NCBI GenBank assembly: GCA_947476425.1
Contig: CANJQJ010000011.1
Location: 1-64,000 of the forward strand
DNA: 64,000 bases
Reading direction: 5' to 3'
Source of the DNA: Sphingomonadaceae bacterium
GTDB taxonomy: Bacteria > Pseudomonadota > Alphaproteobacteria > Sphingomonadales > Sphingomonadaceae
Part shown: piece after piece, positions 1 through 64,000 of the stretch
How positions within the stretch are numbered: the first letter of the stretch is position 1
Layout of the letters: each line of letters begins with the position of its first letter
Program-made: the position numbers and the translations under genes
The notes under the pieces: generated by a model
The model's database searches: none
What the model was told of the DNA's origin: nothing
What the model saw: only the letters and a program-made list of their open reading frames with translations

Positions 1-90
1 AAGCCGGACACGCAAATCCAACGATAAAGGCTGACCCATCCATGCTGGCCTCCTTCACCAGCACGGATTCTGAATCAGAAAATCCGCCCC

Positions 91-483
91 TTGGGAATCC
101 CTTACGATTCAGAGCGGTCGAAAACCGCTCTAAAGAACCAGACGCCGCTTCCCGTTCTGCAAGCAAAGGCAGATAACATCACATCAAACAGCGGAAAGTT
201 CAGTGTGACTTATCCGAATGGAGACAAGTGTGTAGGCCGTTGGTCGTCTGTTGCGCCGCAAATGACAAGTGTCAGCTGGGGGTCTTTGTTTTCTCAGTAT
301 GGAGCAATTTCAGGCGTTGCCACATCAGTGTCAAACCTACCTGGGATTAATCGCGGTGAAGCTGTCGCGGTGTGTGGCAGTGGAAATCAATTAACGGTCG
401 AGTTTTATACCGGCAGCGGAACGGCAAATGGTGTTGGAGTTGCCAAAGACGAGCAAGGCAATACTTTTAAACTGATATTCTGA
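91..483 (+). CDS. hypothetical protein, possibly N-terminally truncated
   Basis: This 130-residue frame opens with TTG and has no clear ribosome binding site. The frame is open back to a stop at 25-27, so the true 5' end may be lost or different. The C-terminal two thirds is rich in Gly, Ser, Thr and Val with two Cys and ends in a short hydrophobic strand, like small secreted beta-rich proteins. No family is recognised with certainty. Base composition is clearly lower in G+C than the rest of the window, which suggests transferred DNA. It may be the C-terminal part of a larger exported protein cut during island rearrangement. Confidence 0.45.
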   Translation: MGIPYDSERSKTALKNQTPLPVLQAKADNITSNSGKFSVTYPNGDKCVGRWSSVAPQMTSVSWGSLFSQYGAISGVATSVSNLPGINRGEAVAVCGSGNQLTVEFYTGSGTANGVGVAKDEQGNTFKLIF

Positions 484-495
484 GTTGGTATAAGG

Positions 496-669
496 TTACA
501 GCTTCACGTCGATCGGGCTGATATAGAGCACATTGCGCTTTGCATCGTCGCCCTTGCGCGTCTCAGCGTCGGCCACGTCGATTATCGTCCGAACAACAAT
601 AATCGGCCCGCGGTTAGCATCGCAGGCTTTTGCCTCCAATGCCGCCAGTCGCTTGCGTAGGTTCATCAT
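496..669 (-). CDS. small hypothetical protein of a mobile island
   Basis: A 57-residue frame starts at a double ATG (667-669 and 664-666); the first ATG overlaps the TGA of the upstream DUF5681 gene as ATGA, so the two are probably translationally coupled. The N-terminus (MMNLRKRLAALEAKA) is a short amphipathic, charged helix. The rest has no recognised domain. The helix resembles the C-terminal 'LEARLAALEARK' of the upstream gene, as if both carry the same coiled-coil type. Function unknown; assignment as a gene rests on the overlap, the open frame and the context. Confidence 0.5.
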   Translation of the reverse strand: MMNLRKRLAALEAKACDANRGPIIVVRTIIDVADAETRKGDDAKRNVLYISPIDVKL

Positions 670-1109
670 TTCCGTGCCTCCAATGCTGCAAGTCGGGTTT
701 CCAGTTCGCTTGTTTCAAGTGTGCGCCGGAAGCTTTCGATCAGCCCCATGACGTGCGCCCCTTCGATCGGCGTCAGATCACCTTGCCCGACAGATTCCAG
801 CACCGCCCCTGCCGCTGCGGCTGCATCGCTCGCTGTCTGCATCTTCGGCACCGTGAAGCTAACAGGCGCATCTTTTCGGGGTGGCGCTATGCGTTCCAGA
901 CACAGCCGCAAGGCGCTGGCGTCACCGGCAAGAGCCATTGCAACGGCCTTGCGCGTGATTGCCTCACCTTCACCTTCCAGCAGCGCCAGCGCCGCTTGCG
1001 TTGTCCGGTTCCGCGCCCCCTTCGGCCGGCCGGAATTGCCAGCCGAGAAAGTGCCATCGGTTTTTCGCCCGTTCATACGGTCGATTGGGTTCCTGTCATG
1101 TTGCGTCAT
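666..1109 (-). CDS. DUF5681 domain-containing protein
   Basis: The 147-residue product carries the DUF5681 hallmark near residues 19-38, a Gly/Arg/Lys-rich stretch of the type GTFSAGNSGRPKGARN followed by a Thr pair and an Ala-rich helix. Proteins of this family occur in prophages and integrative elements of Alphaproteobacteria; their role is not established, though the basic N-terminus suggests nucleic-acid contact. The C-terminus (SELETRLAALEARK) looks like a coiled coil. The gene lies between a DUF3987 remnant and a small coupled ORF on the same strand, a usual island arrangement. Confidence 0.8.
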   Translation of the reverse strand: MTQHDRNPIDRMNGRKTDGTFSAGNSGRPKGARNRTTQAALALLEGEGEAITRKAVAMALAGDASALRLCLERIAPPRKDAPVSFTVPKMQTASDAAAAAGAVLESVGQGDLTPIEGAHVMGLIESFRRTLETSELETRLAALEARK

Positions 1110-1121
1110 ATTTGGGTCACC

Positions 1122-1199
1122 TCATTCGTGAAACTCTGCCAGAGGAGCACCGACAAAACTGCCAAAAGTGCTTCTGTCGGTTCTGTCGGCACCCTGCAT
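1122..1199 (-). other. short frame resembling a detached DUF3987-protein tail
   Basis: A 25-codon frame begins at ATG 1197-1199, shortly after the stop of the DUF3987 remnant, and reads as a Ser/Thr/Asp-rich peptide beginning MQGADRTDRSTFGS. From memory, tails of this DRTD/SFVGA kind follow the C-terminal winged-helix part of some island-borne DUF3987/YfjI proteins. If so, the tail was separated from its gene by a frame change plus stop. It could equally be a meaningless short frame. Confidence 0.25.
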
Positions 1200-1206
1200 G
1201 GGCCTT

Positions 1207-1843
1207 TCAGACTTTCAGGGCGTTAGGGTTTAGCCAATAAACGATTGTGGGCCGGCCCCCGGTTTGTAGTTCTTGCGCGCCGATCCAATCGGCCTCTTGC
1301 AAGGCGGCTAAGCCAGCTGCCACACGCTCCTTATCGGTCAAGCCAGACCAGCCTTTCCGCTGTATATCTCGCCCAGTGAAAGGGGCCGCCAGGTCGCCCT
1401 TGCAAACCCTTCGCCAGATTGCGCGCGCCGCTTCGGCATTGTCAGCCGAAAGAGATGCGTAGGCCCTACAAGCATGGCTTTCGAGATAATCCGCCCAGCC
1501 CATTGCTTGCAGTGCAGCTCGCAGGGACACTGGCCCGAAATCATTGTTGGCAAGGTGGCACACCAACGCCAAGCGGGGGATGAGGCCACGATACTTGGAG
1601 AGATGAGCCTTCAACGAATTGGACAGTTCATCGCCGCGCACCCGGTGTTCCAATTTGGCCCGCCACTCCGAAAAAGCCTCTTGGGCATCATCCGCGAAGC
1701 GAAGAAATGGCACGCCATAAGGGCCTGTAGTTTCCTCCCAAACTGCGCCGATTTCACGGACATCCATGTTTGCCAGATCGGCAAGGCAGTCTTGCGCAGC
1801 TTGCCGCGCATCGCTGTTTGGATAACGGTCCACCGTTTTGTAG
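1207..1843 (-). pseudogene. DUF3987 (primase/helicase-like) protein, C-terminal fragment
   Basis: About 210 residues match the C-terminal part of DUF3987 proteins, which accompany replication or transfer genes on integrative elements: a Tyr-x3-Asp-Arg stretch, a PFLRFADDAQEAFSEWRAKLE-type helix, an HLSKYRGLIPRLALVCHL segment and a terminal winged-helix-like GWSGLTDKERV...GRPTIVYWLNP. The same frame stays open to 2082, but upstream of about 1843 it is only the antisense of a cupin gene. The original N-terminal several hundred residues are therefore missing. The breakpoint lies near 1840, where the opposite strand becomes cupin-coding. Almost certainly non-functional. Confidence 0.8.
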
Positions 1844-2400
1844 GCGACATCGAGGCACTCACCGAGGCGAATGCCGATTTTCGCAGGGTTCTCTATACCG
1901 GCGCCAATCTTCAGCTGGTGCTGATGGCGATCCAGCCGGGCGACGAAATCGGCGAGGAAGTCCACGAGGATCGCGATCAATTCTTCCGGATCGAGACTGG
2001 CGAGGGACAGGTCTGGATCGATGGCGTGTGCAATGCCGTCAAGGCGGACGATGGCATCATCGTGCCCCAGGGCGCGCGCCATAACGTCGTGAATTCCGGT
2101 TCGGTGGCTCTCAAATTATATACGATCTACGGTCCGCCCGAGCACCGTGACGCCATCGTCCACGAGACCAAGGATGATGCCGACAACGCGCACGAGCATT
2201 TCGACGGACACATAACCGAGAGCGACGACCAGCATCATCCGCTCCCCAAGGACGAGCGCGCTCGCCATGACCTCGTCGGCGAAACCGTCGAGAAAAGCCA
2301 TGGCCTCGGCGATGATGATCCGGGCGCGCCGCAGCCGAGCCTGACGGAGCCGCCGCACGGACATTATCGCGATCCGGATGGTCGCCCCTACGACACCTGA
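1801..2400 (+). CDS. cupin domain protein, 5' end lost at a recombination junction
   Basis: From about 1840 the frame reads as a complete small cupin lacking only its first residues (VGDIEALTEANADFRRVLYTG...). Metal-site motifs are present: H-x-D-x2-Q with a following Glu in motif 1 (EEVHEDRDQFFRIETGEG) and P-x-G-x2-H-N-x2-N in motif 2 (VPQGARHNVVNSG). The family is close to mannose-6-phosphate isomerase-type cupins of unknown substrate. After the cupin there is an extra His/Asp-rich tail of about 60 residues. No natural ATG remains upstream; TTG at 1801 is the nearest in-frame start and lies inside island DNA. Whether it is expressed is uncertain. Confidence 0.65.
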   Translation: MPRIAVWITVHRFVGDIEALTEANADFRRVLYTGANLQLVLMAIQPGDEIGEEVHEDRDQFFRIETGEGQVWIDGVCNAVKADDGIIVPQGARHNVVNSGSVALKLYTIYGPPEHRDAIVHETKDDADNAHEHFDGHITESDDQHHPLPKDERARHDLVGETVEKSHGLGDDDPGAPQPSLTEPPHGHYRDPDGRPYDT

Positions 2401-2408
2401 CCGATTGC

Positions 2409-3782
2409 TCAGCGAGTCGGGAGCAGCGCCACATTGCGGCCGGCGACGCCGACTTCGGTCGGCCCCCAGACCTGCATGCGTCGCCCTTCGATCGCGCCGA
2501 GCAAACGGATCAACTTGGCATCCTCTTCGGGACCTGCAGTCAGGATATAGTCTTCGAGCGCCTGCTCGGCGGCATCCCATTCCGAAAAACCCTGGCCAAG
2601 ATATGCGGAAACTTCGGCAAGATCTCGCGCCACCGCCTCGGCGGCCACGCTATCTGCACGCATCAGGCATTCGATGAGATCCTTGGCCTGGCGCTTCTGC
2701 TCGTCATCGATCGGCGCCACGCCGTTGATGGCGGCTACCGTGTCGCCAAGCTTGGCAATCAGCGCCGCATTGTTTCCGGTCCGCGCAGTGAGCGGCGGAA
2801 GTTCGGGAAGTTTGACGCCGGCAAGATGGCACACTGCCATCACGATCAGCTGGCGTAGCGACAGGTCCCACGACAGATAGACCGAGTGCGGATCGCCGGG
2901 CACTGGCTTCGCCACGGTTCCGGCAAATTGCATCGTTCCCAGCACAGCAAACTGGAGGACATGAAAGTTGACGACGTCATCGTCCACGGTATCGCCGCTG
3001 ACACGCTCATAATGGCGACAAAGATCAGCCAATGGCGCGCCAAGCGGCTCGACGCTGTCGCGCATCCCCATCGTCGCGATATCCACCATCGGATCGCCGA
3101 TCATGGAGAATTCGAAATCATAAAGCCCGGTCATCTTGCCGTCCTTCAGCAGGAACTGACCTGAATCGAACTGGATGAAGCATGCCTTGGAACGATTCTG
3201 GGGCACGTTGCGCCTGATCCAGCCGATCGCGAATTCGAGGAGCGGCTCGGCCTTGCCCTTGGTTCGGCGATAAAGCGGCATATAGGCGTTCAGGCCGACC
3301 AGCGCGATCTCCTCCCGGGTCTTTGGCCACTCCATGCCGATCTCGGCAAAGGGCTCGACCGGCAGGCTGTGCATCCGCGCGACCGCGGCCATGTAGTCCT
3401 GGCTGATCGCAACACGCGTCGCATCGTCGGCCGCGTCTGCCATGTCCCGGGTTCCGGCAAGCGAGTCCATCACGATGCAAGGAGGATCAGCGCAATAGCC
3501 GAGGATGCGCGGCACCGGGATGCCATGATCGTGGAGCACGGTCATGATATCGGCTTCGCGCTTGAGTTCGGGAAATATCGCGACGTCGCCGGCGCGATCC
3601 CCGCGCAGATAAAGTTCGGTCGTCGCGCCGTCCTTCTCGATCTCCGCAAACCAGGCCGGGCGCCAGCGAATCTGCCGCTCCATCTTCGTGATGCGGCCAC
3701 CGGTCAGCTCTTCGACGAACGCGCGCAGGCGCTGGACGCCCTCATCGTCATAGGCGGGGGTCGGGTGCTTGGGCTGCGTCAT
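2409..3782 (-). CDS. phosphotransferase family protein (APH/ChoK fold)
   Basis: The 457-residue product has the aminoglycoside phosphotransferase-like fold: an N-lobe with LKREADIM and an IPVPRILGYC segment, and a C-lobe with a variant catalytic loop IQFDSGQFLL in place of the usual HGDxxxxN, then LYDFEFSMIGDPMVDIA. The catalytic-type Asp and the metal Asp are kept, while the His and Asn positions are changed to Gln. I recall a QxD variant in sphingomonad relatives near acyl-CoA dehydrogenase genes. Phosphorylation of a hydroxy-acid or acyl substrate is plausible but unproven. It follows an LLM oxidoreductase gene by about 40 bases on the same strand and is probably co-transcribed. Confidence 0.8.
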   Translation of the reverse strand: MTQPKHPTPAYDDEGVQRLRAFVEELTGGRITKMERQIRWRPAWFAEIEKDGATTELYLRGDRAGDVAIFPELKREADIMTVLHDHGIPVPRILGYCADPPCIVMDSLAGTRDMADAADDATRVAISQDYMAAVARMHSLPVEPFAEIGMEWPKTREEIALVGLNAYMPLYRRTKGKAEPLLEFAIGWIRRNVPQNRSKACFIQFDSGQFLLKDGKMTGLYDFEFSMIGDPMVDIATMGMRDSVEPLGAPLADLCRHYERVSGDTVDDDVVNFHVLQFAVLGTMQFAGTVAKPVPGDPHSVYLSWDLSLRQLIVMAVCHLAGVKLPELPPLTARTGNNAALIAKLGDTVAAINGVAPIDDEQKRQAKDLIECLMRADSVAAEAVARDLAEVSAYLGQGFSEWDAAEQALEDYILTAGPEEDAKLIRLLGAIEGRRMQVWGPTEVGVAGRNVALLPTR

Positions 3783-3822
3783 TGGCTGTACTCTCCTAAT
3801 GTCCTCGTAACCGCGACCTGTC

Positions 3823-4815
3823 CTACCCGGGCAGGCGCGGCATCACCTTGTCGCGCACGAGCTCAAGGCATTTCCAGCCGATGTCGGGCGAAAGGCCGCC
3901 GAGCAACGGCATGAAGTTCAGCCCGCAATTATTGGCGTGGATTGCCGCGGCATTCGCGACCACCTCGTCCGGTGTCCAGACCGCAAACATCCCTGATTGG
4001 CGGAGGCCTTCCTCGTCGACCAGTCCTTCGAAGGGTGATGAAGAGTTGCTCGCCTCCGAGGCCCAGACCGAATAGGCCGATGCAACATGCACGGCGTGCG
4101 CCTTGATCTCGTTCCAGCCTTTCTCGGGGTCCTCCGATACGTGGATCGCCATCGGCATGCCTGAGCCGTATTTCCGGCCTGGCTGACGACCGAGTTTGCG
4201 GCATTCTTCGTCGTACAACTCGAACAGTTCATTGCGCATCGGGCAGAGGCCGATGCCGAAGCGTGCCGCGCGTCGCGCCGATGCCTCGACTCCGCCGCCG
4301 GCCATCAATATTTCCTCCGGCTTTTGAACTGGCAGCGGGCGAACGAATATTTCACGCCCATCGACCTCGAACCGTTCGCCGCGCAGCGATCGCAGGATGA
4401 TGTCGATGCCCTGGTCGAGCAGGCGGCCGCGATCCTTGAGCGAAACGCCAAAACGCGCAAATTCGGAAGGAACATAGCCCGCACCGAAGGTCACATCGAG
4501 GCGACCGCCGCTCATCAGGTCCAGCACTGCGATCTGCTCGGCGATCTTGACCGGATCGTGGAGCGGCAGGATCACCGCGCCAAGCGAAATCCGCATCCGC
4601 TTCGTGCGGGCGGCCACCCCGCCGCCCAGCACGAATGGAGCCGGGAGATAGCCGTCCTCGGAACCATGATGCTCCATCAGGCCGATCCGGCCGATTCCGA
4701 TCTCGTCCGCGAATGCGGCCATTTTCAGGGCCTCGTCATAGAGCCGGGCAGCCGGTGCTCCAAAGTCCGGGGCGCGCATGTCGAACAGGATCGCAGTCTT
4801 GTTGTCGGGATGCAT
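3823..4815 (-). CDS. LLM class flavin-dependent oxidoreductase
   Basis: The 330-residue product is a luciferase-like monooxygenase-fold (TIM barrel) protein. Signs are the GRIGLMEHHGSED segment near the N-terminus, RMRISLGAVILPLHDPVKIAEQIAVLDLMSGGRLDVTFGAGY and the EILMAGGGVEASARRAARFGIG segment. Such enzymes use FMNH2 or F420H2 to oxidise organic substrates; sphingomonads are not known for F420, so FMN is the likelier cofactor. It lies between an amidohydrolase gene upstream and a phosphotransferase gene downstream on one strand, which suggests one catabolic operon. Substrate unknown. Confidence 0.85.
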   Translation of the reverse strand: MHPDNKTAILFDMRAPDFGAPAARLYDEALKMAAFADEIGIGRIGLMEHHGSEDGYLPAPFVLGGGVAARTKRMRISLGAVILPLHDPVKIAEQIAVLDLMSGGRLDVTFGAGYVPSEFARFGVSLKDRGRLLDQGIDIILRSLRGERFEVDGREIFVRPLPVQKPEEILMAGGGVEASARRAARFGIGLCPMRNELFELYDEECRKLGRQPGRKYGSGMPMAIHVSEDPEKGWNEIKAHAVHVASAYSVWASEASNSSSPFEGLVDEEGLRQSGMFAVWTPDEVVANAAAIHANNCGLNFMPLLGGLSPDIGWKCLELVRDKVMPRLPG

Positions 4816-4868
4816 TTTTTCACTCCATCGAAATCATGGTCGCCACGCAGGGTCCGGCGTCCCCTTCT

Positions 4869-4962
4869 CGTCATCCCGACGAAAGTCGGGATCCATGGGA
4901 CCCACAAGTCTCGCGATCGAGGGACCACCGCAACGTGGATCCCGGCGTCCGCCGGGATGACG
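4869..4962. repeat. paired REP-like element, copy A1
   Basis: Two imperfect hairpins of the type CGTCATCCCGAC-GAAA-GTCGGGAT and GATCCCGGC-GTCC-GCCGGGATGACG flank a roughly 40-base core containing CATGGGACCCAC and TCGCGATCGA. The same unit recurs at 56863-56956 (inverted) and 62615-62708. Shape and size match REPIN-type dispersed elements. It sits between the amidohydrolase and LLM genes. Confidence 0.85.
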
Positions 4963-4983
4963 ATTCATCTATTCACAACCACC

Positions 4984-5946
4984 CTAACTCCGAAACCGCT
5001 CGCCAAGCAGATTCTGGACATTGCGCGAGCCGATCGCCTCATGCTCATCCTTTGTCAGCGGAAGCGCCCGGAACGTCTCTGCAAATGCGGCGACATCGAC
5101 GATCGGATAGTTGGTGCCGTAGATCACCCGGTCGGTACCGATATCGCGGATCACGCGTACAGCTTCCTCCTGAGTCCAATGTCCCGGCGTTCCAATCCCG
5201 ACCAGTCGAAGCGAGAGATCGGTGTAGACGTTGGGATATTTGTGGGTCAGTTCCGCGACGACATCCTCGGCACCTTGGCCGAGGTGCGCCAGCAGCAGAC
5301 GGACATCGGGATATTCAGCGACGACGCGGTCGAGGTGGCGGGGATGGCCCCAGGCTTCATGGCCCATCGTGCCGTGCGCGCCGCATTCGGAGAGGATGAA
5401 GACATCGTGGCGACGCGCAATATCCCAAACGAGGCGGACGCGCGGATCGGTAACCGGCGCATCGAGGAACATCGGCGCAATCTTGATGCCGCAAGCGCCT
5501 TCCGACAGGCGCAGCGCAATCTCCGCTTCGATCGCTTCGGGTGACATCAGAATGGGTTCGACGCCTACGATCGCATAGATTCGGTCCGGATAGGTCCGGG
5601 CCATCGATGCCGCCCATGCGTTCAGCGCGCTCCAGCGCGCGATTATCTGGGCAACGGCCGCTTCACGCGTTTCGCCCTTTGCGATCAGGGCCGCGACGAG
5701 GTCCTGCGCCGGAAGCCATGGGACGATGAGCGTCTTTTCGATGCCGTTGGCGTCCATGTTGGCGAACAGGTCGTCAATATCGCCACGGTGAGTCTGGGGA
5801 AGCCCGATCCAGCCGAAAAACTCCTCGGCCGCAGCGACCGATGGTTGGGTATGGGTGTGGAAATCGATCATCGGCAAGCCCTCTCCGGCCAGTTTGGGCG
5901 CAGCGGAAGCACTCCTCGCGAGCTTCTCTTCGGCGCTTGATGACAT
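4984..5946 (-). CDS. amidohydrolase family protein (Amidohydro_2 type)
   Basis: The 320-residue product is a TIM-barrel metal-dependent hydrolase or decarboxylase. The N-terminal metal motif is MIDFHTH (about residues 26-32), followed by TLIVPWLPAQDL, an internal His-rich ECGAHGTMGHEAWGHP, LLLAHLGQG and the C-terminal VIYGTNYPIVD, where an Asp or Asn usually ligates the metal. PF04909 members decarboxylate or hydrolyse carboxylated aromatics and related compounds. The ATG at 5946 was chosen because sequence further upstream is not protein-like and overlaps the divergent SDR promoter region. It heads the leftward operon with the LLM and phosphotransferase genes. Confidence 0.85.
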   Translation of the reverse strand: MSSSAEEKLARSASAAPKLAGEGLPMIDFHTHTQPSVAAAEEFFGWIGLPQTHRGDIDDLFANMDANGIEKTLIVPWLPAQDLVAALIAKGETREAAVAQIIARWSALNAWAASMARTYPDRIYAIVGVEPILMSPEAIEAEIALRLSEGACGIKIAPMFLDAPVTDPRVRLVWDIARRHDVFILSECGAHGTMGHEAWGHPRHLDRVVAEYPDVRLLLAHLGQGAEDVVAELTHKYPNVYTDLSLRLVGIGTPGHWTQEEAVRVIRDIGTDRVIYGTNYPIVDVAAFAETFRALPLTKDEHEAIGSRNVQNLLGERFRS

Positions 5947-6070
5947 GCTATCGTCTCTCCGAGGCCGCGAAAAACCAACCGTTGGATGGGGTCGCGGAAG
6001 GAATGACCGGTTAGCGTGGCTTCCGGTTGCTGCTATCGCAAGCTGCAAGGCATGATTGGGAGAGGATCGG

Positions 6071-6841
6071 ATGAGCATAGCGAACAAGCGGGTCGTCATA
6101 ACCGGCGGTGCCAGCGGCATAGGCGCAGCGGCAGTGTCGGCGCTGGTGGCAGCGGGGGCTCGCGTCGCGTCTCTCGATATCAAGGAGGATGCCGGGCACG
6201 CGATCGTGGCCGCAGCGAACGCGACAGGTCCCGGCGAGGCCGCCTTCCATCGCTGCGACGTCAGTAGCCGTGCGGATGTGAACCGCGCCTTTGGCGAAGC
6301 CGCAGACTGGCTGGGCGGCCTCGACAGCCTGCTTCACATTGCGGGCTACGAGCTGACCGATCCTGCCGAAGAAATTAGCGACGAGCATTGGACGACCATG
6401 ATGGACGTCAATGCGCGCGGCACATTCCTGACCAACCAGGCCGCGTTCGCGCTGCTGCGCGATGCCGGTGGAAATATCCTGAATTTCTCTTCGGCGGCTG
6501 GCGTCATCGGCATGCCCGGGGGCGCGGCCTATTCCGCGGCGAAGGCAGCGGTGCTTGGCTGGACCCGGACGGTGGCCAAGGAATGGGGTCGCTTCGATAT
6601 CAGGGTGAATGCCTGCACACCCGCGATGTGGACCCCGATGTACGACGCGCACCGCGCAAAGTTCACGCCCGAGGAGACGGTTGCCCATGATGCAATGATG
6701 GCGATGATCATTCCAATCGGCGGCAAGCTCGGCAATCCTGCGCTCGACCTGGCGCCGTTCCTGATCTTCATGGTTGGCGATGGCGCGCGCTTCATTACTG
6801 GCCAGACGCTGTCGGTCGACGGAGGGATGGTGATCCCATGA
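6071..6841 (+). CDS. SDR family NAD(P)-dependent oxidoreductase
   Basis: This 256-residue classical short-chain dehydrogenase has the dinucleotide motif GGASGIGAAA (about residues 12-21), SLDIKED after beta-2, the catalytic Ser in NFSSAAG and Y-x3-K in AAYSAAKAA. The C-terminal GQTLSVDGGMVIP is typical. Asp after beta-2 suggests NAD preference. ATG 6071 is preceded by GAGAGG and is preferred over an in-frame TTG at 6056. Its stop overlaps the next gene as ATGA. It is divergent from the amidohydrolase operon and probably oxidises an alcohol intermediate. Confidence 0.9.
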   Translation: MSIANKRVVITGGASGIGAAAVSALVAAGARVASLDIKEDAGHAIVAAANATGPGEAAFHRCDVSSRADVNRAFGEAADWLGGLDSLLHIAGYELTDPAEEISDEHWTTMMDVNARGTFLTNQAAFALLRDAGGNILNFSSAAGVIGMPGGAAYSAAKAAVLGWTRTVAKEWGRFDIRVNACTPAMWTPMYDAHRAKFTPEETVAHDAMMAMIIPIGGKLGNPALDLAPFLIFMVGDGARFITGQTLSVDGGMVIP

Positions 6842-7329
6842 TCGGGCAGGCCCAAACGCTCGATCCAGCGGTACTCGCTGACCGGGCAGCAATCAGCGAT
6901 ATCGTTCACGGCTATGCGACGGCGCTCGATACGCTCGACTGGACGCTGTTCCGGACGATCTTCGCCGAGACCGTCACGATCGATTATCGCAGCTTCGATC
7001 CGGCGCTCGCATTCACGATCCCGGCGGATGACTGGGTGGCGATGCTTAAGGGTGGCTTCGGTGGATTTGATGCCACGCAGCATATCAGCAGCAATCACGT
7101 CCATGATATCGACGGCGATCGGGCGAGATGCGTGTCCTATATGCAGGCGAGCCACTTCGTGGTCCGCGACGGCCAGACCGCGTGCGCTACCTATTTCGGC
7201 TATTATGTGAATGGCCTCATTCGCACGCCCGATGGCTGGCGCCTGTCGGACGTCACGCTCAACGTCACAGCTCGGACTGGCGAGATGCGTGTGTTCGAAT
7301 GGGCCGCCGAGCGGCGCGGGGCCGGTTAG
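6838..7329 (+). CDS. SnoaL/NTF2-like protein
   Basis: This 163-residue cone-shaped alpha+beta barrel protein of the SnoaL-like/NTF2 superfamily starts with ADRAAISDIVHGYATALDTLDWTLFRTIFAE, the usual helix pair, followed by strands including HISSNHVHDIDGDRARC and a final RTPDGWRLSDVTLNVT. Members act as small isomerases, dehydratases or hydroxylase-like enzymes on polycyclic or ring substrates. The ATG overlaps the stop of the SDR gene, so the two are translationally coupled and likely act on the same compound. Confidence 0.85.
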   Translation: MIGQAQTLDPAVLADRAAISDIVHGYATALDTLDWTLFRTIFAETVTIDYRSFDPALAFTIPADDWVAMLKGGFGGFDATQHISSNHVHDIDGDRARCVSYMQASHFVVRDGQTACATYFGYYVNGLIRTPDGWRLSDVTLNVTARTGEMRVFEWAAERRGAG

Positions 7330-7335
7330 ATCAAT

Positions 7336-7362
7336 CGCCCCGCCATCCGGGATGGCGGGGCG
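7336..7362. terminator. bidirectional terminator hairpin
   Basis: A perfect 12-bp stem, CGCCCCGCCATC (7336-7347) and GATGGCGGGGCG (7351-7362), with a 3-base loop lies in the short gap between the convergent SnoaL-like and LLM genes. No long T run follows on either strand, so termination strength is uncertain. Confidence 0.7.
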
Positions 7363-7368
7363 TATCGA

Positions 7369-8412
7369 TCAGCGCTTGGCGGCTGCCACCAGCTTGTGCA
7401 GGCCTGCACCGTAGAACATGTGCTGTTCCATCGTGAAGTGACGATAGGGCGCCATCGGGCATAGCGAATCGGCCACCGACCAATAGGGCTCGAGCTTTTC
7501 GAGCACCTGCTCCACACTGCCGCACGCGCAGAAGGCCTCGACCATTTCGTCGGGGACATGGTGCATGATCGCGAGCGAATTGGCCTGGTCACCGGTCTGG
7601 CAGAGGCGGGCTTCCTTTTCGAAGCCGAGCGCTGCGAAGAAGGGCTCATATTCCTTGATGCCGGCATAGCCAGCAACGGTCGGGCGGGCGTCGTTGATCG
7701 CCTGCTGCTTGTCGTCGTTGACCGCGACCCATGGCCATGCGTTGATTTCGATATCGGTACGCTTGCGGCCGAATTCGGCGATCTTGGCAGCGATGCGCGG
7801 CCCCTGTTCGACGGTGTAGCCGACCGACCAGAGCGAATGGACCATCAAGCCGTCGGCAATCTCGAGCGACACGTCGGTCAGCTTCTGGCGCAGTGCCGCG
7901 ACCCAGATCGGCAGGTTCTCGCGCACCGGCGGCGCGGTCAGCATCAGTTCCTTGAAGTCGGCCTTGTAATAGGCGCCTTCGTACGGCTTCAGCCCCTTGT
8001 GGGCATTGGCGACGATGTAGCGCACCGCGGCCACGGTGTCTTTCAGCTGGGTGATCAGCTTATAGTCCGGCACGCCATAGGAGCCGACATTCACCGACGA
8101 AACGCCGGTGCCAAGCCCAAGGATGAAGCGGCCCTCGCTGATGCGGTCCATGTCCATCGCGATCATCGCGGTTTCGAACGGGCTGCGCGAGCCGGCCACT
8201 GCGACACCGGTCGCGACCTTCAGGCGAGTCGTTGCCGCCGAAGCGACCGCGAGGCTAGGGAACGCCGGACCGTAGATCTGGAGCGCGGTGGCGCCCTCGA
8301 AGCCGATGTCTTCCATCTGCTTGGTCAGTCCCGACAACATGGGGGCCGGCATCACCGGGATCACGCCCCAATATTTGCGTTCCTGGCCCACGGCATTTTT
8401 GGCTTGCGGCAT
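7369..8412 (-). CDS. LLM class flavin-dependent oxidoreductase
   Basis: The 347-residue luciferase-fold protein has the typical GFEGATALQIYGPAFPSLAVASAATTRLKVATGVAV, the EGRFILGLGTGVSSVN strand and helix, and LPIWVAALRQK. It belongs to the branch often labelled F420-dependent, although FMN use is more likely in this group of bacteria. It is a distant paralogue of the proteins at 3823-4815 and 16166-17080. A LysR regulator gene lies about 100 bases upstream on the same strand and may control it. Substrate unknown. Confidence 0.85.
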   Translation of the reverse strand: MPQAKNAVGQERKYWGVIPVMPAPMLSGLTKQMEDIGFEGATALQIYGPAFPSLAVASAATTRLKVATGVAVAGSRSPFETAMIAMDMDRISEGRFILGLGTGVSSVNVGSYGVPDYKLITQLKDTVAAVRYIVANAHKGLKPYEGAYYKADFKELMLTAPPVRENLPIWVAALRQKLTDVSLEIADGLMVHSLWSVGYTVEQGPRIAAKIAEFGRKRTDIEINAWPWVAVNDDKQQAINDARPTVAGYAGIKEYEPFFAALGFEKEARLCQTGDQANSLAIMHHVPDEMVEAFCACGSVEQVLEKLEPYWSVADSLCPMAPYRHFTMEQHMFYGAGLHKLVAAAKR

Positions 8413-8509
8413 TCCCGGTGCATCCTCGCTGTTATCACGTTCCTGGTTGCGCCATGCCTATCAAGATGAGCACCGCGCTTCAACACGGGAAGCGCCTTTT
8501 TCCGCAGGC

Positions 8510-9421
8510 TCAGGCATGCACCTTCGGCAAGCGGAAGAGCTCGCGCTCCTTGCGGACTGCATCGGCGATGAAGCGCGAGGCGACCTTGATCCGCGCGAGG
8601 TCCTTGTGGTCGGCGTGATAGACCATCCAATAGGATCGGGTCAGCCGGATTTCCTCGGCCAGCACGGGAACCAGCTCGGGCTCGCACCGTCCGATGAACG
8701 CCGGCAGCACGCACAGTCCCGCGCCAGCCAGCACTGCCTTCACCTGCACGAGAAGATTGCTGCTCTCCAGCCGTGGCGCGACACTGGTGGTGACATGCTG
8801 CAGATAGTCCAGCTCGGGCATCTGGATGAGGTCGCCGATATAGCCGATGAATCGATGGTTGCCGACCGCGAGCCGGTCGGCGATCGGTCCATGTTCGGCA
8901 ATATATGCCTTGCTCGCAAACAGCCCGAGATCATAGTCGACGAGCTTGCGCGTGATCAGCCGGCCCTCGGTCGGCGGCCGCAGCGTGATCACGATATCCG
9001 CATCGCGCTTCGACAGGCTGTAATTGTGCGCACCCGCCAGCAATTGCACGGTCAGCCCCGGATAGGCATCGCTGAGCTTGGAGAGCCGCGGCACCAGGAA
9101 GTAGCTCTCGAAGCCCTCTGGTCCGGCGATCCGCACGATCCCCTCGAGCTCGGTCGCGCCGCCGCCGACGGTGTCCGCAGCAAAGCTCGCCATCGTTTCC
9201 ATCTTCTCGGCGATCGTCAGCAGTCGAGCGCCCTGCTCCGTCAGCGAGTAGCCCGATGGGCTGCGATCGAAGAGTCGCGTCTGCAGCGCGGATTCCAGCG
9301 AGGTGATGCGGCGGGAAATCGTGGTATGATCGGAGCGCAGGGTCATCGCGGCGCGGGTAAGCCGGCCACAGCGGGCCACCGCAAGGAAGGTTGGTAGATG
9401 GCTCCAATCCATCAACGACAC
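8510..9421 (-). CDS. LysR family transcriptional regulator
   Basis: The 303-residue LTTR has an N-terminal winged helix-turn-helix (DWSHLPTFLAVARCGRLTRAAMTL, then HTTISRRITSLESALQTRLFDRS) and a C-terminal periplasmic-binding-like effector domain. It ends with YHADHKDLARIKVASRFIADAV. It is divergent from the 9524 ORF and phaC and upstream of an LLM oxidoreductase gene, either of which could be its target. The region 9422-9523 between the divergent genes should hold its operator, but I could not define a convincing T-N11-A site. Confidence 0.9.
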   Translation of the reverse strand: MSLMDWSHLPTFLAVARCGRLTRAAMTLRSDHTTISRRITSLESALQTRLFDRSPSGYSLTEQGARLLTIAEKMETMASFAADTVGGGATELEGIVRIAGPEGFESYFLVPRLSKLSDAYPGLTVQLLAGAHNYSLSKRDADIVITLRPPTEGRLITRKLVDYDLGLFASKAYIAEHGPIADRLAVGNHRFIGYIGDLIQMPELDYLQHVTTSVAPRLESSNLLVQVKAVLAGAGLCVLPAFIGRCEPELVPVLAEEIRLTRSYWMVYHADHKDLARIKVASRFIADAVRKERELFRLPKVHA

Positions 9422-9523
9422 ATGTGTGAACTTTCGCGCAATGGTTGCGGCTAAATCACCATAGCTTTTCTACCCCCCGATATGGGACAAACAAACCCGG
9501 GGCGCAATATGGAGATTAGATAG

Positions 9524-9718
9524 ATGGGCTCGTTCAAGACCTCGGACCAATCCGCGACCACCGCCGTGCTTTCCGACTTCGGCAAGTTGCTTACCGGCAA
9601 CGTCGATCCTGAGCCGGGCTGGGCAACGATGCACCCCGATCGCGCACTGGCATTTCTCTATGTCTTTCCGCACCCCTGCGATGCGCTCGACGAACTGATG
9701 AATTTGCCCAAGGCCTGA
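9524..9718 (+). CDS. small hypothetical protein
   Basis: A 64-residue frame begins with ATG behind a GGAG motif about 12 bases upstream. It shows no membrane segment and no recognised domain; a PHPCDALDELMNLPKA end is the only notable feature. It lies between lysR and phaC. It could be a small conserved protein co-transcribed with phaC or a chance frame; placement, start site and lack of competing coding on the other strand favour a real gene. Confidence 0.45.
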   Translation: MGSFKTSDQSATTAVLSDFGKLLTGNVDPEPGWATMHPDRALAFLYVFPHPCDALDELMNLPKA

Positions 9719-9780
9719 AGATTAAGGTCGCGCAAATCAGGGCATCGAGTGCATAATATGAAGGCAGCGGAGAAAAAATA

Positions 9781-11589
9781 ATGACATCGAAAACCACGCG
9801 CCCACCCGAAGCCGAAACCTTGCCTGAAGCCACTGGCACCGGCCCCGAAATGGCCGCAGCATGGACCCGGGTCATCACCAATGCGTCCGAGGCGTTGCGC
9901 GCCATTTCCGAGCGCCGCACCTCCGGATCATCCGCCTCGCCTTTCGACATGGCGTCGCCGCTGAAGGCCTTCGCCGAATTCTCGATGTCGGTCTTCACAA
10001 ATCCAGGCCCGGTCCTCGAGGCCCAGAAGGGCTTTGTCCGGCAATGGTCCGAACTCTGGTCTTCCTCTATTGCGCGGGCGATCGGCCGGGACGTCCCGGC
10101 AGCGGTCACGCCCGAACGCGGCGATCGGCGCTTCAACAATGCAGCATGGACCGAACAGCCGCTGTTCGATTTCCTCAAGCAGGCCTATCTGCTCGGCTCG
10201 CGCCAGACCCTCGAGCTGATCGCGAAGAGCGAACTCGCGCCGGACGCCCGCACGCGAATCGATTTTTTCGCCCGCCAGCTCCTGAACGCGCTCGCGCCGA
10301 CAAATTATCCGCTCACCAATCCCGAGGCGATCGACCAGGCGATGAAGAGCGGCGGCCTGAGTTTGCTAACCGGCCTCGGCAATCTCCTCGAAGACGTCGC
10401 CTCGCCGAGTGGCCTCGTGCAGCGCCGTGCCAGTGACACGTTCGAGATCGGCGTCACCATTGCCGCTACCCCGGGCAAGGTCGTCTTCCAGAACGCGCTG
10501 ATGCAGTTGATCCAGTACACGCCGACGACTGAGCAAGTGTACCGCCGGCCGCTCCTGTACGTACCGCCGCTGGTCAACAAATATTACATGCTCGATCTCC
10601 AGCCGAAATCCAGCCTGATCCGCTGGCTTGTCGAACAGGGGCACAGCGTCTTCGTCGTTTCGTGGATCAATCCCGGCTCCGACCTGGGCAACATGGGCAT
10701 TGCGGACTATGTCCAGCTCGGCCCGGTCGCGGCATTGGATGCGATCGAACAGGCGACCGGCGAACGCGTCGTCGGCGGTTTCGCCTTCTGCATGGGCGGC
10801 ATCCTGCTTTCGATGGCGGCAAGCTATCTTGCAGGCAAGGGGCAGGCCGATCGCATCGCCTCGATCACGACGATCGGCACCCAGCTCGATTTCAGCCACA
10901 CCGGCGAATGGGGCACATTCTACGACTCCAAGAACATGGAAGCGCTCGAACGCCATCTCGACAAGACCGGCGTCATCGGCAGCGAGAAGCTCCAGGCGCT
11001 GTTCAGCCTCGTTCGCTCGAACGACCTGATCTGGGCATCCGTGGTCGACCATTACCTGCTCGATCGTGTCGTCCCGCCGTCGGACCTGCTGTTCTGGTTC
11101 GCTGACGGCGCCCACATCCCGAAGGCCTTCCTGCTGGAATATGCGCGACAGCTGCTTCAGCAGAACCTGCTTTCCAAGCCCGGCGGCATCAGCGTCGACG
11201 GCGTCCCGATCGACCTTTCCGCGATCAAGACGCCGGCGCTCGTCATCTCGCTCAAGGACGATCATGTCTCGGCATGGCAGGCGACTTATGCCGGCGCCCA
11301 GCTGCTCGGCGGGCATACCGAGTTCCTGCTCGGTGGATCCGGCCACAACGCGGGCGTGATCAATCCACCTTCAGCGAACAAGCACGGCTTCTGGACCAAC
11401 CCGGAAATGCCCGCGTCACCCGAAGACTGGATGACCGCCGCGCAGAAGCAGGATGGCTCCTGGTGGCCGACCTGGGACGCCTGGCTGGTCAAGCAGAACG
11501 GCGGCGACAAGGTCCCGGCGCGCACCCCGGGCGAGGGCAAGCTTCCAGCACTGGAAGACGCGCCCGGATCCTATGTCCGCATGCGGTAA
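9781..11589 (+). CDS. phaC: class I poly(3-hydroxyalkanoate) synthase
   Basis: The 602-residue enzyme polymerises (R)-3-hydroxyacyl-CoA into PHA at granule surfaces. An N-terminal PhaC_N domain is followed by an alpha/beta hydrolase domain with the lipase-like box GFAFCMGG. The catalytic triad is Cys337, Asp494 (LKDDHV) and His522 (GSGHNAGVINPP), with spacing close to the Cupriavidus enzyme. Class I is indicated by length near 600 and by the WWPTWDAWL C-terminus. No phaA, phaB or phasin gene is adjacent, so the monomer supply is encoded elsewhere. Confidence 0.95.
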   Translation: MTSKTTRPPEAETLPEATGTGPEMAAAWTRVITNASEALRAISERRTSGSSASPFDMASPLKAFAEFSMSVFTNPGPVLEAQKGFVRQWSELWSSSIARAIGRDVPAAVTPERGDRRFNNAAWTEQPLFDFLKQAYLLGSRQTLELIAKSELAPDARTRIDFFARQLLNALAPTNYPLTNPEAIDQAMKSGGLSLLTGLGNLLEDVASPSGLVQRRASDTFEIGVTIAATPGKVVFQNALMQLIQYTPTTEQVYRRPLLYVPPLVNKYYMLDLQPKSSLIRWLVEQGHSVFVVSWINPGSDLGNMGIADYVQLGPVAALDAIEQATGERVVGGFAFCMGGILLSMAASYLAGKGQADRIASITTIGTQLDFSHTGEWGTFYDSKNMEALERHLDKTGVIGSEKLQALFSLVRSNDLIWASVVDHYLLDRVVPPSDLLFWFADGAHIPKAFLLEYARQLLQQNLLSKPGGISVDGVPIDLSAIKTPALVISLKDDHVSAWQATYAGAQLLGGHTEFLLGGSGHNAGVINPPSANKHGFWTNPEMPASPEDWMTAAQKQDGSWWPTWDAWLVKQNGGDKVPARTPGEGKLPALEDAPGSYVRMR

Positions 11590-11603
11590 GGCGCTGGCTA
11601 ATT

Positions 11604-11751
11604 CCCCTCCCTGCAAGGGAGGGGCTAGGGGTGGGTAGGCCGTGGCGGGGGTTCGAAGCCCCCGGCATGGCCATCCTTGCGGAACGGTCGGAAAGCGCCC
11701 CGGAGCGCAGACGCGCGCACCCACCCCCAACCCCTCCTTTGCAGGGAGGGG
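11604..11751. repeat. inverted-repeat element (family D)
   Basis: The segment begins with CCCCTCCCTGCAAGGGAGGG followed by GGGGTGGG and ends with the inverse CCCACCCCC...CCCTCCTTTGCAGGGAGGGG. It looks like a short palindromic non-coding element of about 150 bases with internal hairpins, including GGGGGTTCGAAGCCCCC. It lies downstream of phaC. Only one copy was seen in this window. Confidence 0.7.
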
Positions 11752-11800
11752 AGCAAGGGCCGAAACATCCCCGCCCCTAACCGTCATCTCCGCCCCTAAC

Positions 11801-11828
11801 CGTCATCCCCGCGAAGGCGGGGATGACG
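11801..11828. repeat. single REP hairpin, possible terminator
   Basis: A perfect 12-bp stem CGTCATCCCCGC / GCGGGGATGACG with a GAAG loop lies between convergent phaC and the DUF2147 gene. Two partial copies of the arm (CCGTCATCTCCGCCCC) precede it. It probably also limits read-through. Confidence 0.8.
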
Positions 11829-11847
11829 AAAATGCGGGGGCAGCCAA

Positions 11848-12267
11848 TCACCGCGCCGGCGTCCACCTCCGCGACTGGCAGATGAACAGCACGCAGCCCG
11901 ATACCTTCAACGACCCATCCGGATTCCGCTTCAATATCGAGCGATAGCTTTTCCCGGATTTCGGATCATAGGCGCGTCCGCCGGTCCATGCCTCGCCGCC
12001 GTCGCGGAAGCCGATCAGGATCGGCAGTCCGACGAGCTTGCGGCTCTTCAGTCCAGGATCGGGATTGTTGACGTCCACGGCCGGGACGTTCGGCGCCTTG
12101 TCGAGGATATTTGCGATCCTGCCGCACAGATGCGGCCCGCATTGCGCGATGCGGACGATGGCCTTGTGATCGTCGGTGAGCCAGCTGCCCAGGATCGACG
12201 TCGCCGCAAGCGCTGGCGCGCCTGACAGGAGTGCGATTGCGGCAAGAAACAGAAAGCGTGCGATCAT
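11848..12267 (-). CDS. DUF2147 family secreted protein
   Basis: The 139-residue product has a signal peptide (MIARFLFLAAIALLSGAPALAA) and a mature DUF2147 domain: ILGSWLTDDHKAIVRIAQCG, a Cys pair around HLCGR, DVNNPDPGLKSRKLVGLPIL, then GGRAYDPKSGKSYRS and a final Cys pair near GCVLFICQSRRW. DUF2147 proteins are periplasmic beta-barrels of unknown ligand, common in Proteobacteria. Four Cys could form disulfides. It stands alone, convergent with phaC. Confidence 0.9.
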   Translation of the reverse strand: MIARFLFLAAIALLSGAPALAATSILGSWLTDDHKAIVRIAQCGPHLCGRIANILDKAPNVPAVDVNNPDPGLKSRKLVGLPILIGFRDGGEAWTGGRAYDPKSGKSYRSILKRNPDGSLKVSGCVLFICQSRRWTPAR

Positions 12268-12344
12268 CCTGGCCTTCCAGCGGTGCGAAGCGGGGATATC
12301 GCATCATGACAGGCGGGCGTGAACCCAGCCTGAGCACGCGATAA

Positions 12345-13316
12345 CTACTTATCGAGCGCGCGAGCAAGTAGCCCTTTGTCGAACAGGGATCGGCGCTCGT
12401 CGCGAAGCAATGCAGCGTCCCATGATGCCATGCCGGCCCGCCAGCCGGCGAGCCGTTGCGGAATGTCCCCGTCACGACGGTCGATCGCCTGCTCGATCGC
12501 AAGCAGCCCGAGATCGGCGGCACGAAGCCTCTTCCGGTCGCCCGCCAGCCCTTCGGCGGAATAGCGCTCGTTGATCCGGCCCAATGCCGATCGCGCACCG
12601 GAAACCAGCAGGCGCGCTGCGGCCGGATCCTTCTGGCGCCACGCATATTCCGCCGCCATCGTCGCGCGGCGGCTGTCGTCGAGCATCGCGGACAGGCGGA
12701 TCGGCTCTTTCGCGTTTTCGCAGCTTGGACCGATCGATCGCACATAGCGCGCCAATCCATCGAGAACCAACGGCGGCGGCTCCGCCCCGTCGAACTCCTC
12801 CACGATAAGCCCCCGGATGAAATGCTCGAGCGCGAAACCGGAAGGATCGCGCGACACCTTGGCTGGTATCGCGAGATCGGGAATAGTGCGCGGATCGAAG
12901 ATGTCGTTGCCGCGATGCGAGCTCATGATCGACGACGTCACGTCGGCGGTGCCGGGGCTGCCGGACAATCCGGGGAACTTGAAATGTTCGTTGCGCCTGC
13001 CGTTGCTGTGGCAACTCTCGCAGCTCAGCCCGGCACGCGCGGCCTGTCCGCCGAGTAGCAACGGCGATCGAAATGCCGCTCGCCCGACTTCGAATGCGTC
13101 TCGATCGGCGGGTTGCGAGGGAATTGGCGCGCACTCATTCGGGCGCGTGGAAAGCGCTTGCAGCCGATGTTCCGGTGCCAGCCATTGCGCAGCCCGTATC
13201 GGAAAGCCGGCCTGTCCCGCCCCAAGCAGCAGCAGGATCGAACCTAGGAGGAGGAGCCGTGCCCGGTTTCGATCCAACGCCGTAGTTCCTCCGCCTCGAA
13301 GCATCCGAAGGCGCAT
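12345..13316 (-). CDS. cytochrome c-like protein with one CxxCH site
   Basis: The roughly 320-residue product has an N-terminal hydrophobic signal (ARLLLLGSILLLLGAG) and a single c-type haem motif CESCHSNG near residue 101, in a context (GRAAFRSPLLLGGQAARAGLSC) like di-haem peroxidase-type cytochromes. GRRNEHFKFPGLSGSPGTADVTSSI and HRGNDIFDPRTIPDLA follow. A second haem motif is not seen. The start is ambiguous: ATG 13316, ATG 13304 or TTG 13274, all inside the 3' end of the TPR gene, so translation is coupled. It may act in periplasmic electron transfer with the TPR partner. Confidence 0.7.
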   Translation of the reverse strand: MRLRMLRGGGTTALDRNRARLLLLGSILLLLGAGQAGFPIRAAQWLAPEHRLQALSTRPNECAPIPSQPADRDAFEVGRAAFRSPLLLGGQAARAGLSCESCHSNGRRNEHFKFPGLSGSPGTADVTSSIMSSHRGNDIFDPRTIPDLAIPAKVSRDPSGFALEHFIRGLIVEEFDGAEPPPLVLDGLARYVRSIGPSCENAKEPIRLSAMLDDSRRATMAAEYAWRQKDPAAARLLVSGARSALGRINERYSAEGLAGDRKRLRAADLGLLAIEQAIDRRDGDIPQRLAGWRAGMASWDAALLRDERRSLFDKGLLARALDK

Positions 13317-14194
13317 GTCCGGTCGAGGGCTGCGAGCTTCTGGCGCGCCCCTGCCAGATCGCCGCGCTCGACCATCAGTTCGCCATAATATTCGGTTGCC
13401 CCGCGATGATGCGGCGCGATCCGCAGCGCCTCGCGATAATAGCGCTCGGCGATATCGTAGCGCTTGAGCTTGCGGTTCGCGAAACCGATATAGGTCAGCA
13501 CGTCGGGATGCGGACCAAGGATCCGTTCCGCCTGCTCGAGCGATCGAAGCGCGTCCTCATAGCGATGCTCGTTGATCAGCGCGACGGCCTTCAGGTAATT
13601 CTCGTCGCCGGCGCGACCACTCCCGAACAGCAGGTCGGGCATGGTGTCGATGCGCGATTGCGGCGCGGTGCCGAGCTGGGCGCTGATCGCGGTTATGGCT
13701 TCGCGAAGGTCTCCGGCCTCGGGGCATGTGTCGGCGCATTTGGCGGAGCGATCCCGAAGCAGCTGGAGTTCGGCCTGGGCCTTGTCCGGCTTGCCAACCG
13801 CGACGAGGCCAAGCGCATATTCCTTGTGCGCCATGATCATCGTATCGTCATATTTGACCGCTTTTTCGAAATAGCGAAGCGCGCCCTTCACGTCCTTGAG
13901 CGCCTCGCGGGTCACGCCTGCGAGATAATTGGCAGCAGCGGTTCGGGGTGCGACCGCAAGGACATGGTCGAAATTGCGCTTGGCATCCTCGAAGTGGCCA
14001 GCGCCCAGCGCTGCGACGCCGGCCTTATATTCGGCTGCGGCATCATAGGTCGGCGCGCTCTGGCTTGGGGCGCTTGGCATGCTCTCGCCGCCGCCGCCGC
14101 CCGATGCGGTCGAAGCGGCTGGAACGATCGCCAGGCCAAGCGAGGCGGCGAGATACAGGGAAGCCGATCTTGCGGAGATTGTCATCATATCCAC
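13244..14194 (-). CDS. periplasmic tetratricopeptide repeat protein
   Basis: The 316-residue product has an N-terminal signal peptide ending near ASTASG, a Gly-rich patch and at least five TPR-like helical pairs, for example AAEYKAGVAALGAGHFEDAKRN, ANYLAGVTREALKDVKGALRYFEKAV and YIGFANRKLKRYDIAERYYREALRIAP. Two Cys pairs (KCADTCPE and TCAFGCFE) suggest disulfides. TPR proteins act as scaffolds. It precedes and overlaps the cytochrome-like gene by up to about 70 bases, so the two products likely work together. A second in-frame ATG lies six bases downstream of the first. Confidence 0.85.
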   Translation of the reverse strand: MDMMTISARSASLYLAASLGLAIVPAASTASGGGGGESMPSAPSQSAPTYDAAAEYKAGVAALGAGHFEDAKRNFDHVLAVAPRTAAANYLAGVTREALKDVKGALRYFEKAVKYDDTMIMAHKEYALGLVAVGKPDKAQAELQLLRDRSAKCADTCPEAGDLREAITAISAQLGTAPQSRIDTMPDLLFGSGRAGDENYLKAVALINEHRYEDALRSLEQAERILGPHPDVLTYIGFANRKLKRYDIAERYYREALRIAPHHRGATEYYGELMVERGDLAGARQKLAALDRTCAFGCFEAEELRRWIETGHGSSS

Positions 14195-14351
14195 TCCTCA
14201 AGCCGCCCGCGCGGGGGCGTGCCCATCACCGGAAGGAGGCAATATTACGCTTGTCTCATGCATTCGGCCAGAGTTGATCGATCCAGTCTTGCGCAACGAC
14301 GCTTGGGTCGGGCAGGGGGCTGTCCTTCAGTCACGCCGCTCGATTCCGGAG

Positions 14352-14927
14352 ATGTTCATGGAAGCATTGCTAACCTCGACTGCGGTCGTCGCGCTTGCCG
14401 AAATCGGCGACAAGACCCAGCTTCTCGCGATCGTCCTTGCAACACGGTTCAAGCGGCCATGGCCGATCATCGCCGGCATTTTCGTCGCGACAGTCGCCAA
14501 CCATTTCCTCGCCGCGCTGCTTGGATCGCGGGTCGCGTCGGTGCTGGACGGAACATGGTTTCGCTACGCCGTCGCCATTTCGTTCGTCGTCATGGCGATC
14601 TGGACGCTGATCCCAGACAAATTCGATGACGTCGAGGACAAGCCGGCTCGCTTCGGGGCGTTCCTCACCACGCTTGTCTCCTTCTTCCTCGTCGAGATGG
14701 GCGACAAGACCCAGATCGCGACGGTCGCGCTCGGCGCTCGCTTCCATGACGTTATTCCGGTGACGATGGGGACCACGCTCGGCATGATGATTGCCAACGT
14801 CCCGGCGGTGTTCGCCGGTCACGAACTGATCAAGCGCGTTCCGCTCAACATCGTGCGGGTGATCGCCGCCTTGCTGTTTCTCGCGATCGGCCTGCTGCTG
14901 CTGGTGCAGACGGCGGGATTTATTTGA
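14352..14927 (+). CDS. TMEM165/GDT1 family cation transporter
   Basis: This 191-residue integral membrane protein has six predicted helices in two homologous halves, each with the family motif E-x-G-D-K-T: ALAEIGDKTQLLA near the start and FLVEMGDKTQIAT after the central loop. UPF0016/GDT1 members exchange Mn2+ or Ca2+ for H+. ATG 14352 follows TCCGGA; an in-frame frame extends upstream but the protein family begins here. It is divergent from the TPR/cytochrome pair. No Mn riboswitch could be recognised upstream. Confidence 0.92.
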   Translation: MFMEALLTSTAVVALAEIGDKTQLLAIVLATRFKRPWPIIAGIFVATVANHFLAALLGSRVASVLDGTWFRYAVAISFVVMAIWTLIPDKFDDVEDKPARFGAFLTTLVSFFLVEMGDKTQIATVALGARFHDVIPVTMGTTLGMMIANVPAVFAGHELIKRVPLNIVRVIAALLFLAIGLLLLVQTAGFI

Positions 14928-15281
14928 GGTTCTAAGCGGGATGCCATTGGGTCGAATCCCCCAACCGCTCATCCTGAGGAGGGGCTGAGCTTGCCCCCTT
15001 CCCCCGCTCATCCTAAGGAGCCATTGAGCGAAGTCGAAATGGCGTCTCGAAGGACGCTCCGGTGCAGTCCTTCGAGACGGGCCTTCGACAGGCTCAGTCC
15101 CTCCTCAGGATGAGCGGGGGGTTCTGAAGGTATTTTCCTACAGGCGCGCCATATGCTAGAAGGCGGCAATGGCCGGGTGTGTCGAGGGAAAACCATTGTA
15201 ATAAAATAACAAACGACGATATTTTTATAACGCGTTTTGCGTGACTATTGTGATCATAAGCGAATTTGAGGAAGCGACTCG
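14928..15281. other. intergenic region with repeat and AT-rich promoter zone
   Basis: This roughly 350-base gap holds no gene that I can support. Its first two thirds is the family C repeat (14965-15120). The last part, about 15196-15260, is strikingly AT-rich for this window (TAATAAAATAAC, ATATTTTTATAA) and is the likely promoter zone of the DUF4337 gene at 15282. Confidence 0.6.
14965..15120. repeat. dispersed repeat family C, copy 1
   Basis: Arms CCGCTCATCCTGAGGAG at the left and CTCCTCAGGATGAGCGG at the right are inverted. The core contains ATTGAGCGAAGTCGAAATGG, CGTCTCGAAGGACG and TCCTTCGAGACGGG. A second copy is at 44778-44930. It is a non-coding palindromic element of the type scattered through sphingomonad genomes. 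Copy 1 has an extra left arm. Confidence 0.85.
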
Positions 15282-15854
15282 ATGGAAGTTGAGATCAGCG
15301 CGGAGGCCAAGGACAAGCGCCTCAATCGGATGGTCGCGATCACGGTGGTGATCCTCTCGGTCGTCACCGGATTGTGCAACATCAAGGACGGCAATCTCGT
15401 CCAGGCGATGCAGCAGGCGAAATCGGATTCGGTCGATCGCTGGAGCGAGTATCAGGCGACGAAGACCAAGCTTCACCTCGCCGAGAACAGCCGGGCGGAG
15501 ATTGTGGTGCTTGCCGCCGACTCAGGCCCGGCGGGCAAGGCGAAGGCGGCGCTTGCGATCGCCGGTCTCGACGCCGGTATCGCGAAATACCAGGCCGAGG
15601 CGCCCCGCATCGCGGCCAGCGCCAAGGGCTTTGCCGATCAGTATGACGCGTTGAACGTCCATGACGACCAGTTCGATGCCAGCGAGGCGCTGATCTCCAC
15701 TGCGATCTCGATGGCCGCCGTCGCAGCGCTGGTCGAGAGCATGGCGTTGCTCGGGGGGAGCTGGATCTTCGGCGCGTTCGGCATCTTCATGGGGATATGC
15801 GGCTTCGCCCGGTTGGCGTTCCACCCGGACGTGCTCAGCAGCTTCCTTGGTTAG
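15282..15854 (+). CDS. DUF4337 family membrane protein
   Basis: The 190-residue protein has an N-terminal transmembrane helix (MVAITVVILSVVTGLCNI), a soluble central region rich in Ala and Lys with helical heptads (KDGNLVQAMQQAKSDSVDRWSEYQATKTK), and two C-terminal hydrophobic helices (ALISTAISMAAVAALVES and WIFGAFGIFMGICGFARLAF). This layout is that of DUF4337, whose function is unknown. It lies alone between two repeat- or gene-dense stretches and convergent to DUF1244. Confidence 0.9.
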   Translation: MEVEISAEAKDKRLNRMVAITVVILSVVTGLCNIKDGNLVQAMQQAKSDSVDRWSEYQATKTKLHLAENSRAEIVVLAADSGPAGKAKAALAIAGLDAGIAKYQAEAPRIAASAKGFADQYDALNVHDDQFDASEALISTAISMAAVAALVESMALLGGSWIFGAFGIFMGICGFARLAFHPDVLSSFLG

Positions 15855-15860
15855 GGAGGG

Positions 15861-16154
15861 CTAGCGACGATTTAGCGCGACGCTTGCCTCCATCCGGGCG
15901 AGTTGTTCAGCAGTTGCCTTGGGTTGCGAGGCTTTCCAGTCGGCATAGTCCATGCCGTGTATCGCCTCGCGGGCCGCGTCCGTATCCAGCGCCCCGCCCG
16001 ATGCCTCGGCGATCCAGTCGGAGAGGCAGTTGCGGCAGAATCCGGTCGATCCCATCAGGTCGATATTCTGCACGTCGGCGCGGTGCTGGAGGTGGTGGAC
16101 CAGCCTGCGGAAGGCCTTGGCGGCGATCTTGTCGTCGACCTCGTCGATTGTCAT
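15861..16154 (-). CDS. DUF1244 family protein
   Basis: The 97-residue product is a compact DUF1244 protein with FRRLVHHLQHRADVQNIDLMG followed by the conserved FCRNCLSDWI Cys pair and HGMDYADWKASQPKATAEQL. The family is small, soluble and of unknown role; conserved His and Cys residues suggest metal binding. ATG 16154 was chosen because the frame upstream is antisense to the LLM gene. It follows that gene by about 11 bases and may be co-transcribed. Confidence 0.88.
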   Translation of the reverse strand: MTIDEVDDKIAAKAFRRLVHHLQHRADVQNIDLMGSTGFCRNCLSDWIAEASGGALDTDAAREAIHGMDYADWKASQPKATAEQLARMEASVALNRR

Positions 16155-16165
16155 CGGGTTTCCTT

Positions 16166-17080
16166 TCACGCGACCTTGGGCATGATTTCTTCGGCCACCC
16201 AATGCACGCGATCCCGATAGGCCGCGTAGCTTTCGAGTGGCGGCAGCGGAATGATCGTCTCGGTCACCCCGAGATCGGCCAGCCAGCCGCAGAGATCGAT
16301 CGTGGCCTGGACGTCCCATGAGCCGATAGTATTCGCGACGTCGCTGTTCTCGACATGTCCGTCGCCGAGCTTCATCGCTTCGATCGGGAAGAAAAGCTCG
16401 ATCGGGCGGCCGTGATAATCGGGCTGCGAGCGGATGAATTCGAGCGAGTCGGGGAATTTTTCGGGCGGAGTCAGGAAGGGCGCCCAGCCATCGCCCCATT
16501 TGGCGATCCGCTTGAGCGGCGCCTCGGCATCCCCGCCGAACCAGAGCGGCAGGTTCTGCGGCTTGGGCTCGTAGCCGACATCCTTGAACGAGACGTATTT
16601 GCCTTCGAACTCGGGATCGGCATCGTGCCACAGCGTAAGCATCGCCTGGACATATTCATCGCAGATCGCGCCGCGTTCATGGAAGGGGACGCCGAGCAAG
16701 TCGAATTCCTCCTTGAGCCAGCCCACCGCCACGACAGCTGTGGCGCGACCACCGCTCAGCCAGTCGAGCGTCGACCAGGCCTTCGCCTGCACGATCGCAT
16801 TCTGCAGCGGCAAGATGTTGATCGACGAGGCGAGCCCAAGCTTCTCGGTCTTGCCAGCGACGCCAGCGAGGAAGACCGTGCCATGGTGCCAATAGGCGCC
16901 GCTCGCTGCGAGATGATCCTTGGGGATCAGGAAATGCTCACCGAGCAATGCCTTGTGGAATCCGAGCGTATCGGCAAGCTGCATCGCGGCCATCACGTCG
17001 GCATGATCCATCTCCAGTTCCCAGGGCTGGCTGAGAATCGGGATTTCGAGCGCGTGGGGAATTGCGATGTTCAGCTTCAT
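16166..17080 (-). CDS. LLM class flavin-dependent oxidoreductase
   Basis: This is a 304-residue luciferase-like TIM barrel: QLADTLGFHKALLGEHFLIPKDH, EKLGLASSINILPLQNAIVQAKAWSTLDWLSGGRATAVVAVGWLKEEFDLLGVPFHERG and LPLWFGGDAEAPLKRIAKWGDGW. It resembles the 'probable F420-dependent' subgroup. Cofactor FMN or F420 is not decidable from sequence. It is divergent from the small membrane protein and sulfotransferase genes and probably forms part of the catabolic cluster. Confidence 0.85.
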   Translation of the reverse strand: MKLNIAIPHALEIPILSQPWELEMDHADVMAAMQLADTLGFHKALLGEHFLIPKDHLAASGAYWHHGTVFLAGVAGKTEKLGLASSINILPLQNAIVQAKAWSTLDWLSGGRATAVVAVGWLKEEFDLLGVPFHERGAICDEYVQAMLTLWHDADPEFEGKYVSFKDVGYEPKPQNLPLWFGGDAEAPLKRIAKWGDGWAPFLTPPEKFPDSLEFIRSQPDYHGRPIELFFPIEAMKLGDGHVENSDVANTIGSWDVQATIDLCGWLADLGVTETIIPLPPLESYAAYRDRVHWVAEEIMPKVA

Positions 17081-17266
17081 GATAGCTCATCCTCTGCCTG
17101 TTGCTTCCAGTGCTGGAGCACCACTATCGCGTGGATCCCGATGAAAGAAGCGGGGCTTTTTTCCTGGGGTAAAATAGCGCTTGTTCGAACTAATTTTCCG
17201 CAGTGACGCGAAGCTCGCAACCGGGCTCTTTCATAGCCGCGATATTTATTCCATACGAGGCGCGCC

Positions 17267-17446
17267 ATGAATGACGACAAGCAAGAAGCCCCCGAGGGCG
17301 AAGTGACAGCGGCCGAAAACGCCGTTGAGGGCGCAACCGGAAAGCGGTCTGCCGCAGCGAATCGCAATATCTGGATGGGCACCGCGGTTGGAATTGGTTC
17401 AGCCGCGATCGTTGCCGCGCTGCTTTACTCGAAGCGCAGGAAGTAG
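17267..17446 (+). CDS. small single-pass membrane protein
   Basis: The 59-residue frame starts at ATG 17267 behind ACGAGG. The first 30 residues are acidic and hydrophilic (NDDKQEAPEGE), followed by a basic spot and one C-terminal transmembrane helix of about 18 residues (WMGTAVGIGSAAIVAALL) with Gly-x3-Gly packing and a positive end (YSKRRK). No known family. Tail-anchored topology is likely. Too short for most gene callers' default cut-offs. Confidence 0.6.
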   Translation: MNDDKQEAPEGEVTAAENAVEGATGKRSAAANRNIWMGTAVGIGSAAIVAALLYSKRRK

Positions 17447-17564
17447 CCGCCGTTTCCCTAAAAACAGTTTTTCCCTCTCGGCGGACAGGCGAGTCACGCT
17501 CGGCTTAGAATATACGCGGGACTCGCGATAATCGGCAGAAACATGCCGAAGGAGAGGAGGGGCG

Positions 17565-18836
17565 ATGAACGAGGTTTACGACCGTCAGGCCGCATGGAAG
17601 CCGAAGCCGCGCCCGGAATGGGTCGCAACGCTGAACGCAATCGGACGCGGGCTCAACGCCGACAGCGTCGTTCCGCTCAACGCCGAATCGCTGATGGCCG
17701 AAGCGACGCGCAACACCGGGCTCGATGATTTTGGCGATGACGGCTGGGAAGAGCATTTTCGCGTGCTGCTCAAGGCGCTCGACGAGGAGGCCGACCTCCA
17801 TTTGGCGGGACGATTGCTCACCCGCAGCGAGTTCCTGATCTACCTCGAAGCGCGATTGAACATCATCGAACATTATAAGCTGCACCCGGAAACGGAAGCC
17901 GAGGTGATCGACAGCCCAGTGCTCATCACCGGCTATGGCCGATCGGGCACGACGATCCTGTTCGAGGTCCTGTCACAGGATCCACAGTTTCGCGTCGGGC
18001 AGAAATGGGAAACGCTCTTTCCGTCGCCGCCGCCTGAAGAAGCGACCTACACGACCGATCCGCGCATCGCCAAGGCTGAGGCGCTGAACGGCCTGTTCGA
18101 CGGGATTCTCCCGGAAATGCGCGCGCTGCACAAGACGGGTGGCGACTTGCCAGTCGAAAGCCTCGAGCTCGAATATATGACCTTCCTGTCGGACATGTAT
18201 CCGATCATCTTCCAGGTGCCGTCCTATATGCGCCACCTTGAAAAACAGGATCTCCAGTCGACGTTCGCTTGGCAGAAGAAGATGCTGAAGGTGCTCCAGT
18301 CGCGCTTCAAATGTGCGCACTGGCTTATGAAAAGCCCGTCGCACCTTCCCCATCTCGCGAAGCTTCTCAATGTATTTCCGGATCTCAAGATCGTTTTGGC
18401 GCACCGCGATCCGCTGGTGTCAGCGGATTCGGTGGTGAGCTTCCTGGGTACGCTGTACTGGCTTCGCAGCGACAATCCGTGGGGCGATGGTTCGGCCGCG
18501 ACGTGGGCGCTGACGATGCAGGACGATCGCGCAAATGTGTGGGACGGTATCATCGCGCTGATCGAGAATGGCCGGATCGCCAAGGGCAATTATGCCAATT
18601 TCCATTACGACCAGTTCATGGCCGATCCAATCGCCGCGATCCAGCGCGTTTATGACGATCTGGGGATGACGCTGAAGCCTGCGATAGCGGCAAAAATGAA
18701 GGCTTATCTGGATGACAAGTTCCAGGGCAAGTTTGGTCGTCACGACTATGAGCGGGCGCCGGACGACGTGATCGCTGCCGAGCGTAAGCTTTACAAAAAA
18801 TATCAGGACTATTTCGCGGTCCCGAATGAAATCTGA
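17565..18836 (+). CDS. sulfotransferase family protein
   Basis: The 423-residue PAPS-dependent sulfotransferase-fold protein has the 5'-phosphosulfate loop G123-YGRSGTT-130 after the strand SPVLITG and the 3'-phosphate site HRDPLVSADSVVSF from His280. An N-terminal helical region of about 110 residues precedes the core. It is encoded with a small membrane protein upstream and a DUF1214 protein downstream. Bacterial sulfotransferases of this type modify hydroxylated lipids, steroids or other hydrophobic compounds; the substrate is unknown. A close functional relative lies at 33017. Confidence 0.88.
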   Translation: MNEVYDRQAAWKPKPRPEWVATLNAIGRGLNADSVVPLNAESLMAEATRNTGLDDFGDDGWEEHFRVLLKALDEEADLHLAGRLLTRSEFLIYLEARLNIIEHYKLHPETEAEVIDSPVLITGYGRSGTTILFEVLSQDPQFRVGQKWETLFPSPPPEEATYTTDPRIAKAEALNGLFDGILPEMRALHKTGGDLPVESLELEYMTFLSDMYPIIFQVPSYMRHLEKQDLQSTFAWQKKMLKVLQSRFKCAHWLMKSPSHLPHLAKLLNVFPDLKIVLAHRDPLVSADSVVSFLGTLYWLRSDNPWGDGSAATWALTMQDDRANVWDGIIALIENGRIAKGNYANFHYDQFMADPIAAIQRVYDDLGMTLKPAIAAKMKAYLDDKFQGKFGRHDYERAPDDVIAAERKLYKKYQDYFAVPNEI

Positions 18837-18838
18837 AC

Positions 18839-18852
18839 GCGTTGCGCAACGC
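18839..18852. terminator. palindrome followed by a T run
   Basis: GCGTTGCGCAACGC is a perfect 14-bp palindrome starting three bases after the sulfotransferase stop and followed by AGACCTTTTT. It may be a weak terminator/attenuator between sulfotransferase and DUF1214, or a protein-binding operator. Confidence 0.4.
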
Positions 18853-18890
18853 AGACCTTTTTAGCGTGATCGTTTGAGGCGGAGACCGGA

Positions 18891-20006
18891 ATGAGCTCGA
18901 ACATAACGGATAGCTCGATCCAGCAATGGATCGCATTTTGCGACGGGATCAAGGCATCGGGAATCGAACTGCTGGAAGCGGGGCGCGATGCGGATTCCGT
19001 CAGCCAGGCCGAAGGGCTGCGCTACCTGACGCGCATCTTGCGCAGCGGCATCGAGAAATTCGTTGAATATTGGGATCCGATCGATCCCTACATGGCGGTC
19101 ACCTATAATGATCGCCTCAAATGGGGGATGGATAATCCCGACAGCCGCTATGCCATCAGCCGCGTGGACGGGACGCTCGAATATGAGCTGTCAGGGAACA
19201 AGGGCGATGTCGCCTATCTCAATCTCACTTCCGCCAAGATGGGCACGAACGCGCGACAGGTGACCACCGGTTTCCTCGATGGCGACGCGATCGAGACCGA
19301 CGGGGAAGGCAATTTCACCATCCACATCGGCGGGCCGGAACGTCCGGGCAACTGGCTGAAGCTCGAACCCGAATCCAATTCCGTCATGCTGCGCGAGAAT
19401 TATTCGGATCGGGCTTCACAGCAGGAGGTCTCATGCAAAATACGCTTGCTGACTCCAGTCGATGCCAACCGGCCGGTCACTATCGAGGAGTCGGTCGAAC
19501 GCACCCAGCAAGCGCTTGGATTTTTCACCAACACGGGACGGACCTTCATGGGACTTACCCGGCTGATGGAGAAACTGGAAAACACGCTGCCACCGGTCGA
19601 TCAAAAATTGATGGACGCGATGGGGGGCGATCCCAACTATGCTTATTACTGGTCGAGCTTCAATCTTGCGCCCGGCGAGGCATTGCTCGTCCATTTTCCG
19701 GAAGTGCCCGAAAGCGAATATTGGGGGCTATGCCTTTATAATTACTGGCTGGAATCGCTCGATTACACCAAGGCGCTGACAAATCTCAATTGCTTCAATT
19801 CGCATCTCAATTCGGACGGAAGCTTGACGATCGTCATCGCGGACGAGAAGCCGCTGGGCGGGAACTGGCTCAACACGCTTGGCCATGCCCGGGGCAACAT
19901 GATGATGCGGTGGACCAAGCGGAAGAAGGCGATCGATCCGGCTACCGAACTGGTACGGCTGACCGACGTCGACTGGACCGCCAGGCTCCGTCGGTGGGCC
20001 GATTAA
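18891..20006 (+). CDS. DUF1214 domain-containing protein
   Basis: The 371-residue product has the C-terminal DUF1214 region: EALLVHFPEVPESEYWGLCLYNYWLESLDY, SHLNSDGSLTIVIADEKPLGGNWLNTLGHARGNMMMRWTK. The N-terminal half is mixed alpha/beta with YWDPIDPYMAVTYNDRLKWGMDNPDSRYAISRVDG. No signal peptide. Function of the family is unsettled; genes of this type cluster with steroid and terpenoid catabolism in actinobacteria and sphingomonads. A second member is encoded at 26008. It follows the sulfotransferase gene by about 55 bases. Confidence 0.85.
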   Translation: MSSNITDSSIQQWIAFCDGIKASGIELLEAGRDADSVSQAEGLRYLTRILRSGIEKFVEYWDPIDPYMAVTYNDRLKWGMDNPDSRYAISRVDGTLEYELSGNKGDVAYLNLTSAKMGTNARQVTTGFLDGDAIETDGEGNFTIHIGGPERPGNWLKLEPESNSVMLRENYSDRASQQEVSCKIRLLTPVDANRPVTIEESVERTQQALGFFTNTGRTFMGLTRLMEKLENTLPPVDQKLMDAMGGDPNYAYYWSSFNLAPGEALLVHFPEVPESEYWGLCLYNYWLESLDYTKALTNLNCFNSHLNSDGSLTIVIADEKPLGGNWLNTLGHARGNMMMRWTKRKKAIDPATELVRLTDVDWTARLRRWAD

Positions 20007-20102
20007 GCCTGGAATTTCGTTTCTTTTGTCCGGTGGTACAAGAAAAACGCGGGCCCGCCGGTCGTTGGCCTGTCGGGAGAATGACCGCCCACTTGGATAA
20101 GG

Positions 20103-20291
20103 CTATTCCTGCGGAGCACGCAGCGTCCGGTTAAGCGCCTCTACAACTTCGGCAAGTGGCTCGGTGACGGTGACGCTGCGGCCTTCGCCGAATCGGATCC
20201 GGGTGCCGGTAGTTACGGCGGAAACGAAGGTTACCTGCGCGGCATTGATCGCCGTTTCGACTCGATCGGTACCGATGAATGTCACGAGCAT
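20103..20291 (-). CDS. small conserved-looking protein (FlbD-like fold possible)
   Basis: A 62-residue product starts at ATG 20291 behind a perfect AAGGAGG site. The pattern of short strands (MLVTFIGTDRVETAINAAQVTFVSAV, TRIRFGEGRSVTVTEPLAEVVEALN) recalls small FlbD-like proteins, with strand, loop, strand, then a V-x-E-P-x2-E-V helix. No flagellar genes are nearby, so a flagellar role is unlikely. The function is unknown. Confidence 0.6.
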   Translation of the reverse strand: MLVTFIGTDRVETAINAAQVTFVSAVTTGTRIRFGEGRSVTVTEPLAEVVEALNRTLRAPQE

Positions 20292-20491
20292 GGCGTCCTC
20301 CTTGTTTTGTATGGGCGCCAAACTAGCATCCCCGCATGAATATGCCAGTGCGCGCGATATTCGGCGCCGAGCCGCGTTTGCCATCGACCGGGAGATCAAT
20401 TATCGATCGCTCCACGGCCGAAAACCACGAATAGAGCCGAGGGGATGGAGCCACTGATGACGTTAGCGACGCTGCCCGATCGGCGCGCCCG

Positions 20492-21655
20492 ATGATGCGT
20501 TGCCGCGCGACCCGATCGGCCACTCGCGTCCTTCGGGCCAGCCCTGTCCTGATCGCAACCCTGCTGGCAGGCTGTGGTGCTGCGTCACCCGAGCCCGCGC
20601 CTCCGACGCCAGTCAATGTCGTGACCGTTGCGGCGCGTCCATCGGCGCTGCCGCTCAACTATACGGCGCGCAGCCGCGGCGAACGCGAAGTCGAGGTTCG
20701 TGCGCGCGTCTCGGGCATCTTGCTGCGTCGCTTTTTTCGCGAGGGCGCCGAGGTCGCGGCCGGCGATCGACTGTTCCTGATCGATCCAGCGCCGTTCCAG
20801 GCGGATGTCCGCAGCGCGCAGGGTCGCCTGAGCGTCGAGCAGGCGCGGTTGCAGGCAGCTACATTGCAATGGCGCCGCGTCGGCAAGTTGTTCGAGCGCG
20901 GCTTCGTCAGCGGTCGCAGTCGCGATGACGCCGAGGCTGAATATCGCGCTGGCCTTGCGGCAGTCGAGACTGCGAGGGCAGAACTGGCTCATGCACGTCT
21001 CAACCTCGGCTATACGGATGTCCGCGCGCCGATCAGCGGGATGACCGGACGCGAGGTCCGGTCCGAAGGCAGTCTCGTCGATTCGACCGACGACACGGCG
21101 TTGTTGACAAGGATTACCCAGTCTGACCGACTACACATCGATTTCGCGATGCCTGAAAGCGAGGCGCGTCAGCTTCGAGACGCAATCGCGGCCAATCCAG
21201 CAAGCGTAGGCGTGCGAATTCGACCCGCCGCGGGCGAACCCCTGCCCGAATTGGCACATATCGACTTCATCAACACGCGCGTCACGCCCGACACGGGAAC
21301 CGTGGAGATCAGCGCGGCGCTCGATAATCGTTCGGGAAGGCTGTCGGCGGGGCAGTTCATTCGTGCTGAAGTCGTTGGCCTGACGACGGCTTCCGGCATC
21401 TATGTTCCCGCGCGAGCCGTGCTCTTCGGCGCAACCGGGCCATTCGTCTGGAAGGTGAGCGGCAAGGGGACATCGGTGATGCAGCCTGTGAAGCTGGCGC
21501 TTGCCACCGGCAATCTCCTGCACGTCCAGTCGGGGCTCAGGCCTCGCGACAAGGTAATTATCGACGGCGTGCTCAAGCTCCAGTCCGATGGCCCGGTCAA
21601 GCCCGTGGAAGTGCCACTCGACGCTCCTCCGGCCCTTGGCGCGGCGGCTCCATGA
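20492..21655 (+). CDS. RND efflux periplasmic adaptor lipoprotein
   Basis: The 387-residue HlyD/AcrA-type membrane fusion protein begins with a signal peptide ending in lipobox LLAGC, so the mature N-terminus is lipidated. The biotinyl-lipoyl halves include RARVSGILLRRFFREGAEVAAGDRLFLIDPAPFQA and NLGYTDVRAPISGMTGREVRSEGSLVD, separated by a coiled-coil hairpin. The start lies at a double ATG. Its stop overlaps the permease start (ATGA), giving a two-gene pump operon. No outer-membrane channel gene is present, so a TolC-type partner must come from elsewhere. Confidence 0.93.
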   Translation: MMRCRATRSATRVLRASPVLIATLLAGCGAASPEPAPPTPVNVVTVAARPSALPLNYTARSRGEREVEVRARVSGILLRRFFREGAEVAAGDRLFLIDPAPFQADVRSAQGRLSVEQARLQAATLQWRRVGKLFERGFVSGRSRDDAEAEYRAGLAAVETARAELAHARLNLGYTDVRAPISGMTGREVRSEGSLVDSTDDTALLTRITQSDRLHIDFAMPESEARQLRDAIAANPASVGVRIRPAAGEPLPELAHIDFINTRVTPDTGTVEISAALDNRSGRLSAGQFIRAEVVGLTTASGIYVPARAVLFGATGPFVWKVSGKGTSVMQPVKLALATGNLLHVQSGLRPRDKVIIDGVLKLQSDGPVKPVEVPLDAPPALGAAAP

Positions 21656-24600
21656 TCTCTGAGAAATTCGTCGATCGGCCGCTGTTCGCGTGCGTCCTTT
21701 CGGCGTTCATTGTCATTGCCGGGCTGATATCTCTCCACGCCCTGCCCGTATCGCTCTATCCAGACATCCTGCCGCCGATGATCGAGATTTCGACATCCTA
21801 TCCCGGCGCAAGTCCCGAAGTTATCGCTGACACCGTCGCCGCTCCGTTGGAGCAGCAGGTAAACGGCGCCGGCGGCATGATATATATTCGATCGGCGGGC
21901 AGTCCCAATGGCACCGCGCAGGTCGTGGTGACCTTCGCGATCGGGACCGATCCGGACAAGGCGGTCGTCGACGTTCAGAACCGCGTCCAGGCCGCGCTGC
22001 CGCTCTTGCCGGAGGAAGTCCGGCGGCAAGGCGTGATGGTGCGCAAGCTCAACATGACTGCCGTATCGTATCTCGCGATCGACGCGCCCGACGGACGCTA
22101 CGACGCGGCGTTCGTTTCGAATTATTCGGCCACCCATATTGTCGACGAACTTCGCCGCGTGCCCGGTGTCGCATCGGTGGACGCAATGGGGGTCAAGGAG
22201 CATTCGATCCGGATCTGGCTCCAGCCCGATCGGCTTGCGCAAGTCCACCTCACCCCGATGGATGTCGCCAAGGCGGTGCGGGAGCAGAATAGCCAGTTCG
22301 CGACTGGGCGGATCGGTGACGAGCCGATGGCCGAACCTGTCGACGTGAGCATGAGCATCACGACTCAGGGTCGGCTTTCTTCGCCCGAGGAATTCGGTCG
22401 GATCATCCTCAAGGCCGATCCGGACGGTTCGATCGTTCGCCTTGCCGATGTTGCCCGCATCGAAATGGGCGCGCGGGACTATAGCATCGGAACGACGCGC
22501 GGCGGCCGGCCGGCGTTGCTGATCGGGGTTTTCCCGCAACCGGGCGCAAACGTCATCGATATCTCGAACGGCATTCGAGAGACGATGGAACGGATCGACG
22601 ACAAGTTTCCGGCAGGGCTGGAATGGCGCAACACCTTCGACACCACCGATTTCGTGCGCGTCGCGATCAAGGAGGTGCTCTGGACGCTTGGCGAGGCGAT
22701 CGTGCTGGTGTTCCTGGTCGTGTTCCTGTTCCTCCAGAACTGGCGGGCGACGCTGATACCCTGCCTTGCGGTGCCAGTATCGCTGATCGGTGCGCTGGCC
22801 GGGATGCTGGCGTTGGGTGCCTCGATAAACCTGGCGACGTTGTTCGCGATGGTGCTCGCTATCGGGATCGTCGTCGACGACGCGATCGTGGTTCTGGAAA
22901 ATGTCGAACGCCATATGCGCGAAGAGGGATTGAGTCCGGCCGACGCAACACGCCGCGCGCTCCGCGAAGTGAGCGGGCCGTTGATCGCGATCGTGCTGGT
23001 GCTGACCGCCGTTTTCCTCCCGGTCGCGTTTCTCGGCGGACTGGTTGGCGAGGTCTATCGCCAGTTCGCGATCACGATCTCGGTCTCGGTGCTGATCTCG
23101 GGATTTGTCGCGCTGACCCTGACCCCGGCGCTTTGTGCATTGCTTCTGAAATCCGACCAGCGACCGCGCAGCGGCTTGCTTCCGCGCTTTCACGACTGGT
23201 TCAGTCGTGCAACGCTTCGCTACGCGAACGGCGTCGGGTTTTTCATCCGCCACGCCATGCTGTCGGCATGCCTGTTTGCCGCGATGCTTGCCGCCACCTA
23301 TGGCTTGACTCGGATCATCCCCACGTCGCTGGTTCCGGAAGAGGATCAGGGCTATGTCATGGCCTTGCCGTTCCTGCCGCCTGCCGCATCGCTCCAGCGT
23401 ACGATGAAGGTGATGGAGGAGATAAATTCCGATCTGAAGGGCGATCCCGCGATCGCGGATACTTTCGCGCTTGGCGGCTATGATCCCTATAATTTCATGC
23501 CGCGCCCGAACACCGGAATAGGCTTCATTGTTCTCAAGCCCTGGAACGAGCGCAAGAGCGAGGCGCTCAAATCTCCTGCGCTTGTCGAGAAGGTGATGGC
23601 GCTGAACGGGCCGATCAAGGACGCCCTGATCTTTGGCGCGCCGCCGCCGCCGATCGAGGGACTGTCCGCGACCGGGGGGTTTGAAGGATTCATCCAGTCC
23701 CGGTCCGGCGCGGACTACAAGGCGCTCGAAGCGGTTACCGCCAAGCTGGTCGCGGCTGCTGCCAAGCGACCGGAACTGGCAGGCGTCTTCACCAGCTTCA
23801 CCGCGCAGGTGCCGCAGGTCCGCCTCGATATCGATCGCGACAAGGCCAAGCTGCTGGGTGTCAACATCGACGATGTCTTCATGACCCTCCAGAGCACCTT
23901 CGGTGCCTATTACATCAACGACTTCAACCTCGATGGTCGCGTCTATCGCGTCCAGATGCAGGCGGATGCGCACTACCGAACTCGCGTCGAGGATCTGCGG
24001 AACGTCTATGTGCGGGGGCGGGGCGGGGAGCCGATCCCGATTACGGCGCTTGGCGATCCAAAGCTTGTTACCGGCCCCGACATCGTCGAGCGGTTCAACG
24101 TCTATCCGGCGGCGCGACTGCTGGGCGGACCCGCGCCCGGCTACAGTTCGGGGCAAGCGTTGAAGGCGATCGAGGAGGTCGCAGCGCAGACCTTGCCGGA
24201 CAATTATACCCTCGCCTGGAACGCGCAGGCTTTCCTCGAAAAACAGACCCAGTCCAGTACCGCGGGCCTCTATCTGCTTGGTATGCTGATGGTCTTCCTG
24301 ATCCTTGCTGCCCAATATGAGCGGCTGACATTGCCGCTGGCAGTCATTCTATCGGTGCCGTTCTCGGTATTCGGGGCGCTTGTGGCAGTGTGGATGCGTG
24401 GTCTCTACAATGATCTCTACATGCAGATCGGGCTGGTGACGCTGGTCGGGCTGTCGGCAAAGAACGCGATCCTGATCGTGGAATTCGCGGCGGCGCGGAT
24501 GCGAGAAGGCGTCGATGTGACCCAGGCTGCGATCGAGGCTGCGCGCCTCCGGTTCCGCCCGATCCTCATGACTTCGCTTGCCTTCATTCTTGGCGTTTTG

Positions 24601-24789
24601 CCGCTTGCGTTCAGCAGCGGCGCCGGCGCCCATGCGCGGCATTCGATCGGCACCGGCGTGATCGGCGGAATGATAGCGGCGACCTTCCTTGCGACGTTCT
24701 TCACGCCGCTGTTCTTCGTCTGGTGCGAGAAGGCCGCGAGTGCCGCCAAGCGGCGCTTTCGCGGACAAGGGCATTTGGGAAACACATAA
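21652..24789 (+). CDS. RND efflux transporter permease (HAE1/AcrB type)
   Basis: The 1045-residue proton-driven inner-membrane pump has the normal length for AcrB-type proteins. Visible hallmarks: an N-terminal FVDRPLFACVLSAFIVIAGL helix, YPDILPPMIEISTSYPGASPEVI, the TM4 proton-relay segment GIVVDDAIVVLENVERH with two adjacent Asp, and a second-half GLSAKNAILIVEFA. Together with the lipoprotein adaptor it should export hydrophobic compounds. It is flanked by catabolic genes and probably protects against substrate or intermediate toxicity. Confidence 0.95.
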   Translation: MISEKFVDRPLFACVLSAFIVIAGLISLHALPVSLYPDILPPMIEISTSYPGASPEVIADTVAAPLEQQVNGAGGMIYIRSAGSPNGTAQVVVTFAIGTDPDKAVVDVQNRVQAALPLLPEEVRRQGVMVRKLNMTAVSYLAIDAPDGRYDAAFVSNYSATHIVDELRRVPGVASVDAMGVKEHSIRIWLQPDRLAQVHLTPMDVAKAVREQNSQFATGRIGDEPMAEPVDVSMSITTQGRLSSPEEFGRIILKADPDGSIVRLADVARIEMGARDYSIGTTRGGRPALLIGVFPQPGANVIDISNGIRETMERIDDKFPAGLEWRNTFDTTDFVRVAIKEVLWTLGEAIVLVFLVVFLFLQNWRATLIPCLAVPVSLIGALAGMLALGASINLATLFAMVLAIGIVVDDAIVVLENVERHMREEGLSPADATRRALREVSGPLIAIVLVLTAVFLPVAFLGGLVGEVYRQFAITISVSVLISGFVALTLTPALCALLLKSDQRPRSGLLPRFHDWFSRATLRYANGVGFFIRHAMLSACLFAAMLAATYGLTRIIPTSLVPEEDQGYVMALPFLPPAASLQRTMKVMEEINSDLKGDPAIADTFALGGYDPYNFMPRPNTGIGFIVLKPWNERKSEALKSPALVEKVMALNGPIKDALIFGAPPPPIEGLSATGGFEGFIQSRSGADYKALEAVTAKLVAAAAKRPELAGVFTSFTAQVPQVRLDIDRDKAKLLGVNIDDVFMTLQSTFGAYYINDFNLDGRVYRVQMQADAHYRTRVEDLRNVYVRGRGGEPIPITALGDPKLVTGPDIVERFNVYPAARLLGGPAPGYSSGQALKAIEEVAAQTLPDNYTLAWNAQAFLEKQTQSSTAGLYLLGMLMVFLILAAQYERLTLPLAVILSVPFSVFGALVAVWMRGLYNDLYMQIGLVTLVGLSAKNAILIVEFAAARMREGVDVTQAAIEAARLRFRPILMTSLAFILGVLPLAFSSGAGAHARHSIGTGVIGGMIAATFLATFFTPLFFVWCEKAASAAKRRFRGQGHLGNT

Positions 24790-24887
24790 TCCCGTTGCAT
24801 CCGGCTACGGTTCTGGAAGATGTTGGCGCGAGAATCAGCCAATTTGAAATCGATGGGGCATTTTGACCCACATGGGAGAGAAGAAGC

Positions 24888-25241
24888 ATGGCGAAAGATT
24901 TTGCCTATGTCGTCCTGAGCAACCCCGTTCCCGGGCGCGAGGACGAGTATAATGACTGGTATACCGGCCGGCATCTCGCGGACGTCATGGCGGTTCCAGG
25001 ATTTGTATCTGCCCAGCGATTCAGGCTGAGCGATGCGGAAGCAGAGGGTGCGCCCCAGCAGCGCTACATGGCGATCTACAACATGCGCACCGATGATCCG
25101 GCCGCCTTGCTCGCCAAGCTCGAGCACCTCGTCGAATCCGGCCAGATGGTGATGACGGAGGCATTCTCCTTCGACGATCTTGCGACGCATCTCTACGAGA
25201 CGATTACGCCGGTCGTTTACGCCGAGGGAAAGGCCGCATGA
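24888..25241 (+). CDS. dimeric alpha-beta barrel (EthD/DUF4286-like) protein
   Basis: This 117-residue ferredoxin-fold barrel protein has AYVVLSNPVPGREDEYNDWYTGRHLADVMAVPGFVSAQRFRLSD, the usual strand-helix-strand with the conserved WY...H motif, and a RYMAIYNMRTDD strand. Family members serve as small monooxygenase-related or accessory proteins in degradation pathways. A strong GGGAGAGAAG site precedes the ATG. The stop overlaps the next SDR gene as ATGA. Confidence 0.85.
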   Translation: MAKDFAYVVLSNPVPGREDEYNDWYTGRHLADVMAVPGFVSAQRFRLSDAEAEGAPQQRYMAIYNMRTDDPAALLAKLEHLVESGQMVMTEAFSFDDLATHLYETITPVVYAEGKAA

Positions 25242-25993
25242 GCGGAGAATTCCAGGGCAAGGTTGCCCTGCTTACCGGCGCCGCATCGGGGCTCGGCCGT
25301 GCTGCAAGCCTGCGCTTCGCCAGCGAGGGTGCGCAGGTGTGCATCGTCGATATCCACGCTGAGGGGCTTGCCGATACCGCACGCCGGATCACCGAGGCGG
25401 GTGGTACCTGCGTGAACCTCGCCACTGATCTTGGCGTGCCCGCCAATTGCGCTGCGGCGGTCCAGACAGCGATCGATGCATTCGGCAAGCTCGATATCCT
25501 GTGCAACATCGCTGGCATACTTCGTTTCCACGCGTTGGCCGACGTGAGCGTGGAGGACTGGAACCGGCTGCTGGCGTGCAATCTGACCGCGCCGTTCTTC
25601 ATGATGCAGGCAGCAATGCCGCATCTGATCGAGACACAAGGCAATGTCGTCAATGTCACCTCGACGGCTGCGTTTCTCGGCCAGTCCTACACAGCGCCCT
25701 ATGGCGCGACGAAATCGGCACTCCTCAGCCTCACCAAGTCGCTCGCGATGGAGTTCATCAAGTCGCCGGTGCGCATAAACGCGATCGCGCCGGGTGGCAT
25801 GACCACCGAAATGGGCCTCACCGTCGCCTTTCCCGAAAACGCGGATACCGACATGATCCTGCGCTATTGCGGCTTCCGCCCGCCCTCGACCCCGGAGGAG
25901 ATCGTCGAACTGCTGATGTTCGTCGCCTCGGACAAGGCGCGATCGGTGCATGGCGCCTGCTATCTCGCGGATAACGGCATCACTGCCGGCTAA
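25238..25993 (+). CDS. SDR family oxidoreductase
   Basis: The 251-residue short-chain dehydrogenase has GAASGLGRAA (about residues 13-22), CIVDIHAEG after beta-2 (Asp, NAD type), CNIAGILRF, catalytic Ser in NVTSTAAFLG and Y-x3-K in APYGATKSALL. It is translationally coupled to the EthD-like gene and followed by a DUF1214 gene after 14 bases. It probably oxidises a secondary alcohol intermediate. A second SDR is at 6071. Confidence 0.9.
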   Translation: MSGEFQGKVALLTGAASGLGRAASLRFASEGAQVCIVDIHAEGLADTARRITEAGGTCVNLATDLGVPANCAAAVQTAIDAFGKLDILCNIAGILRFHALADVSVEDWNRLLACNLTAPFFMMQAAMPHLIETQGNVVNVTSTAAFLGQSYTAPYGATKSALLSLTKSLAMEFIKSPVRINAIAPGGMTTEMGLTVAFPENADTDMILRYCGFRPPSTPEEIVELLMFVASDKARSVHGACYLADNGITAG

Positions 25994-26007
25994 CGAAGGA
26001 CAATTTC

Positions 26008-27189
26008 ATGAGTGCAACCGAGAAGCTGCCTGAATGGTCCGACTATGTCGCCATCCTCGCCAAGGCCGAGAAGGTGCTCGACCTTCTCGTCGATCCGACG
26101 AATCCGCTTGCCCGGCAGGAAGCCTATCGGCTGATGTTCATGAGCATCGCCACTGGCTTTCACAGCGCCTTCGTGGATCCGGACCTGCCCGATTTCGTGC
26201 CTGCGGTCAGCAACGTGTTGAACAGTGTCGGCGCCAATCCGGACTTCGTCTACGGCTATACCCCGCTTGACGGCAGGGGCACTTACCGCCTTACGGGGCG
26301 TCGCGGCGACGGCGTGTTCGTGCTCATCGATTTCGCCGCCGGCGGTTTCGGCGTGGTCGACAGTTTCGGCCCATCAACCGGGCTACTCGACATCGACACG
26401 CTTCAGCTGGGCCCGGGCGGCACCTTCGACGTGATCCTGAGTTCCGAGCGGCCAGCGGGCCATGACGGCGACTGGTACAAGCTCGACCCGACCACCAAGA
26501 CTGCAGTGATCCGCCGCGCTTATTATCACTGGGGCGAGGGCGAGGACGTCAAGGTCGCGATCGAACGGACCGACAAGCCAATCTCGCCGCGCCGTCTCGA
26601 TGCCGCTGAAATTGCGCATCGGCTTGAGTTGCTCTCAGGCTATATCGAGCGCTACGCCGGCTTCGCCATCGGTTATGGCAAGCGCCAGCGCGAGCAGGGC
26701 TTCGTCAACAAGCTCGAGCATGACGATTGGGCGGGCCGCGGTGGCGTCGCCGGCCAGCATTATTACCAGGGCATTTTCGAGATCGGCGTCGACGAAGCGC
26801 TGATCATCGAGACCGAATTGCCCGAGCGAGTCCGCTACTGGAACGTCCAGCTCAATGATCCGCTGTGGAACACGATCGACTGGTTCAACTACCAGAGCAG
26901 CCTCAACGCAGGGCAGGCAGTGCTCGACAGTGACGGGAAGTTCCGTGCCGTAATCGCACTGACCGATCCGGGCGTCCCCAACTGGCTGGATCCGGGCGGC
27001 CACAAGACCGGCTCGTTGATGTTGCGCTGGACCGAGGCGAGTTCAGGGCCTGAGCCGCAGGTCAAAATCGTTCCGCTTGCATCGCTGCGCGATCATTTGC
27101 CGTCGGATACCCCGGTCGTTTCCCCGGAGACCCGTCAGGAAAACCTGCGGCGGCGGCGCAGGGGCGCGCAACTGCGAAACCGCTGGTAG
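26008..27189 (+). CDS. DUF1214 family protein
   Basis: The 393-residue product is a divergent relative of the protein at 18891: GQHYYQGIFEIGVDEALIIETELPERVRYWNVQLNDPLWNTIDWFNYQSSLNAGQ and a late PNWLDPGGHKTGSLMLRWTEA match the DUF1214 end pattern. N-terminal YGYTPLDGRGTYRLTGRRGDGVFVLIDF is a beta-sandwich-like part. No signal peptide. It is third in a cluster with EthD-like and SDR genes. Its stop lies only three bases from that of the convergent 27193 gene. Function unknown. Confidence 0.8.
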   Translation: MSATEKLPEWSDYVAILAKAEKVLDLLVDPTNPLARQEAYRLMFMSIATGFHSAFVDPDLPDFVPAVSNVLNSVGANPDFVYGYTPLDGRGTYRLTGRRGDGVFVLIDFAAGGFGVVDSFGPSTGLLDIDTLQLGPGGTFDVILSSERPAGHDGDWYKLDPTTKTAVIRRAYYHWGEGEDVKVAIERTDKPISPRRLDAAEIAHRLELLSGYIERYAGFAIGYGKRQREQGFVNKLEHDDWAGRGGVAGQHYYQGIFEIGVDEALIIETELPERVRYWNVQLNDPLWNTIDWFNYQSSLNAGQAVLDSDGKFRAVIALTDPGVPNWLDPGGHKTGSLMLRWTEASSGPEPQVKIVPLASLRDHLPSDTPVVSPETRQENLRRRRRGAQLRNRW

Positions 27190-27192
27190 ACG

Positions 27193-27543
27193 CTAGTCCT
27201 TCGTCGTCCCATCGTGCCACTGCATGCTCACCACATGCGGGGTGCGCATGAAGGGCACGCCGGGCTCCCCCTGAACCTCGATCGCCGGCACGACTTCGGT
27301 CAATCCGAGCGCCAGCCGGAACAGCGCGTCTTCGGCGGGCGGAAGCGGCTGGTCGACGGGATGATGATCGAGATGATCGAGCACCGCCTCGATCCGCGGT
27401 GCAATCGCGTCGTAGAAAGAGCGGAGGTCCTCCATGCTGGATTGCTGGCGGACCAGATAGCGCTGCTCGGCTGACTCCAGATGGCCCCAGGTTGCGAGGA
27501 AGGGTTCGAGATCCGCAAATGCGGGTGGAAGCACCGGGGTCAT
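27193..27543 (-). CDS. hypothetical protein coupled to Rieske oxygenase
   Basis: The 116-residue protein is acidic and mostly helical: LEPFLATWGHLESAEQRYLVRQQSSMEDLRSFYDAIAPRIEAVLDHLDHHPVDQPLPPAEDALFRLALGL. I do not recognise a named domain. Its ATG overlaps the TGA of the Rieske oxygenase gene, so the two are coupled. The size suggests a small partner subunit or accessory protein, although it is not a classical beta-subunit. ATG 27543 was chosen over further upstream in-frame codons, which lie within the oxygenase gene. Confidence 0.7.
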   Translation of the reverse strand: MTPVLPPAFADLEPFLATWGHLESAEQRYLVRQQSSMEDLRSFYDAIAPRIEAVLDHLDHHPVDQPLPPAEDALFRLALGLTEVVPAIEVQGEPGVPFMRTPHVVSMQWHDGTTKD

Positions 27544-28814
27544 TCTGCTGCCATCGCCGCGAGATGCGGAGCCTTCTGGTTGACGATCGCATCGATTACC
27601 GCGGCTTGATGCCGGCACAGGAACTCATTGGTACCGAAGCGGGCAAAGGGTCGCGCGCGCGCCTGCATCGCGGTTTGCAGCACTTCCATGCATGAGGCGT
27701 CTTCGGTGGCGATGTCGCGATTGAGCGCGACGCTGCCTTCCAGCGCGAAACGCTCGCGCCAGCTGCTCGGCGCCTTGGTGAAATGATAGCGCGCCTCCCA
27801 GCGCATGCTGTCCACGGTGACCGGCCAGTAGTGCATCGTCCAGAAGCCGTTCAGGGCGAGGTTGAGCTGGAAATTGGGGAAGATGGCGATGAGATCGTTG
27901 CTCCAGTCGGGCGCGTTAGCCGGATTCAGCCCCGGAATGTCGAACGATCCCGTACCTTCGCCGCTTTTCACCACTGGCTGTGGAATCGATTCGAAGATCA
28001 GCTTCGACACCGGCCTGCTGTCGGGCAGCTGGAATTCCATGTTTCCCGGGTTGGACATCTGCCGATTTGCGTTGAAGAAATCTAGCGAGAGGAAGTGGAG
28101 GAAGGGATTTTCCTTTGAGCAGACCATGTCGCCCGCTGTTTCGCGATGGAGGATCTGGACATGATAGCCCTCGCTCGATGCGTCCACGCCGGCCTTCCAG
28201 TTGGCCTTCACCGTGCCCGTCATTCGCGCCGTGTAGCGGAACTTGTCGAGCGGGGCGTCTTCCAGCAGGTCGGTCAGCCCGCCAAGGAATTCGGCGAGCG
28301 TCTGGCGCGGGTTCGGGTCGAGATTGATGAAGACGAGCCCTTTCCACACCTCGCATGCAATCTGGACCAGGGCGGTTTCGGCAGGGTCGAGGTCACCGAA
28401 TGCCTGGCGATCGGGCACTCCGCGCAGGCTGCCGTCGGTGGCATAGGTCCAGGCATGGTAACGGCAGACGAACTGGCGATCGCAGCCCTGTTCGCCCCAC
28501 ACCAGCTTGAGCGAACGGTGCGAACAGACGTTGTGGAAGGCGCGAATGATGCCGTCGGTGCCGCGCGAGATCAGGATCGAAGCCGGTGCAGCCTCGACTT
28601 CGCGGACCACCCAGTCGCCCGGGTTGTTCAATTCGGAATCGACCGCGACGTTGAGCCAGGTCTTGCGGAAGATTTCTCGCTCGCGCTCGAAACGCTCGGG
28701 CGAAATATAAGCGTCGATCGAGACATGCCCGGTACGAATGATATCTTCATCGGGCGTCATTGGCCCGAAGCCGACGTCGAACGTCGCAAGCGCGGCCTGA
28801 ATATGATCCTCCAC
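27540..28814 (-). CDS. Rieske non-haem iron aromatic ring-hydroxylating oxygenase, alpha subunit
   Basis: The 424-residue oxygenase alpha-subunit type protein has a Rieske 2Fe-2S site with C97-S-H99 and C117-x2-H120 and a mononuclear-iron region NWKAGVDASSEGYHVQILH supplying two His and an acidic ligand. GTG 28814 follows AAGGAGAGG; upstream in-frame ATG codons are less plausible. The enzyme would mono- or dioxygenate, or O-demethylate, a substrate using electrons from a ferredoxin/reductase not encoded here. It is divergent from an alpha/beta hydrolase gene; TACA-AGCG-TGTA lies between. Confidence 0.9.
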   Translation of the reverse strand: MEDHIQAALATFDVGFGPMTPDEDIIRTGHVSIDAYISPERFEREREIFRKTWLNVAVDSELNNPGDWVVREVEAAPASILISRGTDGIIRAFHNVCSHRSLKLVWGEQGCDRQFVCRYHAWTYATDGSLRGVPDRQAFGDLDPAETALVQIACEVWKGLVFINLDPNPRQTLAEFLGGLTDLLEDAPLDKFRYTARMTGTVKANWKAGVDASSEGYHVQILHRETAGDMVCSKENPFLHFLSLDFFNANRQMSNPGNMEFQLPDSRPVSKLIFESIPQPVVKSGEGTGSFDIPGLNPANAPDWSNDLIAIFPNFQLNLALNGFWTMHYWPVTVDSMRWEARYHFTKAPSSWRERFALEGSVALNRDIATEDASCMEVLQTAMQARARPFARFGTNEFLCRHQAAVIDAIVNQKAPHLAAMAAE

Positions 28815-28863
28815 CGATCCTCTCCTTATGGTGTGCGGCGTGGGTGATGCCCGCAAAGCTATA

Positions 28864-28875
28864 TACAAGCGTGTA
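28864..28875. promoter_or_regulatory. possible operator TACA-N4-TGTA
   Basis: The inverted repeat TACA-AGCG-TGTA sits in the 105-base gap between the divergent Rieske and alpha/beta hydrolase genes, within ATATACAAGCGTGTACAAT. The shape fits a TetR- or GntR-type operator. No regulator gene is adjacent, and short inverted repeats arise by chance. Confidence 0.3.
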
Positions 28876-28920
28876 CAATCTCAATCGGCTTATGCATTGT
28901 CCTGAAAAAGGAGAGCAGCA

Positions 28921-30288
28921 ATGATCGCCCCGACCACCGAAGGCCCCCTGAGTGGCAATATCACATTGTCCCAAGGCGCATTCGCAAAGCCTACGGCGGG
29001 CTATGTCGTGGAGGAGTATTTCCTGGCGGGTACGGCTCGGTCTTTTGCGCCGACGGTCGACGAGGCTGCCCAATATACGACCCGCCTAGTCGTCGTGCGC
29101 CCGGCGAATCCCGCCGCATTCAATGGCACCGTATTGGCCGAATGGCTCAACGTAAGCGCCGGCGCCGATGCCGCACCCGACTGGGCCTATCTCCATCGCG
29201 AGCTTGTCCGCAAAGGCTTTGCCTGGGTAGGAGTGTCGGCACAGAAGGTCGGGATCGACAGTAGTTCCATGGGAATGCCGGGCATGGCGGCACTCAAGCA
29301 GGCGGATCCCGAGCGTTATGCCAGGCTGGTGCATCCCGGCGATGCGTTCGCCTACGATATCTTCACCCAGGCGGGGGAGGCGATCCGTGCCGGTGCGATT
29401 CTCGGCCCCATCAGGGCGACGCATCTCCTTGCGGTGGGCGAGTCCCAGTCGGCTGCGTATCTCACCACTTATGTGAACGAGGTTGCACGGGGTGGTGCGA
29501 TTTTCGACGGCTACCTTATCCATTCGCGCTTTGCGGGAGCCGCTCCGCTGGACGGCAATTACATGATCAGCGTCCAGGCGATGGCGCGAGGGGAGGCCAG
29601 CCCGCCGGTATTCATCCGCGCCGATATCGAGTTGCCGGTAATGATGGTGATCTCGGAAACAGACCTGGCCAGTCCGCTGATTGGCTACGTGACGGCTCGC
29701 CAGGCTGATACTGATCGTATCAGGACATGGGAAATTGCCGGTACGGCGCATGCCGATACCTACGCCATGTCGGTCGGTGCTCTCGATGACGGCACCGCAT
29801 CGATCGCGAGCCTCGCCAAGGCCTTCGCCGCGACCGACCGAATCATGGGGATGACGCTGCCCACGCCAATCAATGCGGCGCCCCAGCATCATTATGTCCT
29901 GCAGGCGGCGTTACGCGCGCTGGCCGCGTGGGTCGCGCAAGGGATCCTGCCGCCGAGGGCGGAACCGCTTCGCCTGAGGGACAACGTCACGTTCGCGCTG
30001 GACGAAGATGGCAATGCATTGGGGGGCGTTCGCTCGCCATGGGTGGACGTGCCGACTGCCATTCTCTCCGGGCTTGGCCAGGACGCCCCGGGGCTGCTGC
30101 GGCTTTTCGGCACGACCCGGCCCTTCGACGGCGCGACGCTTGCCAGACTCTATCCGGGCGGTCGTGTCGAATATGTCGGCCGCTTCAACAAGGCGCTGAA
30201 ATCAGCGATCGACGCAGGGTTTATCCTGGAAGATGACCGCGAGGAGATCGAGGCACTGGCCTTGGCAATGTACCCAGCGGCTGGATGA
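28921..30288 (+). CDS. alpha/beta hydrolase domain protein (Abhydrolase_10 type)
   Basis: The 455-residue protein matches the 'alpha/beta hydrolase domain' family: RLVVVRPANPAAFNGTVLAEWLNVS, HRELVRKGFAWVGVSAQKVGIDSSSM, nucleophile elbow VGESQSA and a terminal His in AGTAHADTY. No signal peptide is evident. It likely hydrolyses an ester or lactone. It is divergent from the Rieske oxygenase gene, consistent with co-regulation in a catabolic pathway. Confidence 0.85.
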   Translation: MIAPTTEGPLSGNITLSQGAFAKPTAGYVVEEYFLAGTARSFAPTVDEAAQYTTRLVVVRPANPAAFNGTVLAEWLNVSAGADAAPDWAYLHRELVRKGFAWVGVSAQKVGIDSSSMGMPGMAALKQADPERYARLVHPGDAFAYDIFTQAGEAIRAGAILGPIRATHLLAVGESQSAAYLTTYVNEVARGGAIFDGYLIHSRFAGAAPLDGNYMISVQAMARGEASPPVFIRADIELPVMMVISETDLASPLIGYVTARQADTDRIRTWEIAGTAHADTYAMSVGALDDGTASIASLAKAFAATDRIMGMTLPTPINAAPQHHYVLQAALRALAAWVAQGILPPRAEPLRLRDNVTFALDEDGNALGGVRSPWVDVPTAILSGLGQDAPGLLRLFGTTRPFDGATLARLYPGGRVEYVGRFNKALKSAIDAGFILEDDREEIEALALAMYPAAG

Positions 30289-30310
30289 CAAATTTCGAAT
30301 GGTCGCGACC

Positions 30311-30342
30311 TTCGTCATTCCAGCCGGGGCGGGAATGACGAA
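30311..30342. repeat. REP hairpin between convergent genes
   Basis: TTCGTCATTCC and GGAATGACGAA form an 11-bp inverted repeat with a GCC/GGC extension around a short loop. It is related to the CGTCATCCC elements and lies between the alpha/beta hydrolase and the aldehyde dehydrogenase genes, where it may terminate both. Confidence 0.75.
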
Positions 30343-30356
30343 GGAATCGGGTATTG

Positions 30357-31850
30357 CTAGCCGGCCGGGAAGCCGATCGCCTTGATTTCGGTGAACTCGT
30401 TATAGCCTTCCTCGCCCCACTCGCGGCCAAGGCCGCTGCGCTTGTAGCCGCCGAACGGCATGTCGGGATGGAAGCCGCCAGTGCCGCCGTTGATCGCTAT
30501 CTGGCCAGTGCGCATCTTGAGCGCCATCTCGAAGGCAGTCGCCTTGTCCTGCGAGATGATGCCGCCGCCAAGGCCATAGTCGCTGGCATTGGCGATCTTG
30601 ATCGCTTCGGCATCGGTGTCGAAGCCGATGACCGCCGCGATCGGCCCGAAGACTTCGCGCTGCCCAAGATGGCTGTCGTTCGAAACGCCGTCGAAGATCG
30701 TGACGTCGAAATAGAAGCCCTTGTCGAGCCCCTTGGTACGCGAGCCACCTGCGACCAGCCTTGCCCCGTCTTCGAGCGCACGGCGGCAGAAATCCTCGGT
30801 GCGGGTGCGCGCGGCTTCGCGGATCAGCGGACCCATGAAGGTGGCAGGATCATAGGGATCGCCAACCTTGATCTGCCCGGCCGCGCCTGCCAGCGCCTCG
30901 ACGAAGGCAGGACGGATCTTGTTGTCGACGAGGATGCGCGTGGTGAGCGAGCAGCCCTGGCCGGCCTGGAACATGGAACCGAACAGAGCGACCGCGACGG
31001 CCAGCTCGAGATCGGCATCATGGCGGATGATGACCGGGGATTTTCCGCCCAGTTCGAGCTGGACCTTCTTAAGGGTCGGCGAAGCCTGCGCCATCACCAT
31101 CGCGCCGACGGCATCCGAGCCGGTGAAGCTCACCATGTCGATGGCAGGATCGGCGCTGAGCATCTGGCCGACTTCGAGCCCGCCGGTAACGACGTTGAAC
31201 ACGCCTGGCGGCAGGTCGAGCTCGGCCATCATCTCGGCGATCAGCATCGACTGGAGCGGCGTGAAGGGCGAGGGCTTGAGTACCACGCTGTTGCCCGCCG
31301 CGATTGCCGGGAAAGCCTTGACCAGCCCAAGCAGGAAGCCTGAGTTATAGGGCGTGATCGCCGATACGACGCCGACCGGATCACGAGTCACGACGGCGCT
31401 GCCGAACGCTCGTCCGCCGCCGCCGAGGCGATCCGCGATCATCGGTGCGAGCGGCTTGAGCGGATCCTTGCGCGCGACCTCGATCGTGCGTTCCAGCTGG
31501 CCGAACAGCAGGCCGAGCTGCATGTCGCAGTTGAGGCGGGTGAAGCCCATTTCGAGCTGCATGAGCCCGACCGCTTCCTCCCTGCGCGCCTTGACGAGAT
31601 CGAACAGCTTTTGCATGCGATCGGCCCGCACGTTGCGATCTTCCTCGCGCCAGGGGCCATCGTCGAAAGCGCGTCGAGCGGCCGCGATCGCGCGGGCGGT
31701 ATCCTCAGGAGAGCCGACCGGTGCGCTGCCGACAGCTTCCTCGGTGGCTGGATTGAGGACATCTTCCTGCCCGGCCGAAGGCGTCACCCAGGCGCCATCG
31801 ATGAACAGCTTGTCGTAATGCGACTTCAAATTGGGGGTGGGCGCGTTCAC
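30357..31850 (-). CDS. NAD(P)-dependent aldehyde dehydrogenase
   Basis: The 497-residue ALDH-superfamily enzyme has a catalytic Cys300 in FQAGQGCS, general base Glu266 in QLELGGKSPVI, cofactor-binding ITPYNSGFLLGLVKAFPAIAAGN and SFTGSDAVG, and the late EVFGPIAAVI. It oxidises an aldehyde to a carboxylic acid. It is divergent from a RepA-type gene. Upstream, on its coding strand, TCCCAACATTCC appears about 100 bases from the start and recurs before the sulfotransferase gene at 33017. Confidence 0.92.
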   Translation of the reverse strand: MNAPTPNLKSHYDKLFIDGAWVTPSAGQEDVLNPATEEAVGSAPVGSPEDTARAIAAARRAFDDGPWREEDRNVRADRMQKLFDLVKARREEAVGLMQLEMGFTRLNCDMQLGLLFGQLERTIEVARKDPLKPLAPMIADRLGGGGRAFGSAVVTRDPVGVVSAITPYNSGFLLGLVKAFPAIAAGNSVVLKPSPFTPLQSMLIAEMMAELDLPPGVFNVVTGGLEVGQMLSADPAIDMVSFTGSDAVGAMVMAQASPTLKKVQLELGGKSPVIIRHDADLELAVAVALFGSMFQAGQGCSLTTRILVDNKIRPAFVEALAGAAGQIKVGDPYDPATFMGPLIREAARTRTEDFCRRALEDGARLVAGGSRTKGLDKGFYFDVTIFDGVSNDSHLGQREVFGPIAAVIGFDTDAEAIKIANASDYGLGGGIISQDKATAFEMALKMRTGQIAINGGTGGFHPDMPFGGYKRSGLGREWGEEGYNEFTEIKAIGFPAG

Positions 31851-31948
31851 TGGCTCTCTCCAAAGTCTTTTTTCGGGTTAATTAGTGCTGGCGTGCAGAC
31901 CGGCTTCCGCTATCCTCGATGTCATATATCCGGCCTGCCAGGCTAGGT

Positions 31949-31960
31949 GGAATGTTGGGA
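31949..31960. promoter_or_regulatory. 12-bp flanking repeat, copy 1
   Basis: GGAATGTTGGGA here is exactly inverted at 32937-32948. Reading toward the aldehyde dehydrogenase the motif is TCCCAACATTCC, then five bases, then the palindrome GCCTGGCAGGC. The second copy has the same order before the sulfotransferase gene. It could be a shared activator site or a repeat belonging to the RepA gene. Confidence 0.45.
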
Positions 31961-31977
31961 TACGGCCAGCCATTGCG

Positions 31978-32934
31978 ATGAACGTCATCGATAATCCAGT
32001 ACGTTCGGGGCTGTTTGATGCACATGATGCATTGCGTCGGCTGGGCGCGGCCGAGGCGCGCCGGACGGCCGGCTCCACGCTTGAGCGGATCTGCATCGAT
32101 GCGGCCGCGGCGGTCATCGAAGCGCCGGTGGATCCATCGCGCCTGATCTATGGCAGCATTGCACTCACCTACATGCCTTACCGGGATCCGGGCCCCGAAT
32201 ATCCGTTATGGAATGCGCGGTGCGGCCATACCAATTTCACGCTGACGCCCGGTCCCTCGGGCTATCCCTTCGGCGCGAAGGCGCGCGTGCTGCTGCTGCA
32301 CCTTGTCGACCGCGCAATCCGCTCGGGCTCTTCGGTTGCCGAGATCGGCCCGTCGATGCGGAGCTGGCTGCAATCGATGGGCATAGCGCTCGGCGGGATG
32401 ACCTACAGCCATATCGGCGAGCAAAGCCGTCGCATCGCGGGCTGCGGGCTCCGCATCGTGCCCGCCAGTGACCAAAGCGAAGCGCTCGCTTTGCTTGCCA
32501 GGGAAGTGAATGGATTCATCGAGTCCTTCGAACTCGATTCCGAAGACGGCAAGACGGAAGTCGTATCCCCGGAAGGAGTCGTCTTCGCGCCGACATTCCC
32601 CAAGCGCACGCGGCTCGATCCGGGTTTCTTCGACTATGTCTCTGCCAGCCGGGTCGCGCTCGACCGCGTGGCGATCCAGCAGATCAGCGACAATGGCTGG
32701 GCGCTCGATCTCTACATATGGCTCGCCACCGAACTGCCCGCGCTCGCCGCGCCACTGCAAATTTCCTGGCCGATGTTCTTCGAAGGCTTCGGCGACCAGG
32801 GACCACGCCACCGGATCAAGGCCAAGGCGCTGAGCACGCTGCCGCTGGTCGCTGCCGTATATCCCGATGCGCGGATCCGGGTCGATCAGGACGGCCTGTT
32901 GCTTCTCCCGAGTCCACCAGCGATGTTTGCCTGA
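31978..32934 (+). CDS. RepA-type plasmid replication initiator
   Basis: The 318-residue product matches plasmid-encoded RepA (PF04796-type) proteins: GSIALTYMPYRDPG with a following NFTLTPGPSGYPFGAKARVLLLHLVDRAIRSGS, SMRSWLQSMGI and a second winged-helix-like end VALDRVAIQQIS...LDLYIWLATELPALAAPLQISW...YPDARIRVDQDGLLLLPSPP. Such proteins open plasmid origins. No parA/parB, iteron array or AT-rich origin is seen nearby, and both flanks are catabolic genes. It may mark an integrated plasmid, a secondary replicon, or a gene reused as a regulator. ATG 31978 fits the family N-terminus. Confidence 0.8.
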   Translation: MNVIDNPVRSGLFDAHDALRRLGAAEARRTAGSTLERICIDAAAAVIEAPVDPSRLIYGSIALTYMPYRDPGPEYPLWNARCGHTNFTLTPGPSGYPFGAKARVLLLHLVDRAIRSGSSVAEIGPSMRSWLQSMGIALGGMTYSHIGEQSRRIAGCGLRIVPASDQSEALALLAREVNGFIESFELDSEDGKTEVVSPEGVVFAPTFPKRTRLDPGFFDYVSASRVALDRVAIQQISDNGWALDLYIWLATELPALAAPLQISWPMFFEGFGDQGPRHRIKAKALSTLPLVAAVYPDARIRVDQDGLLLLPSPPAMFA

Positions 32935-32936
32935 CC

Positions 32937-32948
32937 TCCCAACATTCC
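32937..32948. promoter_or_regulatory. 12-bp flanking repeat, copy 2
   Basis: TCCCAACATTCC starts two bases after the repA stop and is followed by CTGTG and the palindrome GCGCATGCGC (32954-32963), about 70 bases before the sulfotransferase start. It is the exact inverse of 31949-31960. It may be part of the sulfotransferase/P450 promoter. Confidence 0.45.
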
Positions 32949-33016
32949 CTGTGGCGCATGCGCAGTGGAGGGTGGCAGAAGGGCGTTTGAAAAATCATGC
33001 CCAAGGAGAGGCACAT

Positions 33017-34177
33017 ATGGCTACCACAAACCCCACCCGAACCTATCCCGATGCCGATACCCTGCTCGATCAATATGCACTTCCGGATTATCTCCGCCAG
33101 GGCGTCCGCAAGGGGCTGGTGCCGCTGCTCGCTGCGCTTGAGAAGGAAACCGGCCTGAACGCCAATGGTCGCGCCCGCGCACTTGGCAATATCCATGATG
33201 ACCTGCGCCGCCTGAAGGCGATCGCGGACGATCGTGCGCGCTTCCCCGAAATCGCCGACGTCGAGATCAAGCAGCCGATGTTCATCCTCGGCCTGCCGCG
33301 TTGCGGGACCAGCCTGCTTCACGCGCTGATGGGAGCCGATCCGCAGATCCGCACGCCGCTGATGTGGGAAATCGCCGAACCGTCGCCGCCACCCGAAGCG
33401 GCCACTTTCGAGACCGACCAGCGCATCACCAATTTCGATTCCTACATGGAGCGCGAATTCGGTGGAAAGCTGATCGAGGTGATGAAGGGTCATCCGATCG
33501 GCGCGCTGATCCCGCAGGAGTGCGGATCGTTCATGACGACCTCGTTCCACAGCTCGAACCCGGTGATGATGAATCGAATCCCCGATTTCTACCAATGGTT
33601 CCTCGGCGCGGACGTCACCTTCCGCTACGAAGTCCACAAGATGTGGCTCCAGCATCTCAGCTGGCATAATCCGCGCAAGCATTGGGTGCTCAAGATCCAG
33701 GAGCATATGTACAGCGTGGGCGCGTTGCTTTCGGTTTATCCCGACGCGATCTTCGTCCAGCCGCACCGCGATCCGACCACGGTGATCGCCTCGATCTCGC
33801 AGTTGATCAACGTCATCCGCACGCCGGCCTACGATCATCAGGACCTTAATGCGCTTGGTCGCGAGATGCTGCATCTCTGGAACGACGGCCAGGATCGCAT
33901 CATGGCGTATCGCAAGTCGCATCCTGACCTGCCGATCTATGATATGCGCTACAAGGATCTCGTGGCGGATCCGGTGGCCGCGGTTCGGGGCATATACGAG
34001 CATTTCGGCTGGGAGTTCACCCCGGCATCCGAGCTAGGCATCCGCACCTGGCTCCAGGAAAATCCCGCCGGCAAGCATGGCGAACGCCGCTATGCGCTCG
34101 AGGATTTCGGCCTGTCCGAGGACGATGTCCGCAAGGTTTACGGCGAATATATCCAGACTTACCGGGATTTCATCTAA
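33017..34177 (+). CDS. sulfotransferase family protein
   Basis: The 386-residue PAPS-dependent sulfotransferase-fold protein has the P-loop-like G92-LPRCGTS-99 after MFILG and the 3'-phosphate site HRDPTTVIASISQL. It shares EIAEPSPPPEAATF-like features with the protein at 17565 (FPSPPPEEATYTTDPRI). ATG 33017 is preceded by AAGGAGAGG, which decides against a longer frame. It is 10 bases upstream of a P450 gene, so a hydroxylated product could be sulfated, or the enzyme might act in reverse or by another chemistry. Substrate unknown. Confidence 0.88.
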   Translation: MATTNPTRTYPDADTLLDQYALPDYLRQGVRKGLVPLLAALEKETGLNANGRARALGNIHDDLRRLKAIADDRARFPEIADVEIKQPMFILGLPRCGTSLLHALMGADPQIRTPLMWEIAEPSPPPEAATFETDQRITNFDSYMEREFGGKLIEVMKGHPIGALIPQECGSFMTTSFHSSNPVMMNRIPDFYQWFLGADVTFRYEVHKMWLQHLSWHNPRKHWVLKIQEHMYSVGALLSVYPDAIFVQPHRDPTTVIASISQLINVIRTPAYDHQDLNALGREMLHLWNDGQDRIMAYRKSHPDLPIYDMRYKDLVADPVAAVRGIYEHFGWEFTPASELGIRTWLQENPAGKHGERRYALEDFGLSEDDVRKVYGEYIQTYRDFI

Positions 34178-34187
34178 GGATCACATC

Positions 34188-35420
34188 ATGGCGACCAGCC
34201 CAGTGCTCGATAATATTCCCAACCATGTTCCGCCGGAGCTGGTCGTTCGCGACTTTCCGTTTTCGTTCGGGGCGACCACGGACCAGATCCCGTTCGACTC
34301 GATGATCTCGGGCGTTCACGCGAATCCGGACATCTTCTACGTTCCCGAGCTCGCTGCAGGCGGCGAAGGCGGCTGGGTGCTCCGTCGCGACGAGGATATG
34401 CGCGCGGTCTATAATGACTATGAGCATTTCTCGAACCGCGACACCACGCCCTTCCCCCAATTCACTGGCGGGACGTGGCGGGTGCTGCCGCTTGAATCCG
34501 ATCCGCCGCTGCACAGTGCCTATCGGCGTTTTCTGAATCCGGTCTTTTCGCCCAAGGTCACGCAGGCTCTCGACGCCAAGATTCGTCAATATGCGCGGGA
34601 CTATGTCGAGGGCTTCAAGGACAGCGGCCGGATCGATTTCCTGCAGCAATTCGCATTCGAATTCCCGATCAAGGTATTCCTCGAACTGATGGGGCTGCCC
34701 CAGGGGCAGGTGAAGCAGTTCCTCGACTGGACAGGCGAATTGCTGCACGCCCCCGATGTCGAGACGCTGGTCCGCGCGACGCGCGAAGTGGTCGATTATC
34801 TCCGTGGCGAAATCGAGGACCGCAAGATCAATCCGCGCGACGACGTGATCACGCGGGGGGTCCAGGCGAAGATCGACAAGGAGGGGCGGCCACTCACCGA
34901 GGACGAGCTGCTCGGCTTCTGCTTCAACCTGTTTGTCGGCGGGCTGGATACGATCTCCACCAACCTGACCTGGCAGTTCCTCCATCTTGCGCGCAATGCC
35001 GAGCATCAGGAATTGCTGCGCAGCAATCCGGCCAAAATCCCCGACGCGATCGACGAGTTCATGCGCATCTTCGCCTCGGTGATGACGTTCCGGGTGTGCG
35101 TGAAGGAAACCAAGCTTCGCGGGATCACGATCAAGGTCGGCGAGAAGGTCGCTATGTCGACGAGCATCGCCGCGCGCGATCCAGCCGCTTGGGATCGGCC
35201 GGACGAGGTCATCCTCGATCGCAAGCCCCGGCATCTCTCATTTGGCTATGGACCGCATCTTTGCGTCGGCATGTATCTCGCGCGGCGGGAAATGAAGATT
35301 GCGATGGAGGAATTCCTTGCTGCGATACCTTCATTCCGGCTGGTTCCGGGCGTGACGATGATCACCGCGCTGCACGGCGTGATGCAGCCGGATACGCTCA
35401 TGCTCGAATGGGATGTGTGA
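34188..35420 (+). CDS. cytochrome P450
   Basis: The 410-residue soluble bacterial P450 has the haem thiolate Cys359 in LSFGYGPHLCVG, the K-helix E290-F-M-R293, and the I-helix GG-LDT at residues 251-255 with a conserved acid/Thr pair in an AGxDT-like setting. It uses a ferredoxin partner encoded elsewhere. It is transcribed directly after a sulfotransferase gene. Class and size fit hydroxylation of steroid, terpenoid or alkyl-aromatic substrates; the exact substrate cannot be inferred. ATG 34188 begins MATSPVLDN. Confidence 0.93.
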   Translation: MATSPVLDNIPNHVPPELVVRDFPFSFGATTDQIPFDSMISGVHANPDIFYVPELAAGGEGGWVLRRDEDMRAVYNDYEHFSNRDTTPFPQFTGGTWRVLPLESDPPLHSAYRRFLNPVFSPKVTQALDAKIRQYARDYVEGFKDSGRIDFLQQFAFEFPIKVFLELMGLPQGQVKQFLDWTGELLHAPDVETLVRATREVVDYLRGEIEDRKINPRDDVITRGVQAKIDKEGRPLTEDELLGFCFNLFVGGLDTISTNLTWQFLHLARNAEHQELLRSNPAKIPDAIDEFMRIFASVMTFRVCVKETKLRGITIKVGEKVAMSTSIAARDPAAWDRPDEVILDRKPRHLSFGYGPHLCVGMYLARREMKIAMEEFLAAIPSFRLVPGVTMITALHGVMQPDTLMLEWDV

Positions 35421-35448
35421 CCGGGGGTAGCGACTGAAACTGACGCCC

Positions 35449-35502
35449 GTCATCCCAGCGAAGGGGTAAAATGTCGTCATCCCAGCTTTCGCTGGGATGA
35501 CG
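35449..35502. repeat. REP hairpin with half copy, possible terminator
   Basis: A perfect 12-bp stem CGTCATCCCAGC (35475-35486) and GCTGGGATGACG (35491-35502) with a TTTC loop is preceded by a half copy at 35449. It lies between the convergent P450 and pgl genes and probably ends both transcripts. Confidence 0.8.
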
Positions 35503-35518
35503 GATCATCCCCGGAGCG

Positions 35519-36235
35519 TCAATCCAGCCAGTGGATGTCGATCGGGGTTTCGCAGCCGGCAAGCACGCGCGCGACTGGAATGGCTGACTTCGAGCCTTCC
35601 TTGATCGCCTGCTCAAGCACCTTGCGGGTTTTCGCGCCGGTGCCGACGATGAGCAGGGTCCGTGCCGAGAGGATCGCCGATCGAGTAAGCGTGACGCGTG
35701 CGACCGGGGCGTCCTTGGGCATCGGTTCGGGCTTGAGTCCGATCGCGCGGATGTCGGCTGGCGCGTCAATCGCGGCGTCGAGATCGGGGCCGGGGCAAAT
35801 CGAGGCGACATGGCCATCCTCGCCAACGCTCAGCCAAATGAGATCGGGTGGCCATTTGAGATCGCCGATCCGTGCCGAAGCTGCATTTCCGGCCGCCCGA
35901 TAGTCACCGGCGGCTTCACTGACGATCGGATAGACGCGAGCGCCGAGCTGCAGGAAATGACGCGCCAATGTGCCGACATTGCTAAGCGGATCGGTCAGCG
36001 GCACGATCCGCTCGTCGGTCGGGATGATCGTGACCTTTTTCCAGTTGAGCTTCACCTTGGCGAGCCGCTCATAGACCGGCGCTGTCGCGGTCGAGATGCC
36101 GGGGAGCGCGATCAGCGCATCGCCGCGCGCGTCGAGCGCGCTTTCGATGATGAAGGCGACGTCTCCCGCCACTGCCTCGGCAAGCTCGCTCGCCTCTTCA
36201 TAATCCCAGAATTCTGCTTCGATCGTCATATTCAT
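35519..36235 (-). CDS. pgl: 6-phosphogluconolactonase
   Basis: The 238-residue NagB/DevB-fold enzyme hydrolyses 6-phosphogluconolactone in the pentose phosphate/Entner-Doudoroff route. Conserved IIPTDERIVP, SNVGTLARHFL and the active-site loop SVGEDGHVASICPGP (GxGxDGHxAS type) are visible. Early GDALIALPGIST is altered from the common LSGGSTP. It lies about 60 bases downstream of fdhD on the same strand, away from zwf/edd, which are not in this window. Confidence 0.88.
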   Translation of the reverse strand: MNMTIEAEFWDYEEASELAEAVAGDVAFIIESALDARGDALIALPGISTATAPVYERLAKVKLNWKKVTIIPTDERIVPLTDPLSNVGTLARHFLQLGARVYPIVSEAAGDYRAAGNAASARIGDLKWPPDLIWLSVGEDGHVASICPGPDLDAAIDAPADIRAIGLKPEPMPKDAPVARVTLTRSAILSARTLLIVGTGAKTRKVLEQAIKEGSKSAIPVARVLAGCETPIDIHWLD

Positions 36236-36297
36236 ACCCGTTGGATTTCAGCGCCCGACTTCGACCATTTGGCCGGGATTGTCGAGGGCCGAAAACG

Positions 36298-37059
36298 TCA
36301 TTCCAGCGTAAGCATGCTGTCCGCCCGCGCAAGCACCACGAGCCGAAGCCCTGCCACTTGCGCACGCGAAATGGCGAGATCGGTCGCCATTGAAACGGTC
36401 GCGAGCATCGGGCAGCCGCTCAGCACCGCCTTTTCGACCAGTTCGAAGGAGCAACGCGCCGACAACAGTGCGAAGCCCCCGTCCCAATCGAGCCCGGCGC
36501 GGGCCATCGCGCCGATCAGCTTGTCGAAGGCATTATGGCGACCGACATCCTCGCGCGCGAGGCGGATCATGCCATCGGAGCCGCATAGTGCGGCGGCGTG
36601 GGTGGCTCCAGTCGCGGCGTTCAGCGGCTGGTGGTTTTCGAGATTTTCGAGCGCATGGAAAATGGCCTGGGGCTTGGTGGTGCAGGCTGCCGAGACGGAG
36701 GGGAGGGGGCGCAGTGCCTGTTCGAGATTTTCGATCCCGCACAGCCCACAGGAGGATTCGGAAACCCGATGCCGCACGCGCTCGGCAATGAACGGTGCTC
36801 GTTCGGGCGTGAGCGTGATGCGCAGGATGAAGCCATGCTCGGTCTGGTGGAATTCGACGGCGATGATGTCGCCCGCATCGCGCGCGAGCCGCTCGCTCAA
36901 AACGAAGCCGAAGCCGAAATCCTCCAGATCGGCTGGCGTCGCCATCATCACGGCATAGCCGAGTCCGTTGATCTCGACCGCGATCGGCGTTTCCTGCGCG
37001 ACTGCGCGATCGACCGCAGTGCGGGTGCCGTCGGCCGCGATTGATGTGAACGCGCTCAA
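36298..37059 (-). CDS. fdhD: formate dehydrogenase accessory sulfurtransferase
   Basis: The 253-residue protein transfers sulfur to the molybdenum cofactor before insertion into formate dehydrogenase. The key Cys pair is C104-GLC107 in ESSCGLCGIE, with later LAREDVGRHNAFDKLIG and SFELVEKAVLSGCP. A TTG start overlaps the TGA of fdsD (TTGA), so translation is coupled; a longer frame would run through fdsD. It is the last gene of the formate dehydrogenase operon. This gene corresponds to fdsC of Rhodobacter-type operons. Confidence 0.92.
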   Translation of the reverse strand: MSAFTSIAADGTRTAVDRAVAQETPIAVEINGLGYAVMMATPADLEDFGFGFVLSERLARDAGDIIAVEFHQTEHGFILRITLTPERAPFIAERVRHRVSESSCGLCGIENLEQALRPLPSVSAACTTKPQAIFHALENLENHQPLNAATGATHAAALCGSDGMIRLAREDVGRHNAFDKLIGAMARAGLDWDGGFALLSARCSFELVEKAVLSGCPMLATVSMATDLAISRAQVAGLRLVVLARADSMLTLE

Positions 37060-37268
37060 GCCAGTCGTGCCACCGCAGCGCGGGCGATGTCGGACAGGCC
37101 TTCGCCGCCGTGGGCCAGGTGCTCGCGGATCATGCCGCGCATGCGGGGATCCCAGAAGCTGCGAATATGCTGGGCCGTCGCGGTGACGGCCTCGTCCTCG
37201 CCCTCGGCCGCGAAGTTGCGGGCGATCTGGTTCGCCATATAGGCGAGCTTGTCGAGGCTGCCACTCAT
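37056..37268 (-). CDS. fdsD: formate dehydrogenase delta subunit
   Basis: The 70-residue product is the small delta subunit of NAD-dependent molybdenum formate dehydrogenase. It shows KLAYMANQIARNFAAEGEDEAVTATAQHIRSFWDPRMRGMI, the family signature of Met/Ala-rich start and FW-P-RM. The ATG overlaps the fdsA stop and its stop overlaps the fdhD start. It is probably required for assembly or stability of the soluble complex. Confidence 0.93.
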   Translation of the reverse strand: MSGSLDKLAYMANQIARNFAAEGEDEAVTATAQHIRSFWDPRMRGMIREHLAHGGEGLSDIARAAVARLA

Positions 37269-40099
37269 TCAGCTGCGTCCGCGACCTGCCGGTTGCGCCT
37301 TGTCTGCGCGGCATAGTCGCGCTGCCAGTCGGAGGGACCGTTCGAGGGCGCGACCTGGACGGCGGTTACCTTGTACTCGGGGCAGTTGGTCGCCCAGTCG
37401 CTATAGTCGGTGGTCACGACATTGGCCTGCGTGTCGGGGTGGTGGAAGGTGGTGTAGACCACGCCCGGGGCTACTCGATCGGTCACCTTGGCGCGCAACG
37501 TCGTTTCGCCCGAGCGCGATGCCAACCGGACCCAGTCGCCGTCGTGGAGGCCGCGATTTTCCGCATCGACGGGGTGAATCTCAAGCAAATCCTCCTCATG
37601 CCACAGGCTGTTGTCGGTCCGCCGTGTCTGGGCGCCAACATTATACTGGCTGAGGATGCGGCCCGTGGTCAGCAGCAGCGGGAAGCGCGGGCCGGTCTTC
37701 TCGTCGGTCGGTATATAATCGGTGACGACGAACTTGCCCTTGCCGCGCACGAAGCCGTCGATGTGCATGACGGGCGTGCCTTCGGGCGCGGTTTCGTTCG
37801 CCGGCCACTGGATCGAGCCGAGCTCGTCGAGCCGGTCGTAGCTTACTCCGGCGAAGCTCGGCGTGAGCCGTGCGATCTCGTCCATGATCCGGGCCGGATG
37901 GGCATAGTCCCAGTCGAGCCCCATCGCCCTGGCGAGCTGCTGCGTCACCTCCCAGTCCTGAAGGCCGTTCCTGGGCTCCATGACCTTGCGCACCCGCTGG
38001 ATGCGACGCTCGGCATTGGTGAAGGTGCCGTCCTTTTCGAGGAAGGTCGATCCCGGCAGGAAGACATGCGCGTAGTTTGCGGTTTCGTTGAGGAACAGGT
38101 CGTGGACCACGACGCATTCCATCGCCGCGAGCCCCGCCGCGACATGATGCGTATCCGGATCGGACTGGAGGATGTCCTCACCCTGGATGTAGATCCCCTT
38201 GAAAACTCCGTCGGTCGCCGCGTCGAGCATGTTGGGGATGCGCAGGCCGGGTTCCGGATCGAGCGTCATTCCCCAGGCATCATCGAACAGCTTGCGGACC
38301 GCTGCATCGGAAATATGCCGATAGCCCGACAGTTCGTGCGGGAAGCTTCCCATGTCGCATGCGCCCTGGACATTGTTCTGGCCGCGCAGGGGGTTCACGC
38401 CGACGCCTTCGCGGCCGATATTGCCGGTCACCATCGCGAGGTTGGCGATCGCGATCACGGTGGAGGAGCCCTGCGAATGCTCGGTCACCCCAAGCCCATA
38501 GTAAATCGCGCCATTGCCGCCGGTCGCATAGAGCCGGGCTGCAGCGCGCAGATCGGCCGCCGGGACCCCGGTCAGCGCCGCTATCGCCTCGGGCGAACGT
38601 GCGGGATCGGACACGAATGCCGCCCAGTCCTGATATTCGTCCCAGTCGCAGCGCTCGCGGATGAATGGCTCGTCGGCGAGCCCCTCGGTGACGATGACGT
38701 GCGCCATCGCGGTCAGCACGGCGACGTTGGTGCCGGGCCGGAGCGGCAGGTGGTGGGCGGCCTCGACATGCGGGGTACGCACGATATCGATCCGCCTTGG
38801 ATCGACGACGATGAGCTTCGCGCCCTCGCGCAGCCTCTTCTTCATCCGCGAGGCGAAGACCGGATGCGCGTCGGTCGGGTTGGCGCCGATCAGCAGCATG
38901 ACGTCTGCCTGCGCAACGCTGTCGAAATCCTGAGTCCCAGCCGAGGTGCCGAAGGTCGCCTTGAGGCCGTAGCCGGTCGGCGAATGGCAAACCCGCGCGC
39001 AGGTATCGACATTATTGTTGCCGAAGCCCTGCCGGACCAGCTTCTGGACGAGGAAGGTCTCCTCGTTGGTGCAGCGGCTCGACGTGATCCCGCCGATCGA
39101 GAGCCGGCCATGCTTGGCCTGGATCCGCTGGAATTCGCTCGCGGCATGCGCCAGCGCCTCCTCCCAGCTGACTTCGCGCCATGGTTGGTCGATGCTCGCG
39201 CGGATCATCGGATTGAGGATTCGATCGCGGTGCTGGACATAGCCCCACGCGAAACGCCCCTTGACGCAGCTATGCCCGCGATTGGCCTTGCCTTCCTTCC
39301 ACGGCACCATCCGCACAAGCTCCTCGCCGCGCATTTCGGCGCGGAAGGTGCAGCCGACACCGCAATAGGCGCAGGTGGTGATCACCGAACGATCGGGCGT
39401 ACCGATCTCGATCACCGATTTCTCGATCAGCGTCGCGGTCGGGCAGGCCTGCACACACGCGCCGCAGGAGACGCATTCGGACGACATGAAGTCAGTCCCG
39501 CCGGGCGAAACCATCGATTCGAAGCCACGCCCTGCGATCGTCAGCGCGAAGGTCCCCTGGACCTCGTCGCAGGCGCGCACGCAGCGCGAACAGAGGATGC
39601 ACTTCGACGGATCGAAGCTGAAATAGGGATTGGACTCGTCCTTCCCGCCGCCGAGATGGTTTGCCCCTTCATAGCCGTAGCGGACGTCGCGCAGCCCGAC
39701 CGCGCCGGCCATGTCCTGCAGTTCGCAATCGCCATTGGCGGCGCAGGTCAGGCAATCGAGCGGGTGATCGGAGATGTAGAGCTCCATCACGCCCTTGCGC
39801 AGCTTTTTCAACCGTTCGGTCTGGGTGTGGACGACCATCCCTTCGGTTACCGGTGTCGTGCACGATGCCGGGGTTCCGGCGCGTCCGTCGATCTCGACGA
39901 GGCACAGCCGACACGATCCGAAGCTCTCAAGCATGTCGGTCGCGCACAGCTTGGGGATCGTCGTTCCCATCAGCGCGGCGGCGCGCATCACCGATGCGCC
40001 CTCGGGCACGGAGATGGGCTGCCCGTCGATGACGAGCGTCACCAGCTTCCCGGAAAGCGGGGCTGGCGTGCCAAGGTCAAGTTCGCCGATCCAGGCCAT
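37265..40099 (-). CDS. fdsA: NAD-dependent formate dehydrogenase alpha subunit
   Basis: The 944-residue catalytic subunit oxidises formate to CO2 with a bis-MGD molybdenum centre. An N-terminal NuoG-like region holds a 2Fe-2S site (FGSCRLC...C), a His/Cys Fe-S site (DHPLDCLTCAANGDCELQ) and two ferredoxin-type clusters (CILCSRCVRAC, CVSCGACVQAC). The molybdopterin part opens with CAYCGVGC and has the Mo-ligand Cys367 in VDTCARVCHSPT. ATG 40099 overlaps the upstream fused gene's stop (ATGA). Soluble cytoplasmic enzyme supplying NADH. Confidence 0.95.
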   Translation of the reverse strand: MAWIGELDLGTPAPLSGKLVTLVIDGQPISVPEGASVMRAAALMGTTIPKLCATDMLESFGSCRLCLVEIDGRAGTPASCTTPVTEGMVVHTQTERLKKLRKGVMELYISDHPLDCLTCAANGDCELQDMAGAVGLRDVRYGYEGANHLGGGKDESNPYFSFDPSKCILCSRCVRACDEVQGTFALTIAGRGFESMVSPGGTDFMSSECVSCGACVQACPTATLIEKSVIEIGTPDRSVITTCAYCGVGCTFRAEMRGEELVRMVPWKEGKANRGHSCVKGRFAWGYVQHRDRILNPMIRASIDQPWREVSWEEALAHAASEFQRIQAKHGRLSIGGITSSRCTNEETFLVQKLVRQGFGNNNVDTCARVCHSPTGYGLKATFGTSAGTQDFDSVAQADVMLLIGANPTDAHPVFASRMKKRLREGAKLIVVDPRRIDIVRTPHVEAAHHLPLRPGTNVAVLTAMAHVIVTEGLADEPFIRERCDWDEYQDWAAFVSDPARSPEAIAALTGVPAADLRAAARLYATGGNGAIYYGLGVTEHSQGSSTVIAIANLAMVTGNIGREGVGVNPLRGQNNVQGACDMGSFPHELSGYRHISDAAVRKLFDDAWGMTLDPEPGLRIPNMLDAATDGVFKGIYIQGEDILQSDPDTHHVAAGLAAMECVVVHDLFLNETANYAHVFLPGSTFLEKDGTFTNAERRIQRVRKVMEPRNGLQDWEVTQQLARAMGLDWDYAHPARIMDEIARLTPSFAGVSYDRLDELGSIQWPANETAPEGTPVMHIDGFVRGKGKFVVTDYIPTDEKTGPRFPLLLTTGRILSQYNVGAQTRRTDNSLWHEEDLLEIHPVDAENRGLHDGDWVRLASRSGETTLRAKVTDRVAPGVVYTTFHHPDTQANVVTTDYSDWATNCPEYKVTAVQVAPSNGPSDWQRDYAAQTRRNRQVADAAE

Positions 40100-41976
40100 C
40101 AGGCGTGCTCCACCACGAGGCCGAAATCCTCGGGGAAATGCTCCAGCGCGCTCAGCACTGGAAAGGGCGTGAAGCCACCCAGCGCGCACAGCGAGCCGAA
40201 CTTCATCGTATCACAAAGATCGCGGAGGATCGCCTCCTGGCCGCGATCGCCAGCGATCAGCCGGTCGACCGTCTCGACCCCGCGAGTCGAGCCAATCCGG
40301 CACGGCGTGCATTTTCCGCAGCTCTCGATCGCGCAGAATTCCATCGCGAAGCGCGCCATCCGGGCCATGTCGGTGGTGTCATCCACCACCGTGATCCCGG
40401 CATGGCCGATCAACCCGCCCGCCGCAGCTGCCGCTTCATAATCGAATGGCAGGTCGAACATGGATGGCGGGAACCACGCCCCCAGCGGCCCGCCGACCTG
40501 CACAGCCTTGATGGGACGGCCGGAAGCGGTGCCCCCGCCAATATCGTGGACGAGTTCGCCCAGGGTGATCCCGAAGCCGATCTCGAACAGACCGCCATTC
40601 CTGATATTGCCGGCCAGCTGGATCGGAATCGTCCCACGTGATCGACCGAAGCCGACTGCCGCATAGGCCCCTGCGCCTGCGTCGATGATGAAGGGCACAG
40701 CTGCCAGAGTCAGCACATTGTTGATCACCGTCGGCTTGCCGAACAGGCCGGATATCGCCGGCACGGGCGGCTTGGCGCGGACCTGACCGCGCTTGCCCTC
40801 GATCGATTCGAGCAAGGCGGTTTCCTCGCCGCAGACATAGGCGCCCGCGCCGACGCGCACTTCAAGCGTGAAGGGCGCGATGAACGGCGCGACCCGAGCG
40901 ATCGCCGCTTCCATCGTCCGGATCGCGAACGGATATTCGGAGCGGATGTAGACATAGCCATGGCCAGCCCCGACAGCGTGTGCGGCAATCGCCATGCCCT
41001 CGATCAGGGTGAAGGGATCGCCCTCCATCAGCATGCGATCGGCGAAGGTCCCGCTATCGCCCTCGTCGGCATTGCAGACGATGAACTTCTCGTCGGCGGG
41101 CATATCGAGCACGGTCTGCCACTTGATCCCCGCCGGGAAACCAGCGCCGCCGCGTCCGCGAAGTCCGCTCGCCTTGATCGCATCGACCACCGCCTGCGGG
41201 GTCATGGCGCGGGCCATTGCGAGACCCGCCCAGCGATATGTCGCGAGTTCGAGCGGATCGACGATGCCGCAGCGCGCGAAGGTGAAACGCTGCTGCCTTG
41301 CGAAGAAGGGCAGCGCTGACACATCGCCCAGCCGGTTGGGATGGCTGCCGTCGAGCACCGCCGCGACATCGGCCGGCGCCACCGGGCCATAGCCGATGCG
41401 GCCTTCGGGCGTGTCGACCTCGACCAGCGGCTCGATCGAGAACAGCCCCCGGCTGCCAGTACGGATGACGGTGCAGCCCGTAGCGGCAAAGGCATCGGCC
41501 AAGGTGTCCGCACCGAGCCCGACCGAGGCCATGTCGGCGGAGATGAAGACTCGATGAGGTTCGGCGTTCCTGGAGATTTCAGCCTTGGCCGGGATGACGG
41601 GATCGGGCTGCGCGTGGGTCAGGCCCGCCACCGGAACGCCATCAACCAGCGCATTCGGCCCCACCGCGCACATGCCGAGGCAATAGACCGGCTCGACCAC
41701 AAAGCCCGGGCCGAAATCCAATGCCCCCGCGCCGCGCGCCTGGCAGGACTCCGCGCGGCACAGTTTCACCAGCTTGCCAGCGACGGGCTCGCGCCGGAAA
41801 TCATGGTAGAAGCTCACCACGCCATGCACCTCGGCACGGCTGAGATTGAGCCCCTTCGCTATCGCTGCGACCGACTCGTCGGAGACATGGCCGAGCGCTG
41901 CCTGGACCTCGTGGAGGATCGGCAGCAGGGCTCCGCGCTTGTCCTGATGTTGCGATATTATCGTTTCGACGACCAT
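40099..41976 (-). CDS. fused FdsG-FdsB (NuoE/NuoF-like) diaphorase subunit
   Basis: The 625-residue protein joins two subunits that are separate in typical fds operons. Residues about 1-121 are NuoE-like: AALGHVSDESVAAIAKGLNLSRAEVHGVVSFYHDF and a 2Fe-2S set with CRAESCQ and CLGMCAVGP. Residues about 138-625 are NuoF-like: GRGGAGFPAGIKW (FMN), EGDSGTFADR, GEETALLESIEGKRG and the 4Fe-4S ESCGKCTPCRIGSTRG. The linker reads DPVIPAKAEISR, which looks like a translated REP element (41588-41599). It passes electrons between FdsA and NAD+. Confidence 0.93.
   Translation of the reverse strand: MVVETIISQHQDKRGALLPILHEVQAALGHVSDESVAAIAKGLNLSRAEVHGVVSFYHDFRREPVAGKLVKLCRAESCQARGAGALDFGPGFVVEPVYCLGMCAVGPNALVDGVPVAGLTHAQPDPVIPAKAEISRNAEPHRVFISADMASVGLGADTLADAFAATGCTVIRTGSRGLFSIEPLVEVDTPEGRIGYGPVAPADVAAVLDGSHPNRLGDVSALPFFARQQRFTFARCGIVDPLELATYRWAGLAMARAMTPQAVVDAIKASGLRGRGGAGFPAGIKWQTVLDMPADEKFIVCNADEGDSGTFADRMLMEGDPFTLIEGMAIAAHAVGAGHGYVYIRSEYPFAIRTMEAAIARVAPFIAPFTLEVRVGAGAYVCGEETALLESIEGKRGQVRAKPPVPAISGLFGKPTVINNVLTLAAVPFIIDAGAGAYAAVGFGRSRGTIPIQLAGNIRNGGLFEIGFGITLGELVHDIGGGTASGRPIKAVQVGGPLGAWFPPSMFDLPFDYEAAAAAGGLIGHAGITVVDDTTDMARMARFAMEFCAIESCGKCTPCRIGSTRGVETVDRLIAGDRGQEAILRDLCDTMKFGSLCALGGFTPFPVLSALEHFPEDFGLVVEHA
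41588..41599. repeat. REP arm inside the fdsG-fdsB fusion linker
   Basis: On the coding strand CGTCATCCCGGC matches exactly the arm of the intergenic REP at 56863 and is followed by CAAG and the decayed second arm GCTGAAATC. It encodes residues around 126-132 between the two domains. See finding. Confidence 0.6.
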
Positions 41977-42092
41977 GCCCGAACCATGCGACCGCGCCGC
42001 GCCTTCGTCAAATATTCCCCCGTCTGCCGGCTCGGGAATGGGGATGATCCCTTACTTGCGCGTGCAACCTGTCGGGGCGCATCAAGCGAGCC

Positions 42093-44759
42093 ATGAGTAT
42101 TCGCCATCTCGAAAACCTTATCCGGCCACGCAGTGTCGCGCTGGTCGGCGCGTCGATGCGTCCGGGCTCGGTCGGTCAGGTCGTTCTCGCCAATATCCTT
42201 GGCAACGGATTCGCCGGGGCAATCCATGCGGTGAACCCCAAGCCGATCGATATGCCCGGGGTCCGCTGGTCGGCATCGATCGAGGCACTGCCCGCTGCGG
42301 TCGATCTTGCCGTTGTCGTCACGCCTGCTGACACCGTTCCGGACATTATTGGCCGGCTGGGCGCGATTGGCTGCCGCACGGCGGTTGTCATTTCCGCTGG
42401 TGTCACCGAGGCGAGCGGCCTTCGCGAAGCGATGCTCGATGCCGCCAAGCCATACATGCTTCGCGTGATCGGACCCAACTGCCTCGGCGTATTGATGCCC
42501 CAGGTCGGCCTCAACGCCTCCTTCGCGCGCACCGAAACCCGGACTGGCCGTCTCGCGCTGATCTCGCAATCCGGCGCCCTCGTAACCGCGATCCTTGACT
42601 GGGCATCGGCGCGCGAGATCGGTTTCTCCGGCATCGTCTCTGTCGGCGACATGGCCGATGTCGATCTCGGCGACCTGATCGACCTGTTTGCGTCCGATCC
42701 CGAGACTGATGGCATACTGCTTTATGTCGAGGGCGCGACCAATCCCGGCAAGTTCATTTCTGCCGCGCGCGCCGCCGCGCGAGTCAAACCGGTGATTGCG
42801 ATCAAGGCCGGCCGCACGGCCGGCGCGCGGAAGGCAGCACTTTCGCATACCGGGGCGCTCGCCGGCTCCTATGAGGTCTATCAAGGCGTATTCCGGCGCG
42901 CGGGGATCGTCATGGTCGAGACGCTGACCGACATGTTCGATGCCGCCGAAACCCTGTGTCGAACCCAGCACATCGCCGGCAACCGGCTCGGTATCGTCAC
43001 CAATGGCGGTGGTGCCGGGATCCTTGCCGCCGATGCGCTCGGAAGTACGCAAGGCGTGCTTGCGACGCTGGACGGGGCGACCGTGACCGGGCTGGACGCC
43101 AGGCTGCCCCGTGGCTGGTCCCGGTCCAATCCGGTCGATATCATCGGCGATGCCCATGCCGATCGCTACACCGCCGCGATCACTGCGGTGCTCGACGATC
43201 CAGCCATCGATGCCGTGCTGGTGATGTACTGCCCGGTTGCCGTTACCGCGCCCGGGGACATCGCGACGGCGCTTGCCAACGCGGTCAGCGATGCGCGCGG
43301 GCGCGGCAACCGCAAGCCGGTGCTCGCCTGCTGGCTTGGCGACGCCAATGCGGGGGTGGCGCGTCCGATCCTGTCGGCGGCCGATATCCCGCTGTTCAAT
43401 ACGCCCGACGATGCCGTGCGAGGTTTCGGCTATCTGCTTGCGGCGAAGGAAGCGCATGACGGGCTGATGGGGACGCCTTCCACGGCGGGCGAACTCGCCA
43501 ATGACGGGGTCTCGGCACGAGCGATCATCGCGCGCGTCCGGGCGGATGGCCGGGACCTGCTCGACGAAGTCGAAGCCAAAGCGCTGCTGGCGACATTTGG
43601 CATTCCGGTGGTCGCCACGCAGTTCGCGCCCACGGCCGATGCGGTCGCCAGTGTCTGCGCCGACATGGCGGGGCCGTTCGCGGTCAAGATCGTCTCCCCG
43701 CAACTAAGCCATAAATCGGATGTCGGCGGCGTCGCGCTCGATTTGGCTGACGGCAAGGCTGCCGTCGAAGCTGCGCGCGCAATGCATGAGCGGATCGCGC
43801 GCGAGCATCCCGAAGCGCGGATCGACGGCTTCGCGGTGCAGCCGATGGTGCGCAGGCCCGGTGCGCAGGAGATGATCGTCGGTATCGCCGATGATCCGGG
43901 CTTCGGTCCGGTGCTGATGGTCGGCGCCGGTGGCAAGGCTGTCGAACTGCTCAAGGATCGCAGCTTCGGCTTGCCGCCGCTCGATGACCGACTGGCGCGC
44001 CAGATGATTGCGGGCACGCGGATCTCGAAGCTGCTGGCAGGGTATCGCGACGAGCCGCCGGCAGACATCGCCGGTGTCTCGGCGGTGCTCTGCGCATTAT
44101 CGACGATGGCGATCGAACTTCCCGAGATTGCCGAACTCGACATCAACCCGCTGCTCGTCGACAGCCGGGGGGTGGTCGCGCTCGATGCCCGGATTCGGAT
44201 CACGGCCGATGCCGCGCCGCCATCGCGGCTCGTCATCCGTCCGATCCCGATGCAGTGGGCGGCGGACCTCGTGACACGCTCGGGCTTGGCCTTCCATGTT
44301 CGCCCGGTCCGCCCCGAGGACGAGCCAGCGCTGGCGGCCTTCTTCACCCATGTCTCGCCTGAGGATATTCGTTTCCGCTTCCTCTCGCCGGTCCGCGAGG
44401 TCGGGCATGAGCGCCTCGCTGCGATGACCCAGATCGATTATTGGCGGACGATGACCTTCCTGGGCTTTGCGGACGATGGCGAGACGGTGATCGCAGCCGC
44501 CACGCTCGCCGCGGACCCCGATCGGCTGCGTGCCGAGGTGGCGATTTCGATACGCTCCGAGCTCAAGGGCAGGGGCATCGCCTGGACGCTGCTGGAACAT
44601 GTCATCAGCTATGCGAAAGCCGAGGGCATCGGCGCCATCGAGTCGGTCGAAAGCGCCGACAGCGCGGCGGCGATCGATCTCGAACGCGAGATGGGCTTCA
44701 CCGTGCGGCCTGATCCGGGTGATCCAGCGCTCCGGATCGTGCGGCTGGAACTGGGGTAG
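42093..44759 (+). CDS. acyl-CoA synthetase (ADP-forming) fused to GNAT acetyltransferase
   Basis: The 888-residue multidomain protein begins with a CoA-binding Rossmann domain (SVALVGASMRPGSVG), followed by succinyl-CoA ligase-like domains with the phospho-His candidate H252 in ALSHTGALAG, an ATP-grasp domain (EVEAKALLATFGIPV, AVKIVSPQLSHKSDVGG), and a C-terminal GNAT domain (FHVRPVRPEDEPALAAFF, LKGRGIAWTLLEHVI). Homologues such as Pat act as protein lysine acetyltransferases rather than acid-CoA ligases. It is divergent from the fds operon, with about 115 bases between start sites. Confidence 0.9.
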   Translation: MSIRHLENLIRPRSVALVGASMRPGSVGQVVLANILGNGFAGAIHAVNPKPIDMPGVRWSASIEALPAAVDLAVVVTPADTVPDIIGRLGAIGCRTAVVISAGVTEASGLREAMLDAAKPYMLRVIGPNCLGVLMPQVGLNASFARTETRTGRLALISQSGALVTAILDWASAREIGFSGIVSVGDMADVDLGDLIDLFASDPETDGILLYVEGATNPGKFISAARAAARVKPVIAIKAGRTAGARKAALSHTGALAGSYEVYQGVFRRAGIVMVETLTDMFDAAETLCRTQHIAGNRLGIVTNGGGAGILAADALGSTQGVLATLDGATVTGLDARLPRGWSRSNPVDIIGDAHADRYTAAITAVLDDPAIDAVLVMYCPVAVTAPGDIATALANAVSDARGRGNRKPVLACWLGDANAGVARPILSAADIPLFNTPDDAVRGFGYLLAAKEAHDGLMGTPSTAGELANDGVSARAIIARVRADGRDLLDEVEAKALLATFGIPVVATQFAPTADAVASVCADMAGPFAVKIVSPQLSHKSDVGGVALDLADGKAAVEAARAMHERIAREHPEARIDGFAVQPMVRRPGAQEMIVGIADDPGFGPVLMVGAGGKAVELLKDRSFGLPPLDDRLARQMIAGTRISKLLAGYRDEPPADIAGVSAVLCALSTMAIELPEIAELDINPLLVDSRGVVALDARIRITADAAPPSRLVIRPIPMQWAADLVTRSGLAFHVRPVRPEDEPALAAFFTHVSPEDIRFRFLSPVREVGHERLAAMTQIDYWRTMTFLGFADDGETVIAAATLAADPDRLRAEVAISIRSELKGRGIAWTLLEHVISYAKAEGIGAIESVESADSAAAIDLEREMGFTVRPDPGDPALRIVRLELG

Positions 44760-44777
44760 GGTGGGGGGCTCCCTCCG

Positions 44778-44930
44778 CCGCTCATCCTGAGGAGCCATTG
44801 AGCTTGTCGAAATGGCGTCTCGAAGGACGTCAGCGTTGCGGTCCTTCGAGACGGGTCTTCGGCAAGAGCTCAGCCCCTCCTCAGGATGAGCGGTGGTGGG
44901 TTAGGCCCAGCGCCTCCTCAGGATGGGCGG
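44778..44930. repeat. dispersed repeat family C, copy 2
   Basis: CCGCTCATCCTGAGGAG ... GTCGAAATGGCGTCTCGAAG ... TCCTTCGAGACGGG ... CTCCTCAGGATGAGCGG repeats the layout of 14965-15120. An extra right arm (CTCCTCAGGATGGGCGG) follows. It fills the gap between the convergent ACD-GNAT and ABC genes. Confidence 0.85.
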
Positions 44931-44962
44931 GCAGCGGAGGCATTCATCTCAATGCCAGCCCT

Positions 44963-45649
44963 CTACGCCTCCTCCACCTTGACCACGCGCCCGTCGAGCA
45001 TCGAGATCCTTACATCCGCCTGCGCGGCGATGCCGAGGTCGTGAGTCACGCATACCACGGCGCGCTGCTGCTCATGCGCGAGCATCCGGAACACATCGAC
45101 CACGTTTGCCGAGCTGACGCTGTCGAGATTGCCGGTTGGCTCGTCGCCGAGGATCAGCATCGGATCATTGGCCAGCGCTCGCGCGATTGCGACTCGCTGG
45201 CGTTCGCCGCCGGAAAGCCGATCGGGCGTCTTGGTCTCCTTGCCGGCCAGCCCCATCGTCGCGAGCAGTTCCATCGCGCGGGGTTCGATTTCAGCCGGCT
45301 TGAGCTTTGCGAGCCGCCGCATCGGCAGCATCACATTCTCGATCGCGGTGAATTCGGGCAGCAGGAAGTGGAACTGGAAGACGAAACCGAAATGCTCGAG
45401 CCGCAATTGTGCCCGCGCGTCGCCGTCGAGTTCGGCGACATTCTCGCCCTGCAGGAGGAGCGCGCCTTCGGTTGGCCGGTCGATCATGCCGAGCAGGTAG
45501 AGCAGCGAGGATTTGCCGCAGCCTGATGGCCCAGTGATGGCGGTGAATGTTCCGGGTGCGACCGCGAAGCTCACGTCGCGGACAAGCGTTACCGGCGGAT
45601 CGCCAGGAAGAGTCCGCCCAAGCCCCTGCGCTTCGAGGACGGGACTCAT
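44963..45649 (-). CDS. ABC transporter ATP-binding protein (LolD/MacB type)
   Basis: The 228-residue ATPase has Walker A GPSGCGKSS, a Q-loop in FVFQFHFLLPE, signature LSGGERQRVAIARAL, Walker B MLILGDEPTGNLD and the switch His in CVTHD. Length and sequence are typical of LolD/MacB-type exporters that power FtsX-like permeases. ATG 45649 overlaps the stop of the permease gene. It is the last gene of a three-gene export operon with the permease and an HlyD-like adaptor. Confidence 0.92.
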   Translation of the reverse strand: MSPVLEAQGLGRTLPGDPPVTLVRDVSFAVAPGTFTAITGPSGCGKSSLLYLLGMIDRPTEGALLLQGENVAELDGDARAQLRLEHFGFVFQFHFLLPEFTAIENVMLPMRRLAKLKPAEIEPRAMELLATMGLAGKETKTPDRLSGGERQRVAIARALANDPMLILGDEPTGNLDSVSSANVVDVFRMLAHEQQRAVVCVTHDLGIAAQADVRISMLDGRVVKVEEA

Positions 45650-46896
45650 GCTGCGCCGCGCAGGATTTCGACGGGATCGACCCGCGATGCCTTGCGCGCC
45701 GGCAGCCATGCCGCGATGCCGCCGGCAAAGAGCGAGGCGGCAGCTGCGATTGCATATTGGCGTGGGGTGCGATCAAGCGGGACGTGCTGGTTTTCGCCCC
45801 CGACAGCGAAGTTCAGCGACCCGAGGATGTTCATCAACCCGAAGCCGAGCAGCCAGCCGCACATCACCCCGATCAGTGCGAGCAGCACGCCCTCGATGAT
45901 GAAGATCAGCTGGAGATCGAATTCCGAAAAGCCCATCGAGCGCATGATCGCGATGTCGCGGCGCTTGTCCGACACGCTGGTCGAAACCACGGTGTAGATG
46001 CCGAAGCTCGCCACCAGCAGGATCGCCGAGACCACGCTGTACATGATCACGTTGCGGGTAACGAGCAGGGCGAGGAAATCCGACGATCGGTCCTCCCAGC
46101 TTTCCGCCTTGTAGCCGAAGCGGCCTTCGAGCTGCTTGCTGATCTGATCGGCCTGGTAGGGATCGGGCAGCTTCACGCCGATCCGGTTGATGATGAATGG
46201 CCTGCCCAGCATCGATTGCGCCTCGCGAAGCAGGACATAGCCCATCGACGACGACATCATCACCTGACCCTTCTTGAAGAGCCCGACGATGCGCAGCGAC
46301 CTTGTGGTTCCCGAGGCCGAGGTTGCCCCTACGACATCGCCCATTCCGAGACCAAGCCGCTGGGCGAGATCCTCGCCGATGATGATTCCGCCCTGCACTC
46401 GCTCCAGATCGCGCAGGTGGCCGACGCGGAGCTTGTCCGCGATCGTGCTGACCTTGGTCTCGACGCTCGGATCGATCCCGACGATGCCGAGCGCTTCCTC
46501 GCGGCCGCCGACGCGGAGCGTGACGCCGCCGGTAAGGCTTGGCGATCCGATCGCGCCCGGTACTGCGTTTACCGCGCGCAGGATGGCTGGCCAATTCTTG
46601 AGCCCACGTACTTCGGTGCGGACCTTGTAGCCGTGCATCGCGATCATCGATCCCGGAAATGCGCGCACGCCCGGCTGCGGGGCGGGGCTGCGCAGCTCGT
46701 CCGAGATGATGATCTGCGGTGCGGCATCGATCAGCGTCTTGATGAAGTCGTTCTGGCTGCCGATCATCAGGGCGGAGACCGCGAGGAAGAAGCCGACGCC
46801 GACCATTACCCCGCTGACCGCCACCACGGTCTGCCGCTTGCGTCGCGAAAGATGCTTGATCGCGATATCGAGCAGCAGCAGGAGACGGTCGATCAC
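45646..46896 (-). CDS. ABC transporter permease (MacB/FtsX type)
   Basis: The 416-residue membrane protein has an N-terminal transmembrane helix (RKRQTVVAVSGVMVGVGFFLAV), a large periplasmic domain and three C-terminal helices, including MYSVVSAILLVASFGIYTVVSTSVSDKRRDIAIMRSMGFSEFDLQLIFIIEGVLLALIG, the FtsX domain hallmark. It probably moves lipophilic or peptide cargo between inner membrane and periplasm rather than across the inner membrane. It overlaps both neighbours by ATGA. Confidence 0.9.
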   Translation of the reverse strand: MIDRLLLLLDIAIKHLSRRKRQTVVAVSGVMVGVGFFLAVSALMIGSQNDFIKTLIDAAPQIIISDELRSPAPQPGVRAFPGSMIAMHGYKVRTEVRGLKNWPAILRAVNAVPGAIGSPSLTGGVTLRVGGREEALGIVGIDPSVETKVSTIADKLRVGHLRDLERVQGGIIIGEDLAQRLGLGMGDVVGATSASGTTRSLRIVGLFKKGQVMMSSSMGYVLLREAQSMLGRPFIINRIGVKLPDPYQADQISKQLEGRFGYKAESWEDRSSDFLALLVTRNVIMYSVVSAILLVASFGIYTVVSTSVSDKRRDIAIMRSMGFSEFDLQLIFIIEGVLLALIGVMCGWLLGFGLMNILGSLNFAVGGENQHVPLDRTPRQYAIAAAASLFAGGIAAWLPARKASRVDPVEILRGAA

Positions 46897-47897
46897 GGTT
46901 TTCTTGCCTTGATCCGTTCGCCCTCGGCCAGATCGCTCGGCGGCGCGCTGATCACGCTGTCGCCCGGCTTGAGCCCCGAGAGGATCTGGACTTCGTCAGT
47001 GCCTGCAATGCCAGTTGTAACGCGGCGCCGATGTGCGTGGCCGTTTTCGCTCACCCAGGCGAAATCGTTGATCACGGCGGATGCCGGCACCAGCAACGCC
47101 CGATCCGTACGGCGGGTGACGATATTCACCTCGAGCGTGAGCCCGATCGGAAGCGGCTCGGCCTTGTCAAGCAACAGGCGCGCCCGGAATGCGCGCTGGG
47201 AAGGATCGCCGCCCGGCGTGATCTCGCTGACATGGGCCCGGATGATCCGCCCGGGCCATGCGTCGCTCGACATGAGGGCCGGCTGGCCGGGACGGATGCG
47301 CGGCACGTCGCGCTCGTCGACGGTCGCGGTGATCCGGATCCGCGCCGGATCGCCCAGCTGCATCAAGGTACGTGTCGGCACCGCCAGATCGCCCGGCTCG
47401 ACGTCGCGCTTGAGGACAATCCCGTCAATCCCGGCGCGCAGGACATATTGATCGAGCCGTGCCCGTGCGCTTTCTTCGGCGGCGCGTGCTGCCTGGGCGG
47501 TGGAAACGACCTTGTCGCGAGACGCCTTCGTCACCCAGCCGCGCGAGACGAGTGCGAGCGTGCGCCGCTCGTCCTGGATCGCGCCGCTGCGTTGCGCGGC
47601 GGCCTGGGACAGCAATCCGCGTTGCTCGCTATCGTCGAGCAGGACCAGCGCCTGGCCGCGGACGACGCGTGCGCCTTCCTCGACGAGCACGCGGCCGACC
47701 GGTGCCGTTACCCGGGATGCGATGGCAACCGGCTGGCGAGTCTCGACAAAGCCGGTTGCGTAGACCAGTTCGACCGCCGGCCCCTCATGCGCTGGCGCGA
47801 CGGCGACCTCTCGAATGCGGCCTTGCCAGAAAAACCAGCCGCCAAGCCCGACGACAAGGAGAATTGCGATCAGGATCCAGGTGCGTGCCGATTTCAT
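46893..47897 (-). CDS. HlyD/MacA-like periplasmic adaptor
   Basis: The 334-residue membrane fusion protein has an N-terminal anchor helix (WILIAILLVVGLGGWFFW), a lipoyl-like half (VASRVTAPVGRVLVEEGARVVRGQALVLLDDSEQRGLL), a coiled-coil segment (AARAAEESARARLDQYV) and a second half (LRAGIDGIVLKRDVEPGDLAVPTRTLM). As first gene of an ATGA-coupled operon with a MacB/FtsX permease and ATPase it likely forms a tripartite exporter. Substrate unknown. Confidence 0.9.
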   Translation of the reverse strand: MKSARTWILIAILLVVGLGGWFFWQGRIREVAVAPAHEGPAVELVYATGFVETRQPVAIASRVTAPVGRVLVEEGARVVRGQALVLLDDSEQRGLLSQAAAQRSGAIQDERRTLALVSRGWVTKASRDKVVSTAQAARAAEESARARLDQYVLRAGIDGIVLKRDVEPGDLAVPTRTLMQLGDPARIRITATVDERDVPRIRPGQPALMSSDAWPGRIIRAHVSEITPGGDPSQRAFRARLLLDKAEPLPIGLTLEVNIVTRRTDRALLVPASAVINDFAWVSENGHAHRRRVTTGIAGTDEVQILSGLKPGDSVISAPPSDLAEGERIKARKP

Positions 47898-47940
47898 ATA
47901 TTGCCGCTATGATCCCTTGGCTGATCAAGCATTAGGTTAA

Positions 47941-47950
47941 GCTACGTAGC
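47941..47950. promoter_or_regulatory. 10-bp palindrome between divergent promoters
   Basis: GCTACGTAGC is a perfect palindrome in the 86-base gap between the ABC export operon and the zinc alcohol dehydrogenase gene. It could be an operator for one or both, but a palindrome of this length can also occur by chance. Confidence 0.25.
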
Positions 47951-47983
47951 GACTGGCGCAAGCATTATGGACAGGGTGTCATA

Positions 47984-48973
47984 ATGGACAAGATGCATGC
48001 CATGCAGATCGATGCGCCCGGCGAGCCGCTTCGACTTGTCGAACGAGAAACTCCCGTGCCCGGACGTGGCGAGTTGCTGATCGTGGTCGCGGCCTGCGGG
48101 GTCTGTCGTACCGATCTCCACATCGTTGATGGTGAAATTCCGGCGCATTATCCGATTGTTCCCGGGCACGAAATCGTGGGGCGCGTCGCCGCGATCGGTG
48201 AAGGCGTAACAGGGTTCACGATCGGCGATCGGGTTGGGGTGCCGTGGCTTGGCCATAGCTGCGGCGCCTGTCCATTCTGCCTGAGCGGCCGGGAAAACCT
48301 CTGTGACGCGCCTGTATTTACTGGCTGCACGCGCGATGGGGGCTATGCGACCCATGCGATTGCCGATGCGCATTTCTGCTTTGCGATCCCCGATCGTTAC
48401 TCGGACGTCGAAGCCGCTCCATTGCTATGCGCCGGGCTGATCGGTTGGCGCGCATTGCGGATGGCGGGCGAGGGCAGGCGGATCGGGCTCTATGGCTTTG
48501 GCGCGGCGGCGCATATTCTTGCGCAAATTGCGGTGTGGCAAAGCCGCGAGGTCTTCGCATTTTCGAGGCCGGGCGATATCGCGGCACAGGAATTCGCTCG
48601 GTCGCTGGGTTGCATCTGGGCAGGCGGGTCGGACGAGACTGGGCCGTCCGATCTCGACGCAGCGCTGATCTTCGCACCGGTGGGGGCGCTGGTACCGATC
48701 GCGCTGAAAGCGGTTCGCAAGGGTGGACGCGTGGTTTGCGCGGGGATCCATATGAGCGACATCCCGTCATTCCCTTACGTCGATCTCTGGGGCGAGCGCA
48801 CGATCCTGTCGGTCGCAAACCTCACCCGCGAGGATGGTACGTCCTTCTTCGAGATCGCCGAGCAAGCTGGGCTGAGGACGGTTACGCAGTCGTTTCCGCT
48901 CAGCGATGCGAACGAGGCACTGGCTGCGCTTCGATCAGGCAGGCTCAGCGGGGCGGCAGTGATCGTGCCTTGA
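47984..48973 (+). CDS. zinc-dependent alcohol dehydrogenase (MDR family)
   Basis: The 329-residue medium-chain dehydrogenase shows catalytic zinc ligands Cys in ACGVCRTDLH and His-Glu in VPGHEIVG, a structural-zinc-like Cys set CGACPFCLSGRENLC, and the cofactor strand RIGLYGFGAAAH. The usual GxGxxG reads GFGAAAH, typical of the YahK/AdhP 'AdhA' branch. It likely interconverts an alcohol and aldehyde using NAD(P). ATG at 47984 or 47993 could initiate. It stands alone and is convergent with phoK. Confidence 0.88.
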   Translation: MDKMHAMQIDAPGEPLRLVERETPVPGRGELLIVVAACGVCRTDLHIVDGEIPAHYPIVPGHEIVGRVAAIGEGVTGFTIGDRVGVPWLGHSCGACPFCLSGRENLCDAPVFTGCTRDGGYATHAIADAHFCFAIPDRYSDVEAAPLLCAGLIGWRALRMAGEGRRIGLYGFGAAAHILAQIAVWQSREVFAFSRPGDIAAQEFARSLGCIWAGGSDETGPSDLDAALIFAPVGALVPIALKAVRKGGRVVCAGIHMSDIPSFPYVDLWGERTILSVANLTREDGTSFFEIAEQAGLRTVTQSFPLSDANEALAALRSGRLSGAAVIVP

Positions 48974-48975
48974 GA

Positions 48976-50586
48976 TCAGGGGCAGGTCGTGCCCTGGCTC
49001 GCGTCGAGATCGAGACAGTGGCCGTCGATCTGCGATGGATCGACCCGCAATCCGATCAAGCCAGCCAGGGACGGTATGACATCGACGGTCATCACGCTCG
49101 CCGGCTGCTCGAAGCCGGTGACGCCTGGCCACCAGAACAGCAGCGGCACGCGGCGGTCATAATCCCAGGGCGAGCCGTGGGTGGTGACATAGCCCTTGAG
49201 CGGATCGGCGATGGGGCTGGTTCGGGGCTTGAGCAGCACGATCAGGTCCCCCGAGCGCCCTGGGTAGAAACTGGCAGCGGCGCGTTCGGCGAGGGACCAG
49301 CTTTCCGGCGGCTTGGTCGGGATCTTGACGGCGCGGAGATCGCGCGCGGTGAAGGTTGCCGCAACGTCCGGCCGGGCATTGAGCCATGCCTGCGCCCTGC
49401 TGATAAGCTTGATGCGTGCGGCGCCCTTAACGCGGGGAGCAACATAGACGTCGCCCGCGATGGAATCGCCGAGAATGAGTGGATCGGCACCTGCACCGAG
49501 CGCCTTGTTCAATGCTGCGAAGCTCGTGCCCGGCGAAACGCGCGCGGCTTCGGTCGCGCCGTGCTGCCGATCGCGTTCGGGGAGGTCGACGCCGCCATGA
49601 TCGGCGCTCAGCATCACCGCATAGCGTATTCCGGTGGCATCGAGCCGATCGAGGAAATGGCCGAGGGCGGCATCGAGCGCCATCATCTGGACGCACATCT
49701 CGACGCCGCCCGGGCCAAAGCGATGGCCGACATAATCGGTAACCGAAAGGCTGACGGTGAGCAGGTCGGGAGCGGAGCCCTTGCCGAGCTTTTCGGCCTC
49801 GACGAAGCCGGCGGCGATATCGAGCGTCGCCTGGTCGAGTTCGGGTCGGAAGCGGATATCCTTGGTGTCGCCGGGCGCGAGTGCCTCAGGCGCATTGCCG
49901 ACGCTCTTGCCGCCGCCAATGGCGAGTGGCGCGGCAATGCAGTTGCCTGGCACGACCGGCGCGGGCAGCCCCACCGCGATTCCGGCGAGGAGACGGTCGC
50001 TGACCTGGGAAACGACGGGAGTGGGCTTCCGCCCGCTGTAGCTGACGAAGCCGTTGCCGCCCCACCACCATGTCTGGTCGGCGGACTTGCCGGCCATCAT
50101 CATGGCGGCGCGATCCTTGCCCGATACCGAGAAGACGCGAGTCCCCGGATTGGCGAGCTTCATGCGATCGCCAAGCGTCGGCACGCGGAGGTGAATGAGC
50201 GAGGCAGAATATTCCTTCGAGCTGGATCCGGGGACGCTCTCGTCCTCGGCGCAATAGATGTTCTTGTCGGCGCGCGCGGCGGCGGCATCGTACCAGTTGT
50301 TCGCGATGATGCCGCTGTGCGCAGGATGCACGCCGGTGAGCAGCGTTGCGTGGCCCGGGCAGGTCTCGGTCGCGGCATGGGCGTGATAGGCCGAGGGGAA
50401 GACGACGCCTTGCTGCAACCGTTTCAGGCCGCCGGTATATTGCGCGCGATAGGCGGCGAAGAGGTCGGCCGAATATTGATCGATCGAGATAGCGACGAGG
50501 AGGCCCGGCCTTGGCACCTCGGCGTGCAGAGGACCGGAAAACGCCAGGCTAGCGGCAGCGATTGATCGACAAAGCGGCTTCTTCAT
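48976..50586 (-). CDS. phoK: PhoK-type secreted alkaline phosphatase
   Basis: The 536-residue product has a signal peptide ending near AEVPRPG and the PhoK-like alkaline phosphatase core: first metal Asp in VAISIDQYSADLF (Asp36), catalytic Thr73 in HAHAATETCPGHATLLTG, GIIANNWYD, YCAEDE, and late LSADHGGV with metal ligands. PhoK of Sphingomonas uses two Zn with a Thr nucleophile and hydrolyses phosphomonoesters extracellularly. Six Cys are visible. ATG 50586 follows CTCCAGC-type weak SD sequence; it is divergent from the DsbD-like gene. Confidence 0.88.
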   Translation of the reverse strand: MKKPLCRSIAAASLAFSGPLHAEVPRPGLLVAISIDQYSADLFAAYRAQYTGGLKRLQQGVVFPSAYHAHAATETCPGHATLLTGVHPAHSGIIANNWYDAAAARADKNIYCAEDESVPGSSSKEYSASLIHLRVPTLGDRMKLANPGTRVFSVSGKDRAAMMMAGKSADQTWWWGGNGFVSYSGRKPTPVVSQVSDRLLAGIAVGLPAPVVPGNCIAAPLAIGGGKSVGNAPEALAPGDTKDIRFRPELDQATLDIAAGFVEAEKLGKGSAPDLLTVSLSVTDYVGHRFGPGGVEMCVQMMALDAALGHFLDRLDATGIRYAVMLSADHGGVDLPERDRQHGATEAARVSPGTSFAALNKALGAGADPLILGDSIAGDVYVAPRVKGAARIKLISRAQAWLNARPDVAATFTARDLRAVKIPTKPPESWSLAERAAASFYPGRSGDLIVLLKPRTSPIADPLKGYVTTHGSPWDYDRRVPLLFWWPGVTGFEQPASVMTVDVIPSLAGLIGLRVDPSQIDGHCLDLDASQGTTCP

Positions 50587-50658
50587 GCTGGAGATTCCGT
50601 GGGTATGATTTTGAATGAAACAATATAGTAGACGAACGCGACCAATACGGGAAACTTC

Positions 50659-52710
50659 ATGCGGATATTTCGTTTCATTTCCATGACGTTGATGGTGGCC
50701 TGCGCCTTGCTGGCGAATCCGGCCACCGCCCAGATGACGCATATTCGGGCAGCCTTGATCAGCGAAAGTTTAGTGCCGGCATCTGGCAGTACGGTTTCCC
50801 TGGCCCTCGCAATGGTTCCGGACGAGGGCTGGCACGGCTATTGGAAAAATCCCGGCGATGCCGGAATGGAGACGCTGGTCAAATGGACGTTGCCGCGGGG
50901 CGTCACTGCCGGGCCGCTCGTCTATCCTGTGCCAACGCGGCTGATGGTCGCGGGGATCATGAACTATGTCTATGAAGGTCCCTATGCACATCTGGTGACG
51001 CTGGCGATTCCGCCCGGGCTTGCACCGGGAACGAAGCTGCCGATCCGGGCCGATGTCGATTGGCTCGCTTGCACCGATACGATCTGCGTGCCCGAGCGCG
51101 ATCGCCTCGCGCTCGATCTCGTCGTGGGGGACGGCGCGATAAATTCGGTGGATCGAGCGCGTTTCGATGGCTTCCGGCAAGGCTTGCCAAAGCCGGTGGC
51201 GGGCAAGGCGCGGTTCGAAATCAAGGGCGGGATGTTGCGGCTCGGCGTGCCGTTTCCATCGGGCGCCGCGATCGAGGATCCCTGGTTTTTCCCGCACGAC
51301 ATCAATCTCATCGATCATAGCGCGCCGGAGCGGGTGAGCCGCACGGGCGACATGCTGGTCATCGAGACCAAGGCGAAGAGCAATGCAGCGCTGGTCGGCG
51401 GCGTCGTTGGCATCGGCCCGGGGGTCGGGCTTGAGATAGCAGCCGAACCGGGTCCGGTGCCTGCGGCCGGCGAGGCGATAGGTGCCGCTGCGAAACCTGC
51501 CGGGTTCGGCCTCGTGCTCGCTACTTTCGGTGCGGCAGTGCTTGGTGGCCTGCTGCTCAACATCATGCCCTGTGTCTTCCCGATCCTCAGCCTCAAAGCA
51601 TTGAGCCTTGCCAGGGCGAGCGAGACGGCGGCGCAGGCAAGGCGCGACGGGCTGGCCTATGCGGCTGGCGTGATCCTTGTCTGCGTCGGGCTCGGCGTGC
51701 TGCTGTTGGCGCTGAGATCGGGTGGCGCAGCGTTGGGCTGGGCATTCCAGCTGCAGGATCCGCGCGTGATCCTTGTGCTCCTGCTGCTGGTCACCGCGAT
51801 CGGATTCAACATGGCGGGATTGTTCGAACTGCCGATGCTTTCAGGCGGGGACAGCCTCGCGGCGAAAGAGGGCGCGGCTGGCGCATTCTGGACCGGCGCG
51901 CTTGCCGCCTTCATCGCGACGCCCTGTACCGGCCCATTCATGGCCGGCGCGCTTGGCGCGGCGCTGATCCTGCCGCCGGTGGCGTCGATCGCGATATTCG
52001 TCGGGCTTGGCCTTGGCCTGGCACTGCCGTTCCTGGCGCTGGGATTTGTGCCCGCCTTGCGACGGATGCTGCCTCGTCCGGGCGCCTGGATGCAGACGAT
52101 GCGGCACATATTGGCGCTGCCGATGTTCGCGACCGCGCTTGGGCTTGCGTGGATATTGGGACGGCAGGCGGGGGTCGACGCGATGGCGCTGGGATTGGGC
52201 GCGATGCTGCTTGTTGTGGGCGGGCTGTGGTGGATCGGCCAGCGCCAGTCGAAGGGCAAGGCGCATGCCTGGTGGCCGCTATTGCCAGCACTGGTCGCGG
52301 CGGCTGCGATCGTGGCGGCTGTTCCCAACCGGGCCGCGATTGCGGCCCCGGCATCTCGCGCCGGCACCGAAGCGTTCAGCGAAGCGCGGCTTGATGCGTT
52401 GCGGAAGGCCGGCCGGCCAGTGTTCCTCTATTTCACGGCCGATTGGTGCCTGACCTGCAAGGTGAATGAAAAGGCCGCGATCGAGCGGGCCGAGGTGGGC
52501 AGTGCATTCGCGCAGGGCAAGGTCGCGGTGCTGGTCGGCGACTGGACGCGCGGCGATCCGGCGATCGGGCGCTTCCTTTCGGATCATGGGCGCTCGGGCG
52601 TGCCATTCTATCTTTTCTACCCGAAAGCGGGCGGCGATCCGCAAGTGCTACCGCAGATCCTGACGCCGTCGCTGCTGATCGGGCTGGCTACTTCGCCACC
52701 CACGCCCTGA
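50659..52710 (+). CDS. DsbD/ScsB-like thiol:disulfide reductase
   Basis: The 683-residue protein has a signal peptide, a periplasmic N-domain with a C-x4-C pair (WLACTDTICVPE) and WHGYWKNPGDAGM typical of ScsB-like proteins, a DsbD-type eight-helix membrane domain with NIMPCVFPILSLKALSLA and ATPCTGPFMAGAL each bearing a redox Cys, and a C-terminal thioredoxin-like domain with the active CLTC motif in TADWCLTCKVN. It passes electrons from cytoplasmic thioredoxin to the periplasm. Its 3' end overlaps the opposite-strand gene by 23 bases. Confidence 0.9.
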   Translation: MRIFRFISMTLMVACALLANPATAQMTHIRAALISESLVPASGSTVSLALAMVPDEGWHGYWKNPGDAGMETLVKWTLPRGVTAGPLVYPVPTRLMVAGIMNYVYEGPYAHLVTLAIPPGLAPGTKLPIRADVDWLACTDTICVPERDRLALDLVVGDGAINSVDRARFDGFRQGLPKPVAGKARFEIKGGMLRLGVPFPSGAAIEDPWFFPHDINLIDHSAPERVSRTGDMLVIETKAKSNAALVGGVVGIGPGVGLEIAAEPGPVPAAGEAIGAAAKPAGFGLVLATFGAAVLGGLLLNIMPCVFPILSLKALSLARASETAAQARRDGLAYAAGVILVCVGLGVLLLALRSGGAALGWAFQLQDPRVILVLLLLVTAIGFNMAGLFELPMLSGGDSLAAKEGAAGAFWTGALAAFIATPCTGPFMAGALGAALILPPVASIAIFVGLGLGLALPFLALGFVPALRRMLPRPGAWMQTMRHILALPMFATALGLAWILGRQAGVDAMALGLGAMLLVVGGLWWIGQRQSKGKAHAWWPLLPALVAAAAIVAAVPNRAAIAAPASRAGTEAFSEARLDALRKAGRPVFLYFTADWCLTCKVNEKAAIERAEVGSAFAQGKVAVLVGDWTRGDPAIGRFLSDHGRSGVPFYLFYPKAGGDPQVLPQILTPSLLIGLATSPPTP

Positions 52711-53650
52711 CGCCGCCGATCCAGACCTCGGCAGGCTGGCCCTTGGCGTCGAGCATCACGAAATCCGCAGCCATGCCGGGCGTCAGCGTGCCGACGCGAG
52801 TCTCCGCATAGGCGGCATAGGCTGCGTCGCGGGGATCCTGCGGCGTATCTGAGATTGCTAGCGTACCGCTGCGCGCAAGGCGCGCCGGATCGGGCGCGGT
52901 TGTGGCGCCGACCTGGAGGCGCCAGCGTCGATCGGTGCCGTAGCTTGAGGCGACCTCCTCGATCGCGGCGAGCGCATGTTCGGTGGCACCCGCTCCATCG
53001 GGGAGGAGCACGACCTGGAAGCCGTCCATCGTGCCGCGACTGATCAGGTTGCGGGTCCGGGCGTCCTCGAATGGCGGCGAGTCCGGGACCGCGAGGCCAG
53101 CCATCCGCAATCGGCCGTCGTAAAGCCACAAGGTTGGCTGGTTGCCGGCGACGGTGGTCATCGTGTCGAGCCCGGCGGCATAGCTCAATATCCGCACGCG
53201 GAGCCGCCCGGCATCGCCGGCGCGACGATAGACCTCCCAGTCGATGATGCTGGTATCGAGATCGACGACGGTGGTGAACCCTTCCGAGAGCAGGTGCTTC
53301 TGCAGCCCCGCGAAGGCAAGATCGCGTTCATAGGGCTGGAGCGGATGGCTCTGCATCTGGGGCTCGCGGGCGAGCGTGGCGATCGCCGCCTGCATCAGGC
53401 GCTGGCCGGGGGCGATGCGGCCGGGGATGAGAGCGCGCCCTTTCGCATCGAGGCGATAATCGAGCTTCTTCGGCGGCTTGTCGCCCTTGTCGAGCAGCCG
53501 CGTGACGCGGCCGTCGCTGCCGATCAGCAATCCGGTGAAGGTGACTGGCTTGCCCTTGGCGTCGAGCGTCTGCCCGGCGGCATTGTCGATCAGGCCGTCG
53601 GCCAAGGCCGGAGTGGTGAGGAGCGCGAGCGCGAGAAGGAGACGCTTCAC
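52688..53650 (-). CDS. degenerate amidohydrolase-like (YtcJ-type) protein
   Basis: The 320-residue product has a signal peptide (KRLLLALALLTTPALADG) and the frame of a secreted Amidohydro_3 enzyme: LIGSDGRVTRLLDKGD, LDAKGRALIPGRIAPG, then VDLDTSIIDWEVYRRAGDAGRLRVRILSYAAG and a terminal RVGTLTPGMAADFVMLDAKGQ. The GLIDAHGH metal motif is replaced by GRIAPGQ and the later Lys/His/Asp ligands are not found. About 200 central residues of the usual length are absent. GTG 53650 overlaps the upstream stop. Probably a non-catalytic relative. Confidence 0.75.
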   Translation of the reverse strand: MKRLLLALALLTTPALADGLIDNAAGQTLDAKGKPVTFTGLLIGSDGRVTRLLDKGDKPPKKLDYRLDAKGRALIPGRIAPGQRLMQAAIATLAREPQMQSHPLQPYERDLAFAGLQKHLLSEGFTTVVDLDTSIIDWEVYRRAGDAGRLRVRILSYAAGLDTMTTVAGNQPTLWLYDGRLRMAGLAVPDSPPFEDARTRNLISRGTMDGFQVVLLPDGAGATEHALAAIEEVASSYGTDRRWRLQVGATTAPDPARLARSGTLAISDTPQDPRDAAYAAYAETRVGTLTPGMAADFVMLDAKGQPAEVWIGGVRAWVAK

Positions 53651-54516
53651 TTGGGCAGGCGGCGGATCAATGCGGACATGTCGTTCTTGCCGCCGCCCAT
53701 CGCCTGGACGTCGGCGTAGAATTGATCGACCAGCGCTGCTGCGGGGAGTGATGCGCCGTTGCTGCGCGCCTCCTCGATCGCGAGGCCGAGATCCTTGCGC
53801 ATCCAATCGACCTTGAAGCCGCCGAAATCATAATCCTCGGCTGACATCGTCGACCAGCGATTGAGCATCTGCCAGCTCGATGCAGCCCCGCCGGAGATCG
53901 CTTCGAACACCTTCTCGGTATCGAGGCCAGCGGCCTGGGCGAAGCGAAGCGCCTCGGCGACGGCCTGGATGGTGGTGGCGAGCGCGATCTGGTTGACCAT
54001 CTTGGTCTGCTGGCCGGTGCCTGGCCCGCCGACATGGACGATCCGTGACGAATAGGCCTGCATCAGCGGGATCGCGGCGGCGACCGCTTTGTCCGCTCCG
54101 CCGCACATGATGCCGAGGGTACCGTTGCGCGCACCGACCTCGGCGCCGGTGACTGGCGCATCGACGACGAGAATGCCGCGATCCTTGCCTTCCGCAGCGA
54201 GCTGCCTGGCGAGGCGGGCGGAGACAGTCGAGTGATCGACGAAGATCGCGCCCTTGGCCAAAGTGCGGAAGCAGCCGTCGGCGCGCATCGTCACGGCCTC
54301 GAGGTCGCCGTCGGCGGTGACGCAGGTGAAGACCGCCTCGGCGCCTTCAGCCGCAGCGGCGGCGGTGGATGCGATCGAGCCGCCATGAATCGCCACCCAT
54401 GCCTCTGCGCGGGCACGGGTGCGGTTGTAGACGGTGATCTCGTGACCCGCCTTGGCGAGATGCCCAGCGATCGGTGCGCCCATGGCACCGAGGCCGATGA
54501 AGGAGAGCTTTGCCAT
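53647..54516 (-). CDS. NAD(P)-dependent 3-hydroxyisobutyrate dehydrogenase-like protein
   Basis: The 289-residue beta-hydroxyacid dehydrogenase has the Rossmann motif FIGLGAMGAPIAGHLAKAGH at the N-terminus, NRTRARAEAW after beta-2 (Arg suggests NADP), substrate loop DAPVTGAEVGARNGTLGIM, and the catalytic Lys in GPGTGQQTKMVNQ. It could reduce or oxidise hydroxyisobutyrate, tartronate semialdehyde or related acids; no pathway genes are adjacent. Its stop overlaps the start of the degenerate amidohydrolase gene. It is divergent from threonine ammonia-lyase. Confidence 0.9.
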   Translation of the reverse strand: MAKLSFIGLGAMGAPIAGHLAKAGHEITVYNRTRARAEAWVAIHGGSIASTAAAAAEGAEAVFTCVTADGDLEAVTMRADGCFRTLAKGAIFVDHSTVSARLARQLAAEGKDRGILVVDAPVTGAEVGARNGTLGIMCGGADKAVAAAIPLMQAYSSRIVHVGGPGTGQQTKMVNQIALATTIQAVAEALRFAQAAGLDTEKVFEAISGGAASSWQMLNRWSTMSAEDYDFGGFKVDWMRKDLGLAIEEARSNGASLPAAALVDQFYADVQAMGGGKNDMSALIRRLPK

Positions 54517-54572
54517 GGCGACTCAATAAGCGCTGTTTTCTTGATCCGCCAGATGGGATAGGGCGAGCCATC

Positions 54573-55871
54573 ATGACAGCCACCCAGACCCAGCCGCTTG
54601 CCGATGCTTCCCTGCCGATAACGCTTGCCGACGTGCGCATGGCGCATGACCGGATTTCGGGATCGATCGTGCGGACGCCGACGCTGCTGAGCAAGACGCT
54701 GTCGGACATCACCGGCGCCGAGGTCTGGCTGAAGTTCGAGAATCTCCAGTTCACCGCGGCCTACAAGGAGCGCGGGGCGCTCAACAAGCTGTTGCAGCTC
54801 GACGAGGCGGCACGTGCCAAGGGCGTGATCGCGGCCTCGGCCGGCAATCATGCGCAGGGCCTCGCCTATCATGGCCGCCGGCTCGGCATTCCGGTTACGA
54901 TCGTGATGCCGGTGACGACGCCGATCGTGAAGGTGAAGCAGACGCAGGATCATGGCGCGCGCGTCATCCTGATCGGCGAGCGCTTCGAGGATGCATCGGC
55001 GCATGCGCGGATCATGGAGGCCGACGAAGGGCTGACCTACGTCCATCCGTTCGACGATCCCGACGTGATGGCGGGGCAGGGAACGATCGCGATCGAGATG
55101 CTGGAGGATGCGCCCGATCTCGACATGATCGTGGTTCCGGTCGGCGGCGGCGGGCTGATCTCGGGCGTCGCAATCGCGGCGAAGGCGATCAAGCCGGACA
55201 TCCGCATCGTCGGAGTCCAGTCGAAGCTGTATCCGGCGCTCTACAATCTCAAGAACGACCTCCATATCGCGAGCGGCGGCGACACGCTTGCCGAGGGCAT
55301 TGCGGTCAAGAATCCCGGCAAGCTCAGCTCGCGGGTGGTCCTGGCGGCGGTGGACGAGATGCGGATCGTCAACGAAGCGATCATCGAGAGCGCGATCTCA
55401 TTGCTGCTCGACGTCGAGAAGACCGTCGTCGAGGGTGCGGGGGCCGCAGGGCTCGCGACGATGCTACCGACGCGCGACGGAAATTTCCGAACCGAGTTCG
55501 TAGGCAAGAAGGTCGGCGTCATCCTGACCGGCGGCAATATCGATTCGCGATTCCTCGCCAACGTCATCCTGCGCAACCTCGCTCGCTCGGGAAGGATCGG
55601 CCGGATCGCGATCTCGCTGCCCGACAAGGTGGGTGCGCTGCACGAGGTTTCGGGCATTTTCACGCGCCACGGCGCCAACATCATCGAGGTTTCGCACCAG
55701 CGGATCTTCGGCGTGACCTCGGCCAAGGACATGGTGACGGATATCGAATATGAAATTCGCGATCCGTCGTCGCTTGACCAACTCCAGGCGGATTTGATCG
55801 CGGCCGGGTACAGCTTTGAAATGATGGCGGTTTCCGGAGGACGGCGAAGCGTACGCGGCGCGCGCGGCTGA
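54573..55871 (+). CDS. ilvA: threonine ammonia-lyase with ACT domain
   Basis: The 432-residue PLP enzyme converts threonine to 2-oxobutyrate and ammonia. The PLP Lys lies in [12 protein letters not shown], with the cofactor-binding [12 protein letters not shown] and [12 protein letters not shown] loops. A C-terminal ACT domain ([35 protein letters not shown]) suits allosteric control. Length matches the ACT-containing biosynthetic or TdcB-long type. ATG 54573 was chosen; an upstream frame enters the divergent gene. Symbol ilvA is the conventional choice but tdcB type is possible. Confidence 0.9.
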
Positions 55872-55977
55872 TCGACGTCGGAGGTTAACGCATTTTGTTA
55901 GTAAACGGACTTTTCATCCGTCTGTGGCAGCGCCATATTGCCTCCCAATGGGGCCAAGGATGAGGGTAGGCCAAGCG

Positions 55978-56778
55978 GTGACCGCACAATTTCGATTTCC
56001 GCGCTTTTTCGTGACGACGCCCTCGCCCTGCCCGTATTTGCCGGGCAAGACCGAGCGGAAGGTCTTCACTGAACTCAACGGCCCGCACGCCGCGGAGTTG
56101 AATGACGCGCTCGGGCGAATCGGATTTCGCCGAAGCCAGAACGTCGCCTATCGCCCAAGCTGTGCGGATTGCAGCGCGTGCATCTCGGTGCGAGTCGTCG
56201 CCGAGGAGTTCACGCCCAACGCAAGCCAGCGCAAGCTTATCAAGCGCCATTCCGATGTCGTGGTCAGCGCGTGCAAGCCATGGACGACGCAGGAGCAGTT
56301 CGCGCTGCTGCGCCGCTATCTCGGCGCGCGCCATCCACGCGGCGGCATGGCGGAAATGGATGAGCTCGATTTCGCCGACATGGTCGAGCAGACTTCGGTC
56401 ACCACCTATGTCATCGAATATCGCGAGCCATCGATCGACGGCCGACCGGGCCGCCTGCTCGGCGCTTGCCTGACCGACCAGCAGGCCGATGGGCTTTCGA
56501 TGGTCTACAGTTTCTTCGAACCCGACGACAAGGCGCGGCCGGGGCTCGGCACTTTCATCATTCTCGACCATATCCTGCGCGCTTCGCGGGCCGGGCTGCC
56601 GTACGTCTATCTTGGCTATTGGGTGAAGGGTTCGCCCAAGATGCAGCACAAGACTCGCTACCAGCCGATCGAAAAGCTGGGGCCTGCAGGTTGGACGCGG
56701 TTCGAGCCGGTCGACCTTGAGCCTGTGAAGGCGGAACTGGTGCCTACCGGCGGAAGCAAGTTTCCGCCGCACGGGTAG
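55978..56778 (+). CDS. bpt: aspartate/glutamate leucyltransferase
   Basis: The 266-residue Bpt enzyme transfers Leu from tRNA to N-terminal Asp or Glu for the N-degron pathway. The N-domain has [24 protein letters not shown] and the metal-type [16 protein letters not shown]; the C-domain shows [23 protein letters not shown] and [25 protein letters not shown] 55978 ([11 protein letters not shown]) matches the family start; longer in-frame starts at 55924, 55948 and 55960 exist. It is upstream of a REP cluster. Confidence 0.92.
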
Positions 56779-56862
56779 GGCGAGGTCCGCCAGGCAACAT
56801 CTTCATTTCGACATCGCTTCCGTCATCACGGGGGCCCTTCGTCATCCCTGCCCTCCCTTCAT

Positions 56863-56956
56863 CGTCATCCCGGCGGACGCCGGGATCCACGATGCGGTGA
56901 TCGTGCGATCGCGAGACCTGTGGGTCCCATGGATCCCGACTTTCGTCGGGATGACG
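56863..56956. repeat. paired REP-like element, copy A2 (inverted)
   Basis: This is the inverse of copy A1: CGTCATCCCGGC-GGAC-GCCGGGAT first and ATCCCGAC-TTTC-GTCGGGATGACG last with a related core. A degenerate arm (TTCGTCATCCC) occurs upstream at about 56839. It lies in the gap between bpt and the truncated hcp. Confidence 0.85.
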
Positions 56957-56990
56957 AGTGGGGGCGTCGGGAAGACGAAGGTTGGCGTCG

Positions 56991-57028
56991 GCATCCGCCC
57001 AGGATTACGGCATCCGCCCAGGATTACG
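56991..57028. repeat. 19-bp tandem duplication
   Basis: GCATCCGCCCAGGATTACG occurs twice in perfect tandem (56991-57009 and 57010-57028). It lies between REP copy A2 and the 3' end of the truncated hcp gene and may be a scar of the rearrangement that removed the rest of hcp. Confidence 0.8.
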
Positions 57029-57034
57029 GCAGCT

Positions 57035-57841
57035 TCAAGCGGCCCGCGGGAGCGCCTTGAGGATCACCAGCTGGCGGCGGCGTGACTGGCGGGCGAGGTC
57101 GCCCAGGTCATGTCCGCTGACGAGAAGGCACTTGCCGGCCTTCGGGGTCATGCGGACGTGGGTGACTTCGGGGTGGCCGAAGCGGCCGGTGTTGCCCGCG
57201 TCGAGCAGTTCCATCACCTTGAGGTTGACCTCGCCGACCTTGAGCGACTGGCCGACCAGAGAATCGACATCCGTGGGATCAGTGGCGAGGAAGGCTGCGA
57301 TCTCGTGGAAGGCAGCGCTTACCGCATCGGCCTCGGAGCCAAGCACGCGCGCATGCTCGGCATAGGCTGCGCAGCCCTTGAGGCCGTAGAGGATCAGCGC
57401 GCGAAGGCCGTTCACGGTCGGGCCGTCGCGATCAAGGAGCTTCTGGATGCCGGCCTTGGGTGCTGATGCAAGCAGGTCTTCGCGCGTGACACCGGGCTCC
57501 CACACCGCCGGTTGCGGCAGGTTCGACAGATCGGCACCGGCGGCTTCCGCGAGATTTGCAGCCCTGGCGCGGATCTCGAGCGCATCGGCGATCAGGTCGA
57601 GGAATCGGCCTTCGTCGAAATTGACGTTGGTGAGGGTGGTGAACCATGCGTTGGGAACGAATGCATCGACCTCTGCGTCGCGTGCGCCCTTCTGGGCGGC
57701 GCGGTGCGCGAAGGTCGAAACGCCGAGCATGACGCGGAGCAACACGTCCTGAAGGTCGGCGACGTCATCGGTCTTGCCGCAGGACCCGATTTTTACCGAG
57801 CAGCCGCCTTTGTTGCTTTGCTCGCACTGGATACAGAACAT
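57035..57841 (-). pseudogene. hcp: hybrid cluster protein, N-terminal half only
   Basis: The 268-residue product matches the start of hydroxylamine reductase/Hcp, normally about 550 residues: MFCIQCEQSNKGGCSVKIGSCGK carries the first Fe-S Cys set (C3, C6, C14, C21), then DVADLQDVLLRVMLGVSTFAHRA, NVNFDEGRFLDLI and VTHVRMTPKAGKCLLVSGHDLGDL. After the GHDL His, the first hybrid-cluster ligand, the frame continues as unrelated LARQSRRRQLVILKALPRAA and stops. The Cys/Glu/Lys ligands of the second half are absent. Promoter sites look intact. Probably non-functional. Confidence 0.85.
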
Positions 57842-57860
57842 CAGCCTCTCCCGCTGTTTT

Positions 57861-57883
57861 AAGATGTAACTGGGCTGCATCTT
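57861..57883 (-). promoter_or_regulatory. NsrR-type operator of hcp
   Basis: AAGATGTA-N7-TGCATCTT is an 8+7+8 inverted repeat, with 7 of 8 arm positions paired, matching the known NsrR pattern AAGATGYA-N7-TRCATCTT. It lies 20 bases upstream of the hcp ATG, where NsrR usually represses hcp until NO disrupts its Fe-S cluster. Confidence 0.8.
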
Positions 57884-57905
57884 AAGGCGGGAGTGATCAT
57901 TGTAT

Positions 57906-57919
57906 TTGACGTGAATCAA
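57906..57919 (-). promoter_or_regulatory. FNR/FixK-type box of hcp
   Basis: TTGAC-GTGA-ATCAA differs by one base from the consensus TTGAT-N4-ATCAA. If this FNR-class site is centred at about -41.5, the transcription start would fall near 57871, inside the NsrR operator, which is the expected activator-repressor arrangement. Confidence 0.75.
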
Positions 57920-57951
57920 AAAGCGCCGCCCGGGGGGATGGGCGGCGCTTT
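57920..57951 (-). terminator. rho-independent terminator of the DUF2189 gene
   Basis: Arms AAAGCGCCGCCC (57920-57931) and GGGCGGCGCTTT (57940-57951) make a perfect 12-bp stem with an 8-base loop. On the minus strand it is followed by T residues and ends the DUF2189 transcript just before the hcp control region. Confidence 0.8.
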
Positions 57952-57976
57952 CGGACACGATATCGATTGTGCGATA

Positions 57977-58807
57977 TCAGTCGGTCGAAACCTGCTGGCC
58001 AAAGGCACTGGCATAGAGATGCCAGGTCGCATGGCCGAGAACGGGCATGATGAAAGGCAGGCCGATGATCGAGACGAGCCCGATTCCGGCCAGCATTGCA
58101 ACCATGAGCGCCCAGGTGAAATAAAGGCGGGGTTGCCTGCGAACAGCGCGAACGCTGGCGATGACTGCGGTGATGACGTCAATGTCGCGATCGAGCAGCA
58201 TCGGCAGCGCGAACAGGCAGGTCGCGAAGACGGTGGCCGCCATGATGAAGCCGATCACGCTTCCGATCAGCGCGAATTCGATGCCGCCCTGCGTGGTCAG
58301 CACGGTGTGGAGGAGATCGTCGAGGGGGATCGAGCTCATGCCGAAGAACAGCGCATAGAGCAGCAAGGCGAGCTTCATCCAGAGCGTTGCACCGGTGATC
58401 AGCGCAAGCCCGAGGATGCCGATCTGCGATCCGCCGTGGCGATTGAACGCGAACATGATCGCCTTGCGATCGAGGGGCAGGCCGAGCGATCGGCGCCGGC
58501 TGATCTCGTACAACCCAACGGCGAGGAATGGCCCGACGAGCAGGAAGCCTGCGGCCGCCGGAAACAGCAGATAGGGTTGCCCGGTGAGGACCAGCGTAAG
58601 CAGGATGCCGATCCCGGCAAGCACATAGGCCGCGCCGAAGAGCAGGCCGAAGCCTGGCGCGGCACGAAAATCGGCCAGACCGGTGAAAAACGCTGCATCG
58701 AGATCCCGAAATGCGAGATCGAACGCGCGCGGTATTCCATCTTTCGGAACGCTAATCGGGTCCTTCCTGCTGATCGGCAGGGAAGGCCTCAAGATTTCAG
58801 CCCCCAT
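57977..58807 (-). CDS. DUF2189 family membrane protein
   Basis: The 276-residue integral membrane protein matches DUF2189: an N-terminal cytosolic part with RAFDLAFRDLDAAFFTGLADFRAAPGFGLLF, then about six transmembrane helices, the first pair being GAAYVLAGIGILLTLVL and LLFPAAAGFLLVGPFLAVGLYEISRR. ATG 58807 follows GGGAGAG. Function unknown; in sphingomonads and rhizobia the family is found near respiratory and nitrogen-oxide genes. It is divergent from the molybdopterin oxidoreductase gene and has its own terminator. Confidence 0.85.
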   Translation of the reverse strand: MGAEILRPSLPISRKDPISVPKDGIPRAFDLAFRDLDAAFFTGLADFRAAPGFGLLFGAAYVLAGIGILLTLVLTGQPYLLFPAAAGFLLVGPFLAVGLYEISRRRSLGLPLDRKAIMFAFNRHGGSQIGILGLALITGATLWMKLALLLYALFFGMSSIPLDDLLHTVLTTQGGIEFALIGSVIGFIMAATVFATCLFALPMLLDRDIDVITAVIASVRAVRRQPRLYFTWALMVAMLAGIGLVSIIGLPFIMPVLGHATWHLYASAFGQQVSTD

Positions 58808-59000
58808 ATTCACTCTCCCTGGCACATCGCCGCCGCCCGTGATCTTTGCCCGGATCGGCTGGCGTATCATGGCCGAATCGCGGCTATTTGCAATCCCGTT
58901 GCTGCATTGCCGGATGTTCGGACGACCGGCCTTCACAGGGATAGGTGCCACCGGGCCAATAAGCCTGACATATCAGCGGCGAGCGGACGGAGAAGCTTTG

Positions 59001-61241
59001 ATGGCGGATGGAAGCGACACCGAGCGACATTTTCGAAACTGCCCGCTCTGCGAAGCCGGGTGCGGGCTCGAGATTGCGATCGATCGAGGCGATCAAAGCA
59101 TAGTTTCGATTCGCGGCGATGCGCTCGATCCGGTGAGCAAGGGCTATATCTGCCCGAAGTCGCAGGCGCTCGGCGGCCTCCGCCGCGATCCCGACCGGCT
59201 GCGGCGACCGCTGCGGCGGCGGGGCAAGGATTTCGAGGAGATCGGATGGGACGAGGCGATCGCCGAGGCGGGCGAGCGGCTGCGACATGTCCAGGCGCGC
59301 CATGGCGCCGAGAGCATCGGCTATTATTTCGGCAATCCGACCGCGCATCGGCCGGGGCTTGCGCTGTACCTGCCGGCGATGCTGGGTGCGCTTGCAACCC
59401 GGCAGATCTATTGGGTGGGGCCAGTCGACCAGGCGCCGAAGATGATGGCTTCAGCGCTGATGTATGGTTCGGCATGGTCGGTATCGCTGCCCGATATCGA
59501 CCGGACCGACCATCTGATCGTGATCGGGGCAAACCCGGTGGTCTCGAACGGCAGCGTGCTGATCGCGCCGGGGCTCGGCCGTCGAATCGAAGCCGTACGA
59601 AGTCGTGGCGGCAAGGTCGTCGTGATCGATCCGCGGCGAAGCGAGACCGCCGCGATCGCTGACGAATATGTAGCGGTACGGCCGGGGAGTGATGCGCTGC
59701 TGCTGATGGCGATGGTCGCCACCCTGTTCGAGGAGGGGCTTGTCGATCCGGGCCGGCTTGCACCGTGGATCAGCCGCCTGGAGATATTGCGCGACATCGC
59801 CGCCGGCTTCCCGCCCGAAGCGGTCGTCGAGGCAACGGGGGTGGCGGCTGCGACGATCCGCAGACTGGCGCGAGAGTTCGCCGCGGCGCCGCGATCGACG
59901 ATCTATGGCCGCACGGGGACCTGCACCCAGGCATTCGGCTCGATCTGCAACTGGCTGATCGAAGCGTTGCAGATATTGACCGGCAATCTCGACACAGCCG
60001 GCGGGGCGATGTTTTCGCCGGGCGCGATCCTCTCGCCCGGCACTTTGCCGCAGCCGGGCGTTATCCCGGCCGGGCGCTGGCATTCGCGCGTGGCTGGCTT
60101 GCCCGAGTTCATGGGCTTCATGCCTGCCGCCGCGCTGGCCGATGAAATGCTGGTTCCCGGCCCGGGACAGATGCGGGGTTTCGTGTCGCAGGCGAGCAAC
60201 CCGGTGCTATCCTATCCCAATGGCGCGCGGATTGCAGAGGGGTTTGCGGGGCTCGAGGCGATGGTGTCGCTCGATATCTATGTCAATGAGACGAGCCGCT
60301 TCGCCGACATCATCCTGCCCGGGCGGGATTATCTCGAAGAGGCCGATTTCCCGGCGGTGACCTCCTATTCGATGATCCGCAACTATGTGAAATGGGCGGC
60401 GCCGGCGTTCGCGGCCGAGGGTGTCATTCCGTCGGACGCGCGGATCATGACCGAGCTTGCCGCCGCGATCCGCGATGTCCCGCCAGAACAGGTCGAGCAG
60501 GAGCTCGTCGACCAGCTACTCCATGCGGCGCAGGCGCTTGGCCGCGCCGAATGCCGGGACGTAGCGATCGACGACATGCGCGCTTCATTGGTCGCAGCGC
60601 CGGGCGCCGACCGGATCTATGAGATCATGTTGCGGGCCGGGCCTTATGGCGACGCGTTCGGGCGGGTCGCAGAGGGGGTCAATCTCGCGACGCTGAAGGC
60701 GAAGCCGCATGGCATCGATTTCGGCCCGCTGACCGAGCAGATGCCGGGGATGATCGCAACCGCCGATGGCCGCATCGATCTCGCGCCGCAGCTGCTGGTG
60801 GACGATGTCGAGCGCCTGAAAAAGGAACGCGATACGGCGGTGAAGCCAAGCGCGATGCTGCTGATCGGGCGGCGGGATATCCGGTCCAAGAACAGCTGGC
60901 TGCATAATGTGCCTGCGCTCGCCAAGGGCAAGCTGCGCTGCACACTGATGGTCAATGGCGATGACGCGATCCGGCTAGGGCTTGCCGATGGCGAAATGGC
61001 GCGGCTGAGCAGCGGCGTCGCGACTCTATCGGTGCCGGTTGCGATCAGCGCCGAGATGATGCCGGGGGTGGTGAGTCTTCCGCACGGCTGGGGCCACGGC
61101 GGCGAGGGTACGGTCCAGCGGGTTGCCGGCGAGCGGCCTGGGGTCAATGCCAATGCGCTGATCGACGAGCGCTTGCTCGACGTGCCTTCGGCGACGTCGG
61201 TGCTCAACGGGATACGGGTGTCGGTGGAGCGGGCGCTGTAA
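59001..61241 (+). CDS. molybdopterin-dependent oxidoreductase (DMSO reductase family)
   Basis: The 746-residue bis-MGD-type enzyme has an N-terminal 4Fe-4S motif CPLCEAGCGLEI...YICPKSQAL, a catalytic domain with YWVGPVDQAPKMMASALMYGS, where the position aligned with the formate dehydrogenase Cys is not Cys or Sec, and a C-terminal molydop-binding domain ending LPHGWGHGGEGT. No Tat signal is seen and cytosolic location is likely. It is not a formate dehydrogenase of the Fds type. An upstream in-frame region exists, but ATG 59001 (MADGSDTERHFRNCPLC) matches the family start. Substrate unknown. Confidence 0.88.
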   Translation: MADGSDTERHFRNCPLCEAGCGLEIAIDRGDQSIVSIRGDALDPVSKGYICPKSQALGGLRRDPDRLRRPLRRRGKDFEEIGWDEAIAEAGERLRHVQARHGAESIGYYFGNPTAHRPGLALYLPAMLGALATRQIYWVGPVDQAPKMMASALMYGSAWSVSLPDIDRTDHLIVIGANPVVSNGSVLIAPGLGRRIEAVRSRGGKVVVIDPRRSETAAIADEYVAVRPGSDALLLMAMVATLFEEGLVDPGRLAPWISRLEILRDIAAGFPPEAVVEATGVAAATIRRLAREFAAAPRSTIYGRTGTCTQAFGSICNWLIEALQILTGNLDTAGGAMFSPGAILSPGTLPQPGVIPAGRWHSRVAGLPEFMGFMPAAALADEMLVPGPGQMRGFVSQASNPVLSYPNGARIAEGFAGLEAMVSLDIYVNETSRFADIILPGRDYLEEADFPAVTSYSMIRNYVKWAAPAFAAEGVIPSDARIMTELAAAIRDVPPEQVEQELVDQLLHAAQALGRAECRDVAIDDMRASLVAAPGADRIYEIMLRAGPYGDAFGRVAEGVNLATLKAKPHGIDFGPLTEQMPGMIATADGRIDLAPQLLVDDVERLKKERDTAVKPSAMLLIGRRDIRSKNSWLHNVPALAKGKLRCTLMVNGDDAIRLGLADGEMARLSSGVATLSVPVAISAEMMPGVVSLPHGWGHGGEGTVQRVAGERPGVNANALIDERLLDVPSATSVLNGIRVSVERAL

Positions 61242-61291
61242 TCCTCCCTTCGCTGGCTATGTATGTGGTGTGACGTGTAAGAGCCTGCGGC

Positions 61292-62584
61292 ATGCAGCAT
61301 CATCCCCAAACGAGCGCCAAGGCTGAAATTCCCGTGACCGGCTGGCGCGGCTTCCTCGGCAAGCTGGGGCCGGGCCTCGTAACCGGTGCGGCCGACGACG
61401 ATCCGAGCGGTATTGCGACGTACAGCCAGGTCGGGGCGCAGTTCGGCTATGGCCTGAGCTGGACGCTTGTCTTCGGATATCCGCTGCTCGCCTCGATCCA
61501 GGGGGTGGCTGCGGTGATCGGCGCGGTGACCGGCAAGGGCATCGCGCAGAATTTGCGCCAGCATTATCCGGGATGGCTGCTTCGCGCGGTCGTGTTGATG
61601 CTGCTGGTGGCGAATGTCATCAACCTGGGCGCGGATCTTGGGGCGATGGCTGCCGCGTTGCAGTTGATCATAGGCGGCCCGGCGATGCTCTACACGATCC
61701 TGTTCGGCTGCTTCTCGGTGCTGCTCGAGATATTCATCAGCTATGGCCGCTATGCCGCGATCCTCAAATGGGCGACGCTGTCGCTGCTCGCTTATGCTGG
61801 CGTGGTGTTCGTCGTTCACTTGCCCGTGGGCGAGGCATTGCGCGGGTTGATGATCCCCGAATTCAAGATGGACGCGAGTCACGCGACCTCGCTGGTCGCG
61901 GTGCTCGGCACGACGATCAGCCCTTATCTCTTCTTCTGGCAGGCCGGGCAGGAGGTGGAGGAGCAGCATCGCCGCCATGTGAAACCGCTGCACGTCACGC
62001 CGCGATTCCGCGCCAAGGAAGAGATTGCGCGGATCCGGACTGACACGCTGATCGGCATGGGCTTCTCGCATCTGACTGCGCTGTTCGTGGTGTTCGCGAC
62101 CGCCGCGACGCTGCACGTCCATGGCATCACCAATATCCAGAGTTCAGCGCAGGCTGCGGAGGCTTTGCGGCCGATCGCCGGATCGCTGGCATTCTTCCTG
62201 TTTTCGCTCGGCATCATCGGGACCGGGCTGCTCGCGGTTCCGGTGCTCGCCGGATCTGCCGCCTATGCGGTGAGCGAGACCTTCAACTGGACCGAGGGAC
62301 TCAATCGCAAGCCGCGCGAGGCCAAGGCCTTCTACGCCACGATCACCGTTGCGACATTCGGCGGGATTGCGATCACGCTTCTGCCGATCGATCCGTTCAA
62401 GGCGCTGTATTGGGCGGCGGTGGTGAATGGCGTTCTGGCGACGCCGCTGATGGTGGTGATGATGCTGATCGCGCGCAATCCAAAGGCGATGGGGCGAATG
62501 ACGCTTTCGCGCAAGATGACGGTGATGGGATGGATCGCGACGCTGGTGATGGCGGCGGCTTCGGCGACGTTGCTGGTGACGTAG
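61292..62584 (+). CDS. Nramp-related divalent metal transporter
   Basis: The 430-residue protein has about 11 transmembrane helices of the LeuT/Nramp fold. The first-helix motif reads GAADDDPSGIATYSQ rather than the Nramp DPGN, and the sixth-helix motif reads TTISPYLFFWQAGQE rather than MPHNLYLHS. Loss of the metal-binding Met and Asn suggests a substrate unlike Fe/Mn Nramps, such as Mg2+ as in NRMT-type relatives; this is inference. It is encoded about 50 bases after the molybdopterin oxidoreductase gene. Confidence 0.85.
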   Translation: MQHHPQTSAKAEIPVTGWRGFLGKLGPGLVTGAADDDPSGIATYSQVGAQFGYGLSWTLVFGYPLLASIQGVAAVIGAVTGKGIAQNLRQHYPGWLLRAVVLMLLVANVINLGADLGAMAAALQLIIGGPAMLYTILFGCFSVLLEIFISYGRYAAILKWATLSLLAYAGVVFVVHLPVGEALRGLMIPEFKMDASHATSLVAVLGTTISPYLFFWQAGQEVEEQHRRHVKPLHVTPRFRAKEEIARIRTDTLIGMGFSHLTALFVVFATAATLHVHGITNIQSSAQAAEALRPIAGSLAFFLFSLGIIGTGLLAVPVLAGSAAYAVSETFNWTEGLNRKPREAKAFYATITVATFGGIAITLLPIDPFKALYWAAVVNGVLATPLMVVMMLIARNPKAMGRMTLSRKMTVMGWIATLVMAAASATLLVT

Positions 62585-62614
62585 GCGCAACTTCCTGAAA
62601 GGGGCGCCCCCCTT

Positions 62615-62708
62615 CGTCATCCCGACGGAAGTCTGGATCCATGGGACCCACTATTCTCGCGATCGAACGGACACCGAATCGTGGATCCCGGCGTCCGCCG
62701 GGATGACG
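62615..62708. repeat. paired REP-like element, copy A3
   Basis: Same order as copy A1: CGTCATCCCGAC..., CATGGGACCCAC, TCGCGATCGA core, then GGATCCCGGC-GTCC-GCCGGGATGACG. The left hairpin is partly decayed (GAAGTCTGGAT). It lies between the Nramp-related transporter gene and the GntR regulator. Confidence 0.85.
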
Positions 62709-62786
62709 ATGGGGGTGTCGGCGTGACGAAGGGGCGTTGGGGATGATGAGTGGGAGAGTTAAGGGAGGGGCGTAATTGGGCTTGGC

Positions 62787-62804
62787 AACATTCTATAGAA
62801 TGTT
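62787..62804. promoter_or_regulatory. 18-bp perfect palindrome, likely GntR autoregulatory operator
   Basis: AACATTCTATAGAATGTT is a perfect palindrome overlapping the region of the possible starts of the GntR gene. FCD-type GntR proteins bind short palindromes in their own promoters. If translation begins at 62818 the operator lies just upstream; if at TTG 62776 it falls inside the gene. Confidence 0.65.
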
Positions 62805-62817
62805 TATGTGCGCTTTC

Positions 62818-63513
62818 ATGCCAGCCACCGCGATCACGCCGCTTCGAACGCCATCAACGCTGCGCGGCGCTGTCGCCGAGCATTTGCGCACTGCGATCGT
62901 GTCGGGCGAACTCGCGCCGGGGTCGTTGTTGAAGGAAGTCGAGCTTGCAGCCAGGATCGGGGTTAGCCCGACGCCGATCCGCGAGGCGCTGGTCGAGCTT
63001 GCGGGCGAGGGGCTGGTCGAGATCGAGCCCAACCGGCTGAAGCGAGTAGCACCGATCGACCCCGAGGCGACGCTCGATCTGTTCCGGGTCCAGTCGGCCT
63101 TGTGGCGGCTGGGCTATGTGTGGAGCCTTCCCCATATCGGCGCGGTGGAACTGGCGGCGCTCGAAACCGCGCTGGACGATTATGCGATTGCGCTCGAAGC
63201 GGGCGATACGCTTGCCGCGATCCGGGCGGGCCATGCGTTTCATACGATCTTCGTCGAGGCCTCGGGCAATAGCGAATTGCTGCGAGTCACGCTCGACCGG
63301 CGATCACTGATCGCGCGGTTCATCCTGCTGCGGGGCGCGTCGTCGATTTCGGCGAGCGGGCTCAAGCAGCATCGCTTCATTCTCAACGCGGTCCGGCGTG
63401 GCGACCTCGATGGCGTGCTGGTCCGGCTCGACCAGCTTGCGGCCAAGCTCATCGCGCTGGCGCAGGACGAGATCATCCAGACCGACAACATCCCAGCTTA
63501 TAAGAGGAACTGA
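62818..63513 (+). CDS. GntR family (FadR/FCD) transcriptional regulator
   Basis: The product of 231 residues has an N-terminal winged helix (STLRGAVAEHLRTAIVSGELAPGSLLKEVELAARIGVSPTPIREALVELAGEGLVEI) and a C-terminal FCD domain with metal-type His positions in GHAFHTIFVEASGN and LKQHRFILNAVRRGD. Starts at TTG 62776 (strong GGGAGGGG upstream), ATG 62800 and ATG 62806 are also in frame. It lies three bases upstream of an acyl-CoA dehydrogenase gene and likely controls that catabolic operon. Confidence 0.85.
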   Translation: MPATAITPLRTPSTLRGAVAEHLRTAIVSGELAPGSLLKEVELAARIGVSPTPIREALVELAGEGLVEIEPNRLKRVAPIDPEATLDLFRVQSALWRLGYVWSLPHIGAVELAALETALDDYAIALEAGDTLAAIRAGHAFHTIFVEASGNSELLRVTLDRRSLIARFILLRGASSISASGLKQHRFILNAVRRGDLDGVLVRLDQLAAKLIALAQDEIIQTDNIPAYKRN

Positions 63514-63515
63514 AC

Positions 63516-64000
63516 ATGGATTTCGAACTTCCCGAGGAATATCGATCCTTTCGCGACATGGTTCGCCGCTGGGTCGACAAGGAGGCTCCGAAGGATTGGG
63601 CGCGCGCGCTCGAGAAGGATGAGCATAATTATCCCTTCGCGCTGTGGGACAAGTTCACCGAGGCCGGCTTCCATGGCATCGGGATTTCCGAGGAATATGG
63701 TGGGCAGGGCGGCGATGTTGTCATGCAGATGCTGCTGGCGCGCGAACTGGCGCGGTCGCTCGGCGGGCTGGCATGGATCTGGGGGATCACCTCGTTCGCT
63801 GGATCCAAGTCGATCGGGCTTTACGGTTCGGCGGAGCAGAAGGCGAAATATCTTCCGCTGATCGCGACCGGCCAGCTCAAGGCGGCGATCGCCTTCACCG
63901 AGCCCGGCGGCGGCACCGACCTGCTCGGCGCGATGACGACGACCGCCGAGAAGGTCGATGGCGGCTGGGTGCTCAACGGCGAGAAGATCTGGAGCTCGTC
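63516..64000 (+). CDS. acyl-CoA dehydrogenase, partial at window end
   Basis: The first 161 residues of an acyl-CoA dehydrogenase family flavoenzyme are present: DFELPEEYRSFRDMVRRWV, the helical N-domain through ISEEYGGQGGDVVMQMLLARELARS, and the FAD/substrate signature KAAIAFTEPGGGTDLLGAMTTTAEKV. It begins three bases after the GntR stop, with an AAGAGGAAC-type site. The rest lies beyond 64000. It likely dehydrogenates an acyl-CoA intermediate of the pathway controlled by the GntR protein. Confidence 0.93.
   Translation, partial: MDFELPEEYRSFRDMVRRWVDKEAPKDWARALEKDEHNYPFALWDKFTEAGFHGIGISEEYGGQGGDVVMQMLLARELARSLGGLAWIWGITSFAGSKSIGLYGSAEQKAKYLPLIATGQLKAAIAFTEPGGGTDLLGAMTTTAEKVDGGWVLNGEKIWSS

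Follow-up and report, generated by a model that had tools for sequence, protein, structure and literature searches.

A plasmid-type replication initiator gene, repA, lies among catabolic genes in the 64,000-nucleotide stretch of Sphingomonadaceae DNA analysed here (the window), bracketed by two exact copies of a 12-mer in inverted orientation. In the interpretation that we prefer, and to which we give an even chance, its product is a former initiator that was captured in the chromosome, has lost its origin, retains two binding sites of its own and is likely to be autoregulatory.

An initiator gene among catabolic genes

The gene (31978..32934, +) encodes an orphan replication-initiator-type protein of the RepA_C family (PF04796), 318 aa in length, identified by a profile match, an AlphaFold model and fold comparison. 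Residues 97-257 match the PF04796 profile with an E value of 2.1e-9 and 38.3 bits against a curated cut-off of 26, and the ORF is intact, which bears out the original prediction that a RepA of this type is situated between aldehyde dehydrogenase and sulfotransferase/P450 genes. This is the only PF04796 match in the source genome, and neither NCBIfam nor PHROGs holds a family for the protein. The aldehyde dehydrogenase gene (PF00171; 30357..31850, −) is divergent from repA; on the other side, the first gene past the right 12-mer encodes a sulfotransferase (Sulfotransfer_3, PF13469; 33017..34177, +) and adjoins a cytochrome P450 gene (PF00067; 34188..35420, +). Paralogues of the sulfotransferase are found in the same genome on contigs C52 (75%) and C3 (58%); at the C52 locus (L084), which has no RepA, the sulfotransferase is paired with a P450 paralogue (50% identical).

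The repA frame is fully open, as a random frame of equal length and composition would be with a probability of 1e-4 to 3e-3, and its codon-position composition is gene-like (GC3 0.75). The open frame is nevertheless not proof of selection in the chromosome, because the divergence of the protein described below may predate its arrival there and have arisen on an unsampled plasmid. A possible leader ORF of nine codons (31952..31981, +), read from the sequence, starts within the left 12-mer and ends in a TGA overlapping the repA ATG (ATGA), and could be translationally coupled to repA. No σ70-type promoters were found in 31800-33100.

A sulfotransferase match at E ≤1e-60 was obtained in 15 other genomes, of which seven were examined, one of them as a 5.2-kb contig. 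In these seven and on a Croceicoccus megaplasmid the sulfotransferase gene is accompanied by varying sets of DUF1214, aldehyde dehydrogenase, SDR or P450 genes. RepA is absent from all ten cluster loci compared (the seven genomes, the megaplasmid and the paralogous loci on C52 and C3), and the idea that it regularly belongs to the catabolic cluster was rejected. None of the 12 annotated plasmid loci examined has the same neighbours around its RepA homologue, and these loci therefore provide no case of the second refuting condition set with the original prediction, a homologue in such surroundings without the repeat.

Divergence of the protein

The best relatives of RepA come from Azospirillum and other Rhodospirillales, at about 29-37% identity in the best rows; those found within the family to which the host belongs are less similar (27-32% in matches covering approximately at least 200 residues). 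The latter come from 19 other genomes in a family sample of 397; an order sample of 396 contains 15 other genomes with a RepA match, 13 of them from the host's own family. No closer relative was detected in the family (397), class (385) or order (396) samples, in which the other matches to more than half of RepA are at most 37% identical, nor by a peptide scan of genome contigs and viral contigs; a search of phages returned one match, at 23.8%.

A tree of 44 proteins places RepA among the Rhodospirillales type with support of 90/74, below the usual threshold, and within a wider group of 16 with support of 98/97. Its end branch in this tree is 3.39, against a median of 0.35, and in two other trees 4.46 against 0.48 and 8.69 against 0.18. 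Compared with 38 near homologues, RepA is changed at 22 of 65 near-invariant columns (next highest protein 7, median 0), and with 20 homologues at 15 of 55 (next highest 8), both figures being inflated by the selection of near homologues for mutual likeness; with a wider set of homologues the excess is smaller, at 9 of 34 columns against 8 for the next protein. One of the altered residues is R252, an arginine in all 43 other RepA proteins and a glutamate in this one (R252E).

No solved structure was found for RepA by sequence. The AlphaFold model is confident (mean pLDDT 85.6), and the tandem winged-helix fold that it predicts matches domains 2-3 of RctB (5tbf, Z 12.5) and RepE54 in its complex with iteron DNA (1rep, Z 10.9) by VIA-align. 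The initiators compared, RctB from the second chromosome of Vibrio cholerae and RepE from the F plasmid, share this predicted fold with RepA at only 9-12% identity, and they are working initiators with iteron arrays.

The closest known systems are plasmids of the Rhodospirillales whose RepA proteins, like that of the window, belong to PF04796, among them Azospirillum argentinense p6 (35% identity) and a 53.7-kb plasmid of Rhodospirillum rubrum (31%). These plasmids resemble the window in having no parAB among the neighbouring genes listed in an incomplete gene table, and in having repA flanked on either side by iteron-type sites; in the R. rubrum plasmid and many others one site lies at or just past the repA stop codon, as it does here. 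The differences are that the Rhodospirillales replicons are plasmids with several direct upstream iterons spaced at 22/33 bp, whereas in the window this array is gone and chromosomal markers are present, and that the RepA of the window is far more diverged than theirs.

Candidate sites at the two ends of repA

Iterons in homologous RepA_C loci were sought as repeated words in the flanks of repA, with the window left out. The 109 loci were reduced to 45 that are non-redundant at 80% identity, 41 of which have a clear iteron family (score at least 11); the remaining four (L046, L097, L172 and L187) score below 11. Each such locus has one iteron, with copies upstream of repA. Iterons are spaced at 20-23 bp in 36 of the 41 loci and at 31-34 bp in 31, a TGGACTCT-like core is present in 32, and the copy nearest the start codon is inverted in 36. 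In 22 of the 41 loci a further copy begins between about −11 and +20 relative to the repA stop codon; control windows, taken inside genes or well downstream, contain one in 36 of 2273 cases. Iteron copies at the stop codon recur among RepA_C replicons, and we know of no role stated for them. Putative 17-bp iterons of PromA plasmids, reported in PMC9499019, begin like the iterons of loci L042 and L046, a likeness of iteron sequence alone that says nothing of PF04796 membership for the PromA RepA; the origin of one such plasmid, pMOL98, has been mapped to its iterons according to work cited in that paper.

The original prediction of an exact 12-bp inverted repeat around the gene is correct. The left arm, GGAATGTTGGGA at 31949..31960 (+), is a proposed RepA site recognised by exact matching and by an iteron matrix; it extends to TGGAATGTTGGGA when read from 31948, occupies −29..−18 relative to repA, ends 17 nt 5' of the gene and is 98 nt from the start side of the divergent aldehyde dehydrogenase gene. 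The right arm, the exact inverse at 32937..32948 (−), is proposed as a post-stop RepA site on the basis of the exact match, the positions of sites in the family and the matrix; it occupies +3..+14 from the repA stop codon, 68 nt ahead of the sulfotransferase start. Within the window these two arms are the only matches with no or one mismatch, and five others have two mismatches each. Both arms stand where iteron-type copies of the family stand, one before the start of repA and one at its stop. Three plasmid loci of Azospirillum (L061, L093 and L094) hold a TGGAATGTTGTCG copy that has the same first ten bases as the left 12-mer and is identical to the left site over TGGAATGTTG, and a start at +3 past the stop codon, as in the right arm, also occurs in L037, L043, L052 and L100.

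How readily such a pair could arise was estimated by sampling one base in three across the window and eight other loci. An exact 12-mer shared by the sequence upstream and an approximately 30-nt post-stop window is rare: with 60 nt upstream, 60 of 57,700 test positions have one, rising to 101 of 57,577 with 100 nt and to 518 of 56,530 with 450 nt; the inverted pair itself was chosen by eye, after the fact, out of the whole 64-kb window. Inverted repeats are locally common, 18 pairs of at least 10 nt being present in a 3-kb region, most of them imperfect. Terminal repeats of a transposon or insertion sequence were rejected as an explanation: the only gene found inside is repA, with no transposase, and there is no target-site duplication, as the bases outside the arms (AGGCTAGGT and CTGTGGCGC) do not repeat each other.

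The two arms were scored with iteron matrices that were all built without them, ranks being given among 127,976 window positions. With a first matrix from 13 seed groups the left arm ranks 36 and the right 119, and in the flanks of repA they are first and second; with a second matrix, in which the register of one locus was changed, the ranks are 13 and 100, and 1 and 3 in the flanks. The pair score under this second matrix is reached by 100 of 20,000 permuted 12-mers and by 56 of 20,000 window 12-mers, and a match at 31537 outscores the right arm. A broader matrix of 32 loci is less favourable: the ranks are 78 and 296, the pair score is reached by 286 of 20,000 permuted and 237 of 20,000 window 12-mers, and the best score near the stop codon is unremarkable, being equalled by 677 of 5000 random windows. 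With it the left arm is narrowly first in the flanks (5.28 against 5.22) and the right arm falls outside the top six. The runner-up at 5.22, an iteron-like match at 31857-31869 (−), was left uncounted as a site; it overlaps the ribosome-binding region of the gene for aldehyde dehydrogenase. Also to be set against our reading is the “+” orientation of the left arm, unlike the inverted start-proximal copy of most homologues. Taken together, position and sequence are best explained by reading the pair as RepA sites, short of certainty, and binding of RepA to both flanks is plausible because the 12-mers resemble the family iterons and occupy family site positions.

Distribution of the 12-mer in the genome and the family

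One refuting condition set with the original prediction, a 12-mer abundant elsewhere, failed. Four exact copies are present in the source genome, against 56 in the 396 other genomes of the family sample, six of which have two copies and none more. One of the two additional copies (L002 and L005 for those on C3 and C37) is at C3:118587-118598, at the start of the 58% sulfotransferase paralogue and divergent from an SDR-GMC pair. It has 15 bases in common with the left site, and an ATG within it could be the start of the paralogue, in which case the copy would be partly coding. The other, at C37:9322-9333, lies between a GntR/FCD regulator and an 869-aa ORF, a putative TonB-dependent receptor. 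Both copies were called non-coding and lie between divergent gene starts in catabolic-type loci. The same crude caller, based on codon usage and trained on genes of the window, classed 37 of the 56 copies elsewhere as coding and 19 as non-coding; of the non-coding ones, three (L214, L234 and L242) have divergent gene starts on their two sides. The longer TGGAATGTTGGGAT is present at two of the 56 (L245 and L256). The excess of copies and their placement, examined after the fact, are suggestive and short of proof.

A conserved operator of sulfotransferase genes was considered and ruled out. Within two mismatches, 17 sulfotransferase loci of other genomes hold only two matches more than 1 kb from the gene (both in L066) and one inside the gene (L078), so the 12-mer is not such a conserved element; no match within two mismatches lies near the C52 paralogue in the 4.2-kb locus L080.

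Chromosomal markers and the absent array

The window belongs to contig C11, of 65,424 bp, in a 2.81-Mb draft of 88 contigs. At 54.5-56.8 kb on this contig ilvA adjoins bpt, and the two genes are adjacent in all seven other genomes checked, six of them single-contig, and chromosomal in these relatives. From this pair we infer, within the draft assembly, that C11 is chromosomal, an answer in favour of a chromosome to the question that the original prediction had raised. A second ilvA-like gene, without bpt, is found on contig C13; this gene (C13:46916-48139, L111) contains two in-frame TGA codons and is possibly a pseudogene.

No repeat family is found upstream of repA: one scan gave a score at the level of shuffled sequence, and another a score of 8, where 41 of the 45 homologous loci score at least 11. 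The direct-iteron pattern, GGAATGTTG followed by GGANTNTTG within 5-35 nt, is absent from the whole genome, a search that would miss an array of more altered copies; matches with two mismatches number 159 in the genome and were inspected among the matches listed, up to contig C20. The original statement that the gene has no iterons therefore stands for the array and fails for the two 12-mers, which themselves look like RepA sites. With chromosomal neighbours, no overlap of the contig ends of at least 15 bases and no array found, a current plasmid was rejected. The idea that RepA is the initiator of the replicon carrying the window is not supported, given the chromosomal gene pair and the array that the searches failed to find. 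That of an integrated-plasmid scar is supported as an account of where the gene came from, given the foreign RepA lineage, the chromosomal markers of the contig, the absence of RepA from the compared clusters and the loss of the array.

The left end of the window (approximately 1-133) is an IS630-like remnant and an ORF at 1207-2082 matches only the C-terminal part of DUF3987, both signs of mobile DNA 30 kb from repA; the match of an ORF at 57035-57958 to the Prismane profile is limited to positions 1-220 of 513, and this ORF looks like a truncated hybrid-cluster protein.

Interpretation

Iteron initiators of the RepE/pPS10 type use one binding sequence in two roles, activating the origin and, at an inverted start-proximal copy, repressing their own gene, and in iteron plasmid initiators autorepression commonly doubles with initiation. 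We propose that a foreign RepA_C initiator gene, like those of Rhodospirillales plasmids, was captured in the chromosome and would then have lost its origin, leaving the gene and two candidate sites of its own. The left site would lie in a promoter region shared by the aldehyde dehydrogenase gene and repA, and the right one ahead of the sulfotransferase-P450 pair. RepA, with the predicted tandem winged-helix fold of an iteron binder, would most likely bind both; once bound, it would repress its own transcription and, by position, may affect the two flanking promoters. Loss of the array would leave the autorepressor function of the initiator. Since initiators commonly autorepress, one that loses its origin is already a transcription factor with a defined site, and because sites lie in both neighbouring intergenic regions, binding would have a direct regulatory effect on the locality.

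We infer from the sequences that RepA would bind the 12-mer and that gene regulation would result from this binding. RepA is in our view an ex-initiator without an origin, probably autoregulatory and possibly a local or regulon regulator. As for the earlier suggestion that it has been reused as a local regulator acting on both flanks, binding is plausible, given iteron-like sites in family positions, and the regulatory role is putative. A more ambitious version, in which the initiator has become the transcription regulator of a dispersed catabolic regulon, with iteron-type operators at its own gene, at the flanking promoters and at the divergent pairs on C3 and C37, and with its origin and conserved initiator residues lost, is tentative and seems to us rather unlikely.

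A serious rival, which we nevertheless hold to be on the unlikely side, is that repA and the two leftover sites are an inactive, decaying fragment of an integrated plasmid. The missing array, the 22 of 65 changed near-invariant columns with R252E among them, and the failure of all three taxonomic samples to yield a closer relative are what such a passive relic would lead one to expect; the fully open frame and its low chance probability, the gene-like GC3, the persisting identity of the two 12-mers and the confidently predicted fold argue against it.

Quite improbable, in our estimate, is that the 12-mer is the operator of another catabolic transcription factor, such as the GntR/FCD regulator on C37, with RepA a bystander. 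It would account for the 12-mer standing between divergent genes at three places (the left site on C11, C3 and C37), one of them adjoining that regulator, and at a second sulfotransferase gene. It is opposed by the 17 sulfotransferase loci in which the 12-mer is not conserved and by the C52 paralogue that also lacks it, by the finding that the 12-mer is commonest in the single genome of 397 with a RepA of the window type, and by its resemblance to RepA_C iterons and its post-stop place.

A working initiator, with the window on a chromid or large plasmid or with an integrated origin that still fires, is very unlikely. An intact RepA_C protein with iteron-like sites would suit it, and a Nitrospirillum chromosome 1 record (L170) does contain a RepA_C gene preceded by seven copies of an iteron; here, by contrast, there is no upstream array, nor one in the genome by the single pattern searched, the contig carries the ilvA-bpt pair and lacks an end overlap of at least 15 bases, and the arginine of 43 of 43 other RepA proteins is a glutamate. 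That the exact repeat is a coincidence is hardly credible: the 18 local pairs, imperfect ones included, and the choice by eye from 64 kb speak for it, whereas position and sequence both follow the family rule and the 12-mer count is the highest of 397 genomes.

Comparison with other initiators and significance

Chromosomal RepA_C genes are already known: the Salmonella genomic island SGI1, like the window, has a chromosome-resident RepA_C gene. SGI1 is described in PMC7826253 as a mobilizable island that replicates with a helper plasmid; its repA has a translationally coupled leader protein, and its working oriV, with four 16-bp direct repeats, lies downstream of the repA stop codon. The repA of the window differs in that no array was found beside it. 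In single-chromosome strains of Vibrio cholerae, according to PMC6284228, the main chromosome contains an initiation region of plasmid type, and one strain of two has this region silenced; there the complete origin is kept, which is not so in the window. Among the matches listed, the open-access literature contains no RepA_C initiator reused as a chromosomal regulator and no description of an origin-less RepA_C gene with paired sites beside promoters.

The iteron copy at the stop codon of RepA_C replicons is a by-product of this analysis and is amenable to mini-replicon work. A chromosomal ex-initiator with its sites in place, if this is what RepA is, would be a direct and testable case of the step from initiator to regulator.
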